52,042 bases of DNA from an uncultured Verrucomicrobiota bacterium (GTDB lineage Bacteria > Verrucomicrobiota > Verrucomicrobiia > Limisphaerales > UBA9464): the NCBI GenBank assembly GCA_903842505.1, contig CAIMMI010000005.1, forward strand, positions 1-52,042. The letters are read 5' to 3'. The notes beneath the pieces are model-generated. The model saw only the letters and a program-made list of their open reading frames with translations. It was not told where the DNA came from and searched no databases. Shown piece by piece: positions 1 to 52,042 of the stretch; the stretch's first letter is position 1, and each line of letters begins with the position of its first letter. A program made the translations under genes and the position numbers.

Positions 1-41
1 CGTCCGGCCCGATTCGTTTGCTGCGGGCTCGCAGCTTCGGT

Positions 42-60
42 GCGGAGCCCAGCTCTCCGC
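42..60. other. Short inverted repeat after the methyltransferase gene
   Basis: GCGGAG (42-47) and CTCCGC (55-60) form a perfect 6-bp stem around a 7-nt loop, about 30 bp beyond the stop of the minus-strand operon. It could serve as a weak terminator. There is no T-run on the minus strand after it, so this is only a candidate. Nothing else is recognisable in positions 1-90. Confidence 0.2.
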
Positions 61-90
61 TGATTCAGCGTAAGGATCCCGAAGCGTGGG

Positions 91-873
91 CTAGGGGGCC
101 TGTTTGGGTGCGACGGTGGGTTGGATCGGCGATTCCCCGGCCTTGCGACGGAAGATGAGGATGTGCTGGCGGGGCAATTCTCGACCGGTCGAGATCCATT
201 CAAGATCGTGCAAAGCCATTTCCCGGCGAACCTGGGCCTCGGTCATCTTGTGGAGTCGTTTGATCGGCACCCACTGGTCTTCACCACGGTACTCTATCAG
301 GACGAGACGCCCGCCTGGTTTGAGTGCGGCCGTCATGCCGCGGGCCATCTCGTAGGGGAACTCGCATTCATGGTACACGTCGACGAGGATGATCAGGTCG
401 AGTGCGTTCGTTGGAAGGTGCGGATCCTCCGGTGTCGACAGGACTGGCACGACCTGGGTCAGTTTTCGGGCTGACATGTTGGTGCGCAGGATCGCGATCA
501 TCTCGGGTTGGATGTCGGTTGCGTACACACGGCCGGAGGGGCCAACCCGCTCGGCCATCCGCCAGGTGAGATAACCTGAACCGGCGCCGACGTCCGCCAC
601 GGCCTGGCCCGGCTTGATGCCGAGGGCATCGAGAAGGAGTTTCGGGCGCTCCTCCTGCTCGCGCTCGGGCCGCTCGAGCCAAGGGGCACCGTGGTGGGTC
701 ATGTAGTGGGCAATTTCCCGGCCAAGAAACCACTTTCCCATCCCGTCCGGTGTCCCGGGTCGCTCCGTGTAGAGCGGTTCCGGTGGAGTCGGTGGCGATG
801 CAACCCCGGCCCAGGCAAGAGTCCAGAGGACCATCAGCGTGGCCAACCGGTGCGTGCGGAATGGGACGTTCAT
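91..873 (-). CDS. Class I SAM-dependent methyltransferase with N-terminal signal peptide
   Basis: 260 aa. The ATG at 873 is preceded by AGGA six bases upstream on the coding strand. The reading frame stays open further upstream, but the translation there is compositionally unlike the rest. Residues 1-26 are a typical signal peptide with a basic start, a hydrophobic core and Ala-Gly-Val-Ala-Ser. The Rossmann methyltransferase core follows, with motif I VADVGAGSGY at 92-101, an acidic SAM ribose ligand near D120 (YATDIQPE) and a later LKPGGRLVLIEY strand. The substrate cannot be read from the sequence. It is the last gene of the ispF operon, 7 bp after the amidotransferase gene. A SAM-dependent enzyme with an export signal is odd, because SAM is cytoplasmic. 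The leader may be an uncleaved anchor. Confidence 0.85.
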   Translation of the reverse strand: MNVPFRTHRLATLMVLWTLAWAGVASPPTPPEPLYTERPGTPDGMGKWFLGREIAHYMTHHGAPWLERPEREQEERPKLLLDALGIKPGQAVADVGAGSGYLTWRMAERVGPSGRVYATDIQPEMIAILRTNMSARKLTQVVPVLSTPEDPHLPTNALDLIILVDVYHECEFPYEMARGMTAALKPGGRLVLIEYRGEDQWVPIKRLHKMTEAQVRREMALHDLEWISTGRELPRQHILIFRRKAGESPIQPTVAPKQAP

Positions 874-880
874 GGCGATC

Positions 881-1672
881 CTATTTTCGAGCGATGCAGG
901 CCTCGACGAAGGCCTTGAGCAGCCTGCGCTGCTCGGCGTGCCGAGGCGCGAGGCGCTCGGGGTGGAACTGGACGGAAATAAACCACGGCAGGAATCCCTC
1001 GGCACCCTCGGCGAGTTCGGTGGCCTCAACGAGGCCGTCCGGGGACACCGCGACCGGGCGGAGTTCGGGAGCCAATTGATCGATGCCCTGATGATGGGTG
1101 CTGTTAACCTGCAAGGAACGTCGGCGGGTGATCTTGGCGAGGATCGAACGGGGATCGACAGCCACCGGGTGCACCGCTTCGTCCTTTCGGTCGCAGGCGT
1201 TGTGTGGAACTTCCGATGGACGTTCGGTGGCGAGGTCGAGGTGGAGGGTTCCGCCGAGCGCGACATTGATCAGTTGGTGCCCTCGGCACACGGCCAGGAG
1301 CGGTCGCGGTTGCGCGAAGAGTTGCTGAAGTACCAGCAGTTCGAAGACGTCCCGGGGTACGTCTGGCGTACCGGAGAGCCGACGCACGGCGTCCGGGGCT
1401 CCTGGGCGGTGGACCTCCGGGCTGATGTCGTCGCCGCCGCTCAGCAGAACGCCATCGGCGCGGCCGATCGCATCGCGGACGACCTCGACATCGGCCGTGG
1501 GCGGGAGGACCCAGGGGACTCCACCGGCCTGGATGACAGCCTCCGAGTAACGCAGCGACAGGCTGATGCTGTGGTCATCAAACTCAGCACCCTGTGCCTG
1601 GGTGCTGGGCGTGATGAGGATGAGGGGCCGACCGGGCCGGATGGCCCTGGAGGATTTTGATGGGCGAGCCAT
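881..1672 (-). CDS. Class I glutamine amidotransferase / gamma-glutamyl-GABA hydrolase-like (peptidase C26)
   Basis: 263 aa, a normal length for the PuuD-like C26 family, which hydrolyses gamma-glutamyl amides. Visible motifs are the oxyanion/binding strand LLSGGDD near 76-82, the nucleophile elbow LLAVCRGHQL with C129, the substrate loop NSTHHQ at 190-195, and the catalytic pair H237 and E239 in VQFHPE. All three triad residues are present, so an active hydrolase is expected. It is not fused to a synthetase domain. The start at 1672 gives a sensible N-terminus (MARPSKSS), but no good ribosome binding site is visible. It lies 13 bp downstream of the 102-aa gene and 7 bp upstream of the methyltransferase, so all are probably co-transcribed. 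The true substrate (gamma-Glu-GABA, polyglutamyl or other) is unknown. Confidence 0.88.
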   Translation of the reverse strand: MARPSKSSRAIRPGRPLILITPSTQAQGAEFDDHSISLSLRYSEAVIQAGGVPWVLPPTADVEVVRDAIGRADGVLLSGGDDISPEVHRPGAPDAVRRLSGTPDVPRDVFELLVLQQLFAQPRPLLAVCRGHQLINVALGGTLHLDLATERPSEVPHNACDRKDEAVHPVAVDPRSILAKITRRRSLQVNSTHHQGIDQLAPELRPVAVSPDGLVEATELAEGAEGFLPWFISVQFHPERLAPRHAEQRRLLKAFVEACIARK

Positions 1673-1685
1673 GGCGAAGGGATGG

Positions 1686-1994
1686 TCAGTCGTTTGAGTC
1701 GTCGGTCTTCTTGGGGAAGCGGAACTCCGGGAATAGTTCGAGGATCCGTTTGCGTACCTCTGCGATGTCGTCGGGCTTGTAACGCCGCCGGACATGCCCG
1801 CGCTCCAGGGCGTCGAGGAGTTCGAGCCAGTCGGCGATCGGGGGATCCGGCATGGGAATCCACTCGATGTCGCGGCCGCGCCGCTTGGGTCGTTCGAAGA
1901 AGGCCCAGCGATTGCCGATGTGCTGGGCATAGACGTAGCGTTTGATGCCGTCGTCACCCGGTGTGGTCCAGCCGATGTCTGCCTTGGCTCCCAT
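1686..1994 (-). CDS. Small uncharacterised soluble protein
   Basis: 102 aa, family not recognised. It begins MGAKADIGWTTPGDDGIKR and contains aromatic-rich stretches (RYVYAQHIGNRWAFFERP), a Pro-rich middle (WIPMPDPPIADWLELLDAL) and a charged helix-forming C-terminal third ending in KKTDDSND. It has no signal peptide and no membrane segment. It sits 31 bp after ispF and 13 bp before the amidotransferase gene on the same strand. That compact spacing and the protein-like composition support a real gene. The aspartate-rich tail and lack of Cys/His clusters argue against a zinc-binding role. No function is proposed. Confidence 0.75.
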   Translation of the reverse strand: MGAKADIGWTTPGDDGIKRYVYAQHIGNRWAFFERPKRRGRDIEWIPMPDPPIADWLELLDALERGHVRRRYKPDDIAEVRKRILELFPEFRFPKKTDDSND

Positions 1995-2025
1995 ATTTGG
2001 TTGAAAGGGGGTGGAGTGTTGGGGG

Positions 2026-2514
2026 TCAGGCCGGGTCTTCGGGCAAGTCGACGGCAGCGATGGCCATCGCCGCGATTCCCTCCTGTCGCCCGACGAATCC
2101 CATTTGTTCGTTGGTGGTGGCCTTGATGCCGACCTTCGCCACGGGAATCCCCAAGGCGCCGGCGATCTGTTCCTTCATGGCCTGAATGTGCGGGTAAATC
2201 TTGGGGCGCTCGGCAATGAGGGTGGCGTCGATGTTGATGATCCGCCCGCCTCGGGAGCGTGCCCGACGAGCGGCTTCCTCGACGAAGATCCGGCTCGGTG
2301 CATTGCGCCAACGCTCGTCCGTATTGGGGAACAGGTGGCCGATGTCGACCTCGCCCACGGCGCCGAGCACGGCGTCCGTGATTGCGTGCAGCAAGGCATC
2401 TGCGTCGCTGTGGCCTTCCAGGCCGTGCGTGTGCGGTATTTCCACCCCGCCGAGGACGAGACGTCGCCCGGCAACCAAAGCATGGACATCGTAGCCGATG
2501 CCGACGTGAACCAT
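2026..2514 (-). CDS. ispF: 2-C-methyl-D-erythritol 2,4-cyclodiphosphate synthase
   Basis: 162 aa, standard length for IspF. The enzyme converts CDP-ME 2-phosphate to MEcPP and CMP in the cytoplasmic MEP route to isoprenoids. The family signature GYDVH places two zinc ligands at D9 and H11, and the third is H43 in GHSDADALLHA. DIGHLFPNTD and KATTNEQMGFVGRQEG, the substrate-loop and C-terminal motifs, are intact. It is the first gene of a minus-strand operon and is transcribed divergently from gltB across about 230 bp. The preceding pathway enzyme IspD is encoded separately at 26990, not next to or fused with ispF as in many bacteria. Confidence 0.97.
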   Translation of the reverse strand: MVHVGIGYDVHALVAGRRLVLGGVEIPHTHGLEGHSDADALLHAITDAVLGAVGEVDIGHLFPNTDERWRNAPSRIFVEEAARRARSRGGRIINIDATLIAERPKIYPHIQAMKEQIAGALGIPVAKVGIKATTNEQMGFVGRQEGIAAMAIAAVDLPEDPA

Positions 2515-2741
2515 GCAAGGAAGGTGGCGTGCAGGTGCACGGGATGGAAGCCAAACAATGAAAGTGAGTCGCGGGAGTCTTGAAATGGGTCCATCCTCTT
2601 GGTCAGGCGGAACACGAAGGACGCGTTTCGGGGCCCTTGAACCGTTCAGTTCGGAATTATTTCATGGGATTGGCCCTCGAACGGAGGAAAGTTCTTTCGG
2701 AATCTCGCCTTGGTCGTTTCTACTGGGGCGTCGCAGTCATC

Positions 2742-5700
2742 ATGAGCATGGAAAATGGAACGGCGCGGAAGCGCATCTCCCCGCGGGCTGAGGCGCCCGC
2801 CAAGCAGGGCCTTTACAATCCCAGCATGGAGCACGACGCCTGTGGCGTTGGCTTCGTGGCGCATTTGCGCGGGGACAAAACCCATGCCTTGGTGGAGCAG
2901 GGGCTCCAGATCCTCAACAATCTCGATCACCGGGGAGCCTGTGGCTCCGAGGTGAACACCGGGGACGGCGCGGGCATTCTGATTCAGATGCCGCACGATT
3001 TCCTGGTCGAGGCCTGCACCAGGGCGTGCGTGCAACTCCCGGACGTCGGCCTGTACGGCACCGGCCTGGTGTACTTGCCGCGCGATCCGAAGCAGCGGCG
3101 GAAGGTCGAGTTGGCCTTTGAGAAGATCGTCAATTCCGAGGGGCAGCAATTCCTCGGTTGGAGGTCTGTCCCCACGGACAACTCTTCGCTGGGCGATACG
3201 GCCAAGGCCTCCGAACCTTGGATCAGCATGCCGATCATCGGACGCGGTTCGGACGTGACGGACACGCTGGGCTTTGAACGCAAGCTGTACGTCATCCGCA
3301 AGCGGTCCTTCAACGAGATCCGCTGCTCGACGATGGACGGGAGCCAGTACTGGTATGTGTGCAGCCTTTCCAGCCGCACGCTGGTGTACAAGGGCATGCT
3401 CCTGACCGACCAGGTCTCCAAGTATTTCCCTGACCTGCGTAATCCGTCGATGAAGACGGGACTCGCGCTGGTCCACTCCCGGTTTTCGACAAACACGTTC
3501 CCCAGTTGGAACCGTGCGCACCCGTACCGGTACATCGCCCACAACGGCGAGATCAACACGCTGCGCGGAAACATCAACTGGATGCACGCCCGCGAGGCCC
3601 TGTTCGCCTCCGACCTGTTCGGCGAGGATATCCAGAAGATCCTGCCGGTGGTCGACCCCAACGGCAGTGACTCGGCGATGTTCGACAACGTTCTGGAACT
3701 TCTCGTCCTCGCGGGGCGGTCTCTGCCGCATGCGATGATGATGATGATTCCGGAGCCTTGGTCGAACCACGAATCCATGAGCGACGAGAAGAAGTCGTTC
3801 TATGAGTATCATTCCTGCCTGATGGAGCCGTGGGACGGGCCCGCTTGTATCGCCTTCACCGACGGCGTCCGCATCGGCGCCTCGCTGGACCGGAACGGCC
3901 TCCGGCCTTCCCGCTATTACGTCACGAAGGACGACTACGTCATCATGGCGTCCGAAGTCGGCGTGCTCGACGTGGCTCCGGAGAACATCCGCGAGAAGGG
4001 GCGCCTGCAGCCCGGTCGGATGTTCTATATCGACACCGAACTCGGCCGCATTGTGGCGGACGAGGAGATCAAGGAGCAGATCGCCCGGGAGCAGCCCTAC
4101 CGTCAGTGGTTGAACCAGCACCTGATCGATCTGGCCCAGTTGGCCGAGCCCAACAAGGAAGCGGAGGCTGATCGCGCGTCGGTGCTGCAGCGGCAGCAGG
4201 CCTTTGGGTATTCGTACGAGGACGTCCGGATGCTGATGGTGCCGATGGCTCGCGATGGGGTCGAGGCTGTGGGATCGATGGGTACGGATACGCCGCTGGC
4301 GGTGCTCTCCAACCAGCCCCAGTTGCTCTACAATTATTTCAAGCAGTTGTTCGCGCAGGTAACCAATCCTCCGATTGACTGTATCCGTGAGGAAATCGTT
4401 ACCAGTGCGGAGACGACGATCGGTGCTGAGCGCAACCTGCTGGATCCCCAGCCGGAGAGCTGCCACCTGATCAAGCTCAAGAATCCCGTCCTCACAAACG
4501 AAGAGTTTGCCAAGCTCAAGCACATCGATCAGGCCGGGTACCGGTCTGTGACGTTGCCGATCCTGTACAAGGTCGACAAGGGGGCGAAGGGGCTGGAGAA
4601 GGCGTTGTCAGATCTCTTCAAGAAGGCCAGCAAGGCGATCGAGGAGGGCTACACCATCCTGATCCTTTCGGATCGGGGAGTGGGGCCGAAGAACGCCGCG
4701 ATTCCAGCGCTTCTGGCTGTGAGCGGGTTGCATCATCACCTGATCCGCAAGGGCACCCGCATGCGGGTGGGCATCGTGCTGGAGTCTGGCGAACCCCGGG
4801 AGGTTCATCACTTCTCGCTGCTGCTTGGCTATGGCTGCGGCGCGATCAATCCGTATCTTGCGTTCGAGTCCATTGATGACCTGATCAGCCAAGGGTTGCT
4901 TACGGGTGTCGACCACAAGACGGCCTGCAAGAACTTCACCAAGGCGGCGTCGAAGGGCGTCGTCAAGGTGGCCTCCAAGATGGGCATCTCCACGATCCAG
5001 TCCTATCGTGGCGCGCAGATCTTCGAAGCGATCGGCATCAACGAAGCGGTTGTCGACAAGTACTTCAGTTGGACATCGACCCGCGTGGAAGGCATCGGGA
5101 TGGAGGAGATCGCCCGCGAGGTCGAGATCCGTCATGCGAAGGCGTTCCCGGAGCGGAAGCTCAAGGTTTCGACGCTCGACGTCGGCGGCCAGTACCAGTG
5201 GCGGCGCGAGGGTGAGTATCACCTTTTCAATCCTGAAACGGTACATCGTCTCCAGAAGGCGGTCCGGAACGCCGACTACAAGTCGTTCAAGGATTACTCC
5301 CGTCAGGTGGACGAGCAGTTCAAGCATTGGTGCACGCTGCGAGGCTTGCTGGACTTCAAGCCTGCCTCTGCGATTCCGATCGAAGAGGTGGAGTCCGTTG
5401 AGGCGATCGTGAAGCGGTTCAAGACGGGCGCCATGAGCTATGGCTCGATCTCGAAGGAGGCCCACGAAGCGATGGCCATCGCCATGAACCGGATCGGCGG
5501 CAAGTCGAACACCGGTGAGGGCGGTGAGGACCCCGAGCGCTACGTGCCGATGGCGAATGGCGACTCGAAGAATTCTGCGATCAAGCAGGTGGCTTCCGGG
5601 CGCTTCGGCGTGACGAGCCAGTACTTGGTGAGTGCCCGGGAAATCCAGATCAAGATGGCTCAGGGCGCCAAGCCGGGTGAAGGGGGCCAGTTGCCCGGTG

Positions 5701-7370
5701 GCAAGGTCTATCCCTGGATCGCCAAGACGCGTCACTCGACGCCCGGTGTCGGCTTGATCTCCCCACCGCCGCACCACGACATCTACTCGATCGAGGATCT
5801 CGCCGAGTTGATCCATGACCTCAAGAACGCGAACCGTCATGCGCGGATCAGCGTCAAGTTGGTCTCCGAGGTGGGTGTGGGCACGGTGGCGGCAGGCGTG
5901 GCGAAGGCCCATGCCGACGTTGTCCTGATCTCCGGCTTTGACGGCGGCACCGGGGCTTCCCCGCAGACGTCGATCAAGCATGCGGGCATTCCGTGGGAGC
6001 TTGGCTTGGCCGAGACGCACCAGACGCTCGTGCTCAACAACCTCCGCTCCCGGATCGTTGTCGAGACGGATGGCCAGTTGAAGACCGGACGCGACGTCGT
6101 GATTGCCGCGTTGCTCGGGGCCGAGGAATTCGGGTTCGCGACGGCACCGCTGGTGTCTCTCGGATGCATCATGATGCGTGTCTGTCACCTGAACACCTGT
6201 CCGGTGGGTGTGGCGACGCAGGATCCTGAATTGCGCAAGCGCTTCACGGGCGATCCCTCGCACGTGGTCAACTTCATGCGCTTCATCGCTACCGAGGTGC
6301 GCGAGATCATGGCCCAGTTGGGCTTCCGCACCATCGAGGAGATGGTGGGTCGCACGGATCGTCTGGAGGCGCGGCATGCTGTCGAACACTGGAAAGCGCG
6401 AGGCGTGGACTTCAGCAAGATCCTCTATCAACCGGAGGTTGGCCCCGAGGTTGGGCGCTTCTGCCAGATGGCTCAGGATCACGGCATTGAACGGTCCCTG
6501 GACCTGACGAAGCTGCTCGACATCTGCCGCCCGGCGATCGATCGCGGCGAGAAGGTCCGGGCCAGCCTGCCGGTCCGGAACGTGAACCGTGTGGTTGGAA
6601 CGATCACCGGCAGCGAACTGACCCGGGTGCACGGGGCCAAGGGGCTCCCGGAGGATACGGTGCTGATCACGTTCCAGGGCAGCGCTGGGCAGAGCTTCGG
6701 CGCCTTCCTGCCGGCGGGGATGAGCTTCGTCCTCGAAGGCGACGCGAACGACTACTTCGGCAAGGGACTCAGCGGTGGTAAGCTGATTCTCTACCCGCCT
6801 GCGGCGAGTACGTTCGCGGCGGAGTCGAACATGATCGTTGGCAATGTGGCCCTGTACGGGGCCACCTTGGGTCAGGTTTACATCCGGGGCATGGCCGGTG
6901 AACGGTTCTGCGTCCGGAATTCCGGCGTCACCGCCGTCGTGGAAGCCGTGGGCGACCATGGATGCGAGTACATGACCGGTGGACGGGTGGTCGTGCTGGG
7001 ACCGACCGGACGTAACTTTGCAGCCGGCATGTCCGGTGGCGTGGCCTACGTGCTGGACGAAGCCGGGGATTTCCCGCGGCGCTGCAACCAGCAGATGGTC
7101 GGCCTCGAGAAGGTCGAGGGCGAGGACGCCGCCGAATTGAAGGCGATCATCGAGGAACATGCGATCAACACGAAGAGCAAGCGGGCGGCTCAGGTCCTCG
7201 CGGCCTGGGAGCAGTACCTGCCGAAGTTCGTGAAGGTCATGCCGAAGGATTACAAGCGCGTGCTGGCGGCCTTGAAGAAGGCTCAGGCGGACGGGCTCAC
7301 GGGCGACGATGCCCTCAACCGCGCGTTCGAGGCGAATGCCAAGGACGCGGCCCGGGTTGGAGGCGGCTGA
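2742..7370 (+). CDS. gltB: Glutamate synthase (NADPH/ferredoxin type) large subunit
   Basis: 1542 aa from the ATG at 2742. The frame is open back to 2580, but the upstream residues do not resemble GltB. The domains run in order. First is a class-II glutaminase domain whose nucleophile should be C34 (EHDACGVGF) after removal of a propeptide. A central domain follows. The FMN/synthase domain comes next, with the 3Fe-4S cysteines C1142, C1148 and C1153 ([12 protein letters not shown]). The last is the C-terminal GXGXG beta-helix ([13 protein letters not shown]). With GltD it transfers the glutamine amide to 2-oxoglutarate, giving two glutamates. The product is complete, with no frameshift. It lies 56 bp upstream of gltD. 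Confidence 0.97.
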
Positions 7371-7426
7371 AATCGAGACGCCAAGGTACCAAAACGAACC
7401 GATACCAATTCGAACGAGACTGAGAC

Positions 7427-8905
7427 ATGGGCAAGCCCACAGGATTCCTTGAGTACGTCCGCGAACTGCCGCTCGACCGGAGCGCGGTGAAACGCATCCG
7501 CGACTGGAACGAGTTCCACGAGCACATGGACGAAGACCGGCTGCGCCAGCAGGGCTCCCGGTGCATGGATTGCGGCATTCCGTTCTGCCATAACGGCACG
7601 CTGATCAGCGGCATGGCGAGCGGATGTCCGATCAACAACCTGATCCCCGAGTGGAATGACCTCGTCTACCGCGGGCTCTGGCGCGAGGCGCTGGACCGTC
7701 TGCACAAGACGAACAATTTCCCCGAATTCACCGGCCGGGTCTGCCCGGCGCCCTGCGAAGGGTCGTGCGTTCTCGGCATCAACGCCCCGCCCGTCACGAT
7801 CAAGAACATCGAGTGCACGATCATCGACAAGGGCTGGGAAGAAGGCTGGGTAAAGCCTGAGGCTCCCAAGAAGCGTACCGGCAAGAAGGTTGCCGTCGTG
7901 GGGTCCGGTCCGGCCGGTCTCTCCGCTGCCGCCCAGTTGAACCGGGCGGGGCATTGGGTCACGGTGTTTGAGCGGGCGGATCGCCCGGGTGGGCTTCTGA
8001 TGTACGGCATCCCGAACATGAAGCTCGACAAGGAGAAGGTGGTCCGCCGCCGGCTCCGGCAGATGGAGAAGGAGGGCGTCGCCTTCCGCTGCAATTGCGA
8101 GGTTGGCAAGGATGTGACCTCCCAGCAGTTGATGGATGAGTTCGATGCCATCGTGGTGTGCACGGGTGCTACGAAGCCCCGCGACCTGCCCATCGAAGGT
8201 CGATCGCTGAAGGGGGTCCACTTCGCCATGGAATTCCTCCATGGCAACACCAAGGCCCTCCTCGACAAGTCGGCACCGCCGATCTCCGCCGAGGGCAAGG
8301 ATGTTGTGATCATCGGGGGTGGCGACACCGGTACCGACTGCGTTGGCACCTCGATGCGCCATGGCTGCAAGGCCCTGGTCCAGGTTGAGATCCTGCCGCG
8401 TCCGGCGGATTCCCGCACGGCTGACAATCCCTGGCCGGAGTGGCCCAAGACCTACAAGATGGACTACGGTCAGGAGGAGGCAGCAGCCAAGTTTGGTGCC
8501 GATCCCCGCGTCTACCTGACGACCGCGAAGAAGTTCATCGCGGATTCTGCAGGCAACGTTTCCGGAGTTCACCTGGTGGAGATCAAGTGGGAGAAGAACG
8601 ACAAGGGGCAGTTCATCCCCGTGGATGTTCCCGGTACCGACCGCGTGGTTCCCGCCCAGTTGGTGTTGCTCGCCATGGGCTTCCTCGGGCCGGAACAGCC
8701 GTTGCTCGAGTCGCTCGGTTTGGAACGGGATCCCCGATCCAACATCAAGGCCGAACATGGCAAGTACACGACCAGCATTCCGAAGGTGTTTGCTGCGGGT
8801 GACTGCCGCCGTGGTCAGAGTCTTGTGGTCTGGGCCTTCAATGAAGGACGCGGAGCCGCGCGCGAAGCGGATCGCTTCCTGATGGGCCGCACCGAGCTGC
8901 CTTGA
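7427..8905 (+). CDS. gltD: Glutamate synthase small subunit (NADPH-dependent)
   Basis: 492 aa, the usual GltD length. The N-terminal domain carries the Cys sets for two 4Fe-4S clusters: C46, C49, C54 and C67 (CMDCGIPFC and GCP), then C106, C110 and C114 (CPAPCEGSC). The FAD dinucleotide fold follows with GSGPAG at 159-164, and an NADPH site with [13 protein letters not shown] near 293-305. The C-terminal FAD motif is [15 protein letters not shown]. It passes electrons from NADPH to the GltB flavin. It is the second gene of the gltBD operon and is followed 28 bp later by a strong intrinsic terminator. Confidence 0.97.
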
Positions 8906-8933
8906 GCAGCCTCGACGCCTGATACCGTTTTGA

Positions 8934-8970
8934 AGGTCGGTCCGTGTCGGAAGACGCGGACCGGCCTTTT
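8934..8970 (+). terminator. Intrinsic terminator of gltBD
   Basis: A 15-bp stem pairs AGGTCGGTCCGTGTC (8934-8948) with GACGCGGACCGGCCT (8953-8967). It includes two G-T wobbles and a GGAA tetraloop. T residues follow to 8970. The position 28 bp after the gltD stop fits transcription termination of the operon. Confidence 0.85.
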
Positions 8971-9075
8971 GCCTGTCCCGCCCTGGGGCAGTCGCCCCTG
9001 CTGCATCAGAAGGTGCCCCGGGGTGCCATTCAGCATCGGCCCGATGGGCGATCGGATGGATGCCCGGCGGTTCTC

Positions 9076-9360
9076 CTACTTGGTACCCGCCTTGTGGCTC
9101 CTCGGTTGTCCCGATCTCTCGGGAGGTTTTTCCGACTTACGCGGGGCGCTTGCCCGCGGTGCCACGGCACGGACCTCGGTGCGGTTCGCCTTGCCGCGGG
9201 AATCGCGAGCGCCCGGGTTTTCCTTCGGCGCCAGCGGCTTCTTGGTTCGTCGCGCAGACTGTTCAGCCAAGGGGACGGCTCCCAGAACTTCGGCCTTCGG
9301 CGGAGGCGGCGCGACAAGGAAGGGGACGGGTGCAGGGGTGGTTTTCTTGGGCTTGGTCAT
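9076..9360 (-). CDS. Small Lys/Pro/Ala-rich basic protein (hypothetical)
   Basis: 94 aa, beginning MTKPKKTTPAPVPFLVAPPP and ending HKAGTK. It is strongly basic and rich in Lys, Arg, Pro and Ala, with no hydrophobic segment and no recognised fold, so it is probably disordered. GGAGGAG lies 12 nt upstream of the ATG on the coding strand, a usable ribosome binding site. It sits alone, antisense to the flanking genes, between the gltD terminator and the DUF47 gene. Other frames here are also open because of GC content, so the call is moderate. A nucleic-acid-binding tail protein is one possibility, judged from composition only. The rest of 8971-9591 holds nothing recognisable. Confidence 0.5.
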   Translation of the reverse strand: MTKPKKTTPAPVPFLVAPPPPKAEVLGAVPLAEQSARRTKKPLAPKENPGARDSRGKANRTEVRAVAPRASAPRKSEKPPERSGQPRSHKAGTK

Positions 9361-9591
9361 GAAGGCAGCCTACTCCTCCAGCGGTGGGCTGCACGACATC
9401 CCTTGGCGTTCTCTGAGCGCTGGATGCCAAAGCGACCGCGAAGGCGGCCAAGGCCCAGCGAGATTCGTGTGGCGCCTAGCCGACTCCGGGTTTTTGGGCG
9501 GTGGGTGTTTGAAGGGCCGGGGTTCCATCCTGTGTCTTAATTGTAACAAAACGGACATGCAGCCGACATTGTGTCGGGGCGGAGTGAGAGC

Positions 9592-10218
9592 ATGTTTTCG
9601 ATCCAGAAGTTGATCGGTGGCGATGAGATCTTCTTCGAGTTGCTGGAGAAGAGTGCTGAGGAAGCCCGGGAGAGCGTGCAATTGCTGGTTCGTCTACTGG
9701 CGGCCCCTTCCGCCAATTCGTTGGATGACTTCGCTTTGCTGCGGAAAAAGGACAAGCGGATCACGGAAGAGATCAGCGAGCGGTTGACGACGACCTTCGT
9801 GACTCCTTTGGAGCGTGAGGACATCGAGGCGCTTTCGAATGCGCTCTACAAGATTCCAAAGACCCTCGAGAAGTTCGGCGAGCGCCTCCTGCTGTGTCCC
9901 GAACGCGTGCGACGGGTCGGATTTTCCCAGCAAGCGGGTTTACTGGAACGGGCGGCAGACGTGGTTCTGGCCATGGTCAAGGAGTTGCGCAAATCACCCG
10001 ATCTGGAGTCGGTGAAGGAACAGAACGATCGACTTCAATACCTGGAGGGTGAGGCGGACAAGTTGATGATCGACCTGCTCCGGGAGCTTTATTCGGGTGA
10101 GAAGGACGCGGTCAGCGTCATTGCCCTCAAGGACCTGTACGACCTCCTGGAAAAGGTGATCGATCGGTGCCGGGATGCGGGCAACGTGATCTTTCACATC
10201 GTCTTGAAGAACTCCTGA
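9592..10218 (+). CDS. DUF47 / PhoU-like phosphate transport regulator
   Basis: 208 aa from the ATG at 9592, which has GGAG seven bases upstream. An alternative GTG at 9571 would add seven residues. The sequence is all-helical and charged, with the DUF47 features: an N-terminal FELLEKSAEEARESVQLL helix, then KKDKRITEEISERLTTTFVTP with its acidic partner REDIEALSNALYKIP, and a C-terminal ALKDLYDLLEKVIDRCRDAGN helix. This is the usual metal-binding PhoU-like core. The gene sits 8 bp upstream of a PiT permease. This pairing is widespread and implies control of phosphate uptake by the permease. No Pho-box-like element was convincingly seen upstream. Confidence 0.93.
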   Translation: MFSIQKLIGGDEIFFELLEKSAEEARESVQLLVRLLAAPSANSLDDFALLRKKDKRITEEISERLTTTFVTPLEREDIEALSNALYKIPKTLEKFGERLLLCPERVRRVGFSQQAGLLERAADVVLAMVKELRKSPDLESVKEQNDRLQYLEGEADKLMIDLLRELYSGEKDAVSVIALKDLYDLLEKVIDRCRDAGNVIFHIVLKNS

Positions 10219-10226
10219 GTCTTGTC

Positions 10227-11330
10227 ATGACCCTTCTTCTCACGGTCATCGTGGTTGCGTTGATCTTTGAGTACATCAATGGCTTCCATGACACCGCCAA
10301 CTCCATCGCGACCGTTGTCTCGACCAAGGTCCTGACGCCGCGGTTGGCCATCCTGCTGGCGGCAGTCACGAATCTGGTTGGGGCGTTGTATGGGACCGCA
10401 GTGGCAAAGACCATCAGCAGCGGCCTATTGGACTCCAAGCTGATCCCGGCTGAGTTGGCGACCCAGTCCCTCATCTGTGCCTTGGGGGGCGCGATTGTGT
10501 GGAACCTGCTCACGTGGTGGTTCGGACTTCCGTCCAGTTCGTCCCATGCGCTCATTGGCGGATTGGTGGGGTCGGGAATTGCTGCGGCCAGCAACAACAT
10601 TGCGGTGGTGATCCTGAGCAAACCGAAGGCGGACGTTCCCTGGTATAAGTTTGATGGGTTGATCTACAAGGTCATCATCCCGATGTTCCTGAGCCCGATC
10701 ATGGGTTTTGCCGTTGGTTTGATCCTGATGGGGCTTCTTTATTTTGTCCTCCGGCAGTGGACGCCGAAGTGGGTGACCTTGGTGTTTGGCAAGGCGCAGT
10801 TGGTGAGCGCGGCCTACATGGGGTTCAGTCACGGAAGCAATGATGCGCAGAAGACCATGGGGATCATCGCGCTGGCGATTGTGGGGGCCGACAAGGCCGG
10901 CAGTCTGGTGGACCTGCCCTCGTGGCTCCAATTTCTGCATCACCCGATGGTGAATGACGGGGCAGGGGGCGAGGGGATTGCCATCTGGATCAAACTGGTT
11001 TGCGCCGCCACCATGGCGGCCGGAACGGCTGCCGGTGGGTGGCGGATCATCAAGACGATGGGGCACAAGATGGTGAAGTTGCAGCCTGTTCATGGGTTTG
11101 CAGCGGAAGCAACGGCCGCCACGGTACTGATGACGGCCGCCCATTTCGGCATGCCGGTTTCCACGACCCATGCGATCACGACGAGCATCATGGGAGTCGG
11201 TTGTGCGAAGCGGTTCTCGGCGCTGAATCTGAGCGTCGTCGAGCGCATCCTGTGGGCGTGGTTCCTGACCTTGCCGATCACGGCACTGATTGGGTACGGC
11301 TTGATGCGTGGCTTGCGGGCGTTGCAATGA
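10227..11330 (+). CDS. Inorganic phosphate permease, PiT family
   Basis: 367 aa, a hydrophobic integral membrane protein with about ten predicted helices in two related halves. The duplicated PiT signature is present as NGFHDTANS (18-26) near the N-terminus and FSHGSNDAQKTMG (200-212) in the second half. A conserved HFGMPVSTTHAITT loop lies near the C-terminus. PiT proteins import metal-phosphate complexes with protons or sodium. The start at 10227 is 8 bp after the DUF47 gene. The frame extends upstream, but that part is hydrophilic and overlaps the neighbour. The protein is complete. Confidence 0.95.
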   Translation: MTLLLTVIVVALIFEYINGFHDTANSIATVVSTKVLTPRLAILLAAVTNLVGALYGTAVAKTISSGLLDSKLIPAELATQSLICALGGAIVWNLLTWWFGLPSSSSHALIGGLVGSGIAAASNNIAVVILSKPKADVPWYKFDGLIYKVIIPMFLSPIMGFAVGLILMGLLYFVLRQWTPKWVTLVFGKAQLVSAAYMGFSHGSNDAQKTMGIIALAIVGADKAGSLVDLPSWLQFLHHPMVNDGAGGEGIAIWIKLVCAATMAAGTAAGGWRIIKTMGHKMVKLQPVHGFAAEATAATVLMTAAHFGMPVSTTHAITTSIMGVGCAKRFSALNLSVVERILWAWFLTLPITALIGYGLMRGLRALQ

Positions 11331-11350
11331 CGAGGCGAGTTTGTGCCTCG
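11331..11350 (+). terminator. Weak hairpin after the phosphate permease gene
   Basis: CGAGGC (11331-11336) pairs with GCCTCG (11345-11350) around an 8-nt loop, immediately after the permease stop codon. No T-run follows, so it may be only a 3'-end stabilising hairpin. The following 11351-11564 holds no recognisable gene or site. Confidence 0.35.
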
Positions 11351-11564
11351 TAGTCAGCCGTCCCGGGACGAGGGCGACTCGGAGGAGATTCGTGTCCGAC
11401 TGTCGCAGGCCTTGGCCCGAAACGTTCCGAGGCAACAGCGGACTCCTCCAGGTTGGGGTTGAGGGGGGGCCCTCGGCTTGCTTCGCGTTCACCAAAGGCA
11501 GGGAGTGTGTCGTTGGAAAGTCTCTTTAGCGCAACTTTCGTTTCGCGGAAGTGTCATCGATCGC

Positions 11565-13577
11565 ATGAAGCGGACGGCGATGGCATGGTTTGGGGTCTTG
11601 GTGCTCCCATGGGCGGCGATGGCTGAGCCTCTCGGCAAGGGGGTTGAATTGTTTAAGCTCCAGAAGGTTTGGGATGCGAATCTCTCCTTCGCGAAGGATC
11701 AGTGGGAAGCCATTGAGCCGAAGGAGGGCGGCGGCGGGATGTTCGGTGGGCCTGATGGTGGCGGGCCACGGGGTGGGGGCCCGAGAGGCGGGCCCGGCGG
11801 GCCCGGCGGGCCGGGGGACTTGAATCCCACCCGCTTCATGGCCGGTGGGTGGATGCAGGCCTTGGATGCGGACAAGGATTCCAAGGTGAACCGGAAGGAA
11901 TTCACACAGGCCTTCCAGCGGTGGTCAAAGGAGTGGGACGCGGGTGGTTCGGGCGAGTTGGGCCTGGATGCCCTGCGGGAGGGCATGAACAAGGCGCTGG
12001 CTGGAGGCATGCCTGGAGGAGGCGGACCGGGCGGCGGTGGCTTTGCGCCGAAGTTGCAGGGGGCGGAAGGTAAGCGGAATGGGCTGAGCGCGGCGGCCGG
12101 CATCGATTTCGCGTACGTGCGGGCTGAGCTGGATTTTGGAGGGACGCGTGTCACAAACGTCGCCGTCCGCTACAAGGGCAATGGGACGTACATGATGTCC
12201 CGTGGGTCGGAGAAGAAGTCGCTGAAGGTGGACCTGAATGAGTTCGTGAAGGGGCAGAAGGTGGCAGGGGTTTCGAAGCTCAACTTCCACAACAACGTGA
12301 CGGATGCCTCGTGGATGAACGAGCCATTGTCATATGCCCTCTACCGGGATGCGGGAGTCCCGGCGCCCCGGACGAGTTACTCCCGGGTGAATGTCTCGGT
12401 TTCAGGCCTGCACACGAACAAGTATCTGGGCCTCTACTCGATCGTCGAAAACCTGGACGACCACTGGGCCGAGTCGAACTTCGGGAGCAAGAAGGGGGCG
12501 ATCTTCAAGCCCGTGACGCCGTCGCTGTTTTCGGATCTTGGAAATGACTGGGCCAGGTATCAGCAGACCTACGATCCAAAAGGTGAGCCTACGGCGAAGC
12601 AGAAGCAGCGGGTCATCGATTTCTCCAAGCTGGTTTCACACGCAGAGGATGCGGAGTTCGCCCAACGCTTGCCGGAGTTCCTCGACGTGGACGAGTTCAG
12701 TCGCTTCATGGCAGTGACCGTCTGGCTCAGCACCCTGGATTCGATCCTCGCCATCGGTCAGAACTACGTGGTCTACCTGCATCCGAAGACGGATCGATTC
12801 CAGTTTGTACCGTGGGATCTCGATCACTCATTCGGCAATTTCATGCTTCAGGGCACGCAGGAGGAGCGGGAGCAATTGAGCATCTCGGAACCCTGGGTGG
12901 GGCAGAATCGATTCCTGGAGCGCGTCATGAAGGTAGGCGCTGTCCGAGAGGCTTACCTGGCGCGTTTGAAGGAATTTCAGGGCTCGATCTTTCAGCCAGG
13001 CCGAATCCAGAAGCAGGTCGACGATCTGGCGGGGGTCCTGAAGGCGGCGGTTCGAGACGAAGGGGAGGAGAAGCTCTCCCGGTTCGCGAAGGTGGTCGCG
13101 GGAGAATCGGTGGGGATGGTTGGATTTGGCGGAGGCGGTGGAGGCGGCCGAGGACCGGGTGGGCCGGGGGGCATGCCTGGGTTTGGTCAGGCCGTGAAGC
13201 CGATCAAGGGATTCGTTGGAGTTCGGCACCAGGCCGTTGCGGACCAGTTGGCCGGCAAGTCCAGTGGGAAGCGGATCGGGAGCGGGGGCAGCCCATTGGG
13301 TGGCGGAGGCGGAGGTGGAGGGCGAGGCGGCTTCGGCCCGGGAACCTTCCTCGCTCCTGCGGTGCTCCAGCAGGCGGATTCGGACCACAATGACAAGGTG
13401 AGCGCTTCCGAACTGCAGAAGCTTGGGGAGAAGTGGTGGCAGGAGTGGGATGTTGAGAAGACGGGTTCGCTGACTGAGGAACAACTCGGCAACGGGTTGG
13501 TCAAGGCGTTCCCGATGCCGCCCGGATTTGGTGGTCCCGGCCGTGGGCCCGGCGGCCCGGGACCGGGCCGCCCTTAG
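11565..13577 (+). CDS. Exported CotH-family protein with EF-hand-like repeats
   Basis: 670 aa. Start chosen at 11565, where MKRTAMAWFGVLVLPWAAMA reads as a signal peptide. The upstream extension is not leader-like. A Gly/Pro-rich linker (about 60-90) precedes an EF-hand loop with D101, D103, D105 and E112, followed by a second, weaker loop (WDAGGSGELGL). The CotH domain follows (about 180-500), with KVDLNEF, SKLNFHNNVTDASWMNEPLSY, GLYSIVEN and the kinase-like FVPWDLDHSFGNF. A second Gly-rich stretch leads to another EF-hand loop at D605-E616 and a final Gly/Pro tail. CotH proteins are atypical protein kinases in spore coats. Here the context points to an exported, calcium-binding surface protein. 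The gene converges on the next one with a 20-bp gap. Confidence 0.88.
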   Translation: MKRTAMAWFGVLVLPWAAMAEPLGKGVELFKLQKVWDANLSFAKDQWEAIEPKEGGGGMFGGPDGGGPRGGGPRGGPGGPGGPGDLNPTRFMAGGWMQALDADKDSKVNRKEFTQAFQRWSKEWDAGGSGELGLDALREGMNKALAGGMPGGGGPGGGGFAPKLQGAEGKRNGLSAAAGIDFAYVRAELDFGGTRVTNVAVRYKGNGTYMMSRGSEKKSLKVDLNEFVKGQKVAGVSKLNFHNNVTDASWMNEPLSYALYRDAGVPAPRTSYSRVNVSVSGLHTNKYLGLYSIVENLDDHWAESNFGSKKGAIFKPVTPSLFSDLGNDWARYQQTYDPKGEPTAKQKQRVIDFSKLVSHAEDAEFAQRLPEFLDVDEFSRFMAVTVWLSTLDSILAIGQNYVVYLHPKTDRFQFVPWDLDHSFGNFMLQGTQEEREQLSISEPWVGQNRFLERVMKVGAVREAYLARLKEFQGSIFQPGRIQKQVDDLAGVLKAAVRDEGEEKLSRFAKVVAGESVGMVGFGGGGGGGRGPGGPGGMPGFGQAVKPIKGFVGVRHQAVADQLAGKSSGKRIGSGGSPLGGGGGGGGRGGFGPGTFLAPAVLQQADSDHNDKVSASELQKLGEKWWQEWDVEKTGSLTEEQLGNGLVKAFPMPPGFGGPGRGPGGPGPGRP

Positions 13578-13597
13578 CCGGGTTGACGGATCGCGTC

Positions 13598-15040
13598 TCA
13601 GCGCAGTTGCCCGGACACCGAGCGCAGGATGATCCCAGAGACGTCCCGCGCTCCGATTGCATCTCCGGCTAAATCCAGGTCGCCGATGATGACGGGCCAA
13701 TCATCGGGTGATTTGGGCCGGCATCCGTGCGAGCCACGGACCAGGGATGCATCGAGCGGGATAACGTCCATCAGCATGCGGAATCCCAGCTTCTTCTTGA
13801 GGAGTCGGTACGCGATCCGGAGCTTCACAAGCCCCAACTCTGGATCGAGGAAGAGTTCGACCGGGTCGTAACCCGGCTTCCGATGGATGTCGACGCAGCG
13901 GGCGAAGTCTGGGGCGCGATCGTCCTCAAGCCAGTAGTAGTAGGTGAACCACGCATCCTCGGCGGAGAAGGCGACCAGATCTCCGGCTCGGGCGTGGTCG
14001 AGTCCGATGCGTTGCTTGCCGCTGGCGTCGAGCACCTCAGCGACCCCGGGGGTTGATTCCAGCAGCTTTCGCACAGCGGGGAGCAGGCTCGGATCCTGGA
14101 CGTGGATGTGGGCGACCTGATGGTCCGCAACGGCAAAGACCTTGGAGTTGCCGGCATCGAGAAGTTCGAGTCCCAACTCCTCCTTGATCGTGATCCAACC
14201 CCGTTCGCGGAAGAGGCGATTGAGGTGGATTGGGTTCTGGACGGGGGTGATCCCATACTCACTCAGGACCAGCACCTGAACGCCGGCGGCTTCGAGTTGG
14301 TCGATCAGGTCGCCAAGGATTGAGTCGAGGAGTTGGAGGTCCTTGGGGATGGATGGGTGATTGGGACCGAGGCGTTGAAAGTTATAGTCGAGGTGGGGGA
14401 GGTAGACGAGTTGAAGGGTGGGTTGATGATGTTTCTCGATCCATAGGGCGGAGTCGGCGATCCATCGGGTGGCGCAATCCGGCTTGCCCTGAGGGGACTG
14501 GATGCCGGCGGCCGGTCCCCAGAAGCCGGGGAAGGGGAACGCGCCCAAGGCAGCCTTGAGGGCAGGTCGAAGTTCATAAGGCCACGAGTAGATGTCGAAA
14601 AATTTCCGACCGTCTGCCGGGTACATGGGTCGCGGAGTGACGGAAAAGTCCGCGGTGGAGTACATATTGTACCACCAGAAGGTCTTGGCACAGGTGAAGG
14701 CGGGATCCATCGCCTTGAGGGTGTCCCAGACCTTGGGAGCCCCGACGAGGTGGTTGGACTGCTTCCAGAACTGAACTTCGGCGAGTTCCCGGTTGTACCA
14801 TCCGTTGGCCACGATGCCGTGGTCGCGTGGGGACAAGCCGGTGACGTAGGTTGACTGGGCCGTACAGGTGACGGCGGGCAGGGCGGGATCAATGACGGCA
14901 AGCCGATTCCGTGTCAGGAATCGAGCGAGGCGTGGCATGGAAGGCCCGATCTGCGACCGGGTAAGCCCGACAACGTTTAATACGGCAACGCGCTGCACGG
15001 TTGGACTTTGGTCGAAACCGGCCTCCGGCGGAATCGCCAA
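13598..15040 (-). CDS. Alkaline phosphatase superfamily protein (nucleotide pyrophosphatase-like), altered metal site
   Basis: 480 aa from a TTG at 15040. A GTG 14 codons further in (before the VQRVAVLNVVG strand) is a plausible alternative, and neither has a clear ribosome binding site. The overall pattern is that of type I phosphodiesterase/NPP enzymes: a first strand VAVLNVVGLT, a nucleophile region PAVTCTAQSTYVTG (T58 at the catalytic position) and PRDHGIVANGW. Later come LPHLDYNFQRLGP (D218) and VLSEYGITPV (260-267). Compared with the usual IDG, GH and SDHG ligands, several metal-binding residues are replaced. It resembles, from memory, proteins found with the eboABCDEF cluster, but no other ebo gene is here. 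No signal peptide is seen. Activity is uncertain. Confidence 0.82.
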   Translation of the reverse strand: MAIPPEAGFDQSPTVQRVAVLNVVGLTRSQIGPSMPRLARFLTRNRLAVIDPALPAVTCTAQSTYVTGLSPRDHGIVANGWYNRELAEVQFWKQSNHLVGAPKVWDTLKAMDPAFTCAKTFWWYNMYSTADFSVTPRPMYPADGRKFFDIYSWPYELRPALKAALGAFPFPGFWGPAAGIQSPQGKPDCATRWIADSALWIEKHHQPTLQLVYLPHLDYNFQRLGPNHPSIPKDLQLLDSILGDLIDQLEAAGVQVLVLSEYGITPVQNPIHLNRLFRERGWITIKEELGLELLDAGNSKVFAVADHQVAHIHVQDPSLLPAVRKLLESTPGVAEVLDASGKQRIGLDHARAGDLVAFSAEDAWFTYYYWLEDDRAPDFARCVDIHRKPGYDPVELFLDPELGLVKLRIAYRLLKKKLGFRMLMDVIPLDASLVRGSHGCRPKSPDDWPVIIGDLDLAGDAIGARDVSGIILRSVSGQLR

Positions 15041-15180
15041 TCGTGAGGTATGTCGTGGAGCGAGTTGTGCCTGGAAGTCTTTGTGTTGGGGCTCTGGCGG
15101 CCTTGCTGGGGGCAGGAACCACGGGTTAGCGTGCCTCCGGTGATCAGCGGTGGACAGTCCACCCGGTATCTCTTCAAGCC

Positions 15181-15903
15181 ATGAAACGCCGCAACTTCAA
15201 CTGGACCCTGCCGCCGGAAATCGAAGCACGATTGGGCGAATCCTCCTACGGACGGCAGCGAGCCATGCTCGAGGCCGGTCATCTTCTGGTGATCCTTCAC
15301 GCGCCCCCGGCTCAGGAACGGACAGAGCGCGAGGAACTCGTGCTGCTGCGAAATCCGGATGGGCGTTGGTTGGCCAACGGATTTGAAGGTGGGGAAGTCC
15401 GGCTCCGCAAGCTGCTTGGTGATTATCGGTCCCGCCTTGAGTCGCTGGAGGAGGATTACGCAAAGGCTTCCACGGCGGATCAGCTTTTCCCGCTGATCGA
15501 GGCGCTCGCCCCTACCCAAAGATCCTGTTCACAAATGGCGGATGCGCTCCAGTCGGCCCGAGACCTGGTCAAGGAGGATCGCTTTCTGATCAGCGTCCGG
15601 GATGAGGGCTACGAACTGGCCCGTGGCTTCGAACTGCTGCTCGGGGATGCCCGATTGAAGTTCGACTATCAGATGGCCCGCAGCTCCGAACTGAACGGAA
15701 TTCAGGCCGGCCGGATGGCTCAGGCCCAGCATCGGCTGAACGTTCTGGCCGCGGTGGGTTTTCCCCTGCTGGCGGTGGCTTCATTGCTGGGCATGAATGT
15801 CCGGCACGGTCTCGAAGATCGACAGCCGTGGGTTTTCCTTGCGGTGCTTGCCTTGGGCGCAGCCCTCGGTTTTGCGGTCAGGTCGTGGGTGGTGCGCCGC
15901 TAA
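15181..15903 (+). CDS. CorA-like divalent cation transporter family protein, short form
   Basis: 240 aa. A soluble, charged N-terminal part with a long helical region (about 80-185) leads into two C-terminal transmembrane helices (about 186-203 and 217-236). GMN lies at 204-206 directly after the first helix, which is the hallmark of the CorA Mg2+ channel family. The loop RHGLEDRQP between the helices is acidic and basic. At 240 aa it is shorter than classic CorA (about 315 aa), mainly in the N-terminal alpha/beta domain. Ion selectivity cannot be told. It is divergent from the phosphatase-like gene (140-bp gap) and convergent with larC (4-bp gap). Confidence 0.82.
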   Translation: MKRRNFNWTLPPEIEARLGESSYGRQRAMLEAGHLLVILHAPPAQERTEREELVLLRNPDGRWLANGFEGGEVRLRKLLGDYRSRLESLEEDYAKASTADQLFPLIEALAPTQRSCSQMADALQSARDLVKEDRFLISVRDEGYELARGFELLLGDARLKFDYQMARSSELNGIQAGRMAQAQHRLNVLAAVGFPLLAVASLLGMNVRHGLEDRQPWVFLAVLALGAALGFAVRSWVVRR

Positions 15904-15907
15904 CGAC

Positions 15908-17209
15908 TCACGAATCCCGAAGGAACTGGTTGGCGGCTGCGGCTGCGGCCGCGTGCACCAACCGGATCGGGACTCCAGCCATCGCCGCGACCGATCGGCA
16001 GCTTTCGTGTTCCGGGGCTGCTTGAAGCGTACGGTTGCCGAGCAGTCCCAGCTTCACTCGAACCGTTCCATATGGGGTTTGCACCTCGACCCAATGCCGC
16101 TTGAGCTTTCGTCGCTCGGCAATGGTTCGGCGAACTCCGAAGGCACTCGTCTCGGTCAGGAGGAACTCGCTGAATCGGTCCGCTTCGTTGGGCTCGACCA
16201 AGAGCGTGAGCAGGATGCCCGGACGCTGCTTTTTCATCTGGATCGAGGTGTGGAAGGCATCCAAGGCTCCCAGTCGCAGGGCCTTTTCCAGCACAGCCCC
16301 GAGCACCTCGGGGGTGAGATCATCGATGTTGCTCTCCAGTACCGCGATGGAGTCCGTATCCCAGTCGGCCTCTGGGGCTGCGTCGGGCCCCTCCCAAAGA
16401 ACCGCCCTCAGGACATTGGTCCGGAATCGGTGGTCCCGGGTTCCCAGACCGTAGCCTACCCGGGCACCGACAACGCCGGACATCGGGCCGAAGGATTCAG
16501 CGAATTCAGCGAGGATCGCCGCGCCTGTTGGGGTGACCATCTCGTGGGGTTCTTCGCACTGGGAGATCGGGATGGATCGTGCACCGAGGATCTCGAGCGT
16601 CGCCGCAGCGGGCAATGGCATGCGCCCGTGGGCGCAGCGGACGAAGCCTGTGCCTTCCACAACGGCGCTGGCACTCACGCGGGGACGTCCCAGTTGATCC
16701 ATCGCGAGGCAGGCCCCGACAATGTCGACGATCGAATCAACGGCGCCCACCTCGTGGAACTGCACTTCGGCCGGATCCAGGCCGTGGATCTTTCCTTCCG
16801 CGATCGCAATCCGTTGGAAGATCGACAAGGCGCGAGTCCGAACCCAATCCGGGAGGGTGCTCTGTTCGAGCAGGCTTCGGATCTGAGAGTGGCTTCGGCC
16901 GTGAACGTGGTCGGCCCCGTCCCCGTGGCTGTGGTGATGTCCGTGGTTTCCGCCGGGTTCGTGCGGATGCGGGTGCTCGTGGGCATGCCCTTCGCCTGGA
17001 GGGCAGGGATCGGAGGTGAGATGGACATCAAACTTCGTCCCGTGGATGGCAGCCTTCATCCGGCGGGCCACGTGCAGGTGGTACCCTTGGACGGGCAAGC
17101 GTTGGAGATCCTGGGTCAGGACCCGTGGATCCACCCCAAGGTCGAGGAGGGCCGCGACGAACATGTCGCCGGCGATGCCCGAACTGAGGTCGAGGTAGAG
17201 GTGTTTCAC
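15908..17209 (-). CDS. larC: Nickel insertion protein LarC (pyridinium-3,5-bisthiocarboxylate mononucleotide nickel chelatase)
   Basis: 433 aa from a GTG at 17209, which overlaps the larB stop by four bases (GTGA). It begins with the family motif YLDLSSGIAGDMFVAALLDLG. A His-rich linker (HAHEHPHPHEPGGNHGHHH, about 75-110) follows, then QFHEVGAVDSIVDIVG and VTPTGAAILAEFA. The C-terminal CTP-binding half has ESNIDDLTPEVLG. LarC inserts Ni into the pincer nucleotide cofactor used by lactate racemase-type enzymes. In Lactobacillus it is made through a programmed frameshift, but here it is a single uninterrupted frame. The partner sulfurtransferase LarE is not in this window. Confidence 0.95.
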   Translation of the reverse strand: MKHLYLDLSSGIAGDMFVAALLDLGVDPRVLTQDLQRLPVQGYHLHVARRMKAAIHGTKFDVHLTSDPCPPGEGHAHEHPHPHEPGGNHGHHHSHGDGADHVHGRSHSQIRSLLEQSTLPDWVRTRALSIFQRIAIAEGKIHGLDPAEVQFHEVGAVDSIVDIVGACLAMDQLGRPRVSASAVVEGTGFVRCAHGRMPLPAAATLEILGARSIPISQCEEPHEMVTPTGAAILAEFAESFGPMSGVVGARVGYGLGTRDHRFRTNVLRAVLWEGPDAAPEADWDTDSIAVLESNIDDLTPEVLGAVLEKALRLGALDAFHTSIQMKKQRPGILLTLLVEPNEADRFSEFLLTETSAFGVRRTIAERRKLKRHWVEVQTPYGTVRVKLGLLGNRTLQAAPEHESCRSVAAMAGVPIRLVHAAAAAAANQFLRDS

Positions 17210-17979
17210 GGACAGGTTGGGGTGGAGGGACGCACGAGGGCGTTGATGGCGTTGGCGGCGTACCCGGCTCCGAATCCGTTGTCGATGTTGACCACGGTCA
17301 GGCCGCTTGCGCAGGAGTTCAGCATGCCGAGCAGCGCGGTCAGTCCGCCCATATGAGATCCGTACCCAACGCTGGTCGGCACCCCGATGATCGGCGCTCC
17401 GATGAGTCCGCCAACCACGGAAGGCAGGGCGGCCTCCATCCCGGCGACCACAATGACCACGCTGGCCTTCTGGATGTCTGGCAAGCGCGCCAGGAGGCGA
17501 TGGAGGCCCGCGACTCCGACGTCGTAGATCCGGTGCACGTGATTTCCCATGAACTCGGCGGTGATCGCCGCTTCCTCGGCAACCGGCAGGTCCGTCGTAC
17601 CCGCCGCTACCACGGCGATGATCCCCGGGCGCTTGGGTAGCGGGTTGGTTTCGATCGTCAGACAGCGGGCGGCCTCGTGATGGACCACGTTCGGGAACCG
17701 TTGACGGACCGCGACGACATGTTCCTGGCGGATGCGGGTTGCGAGCACCCGGCTGTCGGACTCAAGGATCCGGGCAGCGATTTCGACCAGGTGCTCCGGC
17801 GTTTTTCCAGCGCCGAAGATGACTTCTGGGAATCCCTTTCGGAGGGAGCGGTGGGTGTCAACCACGGCAAAGCCAAGGTCGACCACGGGGGCCGCCTGGA
17901 AGGCATGCAGAACGGATTGTTGGTCCACTTCTCCCCGATGGTATCGATCCAGCAGGGCGGCGGCTTCGGACGATGTCAT
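17206..17979 (-). CDS. larB: Nickel pincer cofactor biosynthesis protein LarB
   Basis: 257 aa. Start at 17979 (MTSSEAAALLDRYHRGEV). The frame is open far upstream, but that stretch is antisense to prs and is not protein-like. LarB is a PurE-related enzyme that carboxylates nicotinic acid adenine dinucleotide and releases AMP, giving pyridinium-3,5-biscarboxylate mononucleotide. Visible features are PEVIFGAGKTPEHL, the PurE-like VVAAGTTDLPVAEEA loop, VVAGMEAALPSVVGGL and the C-terminal NIDNGFGAGYAA. Translation is probably coupled to larC by the four-base overlap. Confidence 0.95.
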   Translation of the reverse strand: MTSSEAAALLDRYHRGEVDQQSVLHAFQAAPVVDLGFAVVDTHRSLRKGFPEVIFGAGKTPEHLVEIAARILESDSRVLATRIRQEHVVAVRQRFPNVVHHEAARCLTIETNPLPKRPGIIAVVAAGTTDLPVAEEAAITAEFMGNHVHRIYDVGVAGLHRLLARLPDIQKASVVIVVAGMEAALPSVVGGLIGAPIIGVPTSVGYGSHMGGLTALLGMLNSCASGLTVVNIDNGFGAGYAANAINALVRPSTPTCP

Positions 17980-18222
17980 GCAAGGATGATACGGGTATTT
18001 CCGTGGATTTGCATCCCCGGGATTATTGGTCGGGATGGTCCCTGCGCTTGGCGCGACCCATCGGGATCGTCTGGCCAAAGGGAGAGCAATTCCTTCCGAA
18101 GCCCCCCGGCTTCTCCGCGTCCCCGATAAAGACAAAAGGACCTTGCGAGGGGTACGGCGCATCGCGCAGCCTTCGAAGGGTCGGTTTTGGCACTCTAAAC
18201 CGCCCTCACTCCGTCTCACTTT

Positions 18223-19155
18223 GTGAAAGTTTTCACCGGGAATTCGAATCCGGCCCTCGCACGGGCCATTTGCGAGTCGATCAACATGCCTCTGGCAAGG
18301 TCGACCGTCCGGCCGTTCCCCAACGGCGAAACCTTCGTCAAGATCGATGAAAATGTCCGCGGTCAGGACGTATTCGTGGTTCAATCGACGAGTTCTCCTG
18401 CGAACCAGCATTTGATGGAGATGTTCATCATGATCGATGCACTCCGTCGTGCGAGTGCCTCCCGGATCACGGCGGTTTTGCCCTTTTACGGATATGCTCG
18501 TCAGGACCGGAAGGACCAACCCCGGGTACCGATCACCGCGAAGTTGGTGGCCAATCTCATCGTTGCTTCGGGGGCACATCGAGTGCTGACGATGGACCTG
18601 CACGCGCAGCAGATTCAGGGCTTCTTCGACATTCCGGTGGATCATCTTTACGCGGCACCCGTGATCTTCGACTACCTGAAGAAGCAGGCGATTCCGAATC
18701 TGGTCGTGGTCAGTCCTGATCTGGGTGGATTGAAGATGGCTGCGGCCTACTCGCAAACGCTGGGAACCGAGTTGGCGATTGTGGCCAAGCGCCGTAAAAG
18801 CCCAACCGAGACGGAGGCGATCTCGGTCATCGGTGACATTGATGGACGCAACGTTCTTCTCGTCGATGACCTCACCGAGACTGCTGGCACGCTGGTGAAT
18901 GCCGCTGCGCTCCTGAAAAGCCGGGGGGCCGGTCAGATCCGGGCCTGCGTCTCGCACGCCCTGATCAATGAATTGGGAGTTGAGAGATTGCGGAAATCGG
19001 CAATTGACGAACTCATCACGACCGATACTGTTGCCCGCTCTGCGATTGAAGGGGTGAAAGTCACGACTCTTTCGGTTGCGGGCTTGTTGGGTGAGGCGAT
19101 CAAGCGGATTCATAGCAATTCGTCGGTTACCTCGCTCTTTGAGTTCAAGGGCTGA
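18223..19155 (+). CDS. prs: Ribose-phosphate pyrophosphokinase (PRPP synthase)
   Basis: 310 aa, the normal class I length, starting with GTG at 18223. It makes PRPP from ribose 5-phosphate and ATP for nucleotide, His and Trp synthesis. Motifs seen are RPFPNGE (30-36), YARQDRK (91-97), DLHAQQIQGFF (125-135), the flexible-loop lysine/arginine AKRRKS (188-193) and the PRPP loop DDLTETAGT (215-223). E219 stands where many bacterial enzymes have Asp (DDMIDTAGT). A 6-bp inverted repeat CGGTTT/AAACCG at 18182-18202 lies just upstream and might be a regulatory site, but this is weak. prs followed by rplY and pth is a common order. Confidence 0.96.
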   Translation: MKVFTGNSNPALARAICESINMPLARSTVRPFPNGETFVKIDENVRGQDVFVVQSTSSPANQHLMEMFIMIDALRRASASRITAVLPFYGYARQDRKDQPRVPITAKLVANLIVASGAHRVLTMDLHAQQIQGFFDIPVDHLYAAPVIFDYLKKQAIPNLVVVSPDLGGLKMAAAYSQTLGTELAIVAKRRKSPTETEAISVIGDIDGRNVLLVDDLTETAGTLVNAAALLKSRGAGQIRACVSHALINELGVERLRKSAIDELITTDTVARSAIEGVKVTTLSVAGLLGEAIKRIHSNSSVTSLFEFKG

Positions 19156-19199
19156 GGTTCGTGGAATCATCCACAGCGTCGGCAGATAAGACTTTATAA

Positions 19200-19874
19200 A
19201 TGAAAAGTTTGGCATTGAGTGCGTTCCCACGCACGGCGAAGCGCCGCAAGGGCGCTCGGCAGGTTCGTTCGACCGGCCGCATTCCCGCAAACATCTACGG
19301 CAAGACTGCGGCTGCCCAGAACCTCGAGGTTGATTCGACGGAGTTCGGCCTGCTCGTTGGCAAGGCCCATTCCGAAATCATCCTGGTGGATCTGGAGATC
19401 AAGGGCGATGCCCGTCCGACCCGCTTGGCGCTGGTTCAGGATGTTCAGCACCACCCGCTCGAAGGCCATGTTCTGCATCTGGACCTTCACGAGGTCCAGC
19501 CCGACGAAAAGGTGACCGTCCGGGTTCCAGTTGAAACCGTGGGAGACTGCGCTGGCGTGAAGGCTGGTGGCACGTTGGAACACGTGCTCCTGAAGCTTCG
19601 CGTTCGGGCTCTTCCGAAGGACCTTCCTGAGCAGATCATGATTGATGTCTCCGGGCTTGAGGTGGGTAAGAATATCCATCTGGGACAGATTCAGGCGCCA
19701 GCCGGAGTCGAGTTGCTGGGCAACAAGGACGTCACCGTGGTTGCTTGCGCAGCCCCGGTTACTGCTGAGCCCGAGGCTGCCCCGGCCGGAGCCGAGGGCA
19801 CCAAGCAGCCTGAGATGATCAAGGAGAAGAAGACCGACGAAGCTCCTGCGAAGGCCGCCGACAAGAAGAAGTAA
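19200..19874 (+). CDS. rplY: Large ribosomal subunit protein bL25 (CTC/long form)
   Basis: 224 aa. It is the long TL5/CTC-type L25: an N-terminal 5S-rRNA-binding domain (TAKRRKGARQVRSTGRIPANIYG) and a C-terminal beta domain (DLHEVQPDEKVTVRVPVETVG, DVSGLEVGKNIHLGQI). A Lys/Ala/Glu-rich tail (about 195-224) ends in AKAADKKK. It binds 5S rRNA in the central protuberance. The start is the ATG at 19200, with an AT-rich leader and no obvious Shine-Dalgarno. It is 44 bp after prs and 49 bp before pth. Confidence 0.96.
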   Translation: MKSLALSAFPRTAKRRKGARQVRSTGRIPANIYGKTAAAQNLEVDSTEFGLLVGKAHSEIILVDLEIKGDARPTRLALVQDVQHHPLEGHVLHLDLHEVQPDEKVTVRVPVETVGDCAGVKAGGTLEHVLLKLRVRALPKDLPEQIMIDVSGLEVGKNIHLGQIQAPAGVELLGNKDVTVVACAAPVTAEPEAAPAGAEGTKQPEMIKEKKTDEAPAKAADKKK

Positions 19875-19923
19875 GGTTGGCGTGCCGGTGGCAGGCTGAC
19901 TGCATGCCGGGATCGGGTCTCGC

Positions 19924-20508
19924 GTGAAAAAGAAGACGTTGATCGCGGGACTCGGCAACCCAGGCAAGGAGTACGCCAGTACCAGGCACAACGCCGGCTT
20001 CATGCTCGCAGATCGCTTGGCCGCCCGATGGGGTTGGCGATGGCGGTTTGAGAAGAAGTTCTTTTCAGAAATTGCGGAGGGGACGGTTTGTGGCCGGGGT
20101 GTTGTGCTCTGCAAGCCGCAGACGTTCATGAACGTCAGTGGTGAGGCCGTCGGTAGCCTGGTTGGCTATCAGCGGATCCTCCCGGAAGACGTGCTGGTGG
20201 TCGTGGATGACGCGGATCTGCCCTTGGGGACGATCCGTATGCGTCCTGAGGGGAGTCCCGGCGGCCACCATGGACTGGAGTCTGTTGAGTCCCATTTGGG
20301 AACGCGGGGTTACCCGCGGATCCGTTTGGGGATTGCCAGGCCAGCGTCCGCGGTGAGGGACATAGCAAACCACGTGCTCGGGCGCTTCACGGCGAACGAA
20401 ACCGTGGTGTTGGAAAAGGTGCTGAACCGTTCGGTGGAGCAGACGGAAACGTGGCTTTCGGACGGGTTGGCGAAGGCGATGAATTTATATAACGGGTCTG
20501 TGGCGTGA
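19924..20508 (+). CDS. pth: Peptidyl-tRNA hydrolase
   Basis: 194 aa from GTG at 19924. It recycles peptidyl-tRNAs dropped by ribosomes. The active-site set N12 (GLGNPGKEY), H22 (STRHNAGF), N70 (FMNVSG) and D95 is present at the family spacing. In the motif usually written GGHNGL this protein reads GGHHGL (113-118), so the conserved Asn (N114 in E. coli numbering) is His116. The remaining fold motifs (RIRLGIARP) are intact. It lies between rplY and rpsF, a frequent arrangement. Confidence 0.96.
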   Translation: MKKKTLIAGLGNPGKEYASTRHNAGFMLADRLAARWGWRWRFEKKFFSEIAEGTVCGRGVVLCKPQTFMNVSGEAVGSLVGYQRILPEDVLVVVDDADLPLGTIRMRPEGSPGGHHGLESVESHLGTRGYPRIRLGIARPASAVRDIANHVLGRFTANETVVLEKVLNRSVEQTETWLSDGLAKAMNLYNGSVA

Positions 20509-20536
20509 GCCTGACGACCCAAAAGATGGAGATTGT

Positions 20537-20851
20537 ATGAAACGGTACGAAGGACTGTTCATCCTGAACTTGGCGGGCAAGGAAGAGGGCCTCAAAGAGG
20601 CGGTGGATCGCGTGGCTGCGGAGATCGCGGCCGTGGGCGGCAAGCTTGAGACCATCCAGAAGATGGACAAGAAGGCTTTCGCCCGTGTAGCCGATCGCCG
20701 CGTCAACTCAGGCCACTATGTCAACGTGATCTTCGAGGCGAAGCCCTCTGCGATCGTGGAGATCAAGACCCGGATCCGTCATTCTGAGGAAATCTTCCGG
20801 GCCCTGTTCACCGAGGCCTCCTCGACGGTCGTCGCTCCGATTCCGGCCTGA
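20537..20851 (+). CDS. rpsF: Small ribosomal subunit protein bS6
   Basis: 104 aa, normal length. It starts MKRYEGLFILNLAGKEEGL, with GGAG five bases before the ATG. Typical features are the KKAFARVADRRVNSGHYV strand and the RIRHSEEIFRALFTE helix. It binds 16S rRNA next to bS18. It opens an rpsF-ssb-rplI run from which the usual rpsR (bS18) is missing. Confidence 0.97.
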   Translation: MKRYEGLFILNLAGKEEGLKEAVDRVAAEIAAVGGKLETIQKMDKKAFARVADRRVNSGHYVNVIFEAKPSAIVEIKTRIRHSEEIFRALFTEASSTVVAPIPA

Positions 20852-20887
20852 CGCCCGACACACACCAACCCGCGTCCCACCCAAGCC

Positions 20888-21376
20888 ATGGCCAACTTCA
20901 ACAAGGTCTATCTCATGGGAAACCTCACTCGGGACCCCGAGTTGCGGTACACTCCCAAAGGACAGGCCGTGGCCAAGTTGGCTTTGGCGGTCAATCGTCG
21001 GTACACGACGGAGTCGGGTGAGGCGCGGGAAGAGGTCACCTTCGTTGATATTGACGCCTGGGGTAAGCAGGCCGAGGTGATTTCCCAGTATTGCAAGAAG
21101 GGCAAGCCCCTCTTTGTGGAGGGGCGGCTCAAGCTGGATCAGTGGGATGACAAGACCACGGGCCAGAAGAGGTCGGCACTTCGGGTGGTATTGGAAGGCT
21201 TCCAGTTCATTGGAGGGCCTCCTGCAGGTGAAGGGGGAGGAGTTCAAGGTGGGAGTGGCGGAGCAGCACCCGCGCCGCGCCCAGCCTCGAGGCCTGCCAG
21301 TCCAGCTCGTCCAGTTGAGTCTGGGCCGGCTGAGAGTGACGGCCCGCCGCCGGAGGAAGATGACGTTCCCTTCTGA
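20888..21376 (+). CDS. ssb: Single-stranded DNA-binding protein
   Basis: 162 aa. An N-terminal OB fold (1-112) begins MANFNKVYLMGNLTRDPELRY and includes KGQAVAKLALAVNRRYT and GKPLFVEGRLKLDQW. It is followed by a disordered Gly/Ala/Pro-rich linker. The acidic C-terminal tip EEDDVPF recruits replication and repair partners. It is 36 bp after rpsF and 62 bp before rplI. Complete and ordinary. Confidence 0.97.
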   Translation: MANFNKVYLMGNLTRDPELRYTPKGQAVAKLALAVNRRYTTESGEAREEVTFVDIDAWGKQAEVISQYCKKGKPLFVEGRLKLDQWDDKTTGQKRSALRVVLEGFQFIGGPPAGEGGGVQGGSGGAAPAPRPASRPASPARPVESGPAESDGPPPEEDDVPF

Positions 21377-21438
21377 GCGGGCAGGTTTGATGGAAGTTTT
21401 GGTATAGCATTTTAGACACACAACTAACCGTTTTCTGT

Positions 21439-22008
21439 ATGGCGAAGACTGAAGTGATTTTGGTTCACAATGTGGTCGGCCTTGGGGCCGAGTCGGATCA
21501 GGTAAAGGTTTCGGCGGGCTTTGCGAGGAACTTTCTGGTTCCGCAGGGTCTGGCGATTTCCCTCACCCAGGCCAACAAGCGCCGGCTCGAGTCCTTGCGG
21601 CAGCGGCGTGCGGAGCGCGAAGCGCACGAATTGAATTCGATGTCTGAGTTGGGCCGCAGCCTGTCCAAGGTGACCATTACCCTTCCGGTCAAGACCGGCG
21701 ACGACGGAAAGATGTTCGGCAGCATTACGGCCGGAACCATCGCCGACGCCTTGAAGACGCAGTTGGAGGTCTCGCTGGACAAGCGGAAGATCCACCTGGA
21801 GAAGGCGATCCAGGCGTTGGGTGAGCACGAGGTCGAGCTCCGCCTGCACCCGGAGGTGCGTTCGAGCATCAAGCTGAATGTCATCAGCAGCAATCCGAAG
21901 CCCGAGGTGGTTGCCGAGCCCGCAGCAGACGCCGCGAAGGCTGAGAAGCGCTCGAGCCGGAATTCGCTGAACCGCAAGGGCGGCGCAGCGACCGAAGCTT
22001 CGAAGTAG
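21439..22008 (+). CDS. rplI: Large ribosomal subunit protein bL9
   Basis: 189 aa. It has the N-terminal domain (VILVHNVVGLGAESDQVKVS, GFARNFLVPQGLA), a connecting helix (KRRLESLRQRRAEREAHEL) and the C-terminal domain (DDGKMFGSITAGTIADAL). It is about 40 residues longer than most L9 proteins because of an Ala/Glu/Lys/Arg-rich tail (PEVVAEPAADAAKAEKRSS and onward). bL9 spans outward from the L1 stalk base. It is followed 28 bp later by an intrinsic terminator. Confidence 0.96.
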   Translation: MAKTEVILVHNVVGLGAESDQVKVSAGFARNFLVPQGLAISLTQANKRRLESLRQRRAEREAHELNSMSELGRSLSKVTITLPVKTGDDGKMFGSITAGTIADALKTQLEVSLDKRKIHLEKAIQALGEHEVELRLHPEVRSSIKLNVISSNPKPEVVAEPAADAAKAEKRSSRNSLNRKGGAATEASK

Positions 22009-22036
22009 TCTCGGACCTGGCTCAGGGTTTCCTGTA

Positions 22037-22066
22037 CGACCCGGGATTCAGATCCCGGGTCGTTTT
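22037..22066 (+). terminator. Intrinsic terminator after rplI
   Basis: CGACCCGGGAT (22037-22047) and ATCCCGGGTCG (22052-22062) form a perfect 11-bp stem with loop TCAG, followed directly by TTTT. It ends the translation-gene run ahead of dnaB. Confidence 0.88.
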
Positions 22067-22180
22067 CGTTGGATGGGTTGCTTTGCGCGTCGTCCAGGCG
22101 TGGTTTCTGGAACGGGTCTGTGAAGAACTTCGCATAATCCGGGCTTCCCCCGCGGCGCCGATACGGCATTTTTAGATTCC

Positions 22181-23698
22181 ATGTCAGACGAGTTTTCGGA
22201 GTCCGATGTTTTCCCTTCGGATAACATCCCGTCGGTGTCCGAGCCCCCCCGAGGGGCGGGCAAGGGGAAGTCCGATTTTCGCAAGGGCAGCAAGAAGCGC
22301 GGGACGGTTGATCTATCGAGGCTTGATCGACTTCCCCCCCACTCGCTGGAGGCAGAGCAGGGGGTGCTGGGTTGCTCGTTGCTCGCACCCAATGACTGCA
22401 TTGGGCAATGTGTGGAGCGGTTGAAGACCGGTCCGGAGGTTTTCTATGACCTTCGACACCAGACCCTCTATGAGGTGCTGGTGGGCATGTATGATCGGAA
22501 GGATGCCATCGATCTGATCACGCTTGGCCAGAAGCTGAAGGATGCGGGGCAGCTCGATGGGATTGGCGGGTTGGCGTACCTGTCCCAGTTGATGGACGCC
22601 GTGCCGAGCGCAGCCAACCTTTCGTACTATCTGGACATTGTTCGCGAGAAGCATGTCCTGCGGCGGATTCTGGCCACCTGTACGGAGGTCCTTGGGAGGG
22701 TTCACGGGCATGAGGGGACGGTGGATTCCCTACTGGATGAGGTTGAGCGGGATATCCTCAAGATCAGCGAGGATCGGGAAGAGATCGGCAACCGTTCGAT
22801 GAAGGAATTGGTCCGCAGTGCGGTGGACATGATTCAGGAGTACCACCAGCGAAAGGGTGGCCTGACCGGTCTTCCGACGGGATTCGCGGATTTCGACAAG
22901 ATGACCAGTGGTCTCCAACCCGCGGACATGGTCGTGATTGCTGCCCGCCCTTCGATGGGCAAGACGTCATTGGCCATGAACATCGCAGAACATGTGGCGG
23001 TGGAAGTCGGGCTCCCGGTTGGGGTTTTCAGTCTCGAGATGACCTCAGAGTCTCTCGTGATGCGTATGTTGACCTCGTTGGCGCGAGTCAACGGACGGAT
23101 GATTCGGGACGGTTTTCTTTCGGAAGGGGATTTTCGGCGCCTGACGGCGGCTGCGTCCAAGTTGAGCCGGGCTCCGGTTCACATTGATGACACGCCTGGG
23201 CTTTCCATCCTGCAGCTTCGAGCACGGGCACGGCGCATGTGGCAGCAGCATGGAGTGAAACTCTTCGTGATCGACTACCTGCAGTTGTTGCACTCCACCT
23301 CAAAGAAGGCTGCAGACAGCCGACAGCAGGAGGTGGCGGAACTGTCGAACGGTGTCAAAGCCTTGGCCAAGGAGTTGAAGGTCCCTGTCATCGTGCTCTG
23401 CCAGTTGAACCGGGAGTTGGAAAAGGACAAGGACCGCAAGCCGAAGTTGTCGGACCTCCGTGAGTCCGGCGCGATTGAACAGGACGCCGATCTGGTCGGG
23501 TTGCTGTACAAGCCGGCGCAGGAAGAGGACGATCAGCGTCGGGACGAGACCGAGGAACGGGATGACGGCATGGCAGCGACGCCGGTGAACCTGCTGATCG
23601 CCAAGCAGCGGAATGGCCCAACCGGTGACGTCTGCCTGACATTCCTGAAGGGGATCACCCGGTACGAGAGCGCCTCGAAGATTGCGCAGGCCGACTGA
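22181..23698 (+). CDS. dnaB: Replicative DNA helicase
   Basis: 505 aa, starting MSDEFSESDVFPSDN after an AT-rich stretch. The N-terminal primase-interacting helical domain (about 50-160) begins LPPHSLEAEQGVLGC. A linker leads to the RecA-like domain with Walker A ARPSMGKTS (K261), Walker B LFVIDYLQLLHS and the sensor/arginine region SDLRESGAIEQDADLV. Gly/Ser/charged residues at 1-45 form an extra disordered tail relative to E. coli DnaB. It unwinds DNA at the fork. dnaB close after rplI is a common order. No intein is seen. Confidence 0.97.
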   Translation: MSDEFSESDVFPSDNIPSVSEPPRGAGKGKSDFRKGSKKRGTVDLSRLDRLPPHSLEAEQGVLGCSLLAPNDCIGQCVERLKTGPEVFYDLRHQTLYEVLVGMYDRKDAIDLITLGQKLKDAGQLDGIGGLAYLSQLMDAVPSAANLSYYLDIVREKHVLRRILATCTEVLGRVHGHEGTVDSLLDEVERDILKISEDREEIGNRSMKELVRSAVDMIQEYHQRKGGLTGLPTGFADFDKMTSGLQPADMVVIAARPSMGKTSLAMNIAEHVAVEVGLPVGVFSLEMTSESLVMRMLTSLARVNGRMIRDGFLSEGDFRRLTAAASKLSRAPVHIDDTPGLSILQLRARARRMWQQHGVKLFVIDYLQLLHSTSKKAADSRQQEVAELSNGVKALAKELKVPVIVLCQLNRELEKDKDRKPKLSDLRESGAIEQDADLVGLLYKPAQEEDDQRRDETEERDDGMAATPVNLLIAKQRNGPTGDVCLTFLKGITRYESASKIAQAD

Positions 23699-23807
23699 TG
23701 GTTCGGTCGCGGTGAACGATCCAAGTTGTAAAGAGTCAGCGATTGGGTGTTGCACGGCTGGTGATCGATTGGGTTTCATCGTCCGTCCGCATCCGTTGAA
23801 GTCCGAC

Positions 23808-26258
23808 ATGAAATCAACCTCCCGCCGGTGGAATCAAATCTGTGCTGTTCTGGTCGCCTGCCTGCACCTTGGGGCGGTGGCGCAGGAGGTCCCGACCGTC
23901 CAGAAGGTGGTCATTGTCCACGTGGGTCCTGCGAACGTCTCGGACGCGTTGATACGGGCCAACATGCGCGTCAAGGAGGGAGAGGTGTTCTCGCAGGACG
24001 CCGTGGACGCGGATGTCCAGAACCTTCACAAGACGGGGTTTTTCCAAAACATCCGGGTTGGGCAGGAGCGGGATGCGCGCGGGGTCACGCTGACCTATCG
24101 GCTGCAGGCGAAGCCGGTGCTGACTGAAATCCGCTTCTCCGGGAACAAGAAGTACAGCTCCAACAAGCTCCGCAAGAAGCTGACCTCCAAGGTTGGAGAG
24201 CCGCTGGACCAGCTCAAGCTGTTCAACGACTCGCAGGAGATCCTCAAGATGTACCAGAAGGCGGGCCTCCAGAAGACGGAGGTGGTGCCTGTACCTGCCA
24301 TCAACGAGGAGTTGGGCCGTGGCATCGTCACCTTTGAGGTTCGCGAGGCTCCGAAGATCCGGATCAAGGACGTGACCTTCGATGGCGCGAAGGATATGAC
24401 CACCCGCAAGCTCCGACGGGTGGTCAAGACCCGGCGTTGGTGGATGTTCTCCTGGATCACCGGTTCCGGAAAACTGAAGGACGACGTCTTCGAGGAGGAC
24501 AAGGAACGACTCCGTGAGTTCTACACCGAGCAGGGGTACATCGACTTCGAGCTCAAGGACGTCAAGTTCGAGTCGACCACCACCAATCGGATGGTGGTCC
24601 GCTTTCAGATCGAGGAAGGAACGCCGTACCGGGTAGGGGGCGTTCGATTCCAAGGCAACCAACTCTTCTCCCGTGAGGAGATCATTGGGAATCTCCGGAC
24701 CCGCGATGGCGACAAGATCAAGCGAGGCCTGGTTCTGAAGGATGGTGAGAAGTTCACTCCGAAGGGACTTCAGCGGGATGTGGATTCGATCCGGGACTTC
24801 TACTCGGGGCGGGGTTACATCGACGTGGTCGTGGAGCCGGAGAAGGTTCCTAACGTTGAAAAAGGGACGCTGGACCTGAATTACCGGATCGAGGAAGGGG
24901 AGAAGGCCTTCGTCGAGAAGATCGAGATCAAGGGTAATGTCCGAACCAAGGACAAGGTCATTCGCCGCGAGTTGGCGATTGCCCCGGGTGAGACGTTCGA
25001 CATGGTGCGCGTCAAGCTGAGCAAGAACCGGCTCGAGCAGATGCAGTACTTCGAGAAGGTTGAAACCACGCCCGAGGATACGGAGATCCCGAATCGGAAG
25101 AATCTGGTGATCGGGGTTGAGGAGAAGCGGACGGGAAATGCGATCATTGGTGCCGGGTTCAGCTCCATTGATGCATTGGTTGGTTTCGTGGAGGTCAGCC
25201 AGGGTAACTTCGATCTGTTCAACCCGCCCACCTTCACGGGTGGCGGCCAGAAAGCCCGGCTTCGGTTGCAGGCCGGCACGCGGCGTCAGGACTATGTTGC
25301 GACATTCATCGAGCCCTGGTTCCTGGGGCGACGACTGTCGCTCAGTACGGAGCTTTTCCATCGCCAGCTAAACTTCCTCTCGGACAACTACGAGCAGAGC
25401 CAGACGGGTGGCAAGGTCGGTTTGACCAGCCAACTGCCGTTCAACCTGATCGGTGGCGTCAATTACACGCTCGAATCGATCAACCTCGACTTCGATGATT
25501 CCTACAAGGCGCAGTATCGGGATTCGGTTGTCCTTCAGGAGGCCGGGCGGCGCTTGGTCTCACGCGTAGGGGCAACGTTGGCGTACGACACCCGCAATTC
25601 CTATCAATTGCCCACCAAGGGCCAGCGGATCGAATTGCTTCCCGAATTGGCGGGCGGGCCCTTTGGAGGCGACTCGGACTACTACCGTGTCGAAATGCGC
25701 GTTTCCCAGTATTGGAACCCGGGGCAAATGTTCACGGAGACCAGTTACTGGCAGGACGTGTTCGAAGGGCATGTTCTCGAGTTGAGCGGCCGGATCGGCG
25801 TGGTGGAAGCCTACGGCGACGGTGATCGTGGACGGCGGGATCGGGTGCCCTTGTTTGATCGGTGGTATCTGGGTGGGCTGACTTCCCTCCGGGGTTACCG
25901 GTTCCGACAGGTGGGACCGAGGGATCCCATTTCGGGCGAACCGACCGGCGGCGGGACGTACTGGTTTGGTGGGGCGGAATACAGTGTGCCGATTATCGAA
26001 CGTCTCCGCTTCGCTGTGTTCTATGACGTGGGCATGGTATACCCGGACGCGTTCAGTTTGGCCCCGCAGGACTACGTGGACTTCAATGGCAAGCGCCAGA
26101 CGACGCGGTTGTACAGTGACAACTGGGGCGTTGGGTTGAGGTTGAACCTGCCGATTGGTCCGCTCCGGTTGGATTATGGTATCCCCATGACCCATGACAC
26201 GCGGGTTGGCGGGGGTGGCCGCTTCCAGTTTGGCGTGGGCTACACGCGAGATTTCTAA
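23808..26258 (+). CDS. bamA: Outer membrane protein assembly factor BamA
   Basis: 816 aa from the ATG at 23808, which opens a signal peptide (MKSTSRRWNQICAVLVACLHLGAVAQ). Upstream in-frame residues are not leader-like. A POTRA array follows (about 30-430), with repeated turns such as FSGNKKYSSNKLRKKL, VRFQGNQLFSREEI and IKGNVRTKDKVIRREL. Then comes the 16-stranded barrel, with the RGYRFRQVGP lid-loop motif and a C-terminal strand ending GVGYTRDF. BamA inserts beta-barrel proteins into the outer membrane, so the host is a diderm. The OmpH-like chaperone gene starts 29 bp later. Confidence 0.96.
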   Translation: MKSTSRRWNQICAVLVACLHLGAVAQEVPTVQKVVIVHVGPANVSDALIRANMRVKEGEVFSQDAVDADVQNLHKTGFFQNIRVGQERDARGVTLTYRLQAKPVLTEIRFSGNKKYSSNKLRKKLTSKVGEPLDQLKLFNDSQEILKMYQKAGLQKTEVVPVPAINEELGRGIVTFEVREAPKIRIKDVTFDGAKDMTTRKLRRVVKTRRWWMFSWITGSGKLKDDVFEEDKERLREFYTEQGYIDFELKDVKFESTTTNRMVVRFQIEEGTPYRVGGVRFQGNQLFSREEIIGNLRTRDGDKIKRGLVLKDGEKFTPKGLQRDVDSIRDFYSGRGYIDVVVEPEKVPNVEKGTLDLNYRIEEGEKAFVEKIEIKGNVRTKDKVIRRELAIAPGETFDMVRVKLSKNRLEQMQYFEKVETTPEDTEIPNRKNLVIGVEEKRTGNAIIGAGFSSIDALVGFVEVSQGNFDLFNPPTFTGGGQKARLRLQAGTRRQDYVATFIEPWFLGRRLSLSTELFHRQLNFLSDNYEQSQTGGKVGLTSQLPFNLIGGVNYTLESINLDFDDSYKAQYRDSVVLQEAGRRLVSRVGATLAYDTRNSYQLPTKGQRIELLPELAGGPFGGDSDYYRVEMRVSQYWNPGQMFTETSYWQDVFEGHVLELSGRIGVVEAYGDGDRGRRDRVPLFDRWYLGGLTSLRGYRFRQVGPRDPISGEPTGGGTYWFGGAEYSVPIIERLRFAVFYDVGMVYPDAFSLAPQDYVDFNGKRQTTRLYSDNWGVGLRLNLPIGPLRLDYGIPMTHDTRVGGGGRFQFGVGYTRDF

Positions 26259-26286
26259 AAAAAGGTAACGACGTAAATACGACAGC

Positions 26287-26916
26287 ATGAATGCGAATGT
26301 GATGAAACGAGTGGTTGGCTTCGCCGCCGCGGTGTTCTTTGCGATGGCCGCGCAGGCCCAAACCAAGACTGCCGTGGTCGACCTGAAGAAGGTGTTTGAT
26401 GGCTACTGGCGCACCAAGCAGGCGGACACGCAGCTCAAGGAGCGCGCGAGCGACCTGGAGAAGGCGCGCGGAGGAATGGTCGAGGACTACAAAAAGGCGA
26501 ATGAGGATTTCAAGAAGATCCTGGACGGCCTGAATGACCCGGCGGCCTCGGCCGACGAGAAGGAAAAGCGCAAGAAGGACGCTGAGAAGAAGCAGGGCGA
26601 AGTGCGCGAGCTCGAGACCAGCATCCGCACCTTCGACGAGAATTCCCGGAAGACGATCCTCGAGATGCAGAAGCGCATGCGCGACTCCGTCCTCCGCGAC
26701 ATCCGCGGTGTGGTCGAGGAGAAGGCCAAGGCGGGTGGCTATCAGGCGGTGCTCGATACCGCTGCTGAATCCATCAATCAGACGCCGGTTGTGGTCTACA
26801 CGAGCCTGCTGGGTGGTGCTGACGATCTTTCTGACGGCGTCCTGAAGGTGCTGAACGCCAATTCGCCCGCGGACGCGCCCAAGAAGGACGAGGAGAAGAA
26901 GGAAGACAAGAAGTAG
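26287..26916 (+). CDS. OmpH/Skp-family periplasmic chaperone
   Basis: 209 aa. The signal peptide (VVGFAAAVFFAMAAQAQ) is followed by the family opening TAVVDLKKVFDGYW. A long charged coiled coil (about 45-150) forms the tentacles that hold unfolded outer-membrane proteins. The C-terminal strand QTPVVVYTS is followed by a Lys/Glu-rich tail ending KKEDKK. The start is at 26287, and an in-frame ATG at 26302 is an alternative. It follows bamA, as Skp genes usually do, so the two proteins probably act together in outer-membrane biogenesis. Confidence 0.9.
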   Translation: MNANVMKRVVGFAAAVFFAMAAQAQTKTAVVDLKKVFDGYWRTKQADTQLKERASDLEKARGGMVEDYKKANEDFKKILDGLNDPAASADEKEKRKKDAEKKQGEVRELETSIRTFDENSRKTILEMQKRMRDSVLRDIRGVVEEKAKAGGYQAVLDTAAESINQTPVVVYTSLLGGADDLSDGVLKVLNANSPADAPKKDEEKKEDKK

Positions 26917-26950
26917 TCCCCCGGGAGGCCAACTTCCCTGGTACAAGGCA

Positions 26951-26980
26951 ACGAAGGCGCAGGCAGTCCTGCGCCTTCGT
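26951..26980 (+). terminator. Perfect 13-bp hairpin between the OmpH-like gene and ispD
   Basis: ACGAAGGCGCAGG (26951-26963) and CCTGCGCCTTCGT (26968-26980) pair perfectly around CAGT, 34 bp after the OmpH-like stop and 10 bp before the ispD ATG. The tail is CCATTCTC, not a T-run, so it may be a poor terminator or an mRNA-end stabiliser. Its closeness to the ispD start could also hinder ribosome access. Confidence 0.6.
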
Positions 26981-26989
26981 CCATTCTCG

Positions 26990-27688
26990 ATGATGAACTC
27001 CGCTGTGATTGTGGCTGCGGGCCGGGGGACCCGGATGGGTCCCGGCGTCGACAAACTTTTCCTCGAGGTGATGGGCATGCCCGTTGTCGCGCACACCTGG
27101 AGGCGCTTCGACCGATGCAGTCAGATCCATGAAATCATCCTGGTCGTCCGGTCCGGGATGGAGTCCGCATTTCGGGAGTTGGCGGAATCGATGGTCCGGC
27201 CGACCAAACCTTGGCGTCTGGTGGCCGGCGGGGCGGAACGACAGGACTCGGTTTGGAATGGGGTTCAAGCCGTAGACTCTGGTGCTCAGGTGGTCGCCAT
27301 CCAGGATGGGGCCAGACCGTGTACGCACCCGGAGCTTATTCGGCAATGCGTGGAGGCAGCCCAGCGGCACGGTGCGAGTGTCGCCGGGTCACGGGTGACG
27401 GACACCATCAAGGAGTCAGACGGGGGAACCTGCATCGCACGGCACCTGGACCGGAGTCGTCTCTGGGCTGTCCAGACCCCGCAGTGCTTCCGATTGTCGG
27501 TGATTCGGGAGGCGCTGGACGAGGTTGGGCGGCGAGGCGTAGCGGTGACGGATGACACCGCGGCCTGTGAATTGATTGGGCAGGCGGTCCACTTGGTGGA
27601 CAGTCCATGGCCCAATCCCAAGGTTACGATGCCTTCGGATGTTCCGTGGGTTGAACTTTTGCTCCGGAGTGCCGGGGAGCCCTCTTGA
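26990..27688 (+). CDS. ispD: 2-C-methyl-D-erythritol 4-phosphate cytidylyltransferase
   Basis: 232 aa. It couples MEP with CTP to give CDP-ME. The nucleotide-binding start AAGRGTRMG (9-17) and K22 are in place, as are AGGAERQDSVWNG (79-91), DGARP (106-110), AVQTPQCF and the C-terminal NPKVTMPSDV. ATGATG at 26990 gives two adjacent in-frame starts. It is unlinked to ispF (2026-2514) and lies between the outer-membrane genes and glgA. Confidence 0.95.
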   Translation: MMNSAVIVAAGRGTRMGPGVDKLFLEVMGMPVVAHTWRRFDRCSQIHEIILVVRSGMESAFRELAESMVRPTKPWRLVAGGAERQDSVWNGVQAVDSGAQVVAIQDGARPCTHPELIRQCVEAAQRHGASVAGSRVTDTIKESDGGTCIARHLDRSRLWAVQTPQCFRLSVIREALDEVGRRGVAVTDDTAACELIGQAVHLVDSPWPNPKVTMPSDVPWVELLLRSAGEPS

Positions 27689-27761
27689 TGGGGGGCAGGT
27701 GCGCTTCTGCCGAGCGGTCAGAGTTTCCGGAAATTCGCCTTGAGGCGGCTTCCCGTGGCGG

Positions 27762-29231
27762 ATGAACCTGCCTCCGATGCACGTGTTGCTGGCGGCGAGC
27801 GAACTTCATCCGTTCTCAAAGACGGGTGGGCTGGCGGATGCGGTAGCGGCTTTGGGCCAAGCGGCGGCCCAGGCCGGTTGTCGGGTGACGATTGTGACGC
27901 CGCTGTATCGGGGAATTGCTGCGAAGCACCCCGGGATCCGGCGAGCGGGTTGGAAGTTTGATCTTCCGCTCGGGAAGGACCTTGTTTCCGGCGAATTCTG
28001 GCAGTTGGACCTGAGCCCTGGTCTTTCGATCTGGTTCGTGGATCAGCCGGCGTTCTTCGATCGACCGGGACTCTACAACGAGGGGCAGCGAGACTACGCC
28101 GACAATGCCCAGCGATTCCTTTTCCTGACCAAGGCAGCGATGCTCGCAGCCCGTTATCACCCGGAGCCGCCCTCCATCATCCATGGCCATGACTGGCAAG
28201 TGGGGTTGCTCCCGTTGCTGGTGCATTTTGCGAGGGTCACGGGCAGTTGGCCGGACGCGCCCCGGACGGTGTTCACGATCCACAACCTGGCCTACCAAGG
28301 CGTGTTTCCGGTTGAAGCCTGGCAATACACGAATCTTCCGTGGTCGTGGTTTCATCTGGAGAGTGCCGCGCATTATGGCCAGCTCAATTTCCTGAAGGGC
28401 GCCCTGTATCTGGCGGACGCGCTGACCACGGTGAGTCCGCGCTATGCGGTTGAGATCTGTACGACCGAGTACGGGTGCGGCCTTGAGGGAATCCTCCGTC
28501 GCCGTGAACACGATTTGACCGGTATCCTGAACGGGGTCGACTATCAGGAGTGGAACACGCAAGCCAACCCGGCCCTGCCGTTCGCCTATGATGCGCAGCA
28601 CCCGGCGGGCAAGGCCGCGAACAAGGAGGCCTTGCAGGCGGAAATGGGCTTGGCCGTCGACGCCTCGGTGCCGTTGTTCGGGAACATCAGCCGCCTGACA
28701 GACCAGAAGGGATGCGACCTCATCCTTGCGGCCCTCGAGCGGTTGATGCCGGAGACACGCCTTCAATTTGTCCTCTTGGGGAGTGGAGATCCGGAGCTTC
28801 AGGAGGCGTTCCAGGCCCTCGCGGCAGAGTACCCCGGAAAAGTCGCGGTGCGGATTGGCTTTCATGCCCGTTTGGCGCACCGGATCGAGGCGGCCTGTGA
28901 CTTCTACCTCATGCCGTCCCGGTTCGAACCTTGCGGTCTCAACCAGATGTATTCGCTTCGGTATGGAGCGATCCCGATCGTCCGCTGCACGGGTGGCCTT
29001 GCCGACTCCGTCACCGATCCTCGCGACGATCCGGATCGGGCCAACGGGATTCATTTCCACGAACCCACGGCGGAAGCGCTCGTCTGGGCGATTCGGAAGG
29101 CGTTGGCTGTCCATGAGGATCCGGAGGCCTTCCGGCACTTCCGGTTGAACGGTATGACCGCGGACTTCTCGTGGGAAAAGCAGGCTGCGGAGTATCTGAG
29201 GTTGTACGGGGATGTCCTGCACGGTCCGTGA
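27762..29231 (+). CDS. glgA: Glycogen/starch synthase (ADP-glucose type, GT5)
   Basis: 489 aa, normal for GlgA. The GT5 N-terminal signature HPFSKTGGLADAVAALG, with the ADP-binding Lys, is present. So are GHDWQVGLLPLL, TIHNLAYQGVFP, the second-domain NISRLTDQKGCDLIL and the catalytic region PSRFEPCGLNQMYSLRYG. It extends alpha-1,4-glucan chains from ADP-glucose. Starts at 27762 or 27777 (MHVLLAASELHPF) are both possible. No other glycogen gene (glgB, glgC or glgP) is in the window. Confidence 0.95.
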   Translation: MNLPPMHVLLAASELHPFSKTGGLADAVAALGQAAAQAGCRVTIVTPLYRGIAAKHPGIRRAGWKFDLPLGKDLVSGEFWQLDLSPGLSIWFVDQPAFFDRPGLYNEGQRDYADNAQRFLFLTKAAMLAARYHPEPPSIIHGHDWQVGLLPLLVHFARVTGSWPDAPRTVFTIHNLAYQGVFPVEAWQYTNLPWSWFHLESAAHYGQLNFLKGALYLADALTTVSPRYAVEICTTEYGCGLEGILRRREHDLTGILNGVDYQEWNTQANPALPFAYDAQHPAGKAANKEALQAEMGLAVDASVPLFGNISRLTDQKGCDLILAALERLMPETRLQFVLLGSGDPELQEAFQALAAEYPGKVAVRIGFHARLAHRIEAACDFYLMPSRFEPCGLNQMYSLRYGAIPIVRCTGGLADSVTDPRDDPDRANGIHFHEPTAEALVWAIRKALAVHEDPEAFRHFRLNGMTADFSWEKQAAEYLRLYGDVLHGP

Positions 29232-29267
29232 TTGGTTCCGGAAGGGAAACCCGGCTAGTCTGTCCCT

Positions 29268-30044
29268 GTGTCCGAGACACTCGTCGTCAACGAAGTCTAC
29301 CTGAGCCTGCAGGGGGAGAGCACCTTCGCGGGGTTGCCGTGCATTTTCGTGCGGTTGACCGCCTGCAATCTCCGTTGTTCCTACTGTGATACGGCATACG
29401 CCTTCACCGAGGGCGTCAAACGCACCTTGACTGATGTCCGGGCTGAGATCGATCGCCTCGCGGAGTCCTATTCCGGCGTTTCCGCGATCGGGACGCTCCC
29501 GGTAGTTCCGATCCCGGGGGCCGCCGGTGGACATCGGTTGCCGTTGGTTGAATTTACGGGCGGCGAGCCATTGCTCCAGCCTCGTGCTGTCGGGCTCATG
29601 CGGGATCTTTGTGACGCTGGCTACACGGTTCTGGTCGAGACGTCGGGTGCCCATGACATCGGAGTCCTCGATCGGCGCGTCCGCCGGATCATGGATCTCA
29701 AGAGTCCCTCGTCTGGCGAAGTGGCGAGGAATCGCGGGGAAAACCTCGCGCTTCTCCGGGAAACCGATGAGGTGAAGTTCGTCCTGGGTACCTGGCAGGA
29801 CTATGAATGGATGAAGGGCGTCCTGACCGACCACCGGATCCACCGACAGTGCCCGGTTCTCGTTTCGTGGGTTGCGCCGCTCTCCCCTGAGCAACGCCAT
29901 GCTTCGTTGAAGTCCGTGCCACCCGGCCATGTGGCGATCTCGCGCAAGGAACTGGCCGATCGAATCATTGAGGACCGCTTGCCGGTCCGGTTCCAGTTGC
30001 AGATGCACAAGTACGTCTGGTCACCGGAGGCACGGGGCGTCTGA
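29268..30044 (+). CDS. queE: 7-carboxy-7-deazaguanine synthase (radical SAM)
   Basis: 258 aa from GTG at 29268. The radical-SAM cluster cysteines are C33, C37 and C40 (CNLRCSYC), and the SAM-binding motif TGGEP lies at 97-101. The N-terminus VNEVYLSLQGESTFAG is typical of QueE, as is the C-terminal RFQLQMHKYVW. The enzyme contracts the pterin ring in queuosine/7-deazaguanine synthesis. The stop overlaps the next start (TGATG), so it is translationally coupled to the aminotransferase gene. No queC or queD is nearby and no preQ1 riboswitch is visible in the 36-bp leader. Confidence 0.94.
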   Translation: MSETLVVNEVYLSLQGESTFAGLPCIFVRLTACNLRCSYCDTAYAFTEGVKRTLTDVRAEIDRLAESYSGVSAIGTLPVVPIPGAAGGHRLPLVEFTGGEPLLQPRAVGLMRDLCDAGYTVLVETSGAHDIGVLDRRVRRIMDLKSPSSGEVARNRGENLALLRETDEVKFVLGTWQDYEWMKGVLTDHRIHRQCPVLVSWVAPLSPEQRHASLKSVPPGHVAISRKELADRIIEDRLPVRFQLQMHKYVWSPEARGV

Positions 30045-31363
30045 TGAAGGATGCGCCGTCTCCATCGGAGGTGCTCGAACAGCTCCGGCGGTTTGAGTCC
30101 CGGAACATCACCCACGTAGATCGGGCGAATGGTTGGCCCATCGTGTGGGATCGTGCCCGCGGATCTTCCGTCTGGGATGTGGAAGGTCGCCGGTACACCG
30201 ACCTGACGGCGGCATTTGGTGTCGCGGCTGCTGGACATGCGAATGCGAAGGTGGTGGCAGCGGCCCGGCGGCAGGCGGGGCGATTGCTTCACGCGATGGG
30301 GGATGTGCATCCGCATGCGGGCAAGGCCGCGCTGGTGGCGGAATTGAGTCGGTGGACCTTTGGTCGATGGCGGCCCGGTTCCGAGGCCAAGTCGATCCTG
30401 ACGGGATCCGGTTCCGAAGCGGTTGAATGTGCGCTGAAGACCGCACGCTTGGCGACGGGGCGACCCGGGGTGATTGCATTCGAAGGGGCCTATCACGGCT
30501 TGGGCTATGGGGCTCTCAACGCCACTCACCGGGAACATTTCCGGGCGCGGTTTCGGGATCAACTGGGCGGCTTTGTTGAGTTTGTGCCTTTCCCGGTGGA
30601 GCAACCGGCGGATCCGGGCGATGGCGATCTGGAGTTGCAGTTGACGCTGGCCTCCTCCCGCCGAGCGATCGGCGCGATCTTGGTCGAGCCCATCCAGGCG
30701 CGGGGAGGAATCCGTGTTCCACCGGATGGCTTTCTGAGGCGGCTTCGGCGTTGGTGCGATGCACACGGTGCCCTGCTGGTCCTGGATGAGGTCTACACCG
30801 GCTTTGGGCGGACCGGGGCGTGGTTTGCGTGTGAGCACGAAGGCGTGGTCCCCGACCTGATCTGCCTCGGCAAGGCGATGACTGGCGGATTTCCGATGGG
30901 GGCGTGTGTGGGTACGTCGGCGATCATGGACCTGGCTTGGCCGGAATCCGATGGAGAGGCAATCCACACGAGCACATTCCTGGGGCACCCGGTAGGCTGT
31001 GCCATGGCTTTGGCCCAAATGGCTGAATTGGATTCGCGTGCGTTGCCTGCCCGATGCAAGGCGGAGGGCGAGTGGTTGCGCGACCGTTTGGAAGGTGTTT
31101 CGCATTCCTTTCCGGAGGGACTCGTCCGGGCTGTTGGTCGAGGGTTGATGGCTGGGCTTGAGGTGCGCGGATCGGAGGAGCGGCCGGCTGGGTTGGCCGT
31201 GGTGCGGTGCATGCAGCGACTACTGGCGGACGGCATTCTTGTGTTACCTGAGGGCGCGGGAGCCGAGGTGCTCAGCCTCACGCCGCCGCTGACCATTTCC
31301 CGCCGTGAGTTGGATCGGGCCGTGCGTCGGATCGAGTGCCGGTTGAAGGAAGTACTTTCATGA
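30044..31363 (+). CDS. Class-III pyridoxal-phosphate aminotransferase
   Basis: 439 aa. Class-III features are SILTGSGSEAVECALKTAR (phosphate cup), FEGAYHGLGYGAL, VEPIQARGGIRVPP, LDEVYTGFGRTG (D248 contacts the pyridine N) and K277 in CLGKAMTGGFPMG (Schiff base). The family covers ornithine, acetylornithine, 4-aminobutyrate and diaminobutyrate transaminases. The exact substrate cannot be decided, and it is not clearly ArgD. It overlaps queE at its start and rsmA at its end (ATGA), so the three form one tightly coupled operon with no obvious shared pathway. Confidence 0.9.
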   Translation: MKDAPSPSEVLEQLRRFESRNITHVDRANGWPIVWDRARGSSVWDVEGRRYTDLTAAFGVAAAGHANAKVVAAARRQAGRLLHAMGDVHPHAGKAALVAELSRWTFGRWRPGSEAKSILTGSGSEAVECALKTARLATGRPGVIAFEGAYHGLGYGALNATHREHFRARFRDQLGGFVEFVPFPVEQPADPGDGDLELQLTLASSRRAIGAILVEPIQARGGIRVPPDGFLRRLRRWCDAHGALLVLDEVYTGFGRTGAWFACEHEGVVPDLICLGKAMTGGFPMGACVGTSAIMDLAWPESDGEAIHTSTFLGHPVGCAMALAQMAELDSRALPARCKAEGEWLRDRLEGVSHSFPEGLVRAVGRGLMAGLEVRGSEERPAGLAVVRCMQRLLADGILVLPEGAGAEVLSLTPPLTISRRELDRAVRRIECRLKEVLS

Positions 31364-32208
31364 ATCTATCGGACATGCGCCGCCTGCTGGCGTCCCGCGA
31401 CCTGCAGTTGACCAAAAGCCTGGGTCAGAACTTTCTCCACGACGGCAATCAATTGCGTCGGATCGCTGGGGCGGCGGCTCTGGAAGGCACGGACCGGATC
31501 CTGGAGATCGGGCCCGGGCTGGGTCCCCTGACCGAACTGCTGCTCGCCGGGGCAGGGGAAGTGACGGCCGTCGAGAAGGACGGACGACTGGTTGAAGTCC
31601 TCCAGGAACGATTTCTCGGCGACGACCGTTTTCACCTCATCCATGCGGATGCGCTGGAGTGGATCCGCGAGGAGGAGCGGGATTGGTCGGAATGGAAGGT
31701 GGTATCGAACCTCCCGTACTCGGTGGGTTCGCCGATCCTGGTGGAGTTGGCGCTGGCGGAGAGGCCCGCGCGTCGGATGGTGGTGACACTTCAAGCGGAG
31801 GTGATCGGGCGTGTTGCTGCCCGGCCGGGTACTGCCGAGTACGGCGTCTTGACCCTGCTGGCGGCCCTGAGATTTTCGGTGTCGTCGACGTTCAAGGTGC
31901 CCCGCGAGTGCTTCTTTCCGGCGCCTGACGTCGAGTCCGCGTGTGCAGTCCTCGATCGGAGGCCGGCGCTGGAACTCGGACCGGGAGTGGCTTCGGCTTA
32001 TGTATCGGCGGTGAAGGCGGGATTTGGCCAACGCCGCAAGATGATGCTCAAGCTCCTCGCGGAAGTCTGGCCTCGGGAGGCGGTCGAGGCGGCCATGACG
32101 GGTGCGGGCGTGGCCCTCACGGAACGGGCTGAGCGGGTGTCTCGAGAGCAGTTTGTTGAAATCGCAAGGCGGTTGGCGGGCGCCCCATCGACCGGGAATC
32201 ATCCCTGA
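31360..32208 (+). CDS. rsmA: 16S rRNA dimethyladenosine transferase
   Basis: 282 aa from the ATG at 31360, overlapping the previous stop by four bases. It dimethylates A1518 and A1519 of 16S rRNA. It opens with the family motif SLGQNFLHD (20-28), then the SAM loop EIGPGLGPLTE (49-59), acidic VEKD and NLPYSVGSPI, with the catalytic NxPY at 117-120. The C-terminal helical domain (FGQRRKMMLKLL) is complete. It converges with comF so closely that the two stop codons are adjacent. Confidence 0.96.
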   Translation: MNLSDMRRLLASRDLQLTKSLGQNFLHDGNQLRRIAGAAALEGTDRILEIGPGLGPLTELLLAGAGEVTAVEKDGRLVEVLQERFLGDDRFHLIHADALEWIREEERDWSEWKVVSNLPYSVGSPILVELALAERPARRMVVTLQAEVIGRVAARPGTAEYGVLTLLAALRFSVSSTFKVPRECFFPAPDVESACAVLDRRPALELGPGVASAYVSAVKAGFGQRRKMMLKLLAEVWPREAVEAAMTGAGVALTERAERVSREQFVEIARRLAGAPSTGNHP

Positions 32209-32946
32209 TCACACGCCGCGCGCGAACGTCCAGACGACGACCTCGGCAGCACCCAGTTGGCGCAGGGTCGCTGCCACCGCATCGGTAGTGGCGCCTGTGG
32301 TCAGGACGTCGTCGACCACCACCCAACGGGTGCCATCGATCCGCTGGGTGACCCCGGGTTCGAAGGCATTCCGGACGTTCTCGGCCCGCTCGGTTCGGGA
32401 CAACCGGGTTTGGGACGAGGTCACACTTCGACGACGGACCAGATCCAGTCGAAGCGGTACGGCGAGTGCCTCGGCCAGCATTCGGCCCAGACGTTCGGCT
32501 TGGTTGAATTCCCGCTCACGCTGGCGAACCGGATGCAACGGAACCGGGACGACGCCGTCCCATTGGGTCTGGGACAAGTCCGCCATCGCCGCAGGAACCC
32601 AGACCGCCTGGAAGAAGGGTTCCAGCCAGAATGCCCGGTGGTACTTGTAGAGGTGGATGGCCTCGCGGGCGCTCCCCTTCGCGTGTACCGCGGACCTTGC
32701 CCGCGAGAAGGCCGGGTTCCGATCCCGGCAGTTTGGGCAGTCAAACCGGTGCTGGATTTCGCCGGGGAATGGGAGCCCGCATCGGTCGCAGGCGGGTTGG
32801 TTCAGCGGGACGACGCTTTCGCGGCAAGCCTGACAGACGAGGCCCTCCTGGGGCCGTGCATGAGCGTTCCCACAAAGTTGGCAGCGCTCGGGGTAGAAGA
32901 GCGCCAGAAGGGCATCCCGTGTTGATCTAAGGAGTCGTGGAGGCAT
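32209..32946 (-). CDS. ComF-family phosphoribosyltransferase-like protein
   Basis: 245 aa from the ATG at 32946. In-frame ATGs further upstream lie inside the CPBP gene and would add a non-family extension. Eight N-terminal cysteines in four pairs (C22/C25, C38/C41, C53/C56 and C70/C73) form a two-site zinc domain. A type I PRTase fold follows, with the PRPP loop VVVDDVLTTGATT at 209-221. ComF proteins are linked to DNA uptake and fork restart. The 20-bp overlap with the end of the CPBP gene suggests coupled translation. Confidence 0.93.
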   Translation of the reverse strand: MPPRLLRSTRDALLALFYPERCQLCGNAHARPQEGLVCQACRESVVPLNQPACDRCGLPFPGEIQHRFDCPNCRDRNPAFSRARSAVHAKGSAREAIHLYKYHRAFWLEPFFQAVWVPAAMADLSQTQWDGVVPVPLHPVRQREREFNQAERLGRMLAEALAVPLRLDLVRRRSVTSSQTRLSRTERAENVRNAFEPGVTQRIDGTRWVVVDDVLTTGATTDAVAATLRQLGAAEVVVWTFARGV

Positions 32947-33838
32947 GGGGCCGACCGTTGGGTTGCGGTCGTAACCCAGCATGGATGAGGAACGCCTGCA
33001 GCGCCAGCAACCCAAGAGCCAGCCAGCCATCGAAGAGTCGTCCGGAGCCCCAGATCGCGGAATTCGCACCTGGCACGTCCGAGGTGGCAAATCCGTACGC
33101 CTTGAGCCAGAAGATCCATCCTGCGTGCAGGCCGATGGAGAATGCGAGACTGCGTGTCCTTTCCCTGGCGAGGGCCAGGGCGAGGCCGGCCACGACCAGA
33201 CTCAGCCAGCCTGGGACCAGACTGGAGATCGACGTGAAGCCCCGCAGCATCTGGCCCAGGGTCCAGAGCCCGGTCGAGGCGTCTACGTGCTCGGGCTTGG
33301 GCGGTCTTTCGAAGAAGTGGACCCAGGAGTAAAGTGCACTGGTGATCGCGGCGGTGGCCGCGAATCCGAGGGTGCGGCGCAGCACGCCATGCAAGACGCC
33401 CCGGAAGAGGAATTCCTCGATGCACGCGACGACTGCAGCCGATAGCGCTGCCGATCCCAGTCGTCCCAGCCACCGTCCGAGGTCGGTCGGCGCAACCCAT
33501 ATCCGGGTGCCGGCCAGCAACCCGAGGACAGTCACCAGTCCCAAGGCACCGAAGCCCAGGATAAATCCCTTTGCGACGGCCGGCCGCCATGGGCCAACCC
33601 AACCCAGTTCACCTCGTTCCCGGACCCGGAAAGTCCGGATCAGGGGCCATAGTCCTGCCACGGCGATCACCAGGAGACACCGATTCACGTACCGGTGGAA
33701 GGGTTGCTCCGCTGTGTGGCGGAGCGATGGAAAGTGCGCTGCCAGGAACTGCATGGCCTCCCAGAGCCACGGCGCGAGGAGGGCGCCACCCAGGAAGATG
33801 GCGACCAGATACACCAGGAGGACTCGGGCGGCGGACAT
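32927..33838 (-). CDS. CPBP-family intramembrane metalloprotease
   Basis: 303 aa, highly hydrophobic with about eight predicted transmembrane helices. CPBP/Rce1-like active-site residues are visible: E141-E142-x3-R146 (EEFLFRG), H174 in the next helix region (SWVHF) and H238 (GLHAGW). The loop FFERPPKPEHVDAS after H174 is a recurring element of one bacterial subgroup. The start at 33838 gives a leader-like first helix. The substrate is unknown. Its 3' end overlaps the start of comF. Confidence 0.9.
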   Translation of the reverse strand: MSAARVLLVYLVAIFLGGALLAPWLWEAMQFLAAHFPSLRHTAEQPFHRYVNRCLLVIAVAGLWPLIRTFRVRERGELGWVGPWRPAVAKGFILGFGALGLVTVLGLLAGTRIWVAPTDLGRWLGRLGSAALSAAVVACIEEFLFRGVLHGVLRRTLGFAATAAITSALYSWVHFFERPPKPEHVDASTGLWTLGQMLRGFTSISSLVPGWLSLVVAGLALALARERTRSLAFSIGLHAGWIFWLKAYGFATSDVPGANSAIWGSGRLFDGWLALGLLALQAFLIHAGLRPQPNGRPHASTTP

Positions 33839-33941
33839 TGGCGCGAGCCTAGGTGGGAGACCCGGGATGTCGAAGGCGGAAAATGTCCTTTGACAACCCC
33901 GGGGGCGATCAGGCATTTCTCCGTTGCTCCGGAAACGGGGC

Positions 33942-34059
33942 ACTCATCCAGAGTGGCAGAGGGACTGGCCCGATGAAGCCACGGCAACCGGCAGCGCCGA
34001 CCGCGCTGCGACCAGGTGCCAAATCCAGGTTCTCCCGATCAGGGAGGGCGAAGATGAGG
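33942..34059 (+). promoter_or_regulatory. SAM-I (S-box) riboswitch aptamer
   Basis: The stretch carries the S-box core almost letter for letter: ATCCAGAGTGGCAGAGGGA, CTGGCCCGATGA, CGGCAACC and AGGTGCCAAATCC. P1 is CTCATC (33943-33948) with GATGAG (34053-34058). P3 is GCAGCG/CGCTGC (33991-34009) and P4 is CTCCC/GGGAG (34032-34046). S-boxes bind SAM and usually repress sulfur and methionine genes. It lies 130 bp ahead of the threonine-synthase-like gene on the same strand and is followed by its own terminator. Confidence 0.96.
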
Positions 34060-34081
34060 AGCGTTGGTCTGGACTTTCCGA

Positions 34082-34111
34082 CCCCTTCTCAATTCGAGGA
34101 CGGGGTTTTTT
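34082..34111 (+). terminator. Riboswitch expression-platform terminator
   Basis: CCCCTTCTC (34082-34090) pairs with GAGGACGGGG (34096-34105) around AATTC, with one bulged C and one wobble. Six T residues follow (34106-34111). Its left arm CTTCTCA (34085-34091) can instead pair with TGAGGAG (34055-34061), the 3' strand of aptamer P1. That gives an antiterminator when SAM is absent. Confidence 0.9.
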
Positions 34112-34188
34112 CGTTTCGACCCAGCGTCGGAACCCCCGCCTCCTGAAACGGGTGGAAGTGCCCTTGCCGGTATCAGGATTAGTGACGT

Positions 34189-35463
34189 ATGAGCCAGACG
34201 CAGCAGGGATTCATGAAGGCACTGAAGTGCCGCGAGTGCGGCCGGGAATACGCCCTCGGCGCGACCCACGTTTGTGAGTTCGATTTCGGGCCGCTGGAGG
34301 TCGCCTACGACTACGATCGGATCAAGAGCGTCCTGACCCGCGCCGTGATCCAGTCGCGGCCGCAGACGATGTGGCGTTACCGGGAGCTCCTGCCGGTCGC
34401 CGGCGAACCGACGGTGGGCCGACAGGTGGGTTACACGCCGCTCATCAAGGCGGATCGCCTCGCGCGCCGCCTCGGCATCCGGGAGCTCTGGGTCAAGAAC
34501 GACGCCGTGAATTATCCGACCCTCTCCTTCAAGGATCGGGTCGTCAGCGTCGCGTTGAGTCGATCCGTGGAACTCGGCTTCAAGACGGTCGCCTGTGCCT
34601 CCACGGGCAATCTCGCGAACTCCGTAGCCGCCAATGCTGCCGCCGCGGGGCTCGAGGCCTACGTTTTCATTCCTCAGGACCTGGAGCAGGGCAAGGTCGT
34701 CAACTCACTCGTCTACGGCGCGAACGTGATTGGCATCAAGGGGCATTACGACGAGGTCAACCGCCTCTGCGCGGAGATCGCCGGCAAGTATCCATGGGCG
34801 TTCGTGAACGTGAACATGCGCCCCTACTATGCCGAAGGATCGAAGAGCATGGGCTTCGAAATCCAGGAACAGTTGGGCTGGCGCATCCCCGAACACACGG
34901 TGATCTGCATGGCCTCGGGTTCGCTCCTGACCAAGATCCACAAGAGCTATCAGGAGTTCTCCAAGCTCGGGCTCGTGTCCCAGGTTCCCTGGAAGATCCA
35001 CGGTGCCCAAGCCACGGGGTGCAATCCGATCTCCTCCGCCCAGAAGGCCGGCCTCGATTTCTTCAAGCCACAGAAGCCGAATACCATCGCCAAGTCGCTC
35101 GCCATCGGCACCCCCGCGGACGGCTTCTACGCCTTGCGCGTCATGAAGGAAACCGGTGGGGCTTCCGAGGACGTCACGGACGATGAGATTCGGGAAGGCA
35201 TCCGGTTGCTGGCCGAATGCGAGGGCGTCTTCGCCGAGACTGCCGGTGGCGTCACCGTCGGGGTCGCCAAGAAGCTGATCGCCCAAGGCAAGATTGCCGC
35301 CGATTCCAGTGCAGTGCTGTGCATCACCGGCAACGGGTTGAAGACGCTGGATGCCGTCGTTGGGCACGTGGGTGAAACCCGCGATATCCGACCCAGCCTG
35401 CGGGAATTCGAGGGGCTTCTGGCCCAGGAACGGGGTGGCGTCGCCGTCGCCGCCGGGCGATGA
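34189..35463 (+). CDS. thrC: Threonine synthase-family PLP enzyme under SAM riboswitch control
   Basis: 424 aa. An N-terminal zinc-ribbon-like start (C14, C17 and C29 in CRECGREYALGATHVC) precedes the fold-type II PLP domain, with K115 in TLSFKDR and the phosphate loop ASTGNLANSVAA. Later come SGSLLTKIHKSYQEF and the C-terminal TAGGVTVGVAKKL and CITGNGLKT. Threonine synthase acts on O-phosphohomoserine. From memory the sequence matches the cyanobacterial-type ThrC. The SAM-I riboswitch upstream and the sulfur carrier 37 bp downstream are unusual for a pure threonine gene. They raise the alternative that it makes homocysteine from the same substrate. Starts at 34189 or 34213. Confidence 0.85.
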   Translation: MSQTQQGFMKALKCRECGREYALGATHVCEFDFGPLEVAYDYDRIKSVLTRAVIQSRPQTMWRYRELLPVAGEPTVGRQVGYTPLIKADRLARRLGIRELWVKNDAVNYPTLSFKDRVVSVALSRSVELGFKTVACASTGNLANSVAANAAAAGLEAYVFIPQDLEQGKVVNSLVYGANVIGIKGHYDEVNRLCAEIAGKYPWAFVNVNMRPYYAEGSKSMGFEIQEQLGWRIPEHTVICMASGSLLTKIHKSYQEFSKLGLVSQVPWKIHGAQATGCNPISSAQKAGLDFFKPQKPNTIAKSLAIGTPADGFYALRVMKETGGASEDVTDDEIREGIRLLAECEGVFAETAGGVTVGVAKKLIAQGKIAADSSAVLCITGNGLKTLDAVVGHVGETRDIRPSLREFEGLLAQERGGVAVAAGR

Positions 35464-35500
35464 GTCCAGTGCCCTTCCGAAGCTCCGGCTGTTTGGTCCC

Positions 35501-35776
35501 ATGAGCGTACGAGTCAGCATCCCTCCCACCTTGCGCAAACTGTGCGGCGGTGAGGAGCACGTCCGGGTCCGGCCCGGCACGGTCTCGGACCTGATGGCCC
35601 AGCTTCAGCAGCGCTACAATGGGGTCCGCGACCGGCTCTGTGACGATCAGGGCCGGATCCGCGGGTCGGTGCTGGTTTTCGTGAACGACGAGGATATCCG
35701 GTTTCTCCGCCATCAGGAGACGGAGCTTCGGCCCGGCGACGAGGTGAGTATCATTCCCGCGTTTGCCGGGGGTTGA
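35501..35776 (+). CDS. MoaD/ThiS-family sulfur carrier protein
   Basis: 91 aa from the ATG at 35501, a small beta-grasp protein. It starts MSVRVSIPPTLRKLCGG, has the middle SVLVFVNDEDIRFL and the ubiquitin-like turn LRPGDEVSIIPAFAGG. It ends exactly in Gly-Gly, so no protease is needed before adenylation and thiocarboxylation. It is 37 bp after the threonine-synthase-like gene in the same SAM-regulated transcript. No moaE, thiG or activating enzyme (MoeB/ThiF) is near, which argues against a dedicated molybdopterin or thiamin role. CysO of actinobacteria and HcyS of Wolinella are known carriers of this type serving amino-acid synthesis. Confidence 0.88.
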   Translation: MSVRVSIPPTLRKLCGGEEHVRVRPGTVSDLMAQLQQRYNGVRDRLCDDQGRIRGSVLVFVNDEDIRFLRHQETELRPGDEVSIIPAFAGG

Positions 35777-36176
35777 GACTTCGGTCGGCTCCACTCTGGA
35801 AAACACGTCACGGCCTCCGCCCGGGAGCGGACGCGAAGCGATGCGTCGATGTGCCTGAGCTTGGTTTCGGACCTGGGCAAGGCATGCGTGGATGCGTGGA
35901 ATCGGGTTGGATCCTCCGGGGACGATTCCCATTGGATGAGGCCCGGGCGGTGGACGAGTTCGGGCAGGTTGTTGTTTTTGATCCAGTGAATCCATTCACG
36001 GTCTCGGTCGATCCGGTGAGTTGATCAACGATCAGGGCCTCGAATGGGGCTTTTTCCGGGTGTTTGCAGAGATCTGGTGACCTCCTGGCCCCACTCTCCA
36101 GCCAGATGTCGCATGTGGCATTGCCGGTGCTTTTAGGGTCTAGTGCGAGGCCAACGGGTCCGCGCACACGATCAAC
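35777..36176. other. Intergenic stretch without a supported gene
   Basis: About 400 bp between the sulfur-carrier gene and the transglutaminase gene. Short open frames exist on both strands, but they have no recognisable protein pattern and no ribosome binding site. No clear terminator, riboswitch or repeat was found. Confidence 0.5.
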
Positions 36177-39100
36177 ATGTCCATTCACGTCGCCCTCCAC
36201 CACCGCACGCTCTACACCTACGACCGTCTTGTCGGTCACTCGCCGCATGTCGTCCGCCTGCGTCCGGCGCCCCATAGTCGCACTGCGATCCTGGCCTACT
36301 CCCTGAACATCCGGCCCGAAGAGCATTTCCTGAACTGGCAGCAGGATCCTTTTTCGAACTACCTCGCGCGGGTGGTCTTTCCGGGGAAGTCGAAAGAGTT
36401 GCTCGTGGAGGTCGACCTCGTGGCCGAGATGGCGGTCTATAATCCGTTCGACTTCTTTCTGGAAGACAGTGCTTCCGAGGCTCCGTTTGTTTACGACCCC
36501 ATCCTGAAAAAGGACCTCGCCCCGTTCCTCGTCTGGCCGGGCGCCGGCCCGAGGTTGCTGGCGCTGATCGACCGTTGGCGTTCGACGCGGATGCGCACGA
36601 TGGACTTCCTGGTGGCGGTCAACCGGTGCGTGAACGAAGAGGTCAAGTACCTCATTCGGCTCGAACCTGGCGTCCAGACCCCCGAGGAGACCCTCACGCT
36701 CAAGAGTGGTTCCTGCCGGGATTCGGCGTGGCTCCTGGTGCAGTTGCTCCGGGCACTCGGGTTCGCCGCCCGGTTCGTCTCCGGTTACCTCATCCAACTG
36801 AAGGCGGACGTGAAGTCCCTCGACGGCCCGAGCGGCAGTTCCGTTGACTTCACCGACCTCCACGCCTGGTGCGAAGTATACCTCCCTGGAGCAGGCTGGA
36901 TTGGCCTCGATCCGACGTCCGGGCTCCTCGCGGGCGAGGGGCACATCCCGCTTTCCTGCACGCCGGAACCTGCCAGCGCGGCGCCGGTTTCAGGTGCAGT
37001 CGACAAGTGCGAGTCGAAGTTGATCCATGAGATGTCGGTGACCCGCATCTTTGAATCGCCCCGCGTCACCAAGCCCTACACCGATGAGCAGTGGGAGCGG
37101 ATCGAGGTGTTGGGTCACCGGATCGACGACGAATTGGAGAAAGGCGATGTCCGGCTGACGATGGGCGGCGAGCCCACGTTCGTCTCGATCGACGACATGG
37201 AGGGCGCTGAGTGGAACACGGCAGCCGTGGGGCCCACCAAGCGAGGACTGTCCGGGGACCTCATCAAGCGGCTTCGTGCGAAGTTCGCTCCGGGCGGACT
37301 GCTTTTCTACGGGCAGGGGAAGTGGTATCCGGGCGAGTCCCTTCCGCGATGGGCTCTGGGCTGTTATTGGCGGAAGGACGGAGAACCCCTTTGGCACGAC
37401 GATTCCTTGATCGCGGACGAGCGACGGGATCTGGGCCATTCGGCGGTCGATGCCGAGCGTTTTGCCAAACGCTTCGCCGAGAACGCCGCCGTCGGGAACC
37501 GCTGGCTGATGCCCGGCTATGAGGATCTGTACTACTACCTGTGGCGAGAACGTCGCCTGCCGGTGAATGTGGATCCGCTCAAGTCGAACCTCGACGAACC
37601 CGAGGAGCGCGCGCGGATGACCCGGATCTTCACGCAGGGCCTCAAGAAGGTCATTGGCTTCGTCCTGCCCATCCGTCGCGGAGACTCCGGTTGGGAGAGT
37701 GGTCCGTGGTTCCTTCGGGATGATACCCTTTGGTTGATCCCCGGCGATTCCCCGATGGGCTATCGCCTGCCGCTGGATTCCCAGCCTTGGGTGGCGAAGG
37801 GCGACTATCCCTATGTTCACGCCATGGATCCGATGCAGCCCCGCTCCGGATTGCCGGGCAGTCGGGTGCCGATCCGGATGCTGCGACCCGGCGAAACCCT
37901 GACCGATCTCGCAGGACGGGAAGCTGCCGCCGCGGCCCGGGTGAAGGCGGGTCCTTCCGTCGTTGGAGCAGGACCCGGGGCCGCGAATTCTGCAGATCGG
38001 TTGCCCGGCCGTCAGGAATCTGCTTCATGGATTGTGCGGACCGCGATGTGTTTCGAACCGCGGGACGGTCGGATCCATGTGTTTTTCCCGCCGGTCGAAG
38101 AACTGGAGCACTACCTCGAACTCACGGCGCTCGTCGAGCAGACGGCCACGGACCTCGGAATTCCGGTGATCCTGGAGGGATCCCCGCCGCCGTTCGATCC
38201 CCGCCTCCATGTCCTCAAGGTGACGCCGGATCCCGGCGTGATCGAGGTGAACCTCCAACCCGCGCATTCCTGGAAGGAACTCGTCCACAATACCCAGACC
38301 GTCTACGACGAGGCGCACCTCTGTCGTCTGGGTACGGAGAAGTTCATGATCGATGGCCGCCATACCGGAACGGGCGGCGGCAACCACATCATCATCGGCG
38401 GCGCCACGCCCTCCGATTCACCGGTGCTCCGGCGGCCCGACCTGCTTCGGAGCCTGCTGGCCTACTGGCACAACCATCCGTCGCTCAGCTACCTGTTCAG
38501 CGGCCTGTTCATCGGGCCGACGAGCCAGCATCCGCGGGTGGATGAAGCGCGCAATGACGCCCTCTACGAACTGGAGTTGGCCTTCAAGCAGGTGCCTGAA
38601 AAGGGTTGGGTTGCCCCTTGGTTGGTCGATCGCCTGTTCCGCAACCTGCTGGTCGACGTCTCCGGCAATACCCATCGCGCGGAGTTCAGTATCGACAAAC
38701 TCTACTCCCCGGACAGTTCCACCGGGCGGTTGGGACTGGTGGAGATGCGCGGTTTCGAAATGCCCCCGCATGCCCGGATGAGCCTCGCGCAGCACCTGCT
38801 GTTGCGCTCGTTGGTCGCCCGGTTCTGGAAGCAGCCCTACACCCAGGATCTGGTCCGATGGGATACGTCGCTCCACGACCGGTTCCTGCTTCCCCACTTC
38901 GTCTGGGATGACCTGGCCGATGTGGTCGAGGACATGCAGGGGCACGGTTATCCGCTGGAGAGCGGATGGTTCACACCGCACTTCGAGTTCCGGTTCCCGT
39001 ACATCGGGGAATTCGTCCAACGCGGTGTGAAGGTCGAACTCCGGACAGCCCTGGAACCGTGGCACGTCCTGGGTGAGGAAGGGGCTTCCGGTGGTGCTGT

Positions 39101-39530
39101 CCGATACGTCGACAGTTCGCTTGAACGCGTCCAGGCAAAGGTTTCGGGACTCGTCGATGGACGTCACGTCCTCGCCTGTGCGGGGCGGCGGGTGCCGCTC
39201 CACCCGACCGGCGTGAAGGGCGAGTACGTCGCTGGCGTGCGCTTCCGGGCGTGGCAACCGGCTTCGTGCTTGCACCCGACGATCGGCGTGCATGCTCCGC
39301 TGACGTTCGATCTGGTGGACACCTGGAATTCACGCAGCCTTGGTGGCTGCACATACCACGTGGCGCACCCGGGCGGATTGAGTTACTCGACTTTCCCCGT
39401 GAACGCCTACGAGGCCGAAAGCCGGCGCCTGTCCCGTTTCTTCGCGCATGGGCATACGCCGGGCCGGTTGGCTCCGCCTCCGCTCGAGCCGAACGCCGAG
39501 TTCCCGTTGACGTTGGACCTGCGTCGCTGA
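36177..39530 (+). CDS. Transglutaminase-like protein fused to DUF2126 domain
   Basis: 1117 aa, long and complete. The N-terminal bacterial transglutaminase domain (1-85, SIHVALHHRTLYTYDR) is followed by a transglutaminase/protease-like core. Its triad is C180 (SGSCRDSAW), H229 (DLHAWCEVYLP) and D245 (GLDPTSG). From about 320 the DUF2126 part runs to the end, with GDVRLTMGGEPTFVSIDDM, HTGTGGGNHIIIGGATPSDS and LFIGPTSQHPRVDEARND. No signal peptide is seen. Related genes often sit with ATP-grasp and alpha-E (DUF403) proteins in peptide-modification clusters. Those partners are absent here. The substrate is unknown. Confidence 0.92.
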   Translation: MSIHVALHHRTLYTYDRLVGHSPHVVRLRPAPHSRTAILAYSLNIRPEEHFLNWQQDPFSNYLARVVFPGKSKELLVEVDLVAEMAVYNPFDFFLEDSASEAPFVYDPILKKDLAPFLVWPGAGPRLLALIDRWRSTRMRTMDFLVAVNRCVNEEVKYLIRLEPGVQTPEETLTLKSGSCRDSAWLLVQLLRALGFAARFVSGYLIQLKADVKSLDGPSGSSVDFTDLHAWCEVYLPGAGWIGLDPTSGLLAGEGHIPLSCTPEPASAAPVSGAVDKCESKLIHEMSVTRIFESPRVTKPYTDEQWERIEVLGHRIDDELEKGDVRLTMGGEPTFVSIDDMEGAEWNTAAVGPTKRGLSGDLIKRLRAKFAPGGLLFYGQGKWYPGESLPRWALGCYWRKDGEPLWHDDSLIADERRDLGHSAVDAERFAKRFAENAAVGNRWLMPGYEDLYYYLWRERRLPVNVDPLKSNLDEPEERARMTRIFTQGLKKVIGFVLPIRRGDSGWESGPWFLRDDTLWLIPGDSPMGYRLPLDSQPWVAKGDYPYVHAMDPMQPRSGLPGSRVPIRMLRPGETLTDLAGREAAAAARVKAGPSVVGAGPGAANSADRLPGRQESASWIVRTAMCFEPRDGRIHVFFPPVEELEHYLELTALVEQTATDLGIPVILEGSPPPFDPRLHVLKVTPDPGVIEVNLQPAHSWKELVHNTQTVYDEAHLCRLGTEKFMIDGRHTGTGGGNHIIIGGATPSDSPVLRRPDLLRSLLAYWHNHPSLSYLFSGLFIGPTSQHPRVDEARNDALYELELAFKQVPEKGWVAPWLVDRLFRNLLVDVSGNTHRAEFSIDKLYSPDSSTGRLGLVEMRGFEMPPHARMSLAQHLLLRSLVARFWKQPYTQDLVRWDTSLHDRFLLPHFVWDDLADVVEDMQGHGYPLESGWFTPHFEFRFPYIGEFVQRGVKVELRTALEPWHVLGEEGASGGAVRYVDSSLERVQAKVSGLVDGRHVLACAGRRVPLHPTGVKGEYVAGVRFRAWQPASCLHPTIGVHAPLTFDLVDTWNSRSLGGCTYHVAHPGGLSYSTFPVNAYEAESRRLSRFFAHGHTPGRLAPPPLEPNAEFPLTLDLRR

Positions 39531-39819
39531 CCGGGGCAGGGGCTCACGCAATCCGGGCGGGAAGGGGCGACGGGCTCCATCCCGGCCTCGGCATTGGGGG
39601 GCAGCCCGCTGGCACATCTTGACACTGCCCCAAAAGCGGTTGGGCGAGACTCCGTCGAGTCGCTTCAAAGATCGACGCTTTCAGGGACAAGATTGAAGCA
39701 GGCAAAAATCGGCTCGTGAGGACACTCGCCCCACCGTTCGGCACGGGGGGGATCCGCCCGCTGTCTGCCCGGCTGCACTTGCCCCTTTTCATGCTCGGAG
39801 GATGCGGCATGCTTTGCCC
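39531..39819. repeat. Intergenic region with a CGAGACTCCGTCGAG repeat copy
   Basis: GGGCGAGACTCCGTCGAG at 39642-39659 is the reverse complement of a motif present twice at 48506-48549. GACTC/GAGTC (39647-39660) forms a small hairpin here. Nothing else between the transglutaminase and rhodanese genes is recognisable. Confidence 0.7.
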
Positions 39820-40236
39820 ATGCGATTCCTGCGTCTGGGTTGGTGGATGGGCCTCGTCTTGCTGGGGATGTCGGTGGTCCGTGCGGATGACAGTGGGGTG
39901 CGTGCGGACAGCAAGCCGGCGTTCCAGAGCATCACGGTAAAGGAATTCGAGAAGCTGCGTGCTGGAACCAACGTCGTGATCCTCGACGTCCGCACCGAGA
40001 AGGAGTTCAAGGAAGGCCACATTCCGGGCGCGGTGCTCCTCGATGTGAACTCTGCGGGTTTCGACAAGGAGGCGGGCAAGCTCGACCGTTCGAAGGTTTA
40101 TCTCGTGCACTGCGCGGCGGGCGTTCGGAGCCTGAAAGCCTGCAACAGCATGCGGGGGCTTGAATTCACGAACCTTTATAACCTCCGCGGTGGGTACAAG
40201 GGCTGGGTTGCTGATGGCAACCAAGGCGTGAAGTAG
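39820..40236 (+). CDS. Periplasmic rhodanese-like sulfurtransferase
   Basis: 138 aa. A signal peptide (MRFLRLGWWMGLVLLGMSVVRA) precedes one rhodanese domain. It has ITVKEFEKL, the structural motif ILDVRTEKEFKEGHIPGA and the active-site loop C98-AAGVRS, closed by LRGGYKGW. The catalytic Cys is kept, so sulfur transfer from thiosulfate or persulfide is possible. The start at 39820 is favoured for the leader. An ATG at 39802 directly abuts a GGAGG and would add six residues. It is probably monocistronic, with a short hairpin after the stop. Confidence 0.88.
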   Translation: MRFLRLGWWMGLVLLGMSVVRADDSGVRADSKPAFQSITVKEFEKLRAGTNVVILDVRTEKEFKEGHIPGAVLLDVNSAGFDKEAGKLDRSKVYLVHCAAGVRSLKACNSMRGLEFTNLYNLRGGYKGWVADGNQGVK

Positions 40237-40243
40237 AGAGGGA

Positions 40244-40261
40244 CTGCGAAATACTTCGCAG
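40244..40261 (+). terminator. Hairpin after the rhodanese gene
   Basis: CTGCGAA (40244-40250) and TTCGCAG (40255-40261) pair perfectly around ATAC, seven bases after the stop codon. There is no T-run, so termination is uncertain. Confidence 0.4.
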
Positions 40262-40296
40262 AGGGATCCCGGCTGTCGTATTCTTGGCAGCCAGAG

Positions 40297-42510
40297 ATGC
40301 AAGCAACGTTGTTTTCGGAACTCGGCCTGTCTGCCGAGGTCCAGCGGGCGGTTCAGAAGCTCGGGTTCGAACAGGCCTCACCAATTCAGGCCGCCGCCAT
40401 TCCCGTACTCCTCGGAGGCCGGGATGTCGTTGGACAATCCCATACCGGCTCCGGCAAGACCGCGGCCTTCGCCATTCCGGCGATCGAGCGGCTCGACCTC
40501 AATGCGCCGGGACCGCAGGCCCTGATCCTGTGTCCGACGCGTGAGTTGGCGATGCAGGTGACCGAGGAGGTCCACAAGCTCGCTGCGTTCAAGCGCGGTG
40601 TGCGTGCGGTTCCCATCTACGGCGGTGCCAGCTATACGCGGCAATTTGCCGAGCTTCGCGGTGGTGCCCAGGTCGTTGTCGGTACCCCCGGCCGCCTCCT
40701 CGACCACATGCGTCGAGGCACGCTGAACCTGAAGAATATCCGCACCGTCATCCTCGATGAGGCCGACGAGATGCTGAACATGGGCTTCCGCGACGATATC
40801 GAGACCCTTCTCAAGGACAGCCCAGCCACCCGCCAGACCGTCCTGTTCTCCGCCACCGTGCCTCGCGCCATCGAGGAACTCATCGCCCGCTACACCAAGG
40901 ATGCAGCCCGCATCCGGATGGAGTCGCCGACGCTCACGGTTCCGACGGTTGAGCAGGTCTGCTTCGAAGTGGACCGCCGATGGAAGTTTGAGGCGTTGAC
41001 CCGGCTGATTGATCTTCACGACATCACCTTGGGAATCGTTTTCGCCAATACCCAACGTGACGTGGTCGACCTCGCCGACCATCTGGTTGCAGCCGGCTAT
41101 GGCGCCGAATCGATCCACGGCGGCATGCCCCAGAACGCTCGCGAACGCGTCATGCAGAAGTTCCGTCGGCGGCAGACCGAGTTGTTGGTCGCCACCGATG
41201 TCGCTGCCCGCGGCATCGACGTCGACGACATCCAGGCCGTCATCAACTTCGACCTTCCCTACGATCCCGAAGACTACGTCCATCGGATCGGGCGTACGGG
41301 CCGCGCGGGTCGGCATGGGCTCGCGCTGTCGCTCATGAGCGGCCGCGAGGTCTTCCTGGTGCGCGACATTGAGCGCCTGACCCGTCAGCGCTTGCGGCGG
41401 GGGCAGATTCCGACGATCGGCGAGATCGAAGATGCGAAGCAGAACCAATGTCTTCGGGATGTACGCGAGACGCTGAAGGCGGGTGATTTCCGGCATTATG
41501 ACCATTTGCTCGAGGTCCTGCTGGAGGAAGGCTTCGATTCACTCGACGTCGCCAGCGCGCTGATCCACCACCTGTTTGCCCGGGCCAAGGCCGCCCAGGC
41601 GTCCAACAAGGCCGAAAAGGCGGGCCAGGATCCGGACCGCGAGCGTCCGCAACGCCCTGTCGAGGAACGCCCGGCTCGTCCGGTCCGTAAGCCAGCACCG
41701 GCAACACCCCGTGCCCCGGTGGGTCCTCGCGTTGCAACGCCGGCGGCCGCAGGCAGTCGGCCCGCAGTGCCTGCCGTCGCTCCAGCTACGGCCATTGCCA
41801 GTGAAACACCGACTCCCACAGCGGGGGCGGAACAGATGACTGCCAGCGATTCGGCAACAGAGATTCCGGCGTCCCCCGCCGCAGAGACCGTTTCAGCGAG
41901 CGTTCCTGAGGGTGCATCGGCACCTGCCGTGGTGCCGGTTCCACGCCCGGCGTCGAGTCAACCTCCCCGGCCAGCGCCCGCCCCGCGGCCGGCCCGACCC
42001 ATGGCTCCCCGTCCTGACAACCGGTTTGGCGTTCCCCCCGACCGGATGGGCCGGCCAGAGCGTCCCATGCGCCCGGATCGGCCTGATCGCGGGGATCGCC
42101 CCCAGCGGCCGGAACGCCCGATGGGTGCCCCGATGGCACCCCGGCCGGAGCGACCGGTGCGTGAGCCCCGTCTTCCACAGACCCCGCGCCCGCCTGCCGC
42201 GCCCGCCGCGCCTGCCGGAGCTCCCAAGCCCGTACTGAGTCCCGAGGAATTGGCCGGTGGACGGCCCGAGGCCGTCAGCGAATACACACGGCTCTGGCTG
42301 AGTGTTGGCGAGGAGCATGGGGCCGACCAGAAGACCCTGCGTGATTTCATCCTCGGGACTACCGGGGAACCCGCCGAGAGCATCCGCCATGTGGATGTCC
42401 GTCCGCGCCATAGCTTCGCCGAAGTGCCGACGCTTCGTGCATCCGCCGTGCTCGGACAGTTGAAGCGCGCTCCGTTCGGGGATCAGCGCCTCAAGGTCAA
42501 GGTGGCCTGA
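40297..42510 (+). CDS. DEAD-box RNA helicase with long disordered linker and DbpA-like C-terminal domain
   Basis: 737 aa. The helicase core (1-380) has the Q motif FEQASPIQAAAIP, Walker A SHTGSGKT, PTRELAMQ, TPGRLLDH, DEAD, SAT, ATDVAARGIDVDD and HRIGRTGRAGR. An accessory helical part runs to about 435. A region of some 210 residues (437-646) is almost wholly Pro, Ala, Arg, Glu and Gly (for example RPMRPDRPDRGDRPQRPERP). The last 75 residues (LWLSVGEEHGADQKTLRDFI and onward) resemble the DbpA RNA-binding domain. CsdA/DeaD-like helicases act in ribosome assembly and cold adaptation. The linker is unusually long. Confidence 0.93.
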   Translation: MQATLFSELGLSAEVQRAVQKLGFEQASPIQAAAIPVLLGGRDVVGQSHTGSGKTAAFAIPAIERLDLNAPGPQALILCPTRELAMQVTEEVHKLAAFKRGVRAVPIYGGASYTRQFAELRGGAQVVVGTPGRLLDHMRRGTLNLKNIRTVILDEADEMLNMGFRDDIETLLKDSPATRQTVLFSATVPRAIEELIARYTKDAARIRMESPTLTVPTVEQVCFEVDRRWKFEALTRLIDLHDITLGIVFANTQRDVVDLADHLVAAGYGAESIHGGMPQNARERVMQKFRRRQTELLVATDVAARGIDVDDIQAVINFDLPYDPEDYVHRIGRTGRAGRHGLALSLMSGREVFLVRDIERLTRQRLRRGQIPTIGEIEDAKQNQCLRDVRETLKAGDFRHYDHLLEVLLEEGFDSLDVASALIHHLFARAKAAQASNKAEKAGQDPDRERPQRPVEERPARPVRKPAPATPRAPVGPRVATPAAAGSRPAVPAVAPATAIASETPTPTAGAEQMTASDSATEIPASPAAETVSASVPEGASAPAVVPVPRPASSQPPRPAPAPRPARPMAPRPDNRFGVPPDRMGRPERPMRPDRPDRGDRPQRPERPMGAPMAPRPERPVREPRLPQTPRPPAAPAAPAGAPKPVLSPEELAGGRPEAVSEYTRLWLSVGEEHGADQKTLRDFILGTTGEPAESIRHVDVRPRHSFAEVPTLRASAVLGQLKRAPFGDQRLKVKVA

Positions 42511-42565
42511 ACTTTTCCAGGGGGACCCCCAGCGGATGTCCGTCCCCACCGGATAAGGTTCGGGC

Positions 42566-42760
42566 ATGAACTTGAACCTGATTCGATGGATGTCGGCGGA
42601 CGCGGAACTGGAGACCCTGGCGATGTTTGGTGCCAGTCGGGTGGTGCGGTTGCGGAGTGGTCGCCTTGAGATCCGGGGCGGTGACCGATGCGACCGGGCT
42701 GCCGCGAAGGAGTGGACCTCGATCTTCTGCCATGAGGCTTTGCCTGGGCGGGAGGAATAG
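42566..42760 (+). CDS. Small uncharacterised protein
   Basis: 64 aa: an N-terminal segment MNLNLIRWMSADAELETLAMF, then VVRLRSGRLEIRGGDRCDR and KEWTSIFCHEALPG. The LEIRGG and WTSIFCHEAL elements look like a compact conserved fold rather than random coding, and I recall similar short proteins in related genomes. It has no membrane segment. It follows the helicase gene by 55 bp on the same strand. Function unknown. Confidence 0.6.
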   Translation: MNLNLIRWMSADAELETLAMFGASRVVRLRSGRLEIRGGDRCDRAAAKEWTSIFCHEALPGREE

Positions 42761-42773
42761 TCCTGGGATCGGT

Positions 42774-42928
42774 AGTTCAGCTATCCGCACATGGCGCCGA
42801 TTGCGCAGATGGACAGGCAGGGATGTCCGGATTCGAGCCCGGAACGGGGTTCACCTTGCAGGTGCGAGGCGAGCCCGGTTCGAGTCCCGGCTTGTCTGCG
42901 GCATCTGCGTAATCAGCGGATAGAACTG
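42774..42928. repeat. Imperfect palindromic intergenic element (type A, GCAGATG arms)
   Basis: Left arm features TATCCGC (42782-42788) and CGATTGCGCAGATG (42798-42811) are mirrored by CATCTGCGTAATCAG (42902-42916) and GCGGATAG (42916-42923). The centre holds two related blocks, CCGGATTCGAGCCCGG and CCCGGTTCGAGTCCCGG. The whole is about 155 bp and can fold into a long imperfect hairpin. It carries no gene and sits between the small protein and the HNH gene. Confidence 0.7.
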
Positions 42929-42969
42929 CCGGTTCATGGATTGGGTCGGGATTCGGAAGGATGATTGGG

Positions 42970-43608
42970 ATGGCTGCGAAGCGGACCATCAGCGGGTGGC
43001 GTGGGAAGCGACGATTCGTGTTCGTGCTCCTGCTCGCGCTGCTCAGCGTAGCGCTCTGGCGCTGGACGCCTTGGCCCGGGGCTTGGGAGTTGTCGCATCG
43101 GAGTCGACCCGAGGCGTTGCGTGCGCTGCCGGCCCGTGGTGCCAATCGCACGCTCAATGAACTCGTGTACTGGATGCATCGGGCGCATCTGGAAGGCCAT
43201 GACGTTACCAATGTGATCCATCTCGGCATCGGATGGAGTGGGACCGATGGTCGTCACCGGGTGTTGGTGGAAGCCTCGCTGCAGCGAAACTACGACATTG
43301 CCACCCGGCTTGGCCTGTTGACGCCTGACAACCTCGGCCGCCTGAGCCGTGGACGATCCGCCGTGGTCACGCTCGGGCCGTACCGGGGAGAATTGGCGGA
43401 AGTGGACCACATCGTGCCCTACAGCCTGGCACCCGAGGTCGGGAACGAAATCGCGAACCTCGAGCTGCTGCCGGCCTCGTTGAACCGGCGGAAATCCGAC
43501 CGGATCGGCCAGCGGCAGGTGGCCTACGCCGATGACTTCCGGGGAGCGGGCTTGATCACTCCGGCAACCCACGAGCGTATCCGGAATGCGGCGGCGGGCC
43601 GGCGGTGA
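42970..43608 (+). CDS. Membrane-anchored HNH-type endonuclease-like protein
   Basis: 212 aa from the ATG at 42970, which has GGAAGG nine bases upstream. An ATG at 42961 is too close to that site. After a basic start, one hydrophobic helix (FVFVLLLALLSVALW) acts as signal anchor. The C-terminal part has an HNH pattern: VDHIVPYSLAPEVGNEIANL with the DH pair, then LELLPASLNRRKSD with the later Asn and Lys. The usual zinc-binding CxxC pairs of many HNH enzymes are absent. The middle (RTLNELVYWMHRAHLEGHDV) is unassigned. An exported or periplasm-facing nuclease would fit, but the substrate is not known. No immunity gene is seen beside it. Confidence 0.78.
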   Translation: MAAKRTISGWRGKRRFVFVLLLALLSVALWRWTPWPGAWELSHRSRPEALRALPARGANRTLNELVYWMHRAHLEGHDVTNVIHLGIGWSGTDGRHRVLVEASLQRNYDIATRLGLLTPDNLGRLSRGRSAVVTLGPYRGELAEVDHIVPYSLAPEVGNEIANLELLPASLNRRKSDRIGQRQVAYADDFRGAGLITPATHERIRNAAAGRR

Positions 43609-44048
43609 ACCCGAAAACCGGGGCGTTGTCCGCAGATCGCGCAGAGGACGCAGATACGCACGCGGGTGAAGCCCGATGGGCTTGCACCCGCGATGTGAGA
43701 ACCATCCGGGCATTTCCGGCGGTTCATCTGCGCCATCGCCAAGGTCAGCGACGGGAGCCGGCCGCCAATGGTGCCCGTTCGCTGGACCGTCTCATTCGAC
43801 TGAATTCATGGGGACCTCAGGAGGGAATGAGCCCGGAAGCCAGTCCTGACACAGCGCTCCCGACGAGAAGAAGGACTCGGGGTTTTGGACAGGATGGACA
43901 GGATTGATCCTGGCTCTCCCCATGATCGGAACCATCCTGTAAAACCTGTTCATCCTGTCCGAGGAAGGCAGTGATGTTCCTGTCTCGGATAGATGGCTTC
44001 CGGGATGTCGAACCGGCGACCCACCCCGTGCGTTGGGAAGCCGTCCGA
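43609..44048. repeat. Repeat-rich intergenic region between convergent genes
   Basis: About 440 bp with no supported gene, lying between two convergent genes. Element 1 (43629-43740): CCGCAGATCGCGCAGAGGA on the left, GGTTCATCTGCGCCATCG on the right, and a central hairpin GCGGGTGAAGCCC/GGGCTTGCACCCGC (43662-43691) with a GAT loop and one bulge. Element 2 (43887-43960): GGACAGGATGGACAGGATT mirrored by AAACCTGTTCATCCTGTCC. The hairpins may act as bidirectional terminators. Confidence 0.75.
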
Positions 44049-45362
44049 TTACGGCGTGGCCGGCTTGAGCTCGAACCGATGCGTCTTCGGCTTCCGGGAC
44101 GCGTTGAGGCGGGCCTCGGCTTCGCTGATGGCGACGTCGAGCCGCTTGAGTTCGTCGTTGCGGCGCGCTTCGGTCTCAGGACCCTTGGCCCAGCCCGGGA
44201 ACTGGTGGAGCTGCACGTTACGCCAGCGGTTGAAGTAGATTTCGTTCTTCTCGAACACACCGGCCAGGACCTGACGTGCCTGGCGGGTGATCGGTCCGCC
44301 CGTGTTCGAATAGTTCCAGCCCTTGGCCAGCGCGGAGGCCTCAATGCGTCCCACGGGTTCGCCGTCGATGCTGACGTCGTAGGCCGCGGCCGTCAGCCCG
44401 GTGAGCTTGAGTTCGAGTTGGCTCAGCTGCTCCAGCACCGGGGCGAGCTTCAAGGCGGATTCACCGCGCGAGTCGATCGGCATGGGAAGGGAGGCATCCT
44501 TCCTTTCGAAGGTGATCTTGCCATCCGTCACCTGGATCTGGTTCACGGCGCAACGCTCGGTCTTGGCGGACTTCGCTGCCACATCGATCTCCGCCTTGGC
44601 GACCAGAGGATCGGCGCCAAGTCCCTTGAGCACGGCCCACGCCATCAACGTTTGGCCGGAGGGACCAGGATGCACGGCATCGCCGCCGCCGATGAAGGCC
44701 TTCGGGTCGCTCGCCCGGGCTGCCATCATGAGCTTGAGGTAAGGGTCGAACTGGTCGACGAAGGTGGCACCGGCCTTCTGGGCCACGTCGCGAAGCCCGT
44801 CCGAGAACTGCCGCAAGGAGTGGTTGCGTTCGTCCACGTCCGGATCCGGCCGGCGTTCCTCGATGGGTTGCGGCGTGAGGAACGCGACACGGGCGCCATT
44901 CTTGCCCAGCACGGTCGCCAGCTCTGCCTGGCTGCGCGCATAGGCGCGGAAGATGTCCGGGCGGAACTTCTGGTAGGAGTGGTCGTTCATCCCGAACTTG
45001 ATCGTGACGAACGTCGGCTTGAGCGGCAGGACGTCCCGGCCGAGTCCCCTGGCCACGGCATCGGTGACCTTGCGATCGAGTTCCTCGCCCTCGGCCTTGA
45101 AAAGCTGCCCTTCGTCCGGATGCGCGCGCTGCCGGAGCCACGCGGTGTCGCCGCCCCAGCCCACGTTGCGGAAGGAAAGGTTCCAATCCGGGAACCGCGT
45201 CAGCGCGTAGGCTTCGATGTACGTCGAGTAGAGGCGTTGCTCGGTGATGCTGTCGCCGAGGAACACGACGCGGTCGCCATCGTGGATCTGGAACTCGGCG
45301 GCCAGTCGGGCAACCCCGATCGCCAGGGCCGCCACAAAGCGGAGGATACGGATCTTTGACAT
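44049..45362 (-). CDS. Exported SGNH/GDSL-type hydrolase
   Basis: 437 aa from the ATG at 45362, which starts a signal peptide (MSKIRILRFVAALAIGVARLAA). The longer upstream frame is not leader-like. SGNH blocks are clear: GDS with nucleophile S38 (VVFLGDSITEQ), the Gly block (NVGWGGDTAWL), GMNDHSY and the Asp/His pair in GDAVHPGPSG. The C-terminal 150 residues contain a beta-rich segment and a helical end (RNDELKRLDVAISEAEARL). Such enzymes de-esterify polysaccharides or act as lipases/esterases. Substrate not determined. It is divergent from alaS across 208 bp. Confidence 0.9.
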   Translation of the reverse strand: MSKIRILRFVAALAIGVARLAAEFQIHDGDRVVFLGDSITEQRLYSTYIEAYALTRFPDWNLSFRNVGWGGDTAWLRQRAHPDEGQLFKAEGEELDRKVTDAVARGLGRDVLPLKPTFVTIKFGMNDHSYQKFRPDIFRAYARSQAELATVLGKNGARVAFLTPQPIEERRPDPDVDERNHSLRQFSDGLRDVAQKAGATFVDQFDPYLKLMMAARASDPKAFIGGGDAVHPGPSGQTLMAWAVLKGLGADPLVAKAEIDVAAKSAKTERCAVNQIQVTDGKITFERKDASLPMPIDSRGESALKLAPVLEQLSQLELKLTGLTAAAYDVSIDGEPVGRIEASALAKGWNYSNTGGPITRQARQVLAGVFEKNEIYFNRWRNVQLHQFPGWAKGPETEARRNDELKRLDVAISEAEARLNASRKPKTHRFELKPATP

Positions 45363-45570
45363 GAAGGTCCTGCCATCCAAACGCCCCACGCGTCTGCCCG
45401 CAATCCCTGAGTTCCCCTCGGTTCGATCGGCGGCGCATCTTGATTCGGTCTTTAGCCCGAAGTCGTGGGCCATCGGGAGCCGTGTCGGAAAGCCCCGGGT
45501 TGAGACGATCCAAACTTCCGGCTTCCAACTTCCTGTCGATGTCCTAGCGTCCGCGCTCCGTTTTGCTGCC

Positions 45571-48288
45571 ATGCCTGTCTTGACTTCCACCGAGATCCGT
45601 CAGGGGTTCCTGGACTTTTTCAACCGTCAGAAGCACACGATCGTCACGTCGTCGTCGCTGATGCCGGATAGCCCGAACCTGCTGTTCACCAATGCCGGCA
45701 TGAACCAGTTCGTGCCCTTCTTCCTGGGGGAGCGTCGTCCGGACGTTTCGACCTGGGCTGGGGTGCGGGCCTCGCTGGATACGCGGGCGGCGGACACGCA
45801 GAAATGCATCCGGGCGGGCGGGAAGCACAACGACCTCGATGACGTGGGTCTGGACACCTATCACCACACGTTCTTCGAGATGCTGGGGAACTGGTCCTTC
45901 GGGGATTACTTCAAGAAGGAGTCGATCCAGTGGGGCTGGGAGTTGCTGACGAAGGTCTGGGGATTCCCGCCGGCGCGCTTGTTCGCGACGGTGTATTCGC
46001 CGGACAAGTCGAAAGGGGATCCGGCGGACTTCGACCAGGAAGCCTACGACATCTGGGCGGAGATCTTCCGGGCCGAGGGGTTGGATCCGGCGGTGCACAT
46101 CGTCAACGGCAACAAGAAGGACAACTTCTGGATGATGGGCGACACGGGTCCTTGCGGGCCGTGTTCGGAGATCCACGTGGACCTGACGCCTGCGGGCGAC
46201 ACGGGTGGCGCGTTGGTGAACAAGGGTTCGGCCCAGTGCATCGAGATCTGGAACCACGTCTTCATCCAGTTCAACGCGAACCCGGACGGGACGTTTTCTT
46301 CGCTGCCGGCGAAGCACGTCGACACCGGCATGGGCTTCGAGCGGGTGACGTCGATCATCCAGGGCACGAAGGGATTTTCGGACTTCGCGAATGCCAAGAT
46401 CTCGAACTACGAGACCGACATCTTCCGCCCGATCTTTGATGAGTTGGAGCGGATGAGTGGGCACCGGTACGGCAACACCTTGCCCAAGGCCGGGAGCACT
46501 GGGGACACCGAGCAGGAGCGGATCGACGTGGCCTTCCGCGTGATTGCGGACCACATCCGGACACTGAGTTTCGCGGTCGCAGACGGAATTCAACCGGGGA
46601 ACAGCGACCGCAACTACGTGCTTCGGCGCATCCTGCGTCGGGCGGTGCGGTATGGACGTTCGCTCGGGTTCCGGGAGCCGTTCTTCTACAAGCTGGTCGA
46701 TGTGCTCGCGGCGACGATGGGCGACGTCTTCCCGGAAATCCGGACGCGCAAGGCGCAGGTGCAGGACACGCTGCGCCGCGAGGAAGAGTCCTTCAACCGG
46801 ACGTTGGACAACGGCATCGCGCTGTTCAATCAGGCGGCGGAGAAGGGCGACATCACGGGCCCGGTGGCGTTCCGGTTGTATGACGAACAGGGCTTCCCGC
46901 TGGACCTGACCGAGCTGATGGCCCGCGAGCGTGGGCTCAAGGTGGACGTAGGCGGGTTCAATGCGCTGATGGAGGAGCAGAAGGCCAAGGCACGCGCCGC
47001 CCAGAAGAAGACGGTCATCGAGCTTTCGCAGATCGAGTCCAAGGTTCCGACACGCTTCGTGGGTTATGACCAACTGGAGTCGCAGGCCACGGTGGTCGAG
47101 GTTGTCTCGCTGAAGGACCGCACGGCGGTGGTGCTGGATGCGTCCACGTTCTATGCCGACATGGGTGGTCAGGTGGGGGACACAGGCGACCTGACGGGCA
47201 GCGGGCAGCTCTGGCGGGTCGTGAATACCCAGAAGAGCGGCAACACGTGGTTGCACTTCATCGAGGGCGAGGATGCGCCGGCGGTGGGTTCCACGGTTTC
47301 ATTGATCGTCGAGGCGGGTCGCCGGGCGGCGATCCAGCGGCATCACACGGTGACGCACCTGTTGCACTGGGCGTTGCACGAGGTCGTGAGCCGTGAGGCG
47401 TCGCAGAAGGGTTCGTCGGTGAATCCGGAGCGGCTGACGTTCGACTTCAATGCCGCGCCGTTGACGCCGTCGCAGGTGGCGGATGTGGAGCGTCTGGTCA
47501 ACGAGCGCATTCTGGAGAACGCCCTCGTCAGCTGGAGCGAGGTGCCCTATGCGAGCATCAAGTCCCGGCCGGACGTGATGCAGTTCTTTGGCGACAAGTA
47601 CGGCGAGACCGTCCGCGTCGTTCAGGTGGGTGGTCGGGCCGGTGGTTTGGATGGGTATTCGATGGAGCTTTGCGGCGGCACCCATACGCGGGCGACGGGC
47701 GAGATCGGGTTGTTCCGGATCCTGGCCGAGAGCGCGATCTCCGCGGGTGTCCGGCGCATCGAGGCCGTGGCGGGGTTGTCGGCGTACGGTGTGGCCAAGT
47801 CCGAGCTCGAACTCCTTCGGGGCGTGGCCGGGCGGTTGAACGCGCCGGTGGGCGAACTGGAGAAAAAGATCGAGGCGATGCTCTCGCACCAGAAGGAGCT
47901 GGAGCGCCTGTTGAAGCTCGCAGTCGCGCGGAACGCGTCGAATGCGGCGGCCGAATTGCTGTCGCGTGCGGTGACGCACAACGGCATTCCGTTGATCACG
48001 CACAACCTTGGGGATTGCGAGGGCGACTTCCTGCAGGCCGTCGTGGATTCCCTCAAGAGCCGGTTTGGCGGCGTGATCGTGCTGGGGGGCGGTGCAGCCG
48101 GTGCGGTGTCCCTCGTGGCAGCGGTGTCGTCGGAGTACACATCCAAGGTCCAGGCCGGGAAGTTGATCCAGGCCATTGCCCCGATGATTGGTGGCAAGGG
48201 CGGCGGCCGGCCGGACAATGCGCGCGGCGGAGGCAAGGATGCCACGCAGTTGGACGCGGCGCTGTCGAAGGTGCGGTCGCTGTTCTGA
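45571..48288 (+). CDS. alaS: Alanyl-tRNA synthetase
   Basis: 905 aa from the ATG at 45571 (MPVLTSTEIRQGFLDFF). The longer frame upstream overlaps the divergent SGNH gene and is not family-like. The class II catalytic core is seen in SSSLMPDSPNLLFTNAGMNQF, TQKCIRAGGKHNDLDDVG and the GDTGPCGPCSEIHVD region. The editing domain has the zinc ligands H592 and H596 (HTVTH), C701 and H705 (CGGTH). The C-Ala domain contains GGGAAGAVSLVAAV and GGKGGGRPDNARGGG. It charges tRNA-Ala and clears mischarged Ser/Gly. A GC-rich hairpin lies after the stop. Confidence 0.97.
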   Translation: MPVLTSTEIRQGFLDFFNRQKHTIVTSSSLMPDSPNLLFTNAGMNQFVPFFLGERRPDVSTWAGVRASLDTRAADTQKCIRAGGKHNDLDDVGLDTYHHTFFEMLGNWSFGDYFKKESIQWGWELLTKVWGFPPARLFATVYSPDKSKGDPADFDQEAYDIWAEIFRAEGLDPAVHIVNGNKKDNFWMMGDTGPCGPCSEIHVDLTPAGDTGGALVNKGSAQCIEIWNHVFIQFNANPDGTFSSLPAKHVDTGMGFERVTSIIQGTKGFSDFANAKISNYETDIFRPIFDELERMSGHRYGNTLPKAGSTGDTEQERIDVAFRVIADHIRTLSFAVADGIQPGNSDRNYVLRRILRRAVRYGRSLGFREPFFYKLVDVLAATMGDVFPEIRTRKAQVQDTLRREEESFNRTLDNGIALFNQAAEKGDITGPVAFRLYDEQGFPLDLTELMARERGLKVDVGGFNALMEEQKAKARAAQKKTVIELSQIESKVPTRFVGYDQLESQATVVEVVSLKDRTAVVLDASTFYADMGGQVGDTGDLTGSGQLWRVVNTQKSGNTWLHFIEGEDAPAVGSTVSLIVEAGRRAAIQRHHTVTHLLHWALHEVVSREASQKGSSVNPERLTFDFNAAPLTPSQVADVERLVNERILENALVSWSEVPYASIKSRPDVMQFFGDKYGETVRVVQVGGRAGGLDGYSMELCGGTHTRATGEIGLFRILAESAISAGVRRIEAVAGLSAYGVAKSELELLRGVAGRLNAPVGELEKKIEAMLSHQKELERLLKLAVARNASNAAAELLSRAVTHNGIPLITHNLGDCEGDFLQAVVDSLKSRFGGVIVLGGGAAGAVSLVAAVSSEYTSKVQAGKLIQAIAPMIGGKGGGRPDNARGGGKDATQLDAALSKVRSLF

Positions 48289-48306
48289 GTTTTCGGGGGC
48301 TTGGCA

Positions 48307-48341
48307 CCCCGGGTGGGCCTCGTTCCTCGGCCAACCCGGGG
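48307..48341 (+). terminator. GC-rich hairpin after alaS
   Basis: CCCCGGGTGGGCC (48307-48319) and GGCCAACCCGGGG (48329-48341) pair with one mismatch around a 9-nt loop, 18 bp after the alaS stop. No T-run follows. A role as terminator or 3'-end stabiliser is likely but not certain. Confidence 0.55.
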
Positions 48342-48398
48342 CTCTCGGTTGCAAAGCCGTTGGCGTTGGGGGCGTGGGGCTCGGCGTACTCGGAGTCT

Positions 48399-48484
48399 TA
48401 CTCGTACTCGAGTTGGTGGGCTTGTGGGGAAGGCAGTTGGTGTCGAGTACGAGTACCGCCCTTCGGGCTGAGTACGAGTACGAG
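48399..48484. repeat. TACGAG palindromic repeat
   Basis: TACTCGTACTCGA (48399-48411) is the exact reverse complement of TCGAGTACGAGTA (48443-48455). A second copy GAGTACGAGTACGAG follows at 48470-48484, with a small GCCC-TTC-GGGC hairpin between the two right-hand copies. It is noncoding and lies between alaS and the PQQ-type gene. Confidence 0.75.
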
Positions 48485-48505
48485 GACGAGCAGGGGGGCG
48501 GGCGG

Positions 48506-48549
48506 CTCGACGGAGTCTCGCCCCACCGCTCGACGGAGTCTCGCCCCAC
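48506..48549. repeat. Tandem pair of CTCGACGGAGTCTCGCCCCAC
   Basis: Two exact 21-bp copies, at 48506-48526 and 48529-48549, with a 23-bp period. The motif core also occurs inverted at 39642-39659, so it is a dispersed family. It is noncoding. Confidence 0.8.
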
Positions 48550-48624
48550 TGCTCCGAGAAAGAGGCGTTGCGCGGAGGGTTCTTTCAGGTTGGAATCCGG
48601 AGAGTTCTACCTGTTGTACCCGCC

Positions 48625-49863
48625 ATGAAGCCACTCCTGCCGAGCCTTGCCGCTGCCCTGACCCTTTTGGCCAATACGTCCCAAGCCGCCGACTGGCCGC
48701 AATGGCGCGGTCCGGGTCGGGAGGATCGATCGCCGGACAAGGGATTGCTCAAGTCCTGGCCGGAGGGCGGGCCGAAGCAGGCCTGGGTTTTCAAGGATGC
48801 CGGTCTGGGCTACGCGGGCTACTCGATCGTGGGCGGTCGGTTGTTCACGATGGGATTGCGCGGTGACCAGGAGTTCGTCATCGCGGTGGACGTCGCGACG
48901 GGCAAGGAGGTCTGGTCGGCCCCGGCCGGTCCGCGTTATCCGAACGGCTGGGGAGATGGTCCGCGCTGCACCCCGACGGTGGACGGGGATTTCATCTATG
49001 CCATCGGCGGGCAGGGATTGCTGGTCTGCCTGAACCGGGCGGACGGCAAGGAGGTGTGGTCGAAGTCGTTGGTGAAGGACCTGGGCGGCAAGCTTCAGAA
49101 CTGGGGTTACACGGAGTCCGTGCTGGTGGCCGGGGCCAACGTGATCGCCACGCCGGGCGGCGCAGGCGGGACGTTGGTGGCGTTGAACAAGAAGACCGGC
49201 GAGGTCGCGTGGCGCACGGCGGACATCCAGGATGAGGCCCAGTATTCGTCTCCGATCCTGATCCAACACGAGGGCAAGGAGCAGATCGTCCAGTTGGTGA
49301 TGAAGCGTTTCTTCGGCGTGGATCCGGCCACAGGCAAGGTGCTTTGGAACGTGGATTTCCCCGGCAAGGTGGCGGTGATTCCCACGCCGATCTACCACGA
49401 CGGGATTGTGTATGTGGCGGCTGGGTACGGTGTGGGTTGCAAGGCCGTCCGCCTGGGATCCGCCGGGCCCGAGGTCGTGTACGAGGACAACAAGGTCATG
49501 AAGAATCACCACGGCGGTGTCGTGCGGGTGGGTGACCACTTGTATGGGCATTCGGATGGGCCGGGTTGGGTCTGTCAGGATCTGAAGACGGGCAAGGAAG
49601 TCTGGTCGAGCCGGTCGCTGGGCAAGGGGGCCGTCCATTTCGCCGATGGCATGCTGTACTGCATCACCGAGGACGGCGGAGACGTGGCGCTGGTTGAGGC
49701 CAGCCCGAGCGGTTGGAGCGAGAAGGGTCGCTTCAAGCTCTCGCCCCAAACGACCCAACGGAATCCGCAGGGCCGCATCTGGACGCATCCGGTCGTGCTC
49801 GATGGAAAGCTGTTCCTCCGCGATCAGGAACTGCTCCACTGCTACGACGTGAAGGGGAAGTAG
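48625..49863 (+). CDS. Exported PQQ-type beta-propeller protein
   Basis: 412 aa. The start at 48625 gives a signal peptide (MKPLLPSLAAALTLLANTSQA) followed by ADWPQWRGPGRED, the characteristic opening of this exported family. Repeated propeller blades show the tryptophan docking pattern: VDVATGKEVWSAP, LNRADGKEVWSKS, LNKKTGEVAWRT, VDPATGKVLWNVD and QDLKTGKEVWSS. PQQ-dehydrogenase active-site Asp/Glu residues are not evident, so it is probably a structural or binding propeller rather than an alcohol dehydrogenase. It stands alone, followed by repeat-like DNA. Confidence 0.9.
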   Translation: MKPLLPSLAAALTLLANTSQAADWPQWRGPGREDRSPDKGLLKSWPEGGPKQAWVFKDAGLGYAGYSIVGGRLFTMGLRGDQEFVIAVDVATGKEVWSAPAGPRYPNGWGDGPRCTPTVDGDFIYAIGGQGLLVCLNRADGKEVWSKSLVKDLGGKLQNWGYTESVLVAGANVIATPGGAGGTLVALNKKTGEVAWRTADIQDEAQYSSPILIQHEGKEQIVQLVMKRFFGVDPATGKVLWNVDFPGKVAVIPTPIYHDGIVYVAAGYGVGCKAVRLGSAGPEVVYEDNKVMKNHHGGVVRVGDHLYGHSDGPGWVCQDLKTGKEVWSSRSLGKGAVHFADGMLYCITEDGGDVALVEASPSGWSEKGRFKLSPQTTQRNPQGRIWTHPVVLDGKLFLRDQELLHCYDVKGK

Positions 49864-50020
49864 GACTGGGAGTTGGAAGTTTCAGGTTTCAAGTTTTCAA
49901 GCCGGGCCAGCCTCGTTACCTAGGCTGCTACCTGTAGCAGTCGACGTTGGGAGGCTGGGACTGGGAGTTGCCAGTTCCCAGATGCCAGATCCCAGTTCTG
50001 GGGACTGGTGACTGGAAACT
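49864..50020. repeat. Intergenic region with CTGGGAGTTG repeats
   Basis: GACTGGGAGTTG occurs at 49864-49875 and again at 49959-49970. The second copy starts a run of related words (CCAGTTCCCAG, CCAGATCCCAG, GGGGACTGGTGACTGG) that fold back on each other. CTGCTAC/GTAGCAG (49925-49940) makes a tight 7-bp hairpin. No gene is present. The region separates two convergent genes. Confidence 0.6.
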
Positions 50021-50023
50021 CCC

Positions 50024-52042
50024 CTACGGCACGGTTGGTCGGGGAGGGCCGGTGTAGGGTCGGGCACCGCCGGAAGGCACCTCGCCGGGGGCCAGTCGGA
50101 CGGCGGAATCGGGGGCTCCGACCGGGGCGCTGATGAAACCGTGGTGACGCCCCATCCAGTAGGCGACGAGCCAGCCGCCGGGTTCGGCGACATCCCTTCC
50201 TCCGGCGCCGCCGTCCTCCTGCATCGTCCACGCGTCCCAGCGCATGGGTTGGTGTTCCCGTGGTGAGAAGGCGCGGATGCCGCCCTTGGGCGCATGGAGA
50301 CCGGGCGGTGTACGGAGGTCCGTCCGATGCGAGTTGGCGAAGCTCCAGACACGGAGGTCGAGGGGCCAGTCGCGCAGGTGACGGACAGCTTCGGACGGTT
50401 CGCAGTCCTGGGTGGTCAGGGCGCCGTAGACGAACTGGTACCAAGGGTTGCGCTCGATCCGGACCATGTCGTAACTGCGCTCGTATCCGCGGCGGTACAG
50501 GGCGAGAAGATCCGGGTCGGTCTCGAATCGGAGTAGGTTCCACCACGACCAGAACGCCAGTTGGTCCTCGAAGTGTGCGATGTCCTCGGGTGGGAAGCTG
50601 CTGCGTTGACGCAGTGTGTAGTCGGGGTAACCGAGATCGACGAGTTGCTGGTAGGCCTGTTGGAAGCGGGGTTCCCGAGTGAAGTGCCAGGCGGCCTTCA
50701 TGAAGGACAATGCCTCCAGCGCCTGGAGTCCGCGGTCGAAGAGACCTTCCTCCGTCCGGAAATACTCCGGATCCCAGTGGCCCCAACGGGTGGCTCGTCC
50801 GTCGCGGTCGACCAGCTTCCAGCCATTCCGGATCAGGTGGTCGGCGAGGTTGGCAAGGTGGCGGCGGCCCTGTTCCCGTTCCGCTCCTTCCGCGGCATGT
50901 TCCAGGAAGATGCTGAAGGCGTAGAAGTGGGACGCGATCTCATCGGAGGAGGTATCGCCCTTCCACTCGAACTTGCCGTCTGGGCAATCGTTCCATTCGG
51001 CGGCGTACCCGCCGGAACCGTGGGCGGCCTTGTGTCCCCGTTCGGCCTTGGCCCACACGGCGCGCGCCGGCAGGCCGGGCACGCCGGTCATCGTCTCGAG
51101 CCAGCGGAGCGCATGGAACGTGTTCGTGGCCTCGCGGCGTGCCTCTGGATCGCGCGTGACCGCCCAGCGATAGGACTGGGCGGCGAGGTAATCGCCCGAG
51201 TAGCCGCCGTCGTTGTCGCTGATCTCGCGGACGAACTCCCCGAGGGTGTCGTCCCACTCGAGCTTGTGCGTGAACCCAAGCCGCTTCTGCCCCCATTGAT
51301 CGACGTGTGCCTCGTACCAGGCCGCCTTCTTCGCCAGCGTGAAGGGCCGATACTCAATCGTCGCAAGACCTCCGTCGGTCGCGATCCAGACCTGTCGTCC
51401 TTCGCAGGCGATCGCGCGGACGCGGTCGTGCGGAAGCCATCGGCGGCCGGCAAGGTAGTGGAAGCGGTCGCCCGTCCTGCGGATGGCGCCGTGCGACGTG
51501 CCGATCCAGAAGTCGCCCTCGAAGCCCGTCGCCAGACAGGTGGCATCTTCGAAGGGCAAGCCCTGCGGTCCGGCCACCGTCCGAAGGTTCATGCCGCGCA
51601 GTTCACCCAGACCGCGGGCGGTGGAGATCCAGAGGGCACCCCCGGTGCTCAGCAGATCCGTGGTCCGGGGCGAAGGCATGCGTCCCCAGTCGTAGGCGTG
51701 GTCGGAGGGGAAGCCGTAGCTGTCGAGCCCGCCGAATCGTCCGCGGTCGAGATAGGTGATGCGGCCTTCGCCTTGAAGCCAGAGGTTCTGTTGATGGGAT
51801 TCCAGATCGTGGATGGCGAATGGAGCTGTGTTGGTCGTGGCCGGTTCGAGACCCGAATCACGAACGTTAAAGACCCGGTTCCCAACCGAGGCCATCCAGC
51901 CGCCGCGGTGGGCTGCCACATCGCTGACCGGTTCGGCTGAAACGCGGTTCCATCCGTTGGTCTGCCACCGATGGAGGCCGGAGGGTCCCATGGCCCAGAG
52001 GCGGTCTCCCGTGGTGACAATCCGGCTGACCGCGCCGGTCCA
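50024..52042 (-). CDS. Propeller / alpha-alpha-toroid protein (5' end beyond the window)
   Basis: At least 672 aa are visible. The frame is open to the window edge and the edge codons still read like a blade (SRIVTTGDRLWAMGPSGL), so the N-terminus is missing. The first 220 residues are beta-propeller repeats of the two-component-regulator type: WISTARGLGELRG, WIGTSHGAIRRTGDRF and WIATDGGLATIEY. The remaining 430 residues are helical and aromatic-rich (GGYSGDYLAAQSYRWAVT, FEDQLAFWSWWNLLRFE, FVYGALTTQD), resembling an (alpha/alpha)6 toroid as in glycan-acting enzymes. No kinase domain or membrane helix lies in the visible part. Confidence 0.8.
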   Translation of the reverse strand, partial: WTGAVSRIVTTGDRLWAMGPSGLHRWQTNGWNRVSAEPVSDVAAHRGGWMASVGNRVFNVRDSGLEPATTNTAPFAIHDLESHQQNLWLQGEGRITYLDRGRFGGLDSYGFPSDHAYDWGRMPSPRTTDLLSTGGALWISTARGLGELRGMNLRTVAGPQGLPFEDATCLATGFEGDFWIGTSHGAIRRTGDRFHYLAGRRWLPHDRVRAIACEGRQVWIATDGGLATIEYRPFTLAKKAAWYEAHVDQWGQKRLGFTHKLEWDDTLGEFVREISDNDGGYSGDYLAAQSYRWAVTRDPEARREATNTFHALRWLETMTGVPGLPARAVWAKAERGHKAAHGSGGYAAEWNDCPDGKFEWKGDTSSDEIASHFYAFSIFLEHAAEGAEREQGRRHLANLADHLIRNGWKLVDRDGRATRWGHWDPEYFRTEEGLFDRGLQALEALSFMKAAWHFTREPRFQQAYQQLVDLGYPDYTLRQRSSFPPEDIAHFEDQLAFWSWWNLLRFETDPDLLALYRRGYERSYDMVRIERNPWYQFVYGALTTQDCEPSEAVRHLRDWPLDLRVWSFANSHRTDLRTPPGLHAPKGGIRAFSPREHQPMRWDAWTMQEDGGAGGRDVAEPGGWLVAYWMGRHHGFISAPVGAPDSAVRLAPGEVPSGGARPYTGPPRPTVP

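Follow-up and report, generated by a model that had tools for sequence, protein, structure and literature searches.

A SAM riboswitch-linked threonine synthase-like enzyme and its sulfur carrier as a probable homocysteine synthase of the MetM/MetO type in Verrucomicrobiota

In Wolinella, the HcyS/HcyF route makes homocysteine from a thiocarboxylated carrier protein, using an enzyme of the MetY family (PF01053). The Streptomyces carrier MetO is likewise said to work as a thiocarboxylate. Its partner MetM is a synthase that makes homocysteine from O-phosphohomoserine (Hasebe et al. 2024, Appl Environ Microbiol 90:e01247-24, as related in the accessible part of PMC12172450). In Streptomyces albulus, according to the same portion of that text, metM is preceded by a SAM riboswitch and has as its neighbour metO, which belongs to the sulfur carrier family. 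A relative of MetM from Microcystis is described there as a threonine synthase and deaminase in vitro. In mycobacteria, CysM likewise draws its sulfur from a thiocarboxylated carrier (PMC3227635, available portion), and yet another homocysteine route, that of DUF39, involves the NIL domain (PMC5764234, available portion).

The DNA studied here – the window, a stretch of 52,042 nucleotides – is one contig (C5) of a draft genome of 5.2 Mb and 95.6% completeness, whose nearest named relatives, among the matches listed, are Verrucomicrobia and Limisphaerales metagenome genomes. It carries a SAM-I riboswitch, a gene for a threonine synthase-like enzyme that we call ThrC2, and a gene for a small sulfur carrier (Table 1). 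Judging from sequence comparisons, this locus very probably encodes a MetM/MetO-type homocysteine synthase and its thiocarboxylate carrier, under control of the riboswitch. The kind of system has been known since 2024; what is new here is its spread through a phylum, its replacement of the PF01053 family and its association with a NIL-domain partner.

Table 1. Features of the riboswitch-thrC2-carrier locus in the window
Feature	Position	Strand	Evidence
SAM-I (S-box) riboswitch aptamer	33941-34060	+	Rfam RF00162, full length; RNA fold z -2.99
GAGGAG, P1 end, putative antiterminator half	34056-34061	+	pairs with CUUCUC 34085-34090, by eye
Intrinsic-terminator-like hairpin and six-T run	34080-34111	+	RNA fold, z -1.21
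thrC2 (metM-like), 424 aa, PLP enzyme, threonine synthase fold	34189-35463	+	profile, structure, tree
thiS/metO-like sulfur carrier, 91 aa, C-terminus AFAGG	35501-35776	+	PF02597 (ThiS), 55.6 bits

A first-pass annotation, made from the letters alone, had read this region as an S-box aptamer with a terminator, a PLP enzyme bearing TLSFKDR and a MoaD/ThiS protein ending in AFAGG, all in one direction with 37 bp between the two genes. The aptamer matches the RF00162 covariance model at 78.5 bits, above the gathering cut-off of 44.4, and it is the sole match returned from the genome (150 of 505 first-look candidates scored). The terminator stood in part: RNA folding yields a hairpin (34080-34107) of 11 base pairs, interrupted by a bulge of one base, which runs into T34106-34111; its folding energy is unremarkable, and a simple terminator scan reported nothing. 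Pairing of GAGGAG with CUUCUC in the terminator arm would make the usual SAM-off antiterminator layout. The rest was borne out: the enzyme bears TLSFKDR, the carrier belongs with ThiS and ends in GG, and riboswitch and genes share one strand with the 37-bp gap. The mechanical list of open reading frames gives the carrier frame an upstream start, at 141 aa.

Family models name ThrC2 'threonine synthase'. It scores 271.5 bits on TIGR00260 (thrC), above the cut-off of 167.1, and 280.3 on PRK08197, below that model's 303. The TIGR00260 score speaks for an explanation that we find improbable, namely that ThrC2 is a second threonine synthase, throttled by SAM so as to steer O-phosphohomoserine, while the carrier serves some other process. 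Structure may be quoted on the same side: when the AlphaFold model (mean pLDDT 84.8) was used in a fold search, the best matches were threonine synthases, with Z between 34 and 40 (top match 2c2b, Z 40.2, 377 aligned residues, rmsd 2.4), and so may the in vitro activity of the MetM-like Microcystis protein (PMC12172450, accessible part). Yet this comparison of a predicted model tells nothing about the substrate of ThrC2; cysteate synthase 9k3c is among the top five matches as well (Z 35.7). The detail of the sequence argues against a second threonine synthase. In a phylogenetic tree, the ThrC2 proteins cluster by themselves at 100/100, separated both from 13 canonical ThrC and from another 13 ThrC-like sequences; neither this tree nor the residue count that follows includes L197, which duplicates the window locus. 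The motifs STGNTSA, NS(I/V)NPVRIEGQK and VGNAGNI of the 13 canonical proteins compared are not kept in ThrC2, which reads STGNLAN, NVNMRPYYAEGSK and MASGSLL at these sites. Leu142, Asn209, Arg211, Tyr214 and Ser245 are invariant in 97 of 97 ThrC2 proteins, at places occupied in the canonical proteins compared by Thr, Ser, Asn, Arg and the GNAGN loop, respectively: signature residues have been swapped for others just as constant. In Thermus ThrC, the contacts with the substrate phosphate are, as we take it, Thr88, Ser155, Arg160 and Asn188; the ThrC2 counterparts are Leu142, Asn209, Tyr214 and a changed loop. If these contacts are the right ones, their replacement would agree with an altered reaction, and it would also weaken the case for O-phosphohomoserine as the substrate.

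ThrC2 cannot be the sole threonine synthase of its genome. A second thrC, which the first-pass annotation had proposed to look for, is present and canonical (G000:C51, 319 bits). Wherever an enzyme of the ThrC2 type is called 'threonine synthase' by family models, it is probably mis-named.

The carrier invites comparison with cysteine synthesis. Its nearest solved structures are 4n6e_B and, in second place, 3dwg_C, which is presumably CysO. One might therefore imagine that ThrC2 and the carrier make cysteine from O-phosphoserine, as CysM and CysO do in mycobacteria, where CysM too takes its sulfur from a thiocarboxylated carrier (PMC3227635, available portion). We deem this very unlikely. ThrC2 belongs to the ThrC family and not to that of CysM, its score of 38 bits on TIGR01138 (CysM) against a cut-off of 394.2 ruling out an enzyme of the CysM type; the genome encodes a separate CysK; and the SAM riboswitch, together with the absence of PF01053, points to methionine.

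To be of use in making homocysteine, the carrier would have to be charged with sulfur, and the first-pass annotation had suggested looking for an activator of the ThiF/MoeB type. One is indeed encoded elsewhere in the genome, a MoeZ-type ThiF-rhodanese protein (G000:C347). ThiF was matched above 250 bits in 29 of the 30 ThrC2 genomes (the exception is G340), and 17 of 17 comparison genomes match it too, so that its presence permits the mechanism but is no proof of it. A C-terminal rhodanese domain was found in all four ThiF proteins whose domains were checked. A more direct hint comes from genome G139, where a carrier of the ThrC2-linked subfamily is fused to a ThiF-rhodanese protein, which suggests that the latter charges the carrier. 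In that genome, the carrier adjoining thrC2 has a tail of seven residues after GG. A crude comparison of open reading frames at 12 ThiF loci found, besides ThiF and overlapping frames, no gene common to more than three of them. Within the window, a rhodanese encoded at 39802-40236 was considered as sulfur donor and dismissed; by eye, its N-terminus is a signal-like hydrophobic stretch, so the protein is probably exported.

The first-pass annotation had proposed checking whether the order riboswitch, thrC, moaD recurs in related genomes; it does so widely, and the riboswitch accompanies thrC2 beyond what chance would give. ThrC2 was found in 14 of 19 genomes, the window's own and its relatives; in two of them (G003, G010) a contig end truncates the gene. 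All 14 loci have the riboswitch upstream of thrC2, and 13 have the carrier gene directly 3' of it, the remaining locus (G010) stopping at the contig end. A scan of named genome contigs returned at least 549 related stretches, the best 80 of which were examined, with a riboswitch model built from the 14 loci just described; at least seven of the 80 (L117, L118, L119, L120, L124, L129, L161) are contigs of the same relatives, so that the two sets are not independent. The riboswitch was found in 77 of these 80 loci – it is missing in L148, which begins at a contig start, L171 and L189 – and in 12 of 16 further loci from the phylum. The carrier lies within 250 bp of thrC2 in 67 of the 80, and 61 of those 67 have the exact GG end; of the other six, three frames are weak or broken, two run off their contigs and one has the ending AGGR. 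As for the remaining named loci, the carrier is at 251-1000 bp in six and farther in three, it is absent in three despite sufficient room, and one locus is cut by a contig end. In the phylum set, 17 of 17 loci have it within 250 bp of thrC2. Such a conserved carrier is not what one would expect beside a mere second threonine synthase. A crude comparison of open reading frames at 16 thrC2 loci found nothing beyond the unit common to more than two, a negative which is weak since the same comparison missed the NIL gene described below. Apart from Nonomuraea, matches to ThrC2 in a plasmid collection do not exceed 37.4% identity (among the 40 listed of 113) and those in phage records 39.3% (9 of 9), and no annotated carrier gene stands next door in the two plasmid loci opened, from Haladaptatus and Chlorohelix.

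In the window's genome, no member of PF01053 (MetB/MetC/MetY/MetZ) was found at E <= 1e-25, the weak partial matches not exceeding 26.9 bits, and profile searches gave no match to MetX, MetA or DUF39 (PF01837); the routes that depend on these proteins were dismissed for that reason. The first-pass annotation had set against its own proposal a genome in which this would be the only thrC and the metX/metY route complete. These points, open to computation, were tested and did not hold: there is a canonical thrC, and neither metX nor any PF01053 gene, metY and metB included, was found. The score used for MetX calls for a comment. None of 47 genomes, controls included, reached the curated cut-off of TIGR01392 (500 bits), so that MetX had to be judged by score, the true-looking ones lying at 348-473 bits.

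When 387 genomes of the phylum were searched with a ThrC2 profile, 17 answered at 648-923 bits, the next match being at 265; here and in the search for PF01053, at most four candidates were scored per genome. ThrC2 and PF01053 come close to excluding one another: PF01053 is missing from 16 of the 17 ThrC2 genomes, against 13 of the 370 without ThrC2. Fisher's test gives p 1.3e-19 with relatedness ignored, and as the genomes are related this figure is not a strict probability. The 17 genomes are spread over 10 families, and within one of these (f24) a swap can be seen, G298 having PF01053 without ThrC2, and G351 and G387 ThrC2 without PF01053. Another ThrC-type match exists in 16 of the 17. Both facts speak against ThrC2 as a second threonine synthase – it coincides with the absence of PF01053, and threonine has another candidate enzyme – and under that explanation none of the routes searched would supply homocysteine. 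The exclusion has exceptions. Among all 30 ThrC2 genomes, three keep a PF01053 protein, G275 from the phylum sample and the relatives G006 and G010; MetX exceeds 120 bits in one (G006), with weak matches in G009 and G275; MetA and DUF39 (PF01837) were found in none of the 30. Conversely, the assemblies of four relatives (G004, G013, G014, G015) hold neither ThrC2 nor PF01053. Two of them, G004 and G013, have the pair of carrier and NIL genes described below, and in G013 a contig end truncates this pair, at the place where one might look for thrC2. As for the 13 phylum genomes lacking both, each of the four listed has MetX, and one of these (G226) has DUF39.

Two named bacteria bring this closer to physiology. 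Genome G060 encodes a methanol dehydrogenase identical over 577 of 577 residues to PDB 4mae, which we take to be that of Methylacidiphilum fumariolicum SolV. Its locus (L210) has the riboswitch, thrC2, the carrier and the NIL gene, and the genome has no PF01053. In a metabolic model of M. fumariolicum published in 2024, orphan reactions were added for homocysteine, there being no genomic evidence for L-homocysteine production (PMC12341988, in the part at hand). The ThrC2 unit is a concrete candidate to fill this gap. The second case is Xiphinematobacter (G054, L208), with a genome of 0.916 Mb: thrC2 and the carrier are there, and no riboswitch and no NIL gene were found at the locus. This organism is described as retaining most steps for essential amino acids, methionine excepted (PMC4607532, available portion), which lends some colour to the view that bacteria with this unit are methionine auxotrophs and that the unit has another SAM-regulated role. 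We hold that view to be the least probable of all: enzyme and carrier have been retained even in so small a genome, and M. fumariolicum, a carrier of ThrC2, is grown with methane in ammonium mineral salts medium (PMC12341988, same part).

Next to the carrier there is often a further gene, which encodes a NIL-domain protein some 94 aa long (PF09383, 48.3 bits in the one protein scanned). In the transporter MetN, a NIL domain serves to bind methionine. The gene is the carrier's neighbour in 56 of the 80 named loci, 11 of the 17 phylum loci and 4 of the 12 relatives' loci. In the window's genome, it follows a second copy of the carrier gene; both sit at the edge of another contig, G000:C206, whose sequence does not reach what precedes them. 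Such a carrier-NIL pair exists in eight relatives too; when the nine loci are compared, an HU-like gene comes next in eight and an HisS-like gene is found in five (names given by eye). A search for a riboswitch near the pair found none. The plasmid collection gave no match to the NIL protein. We propose tentatively, and with more doubt than confidence, that Verrucomicrobiota have a MetM/MetO system with a dedicated NIL partner – a methionine-sensing gate on sulfur delivery, or a helper in sulfur transfer – and that much of Limisphaerales, Methylacidiphilum and their relatives make methionine chiefly by this system. Were the NIL partner indeed such a gate, post-translational control would be laid on top of the riboswitch.

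The reaction that we envisage is the following. ThrC2 would eliminate the phosphate of O-phosphohomoserine; where threonine synthase then adds water at C-beta, it would place sulfur at C-gamma, and homocysteine would result. This sulfur would be delivered by the 91-aa carrier, bound to its C-terminal glycine as a thiocarboxylate, the carrier presumably being charged by the MoeZ-like ThiF-rhodanese protein. At high SAM, the riboswitch would stop transcription. Canonical ThrC would make threonine from the same substrate, so that the two enzymes would share a branch point. This is in essence what the first-pass annotation had imagined from the window, and the canonical thrC, the missing routes, the activator, the recurrence of the unit and the precedent of MetM all lend it support. 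If it is true, methionine synthesis would be open to the many Verrucomicrobia in which the textbook genes for it are missing, and bacteria deemed methionine-deficient by standard annotation may be prototrophs.

It remains to place the locus among the systems known. A literature search by title, with subscription papers mostly beyond reach, retrieved none tying the ThrC2 unit to Verrucomicrobia. The closest system is MetM/MetO of S. albulus, which likewise has a ThrC-like enzyme, an adjoining carrier gene and an upstream SAM riboswitch, in another phylum; as befits such a system, the window's genome has a canonical ThrC distinct from its ThrC-fold enzyme. As an actinomycete stand-in for S. albulus MetM we used Nonomuraea gerenzanensis, where the three elements come in the order seen in the window: a riboswitch at 68.7 bits, an enzyme that scores 490 bits on the ThrC2 profile, and a carrier at 96 bits. 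Its enzyme is 56% identical to the window's ThrC2 over 403 positions, has 22 of 23 checked residues alike, and groups with the ThrC2 clade at 100/100, in a tree for which the program warns that the Nonomuraea branch is long. Given this likeness and the prior work on MetM, the window locus seems best filed as MetM/MetO-type. The NIL gene marks a difference: it is frequent beside the carrier in the named loci and was not found at the Nonomuraea locus. Threonine synthase itself shares with ThrC2 its fold, the SFKDR motif of the PLP lysine and the family score; ThrC2 differs by its separate clade, its altered active-site motifs and the attached carrier and riboswitch. The mycobacterial CysM/CysO/MoeZ system has the same kind of carrier, a MoeZ-type activator, a PLP enzyme and a phosphorylated amino acid as acceptor (PMC3227635, available portion), but its enzyme is of another family and the product predicted for the window is homocysteine. 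The DUF39/NIL-ferredoxin route of Desulfovibrio and methanogens (PMC5764234, available portion) also associates a NIL protein with homocysteine synthesis; here the NIL protein stands alone, and none of the 30 ThrC2 genomes gave a PF01837 match. HcyS/HcyF fits less well: it resembles our proposal in making homocysteine from a thiocarboxylated carrier, but the PF01053 enzyme that it uses was not found in the window's genome, where a ThrC-fold enzyme of the MetM kind would probably take its place.

Downstream of the unit formed by the SAM-I riboswitch, thrC2 and the carrier gene, the window continues with a large fusion protein and a small rhodanese. A large ORF also lies 3' of the unit at two homologous loci, L104 and L106; compared with each other, these two ORFs are alike, and in length they are similar to the window ORF.

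Genes beside the unit and in other genomes (G, genome; C, contig; L, homologous stretch)
Location	Feature
Window 36177-39530	1117-aa fusion: transglutaminase domains and DUF2126 putative amidoligase
Window 39802-40236	Small rhodanese protein, N-terminus signal-like
G000:C206:24646-25325 (= L114 6647-7326)	NIL-domain gene, preceded by a second carrier paralogue (57% identity)
L264:5896-7335 (G139)	ThiF-rhodanese protein fused to carrier of the window carrier's subfamily
G226:C62:3211-4284 (L259)	Full DUF39/HcyBio gene

The carrier-NIL pair of the source genome (G000), which in other clades sits within the thrC2 operon, begins 12 bases from the upstream contig end. A tandem pair of carrier genes follows thrC2 at L097, L101, L122, L123, L126, L128, L139 and L161 (L101 and L161 being one contig). 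In the G139 fusion the GG would be internal, and cleavage might be needed; the thrC2-adjacent carrier of the same genome (L207/L273) continues after AIAGG with ITEKFQI, and may therefore require a protease before use.

The unit is present in metagenome genomes titled Akkermansia muciniphila (L118, L127, L130 and others), a label that looks wrong; their enzymes are 80-91% identical to the window ThrC2. Elsewhere in the phylum, the genome with DUF39/HcyBio (G226) lacks PF01053 and ThrC2, and has MetX.
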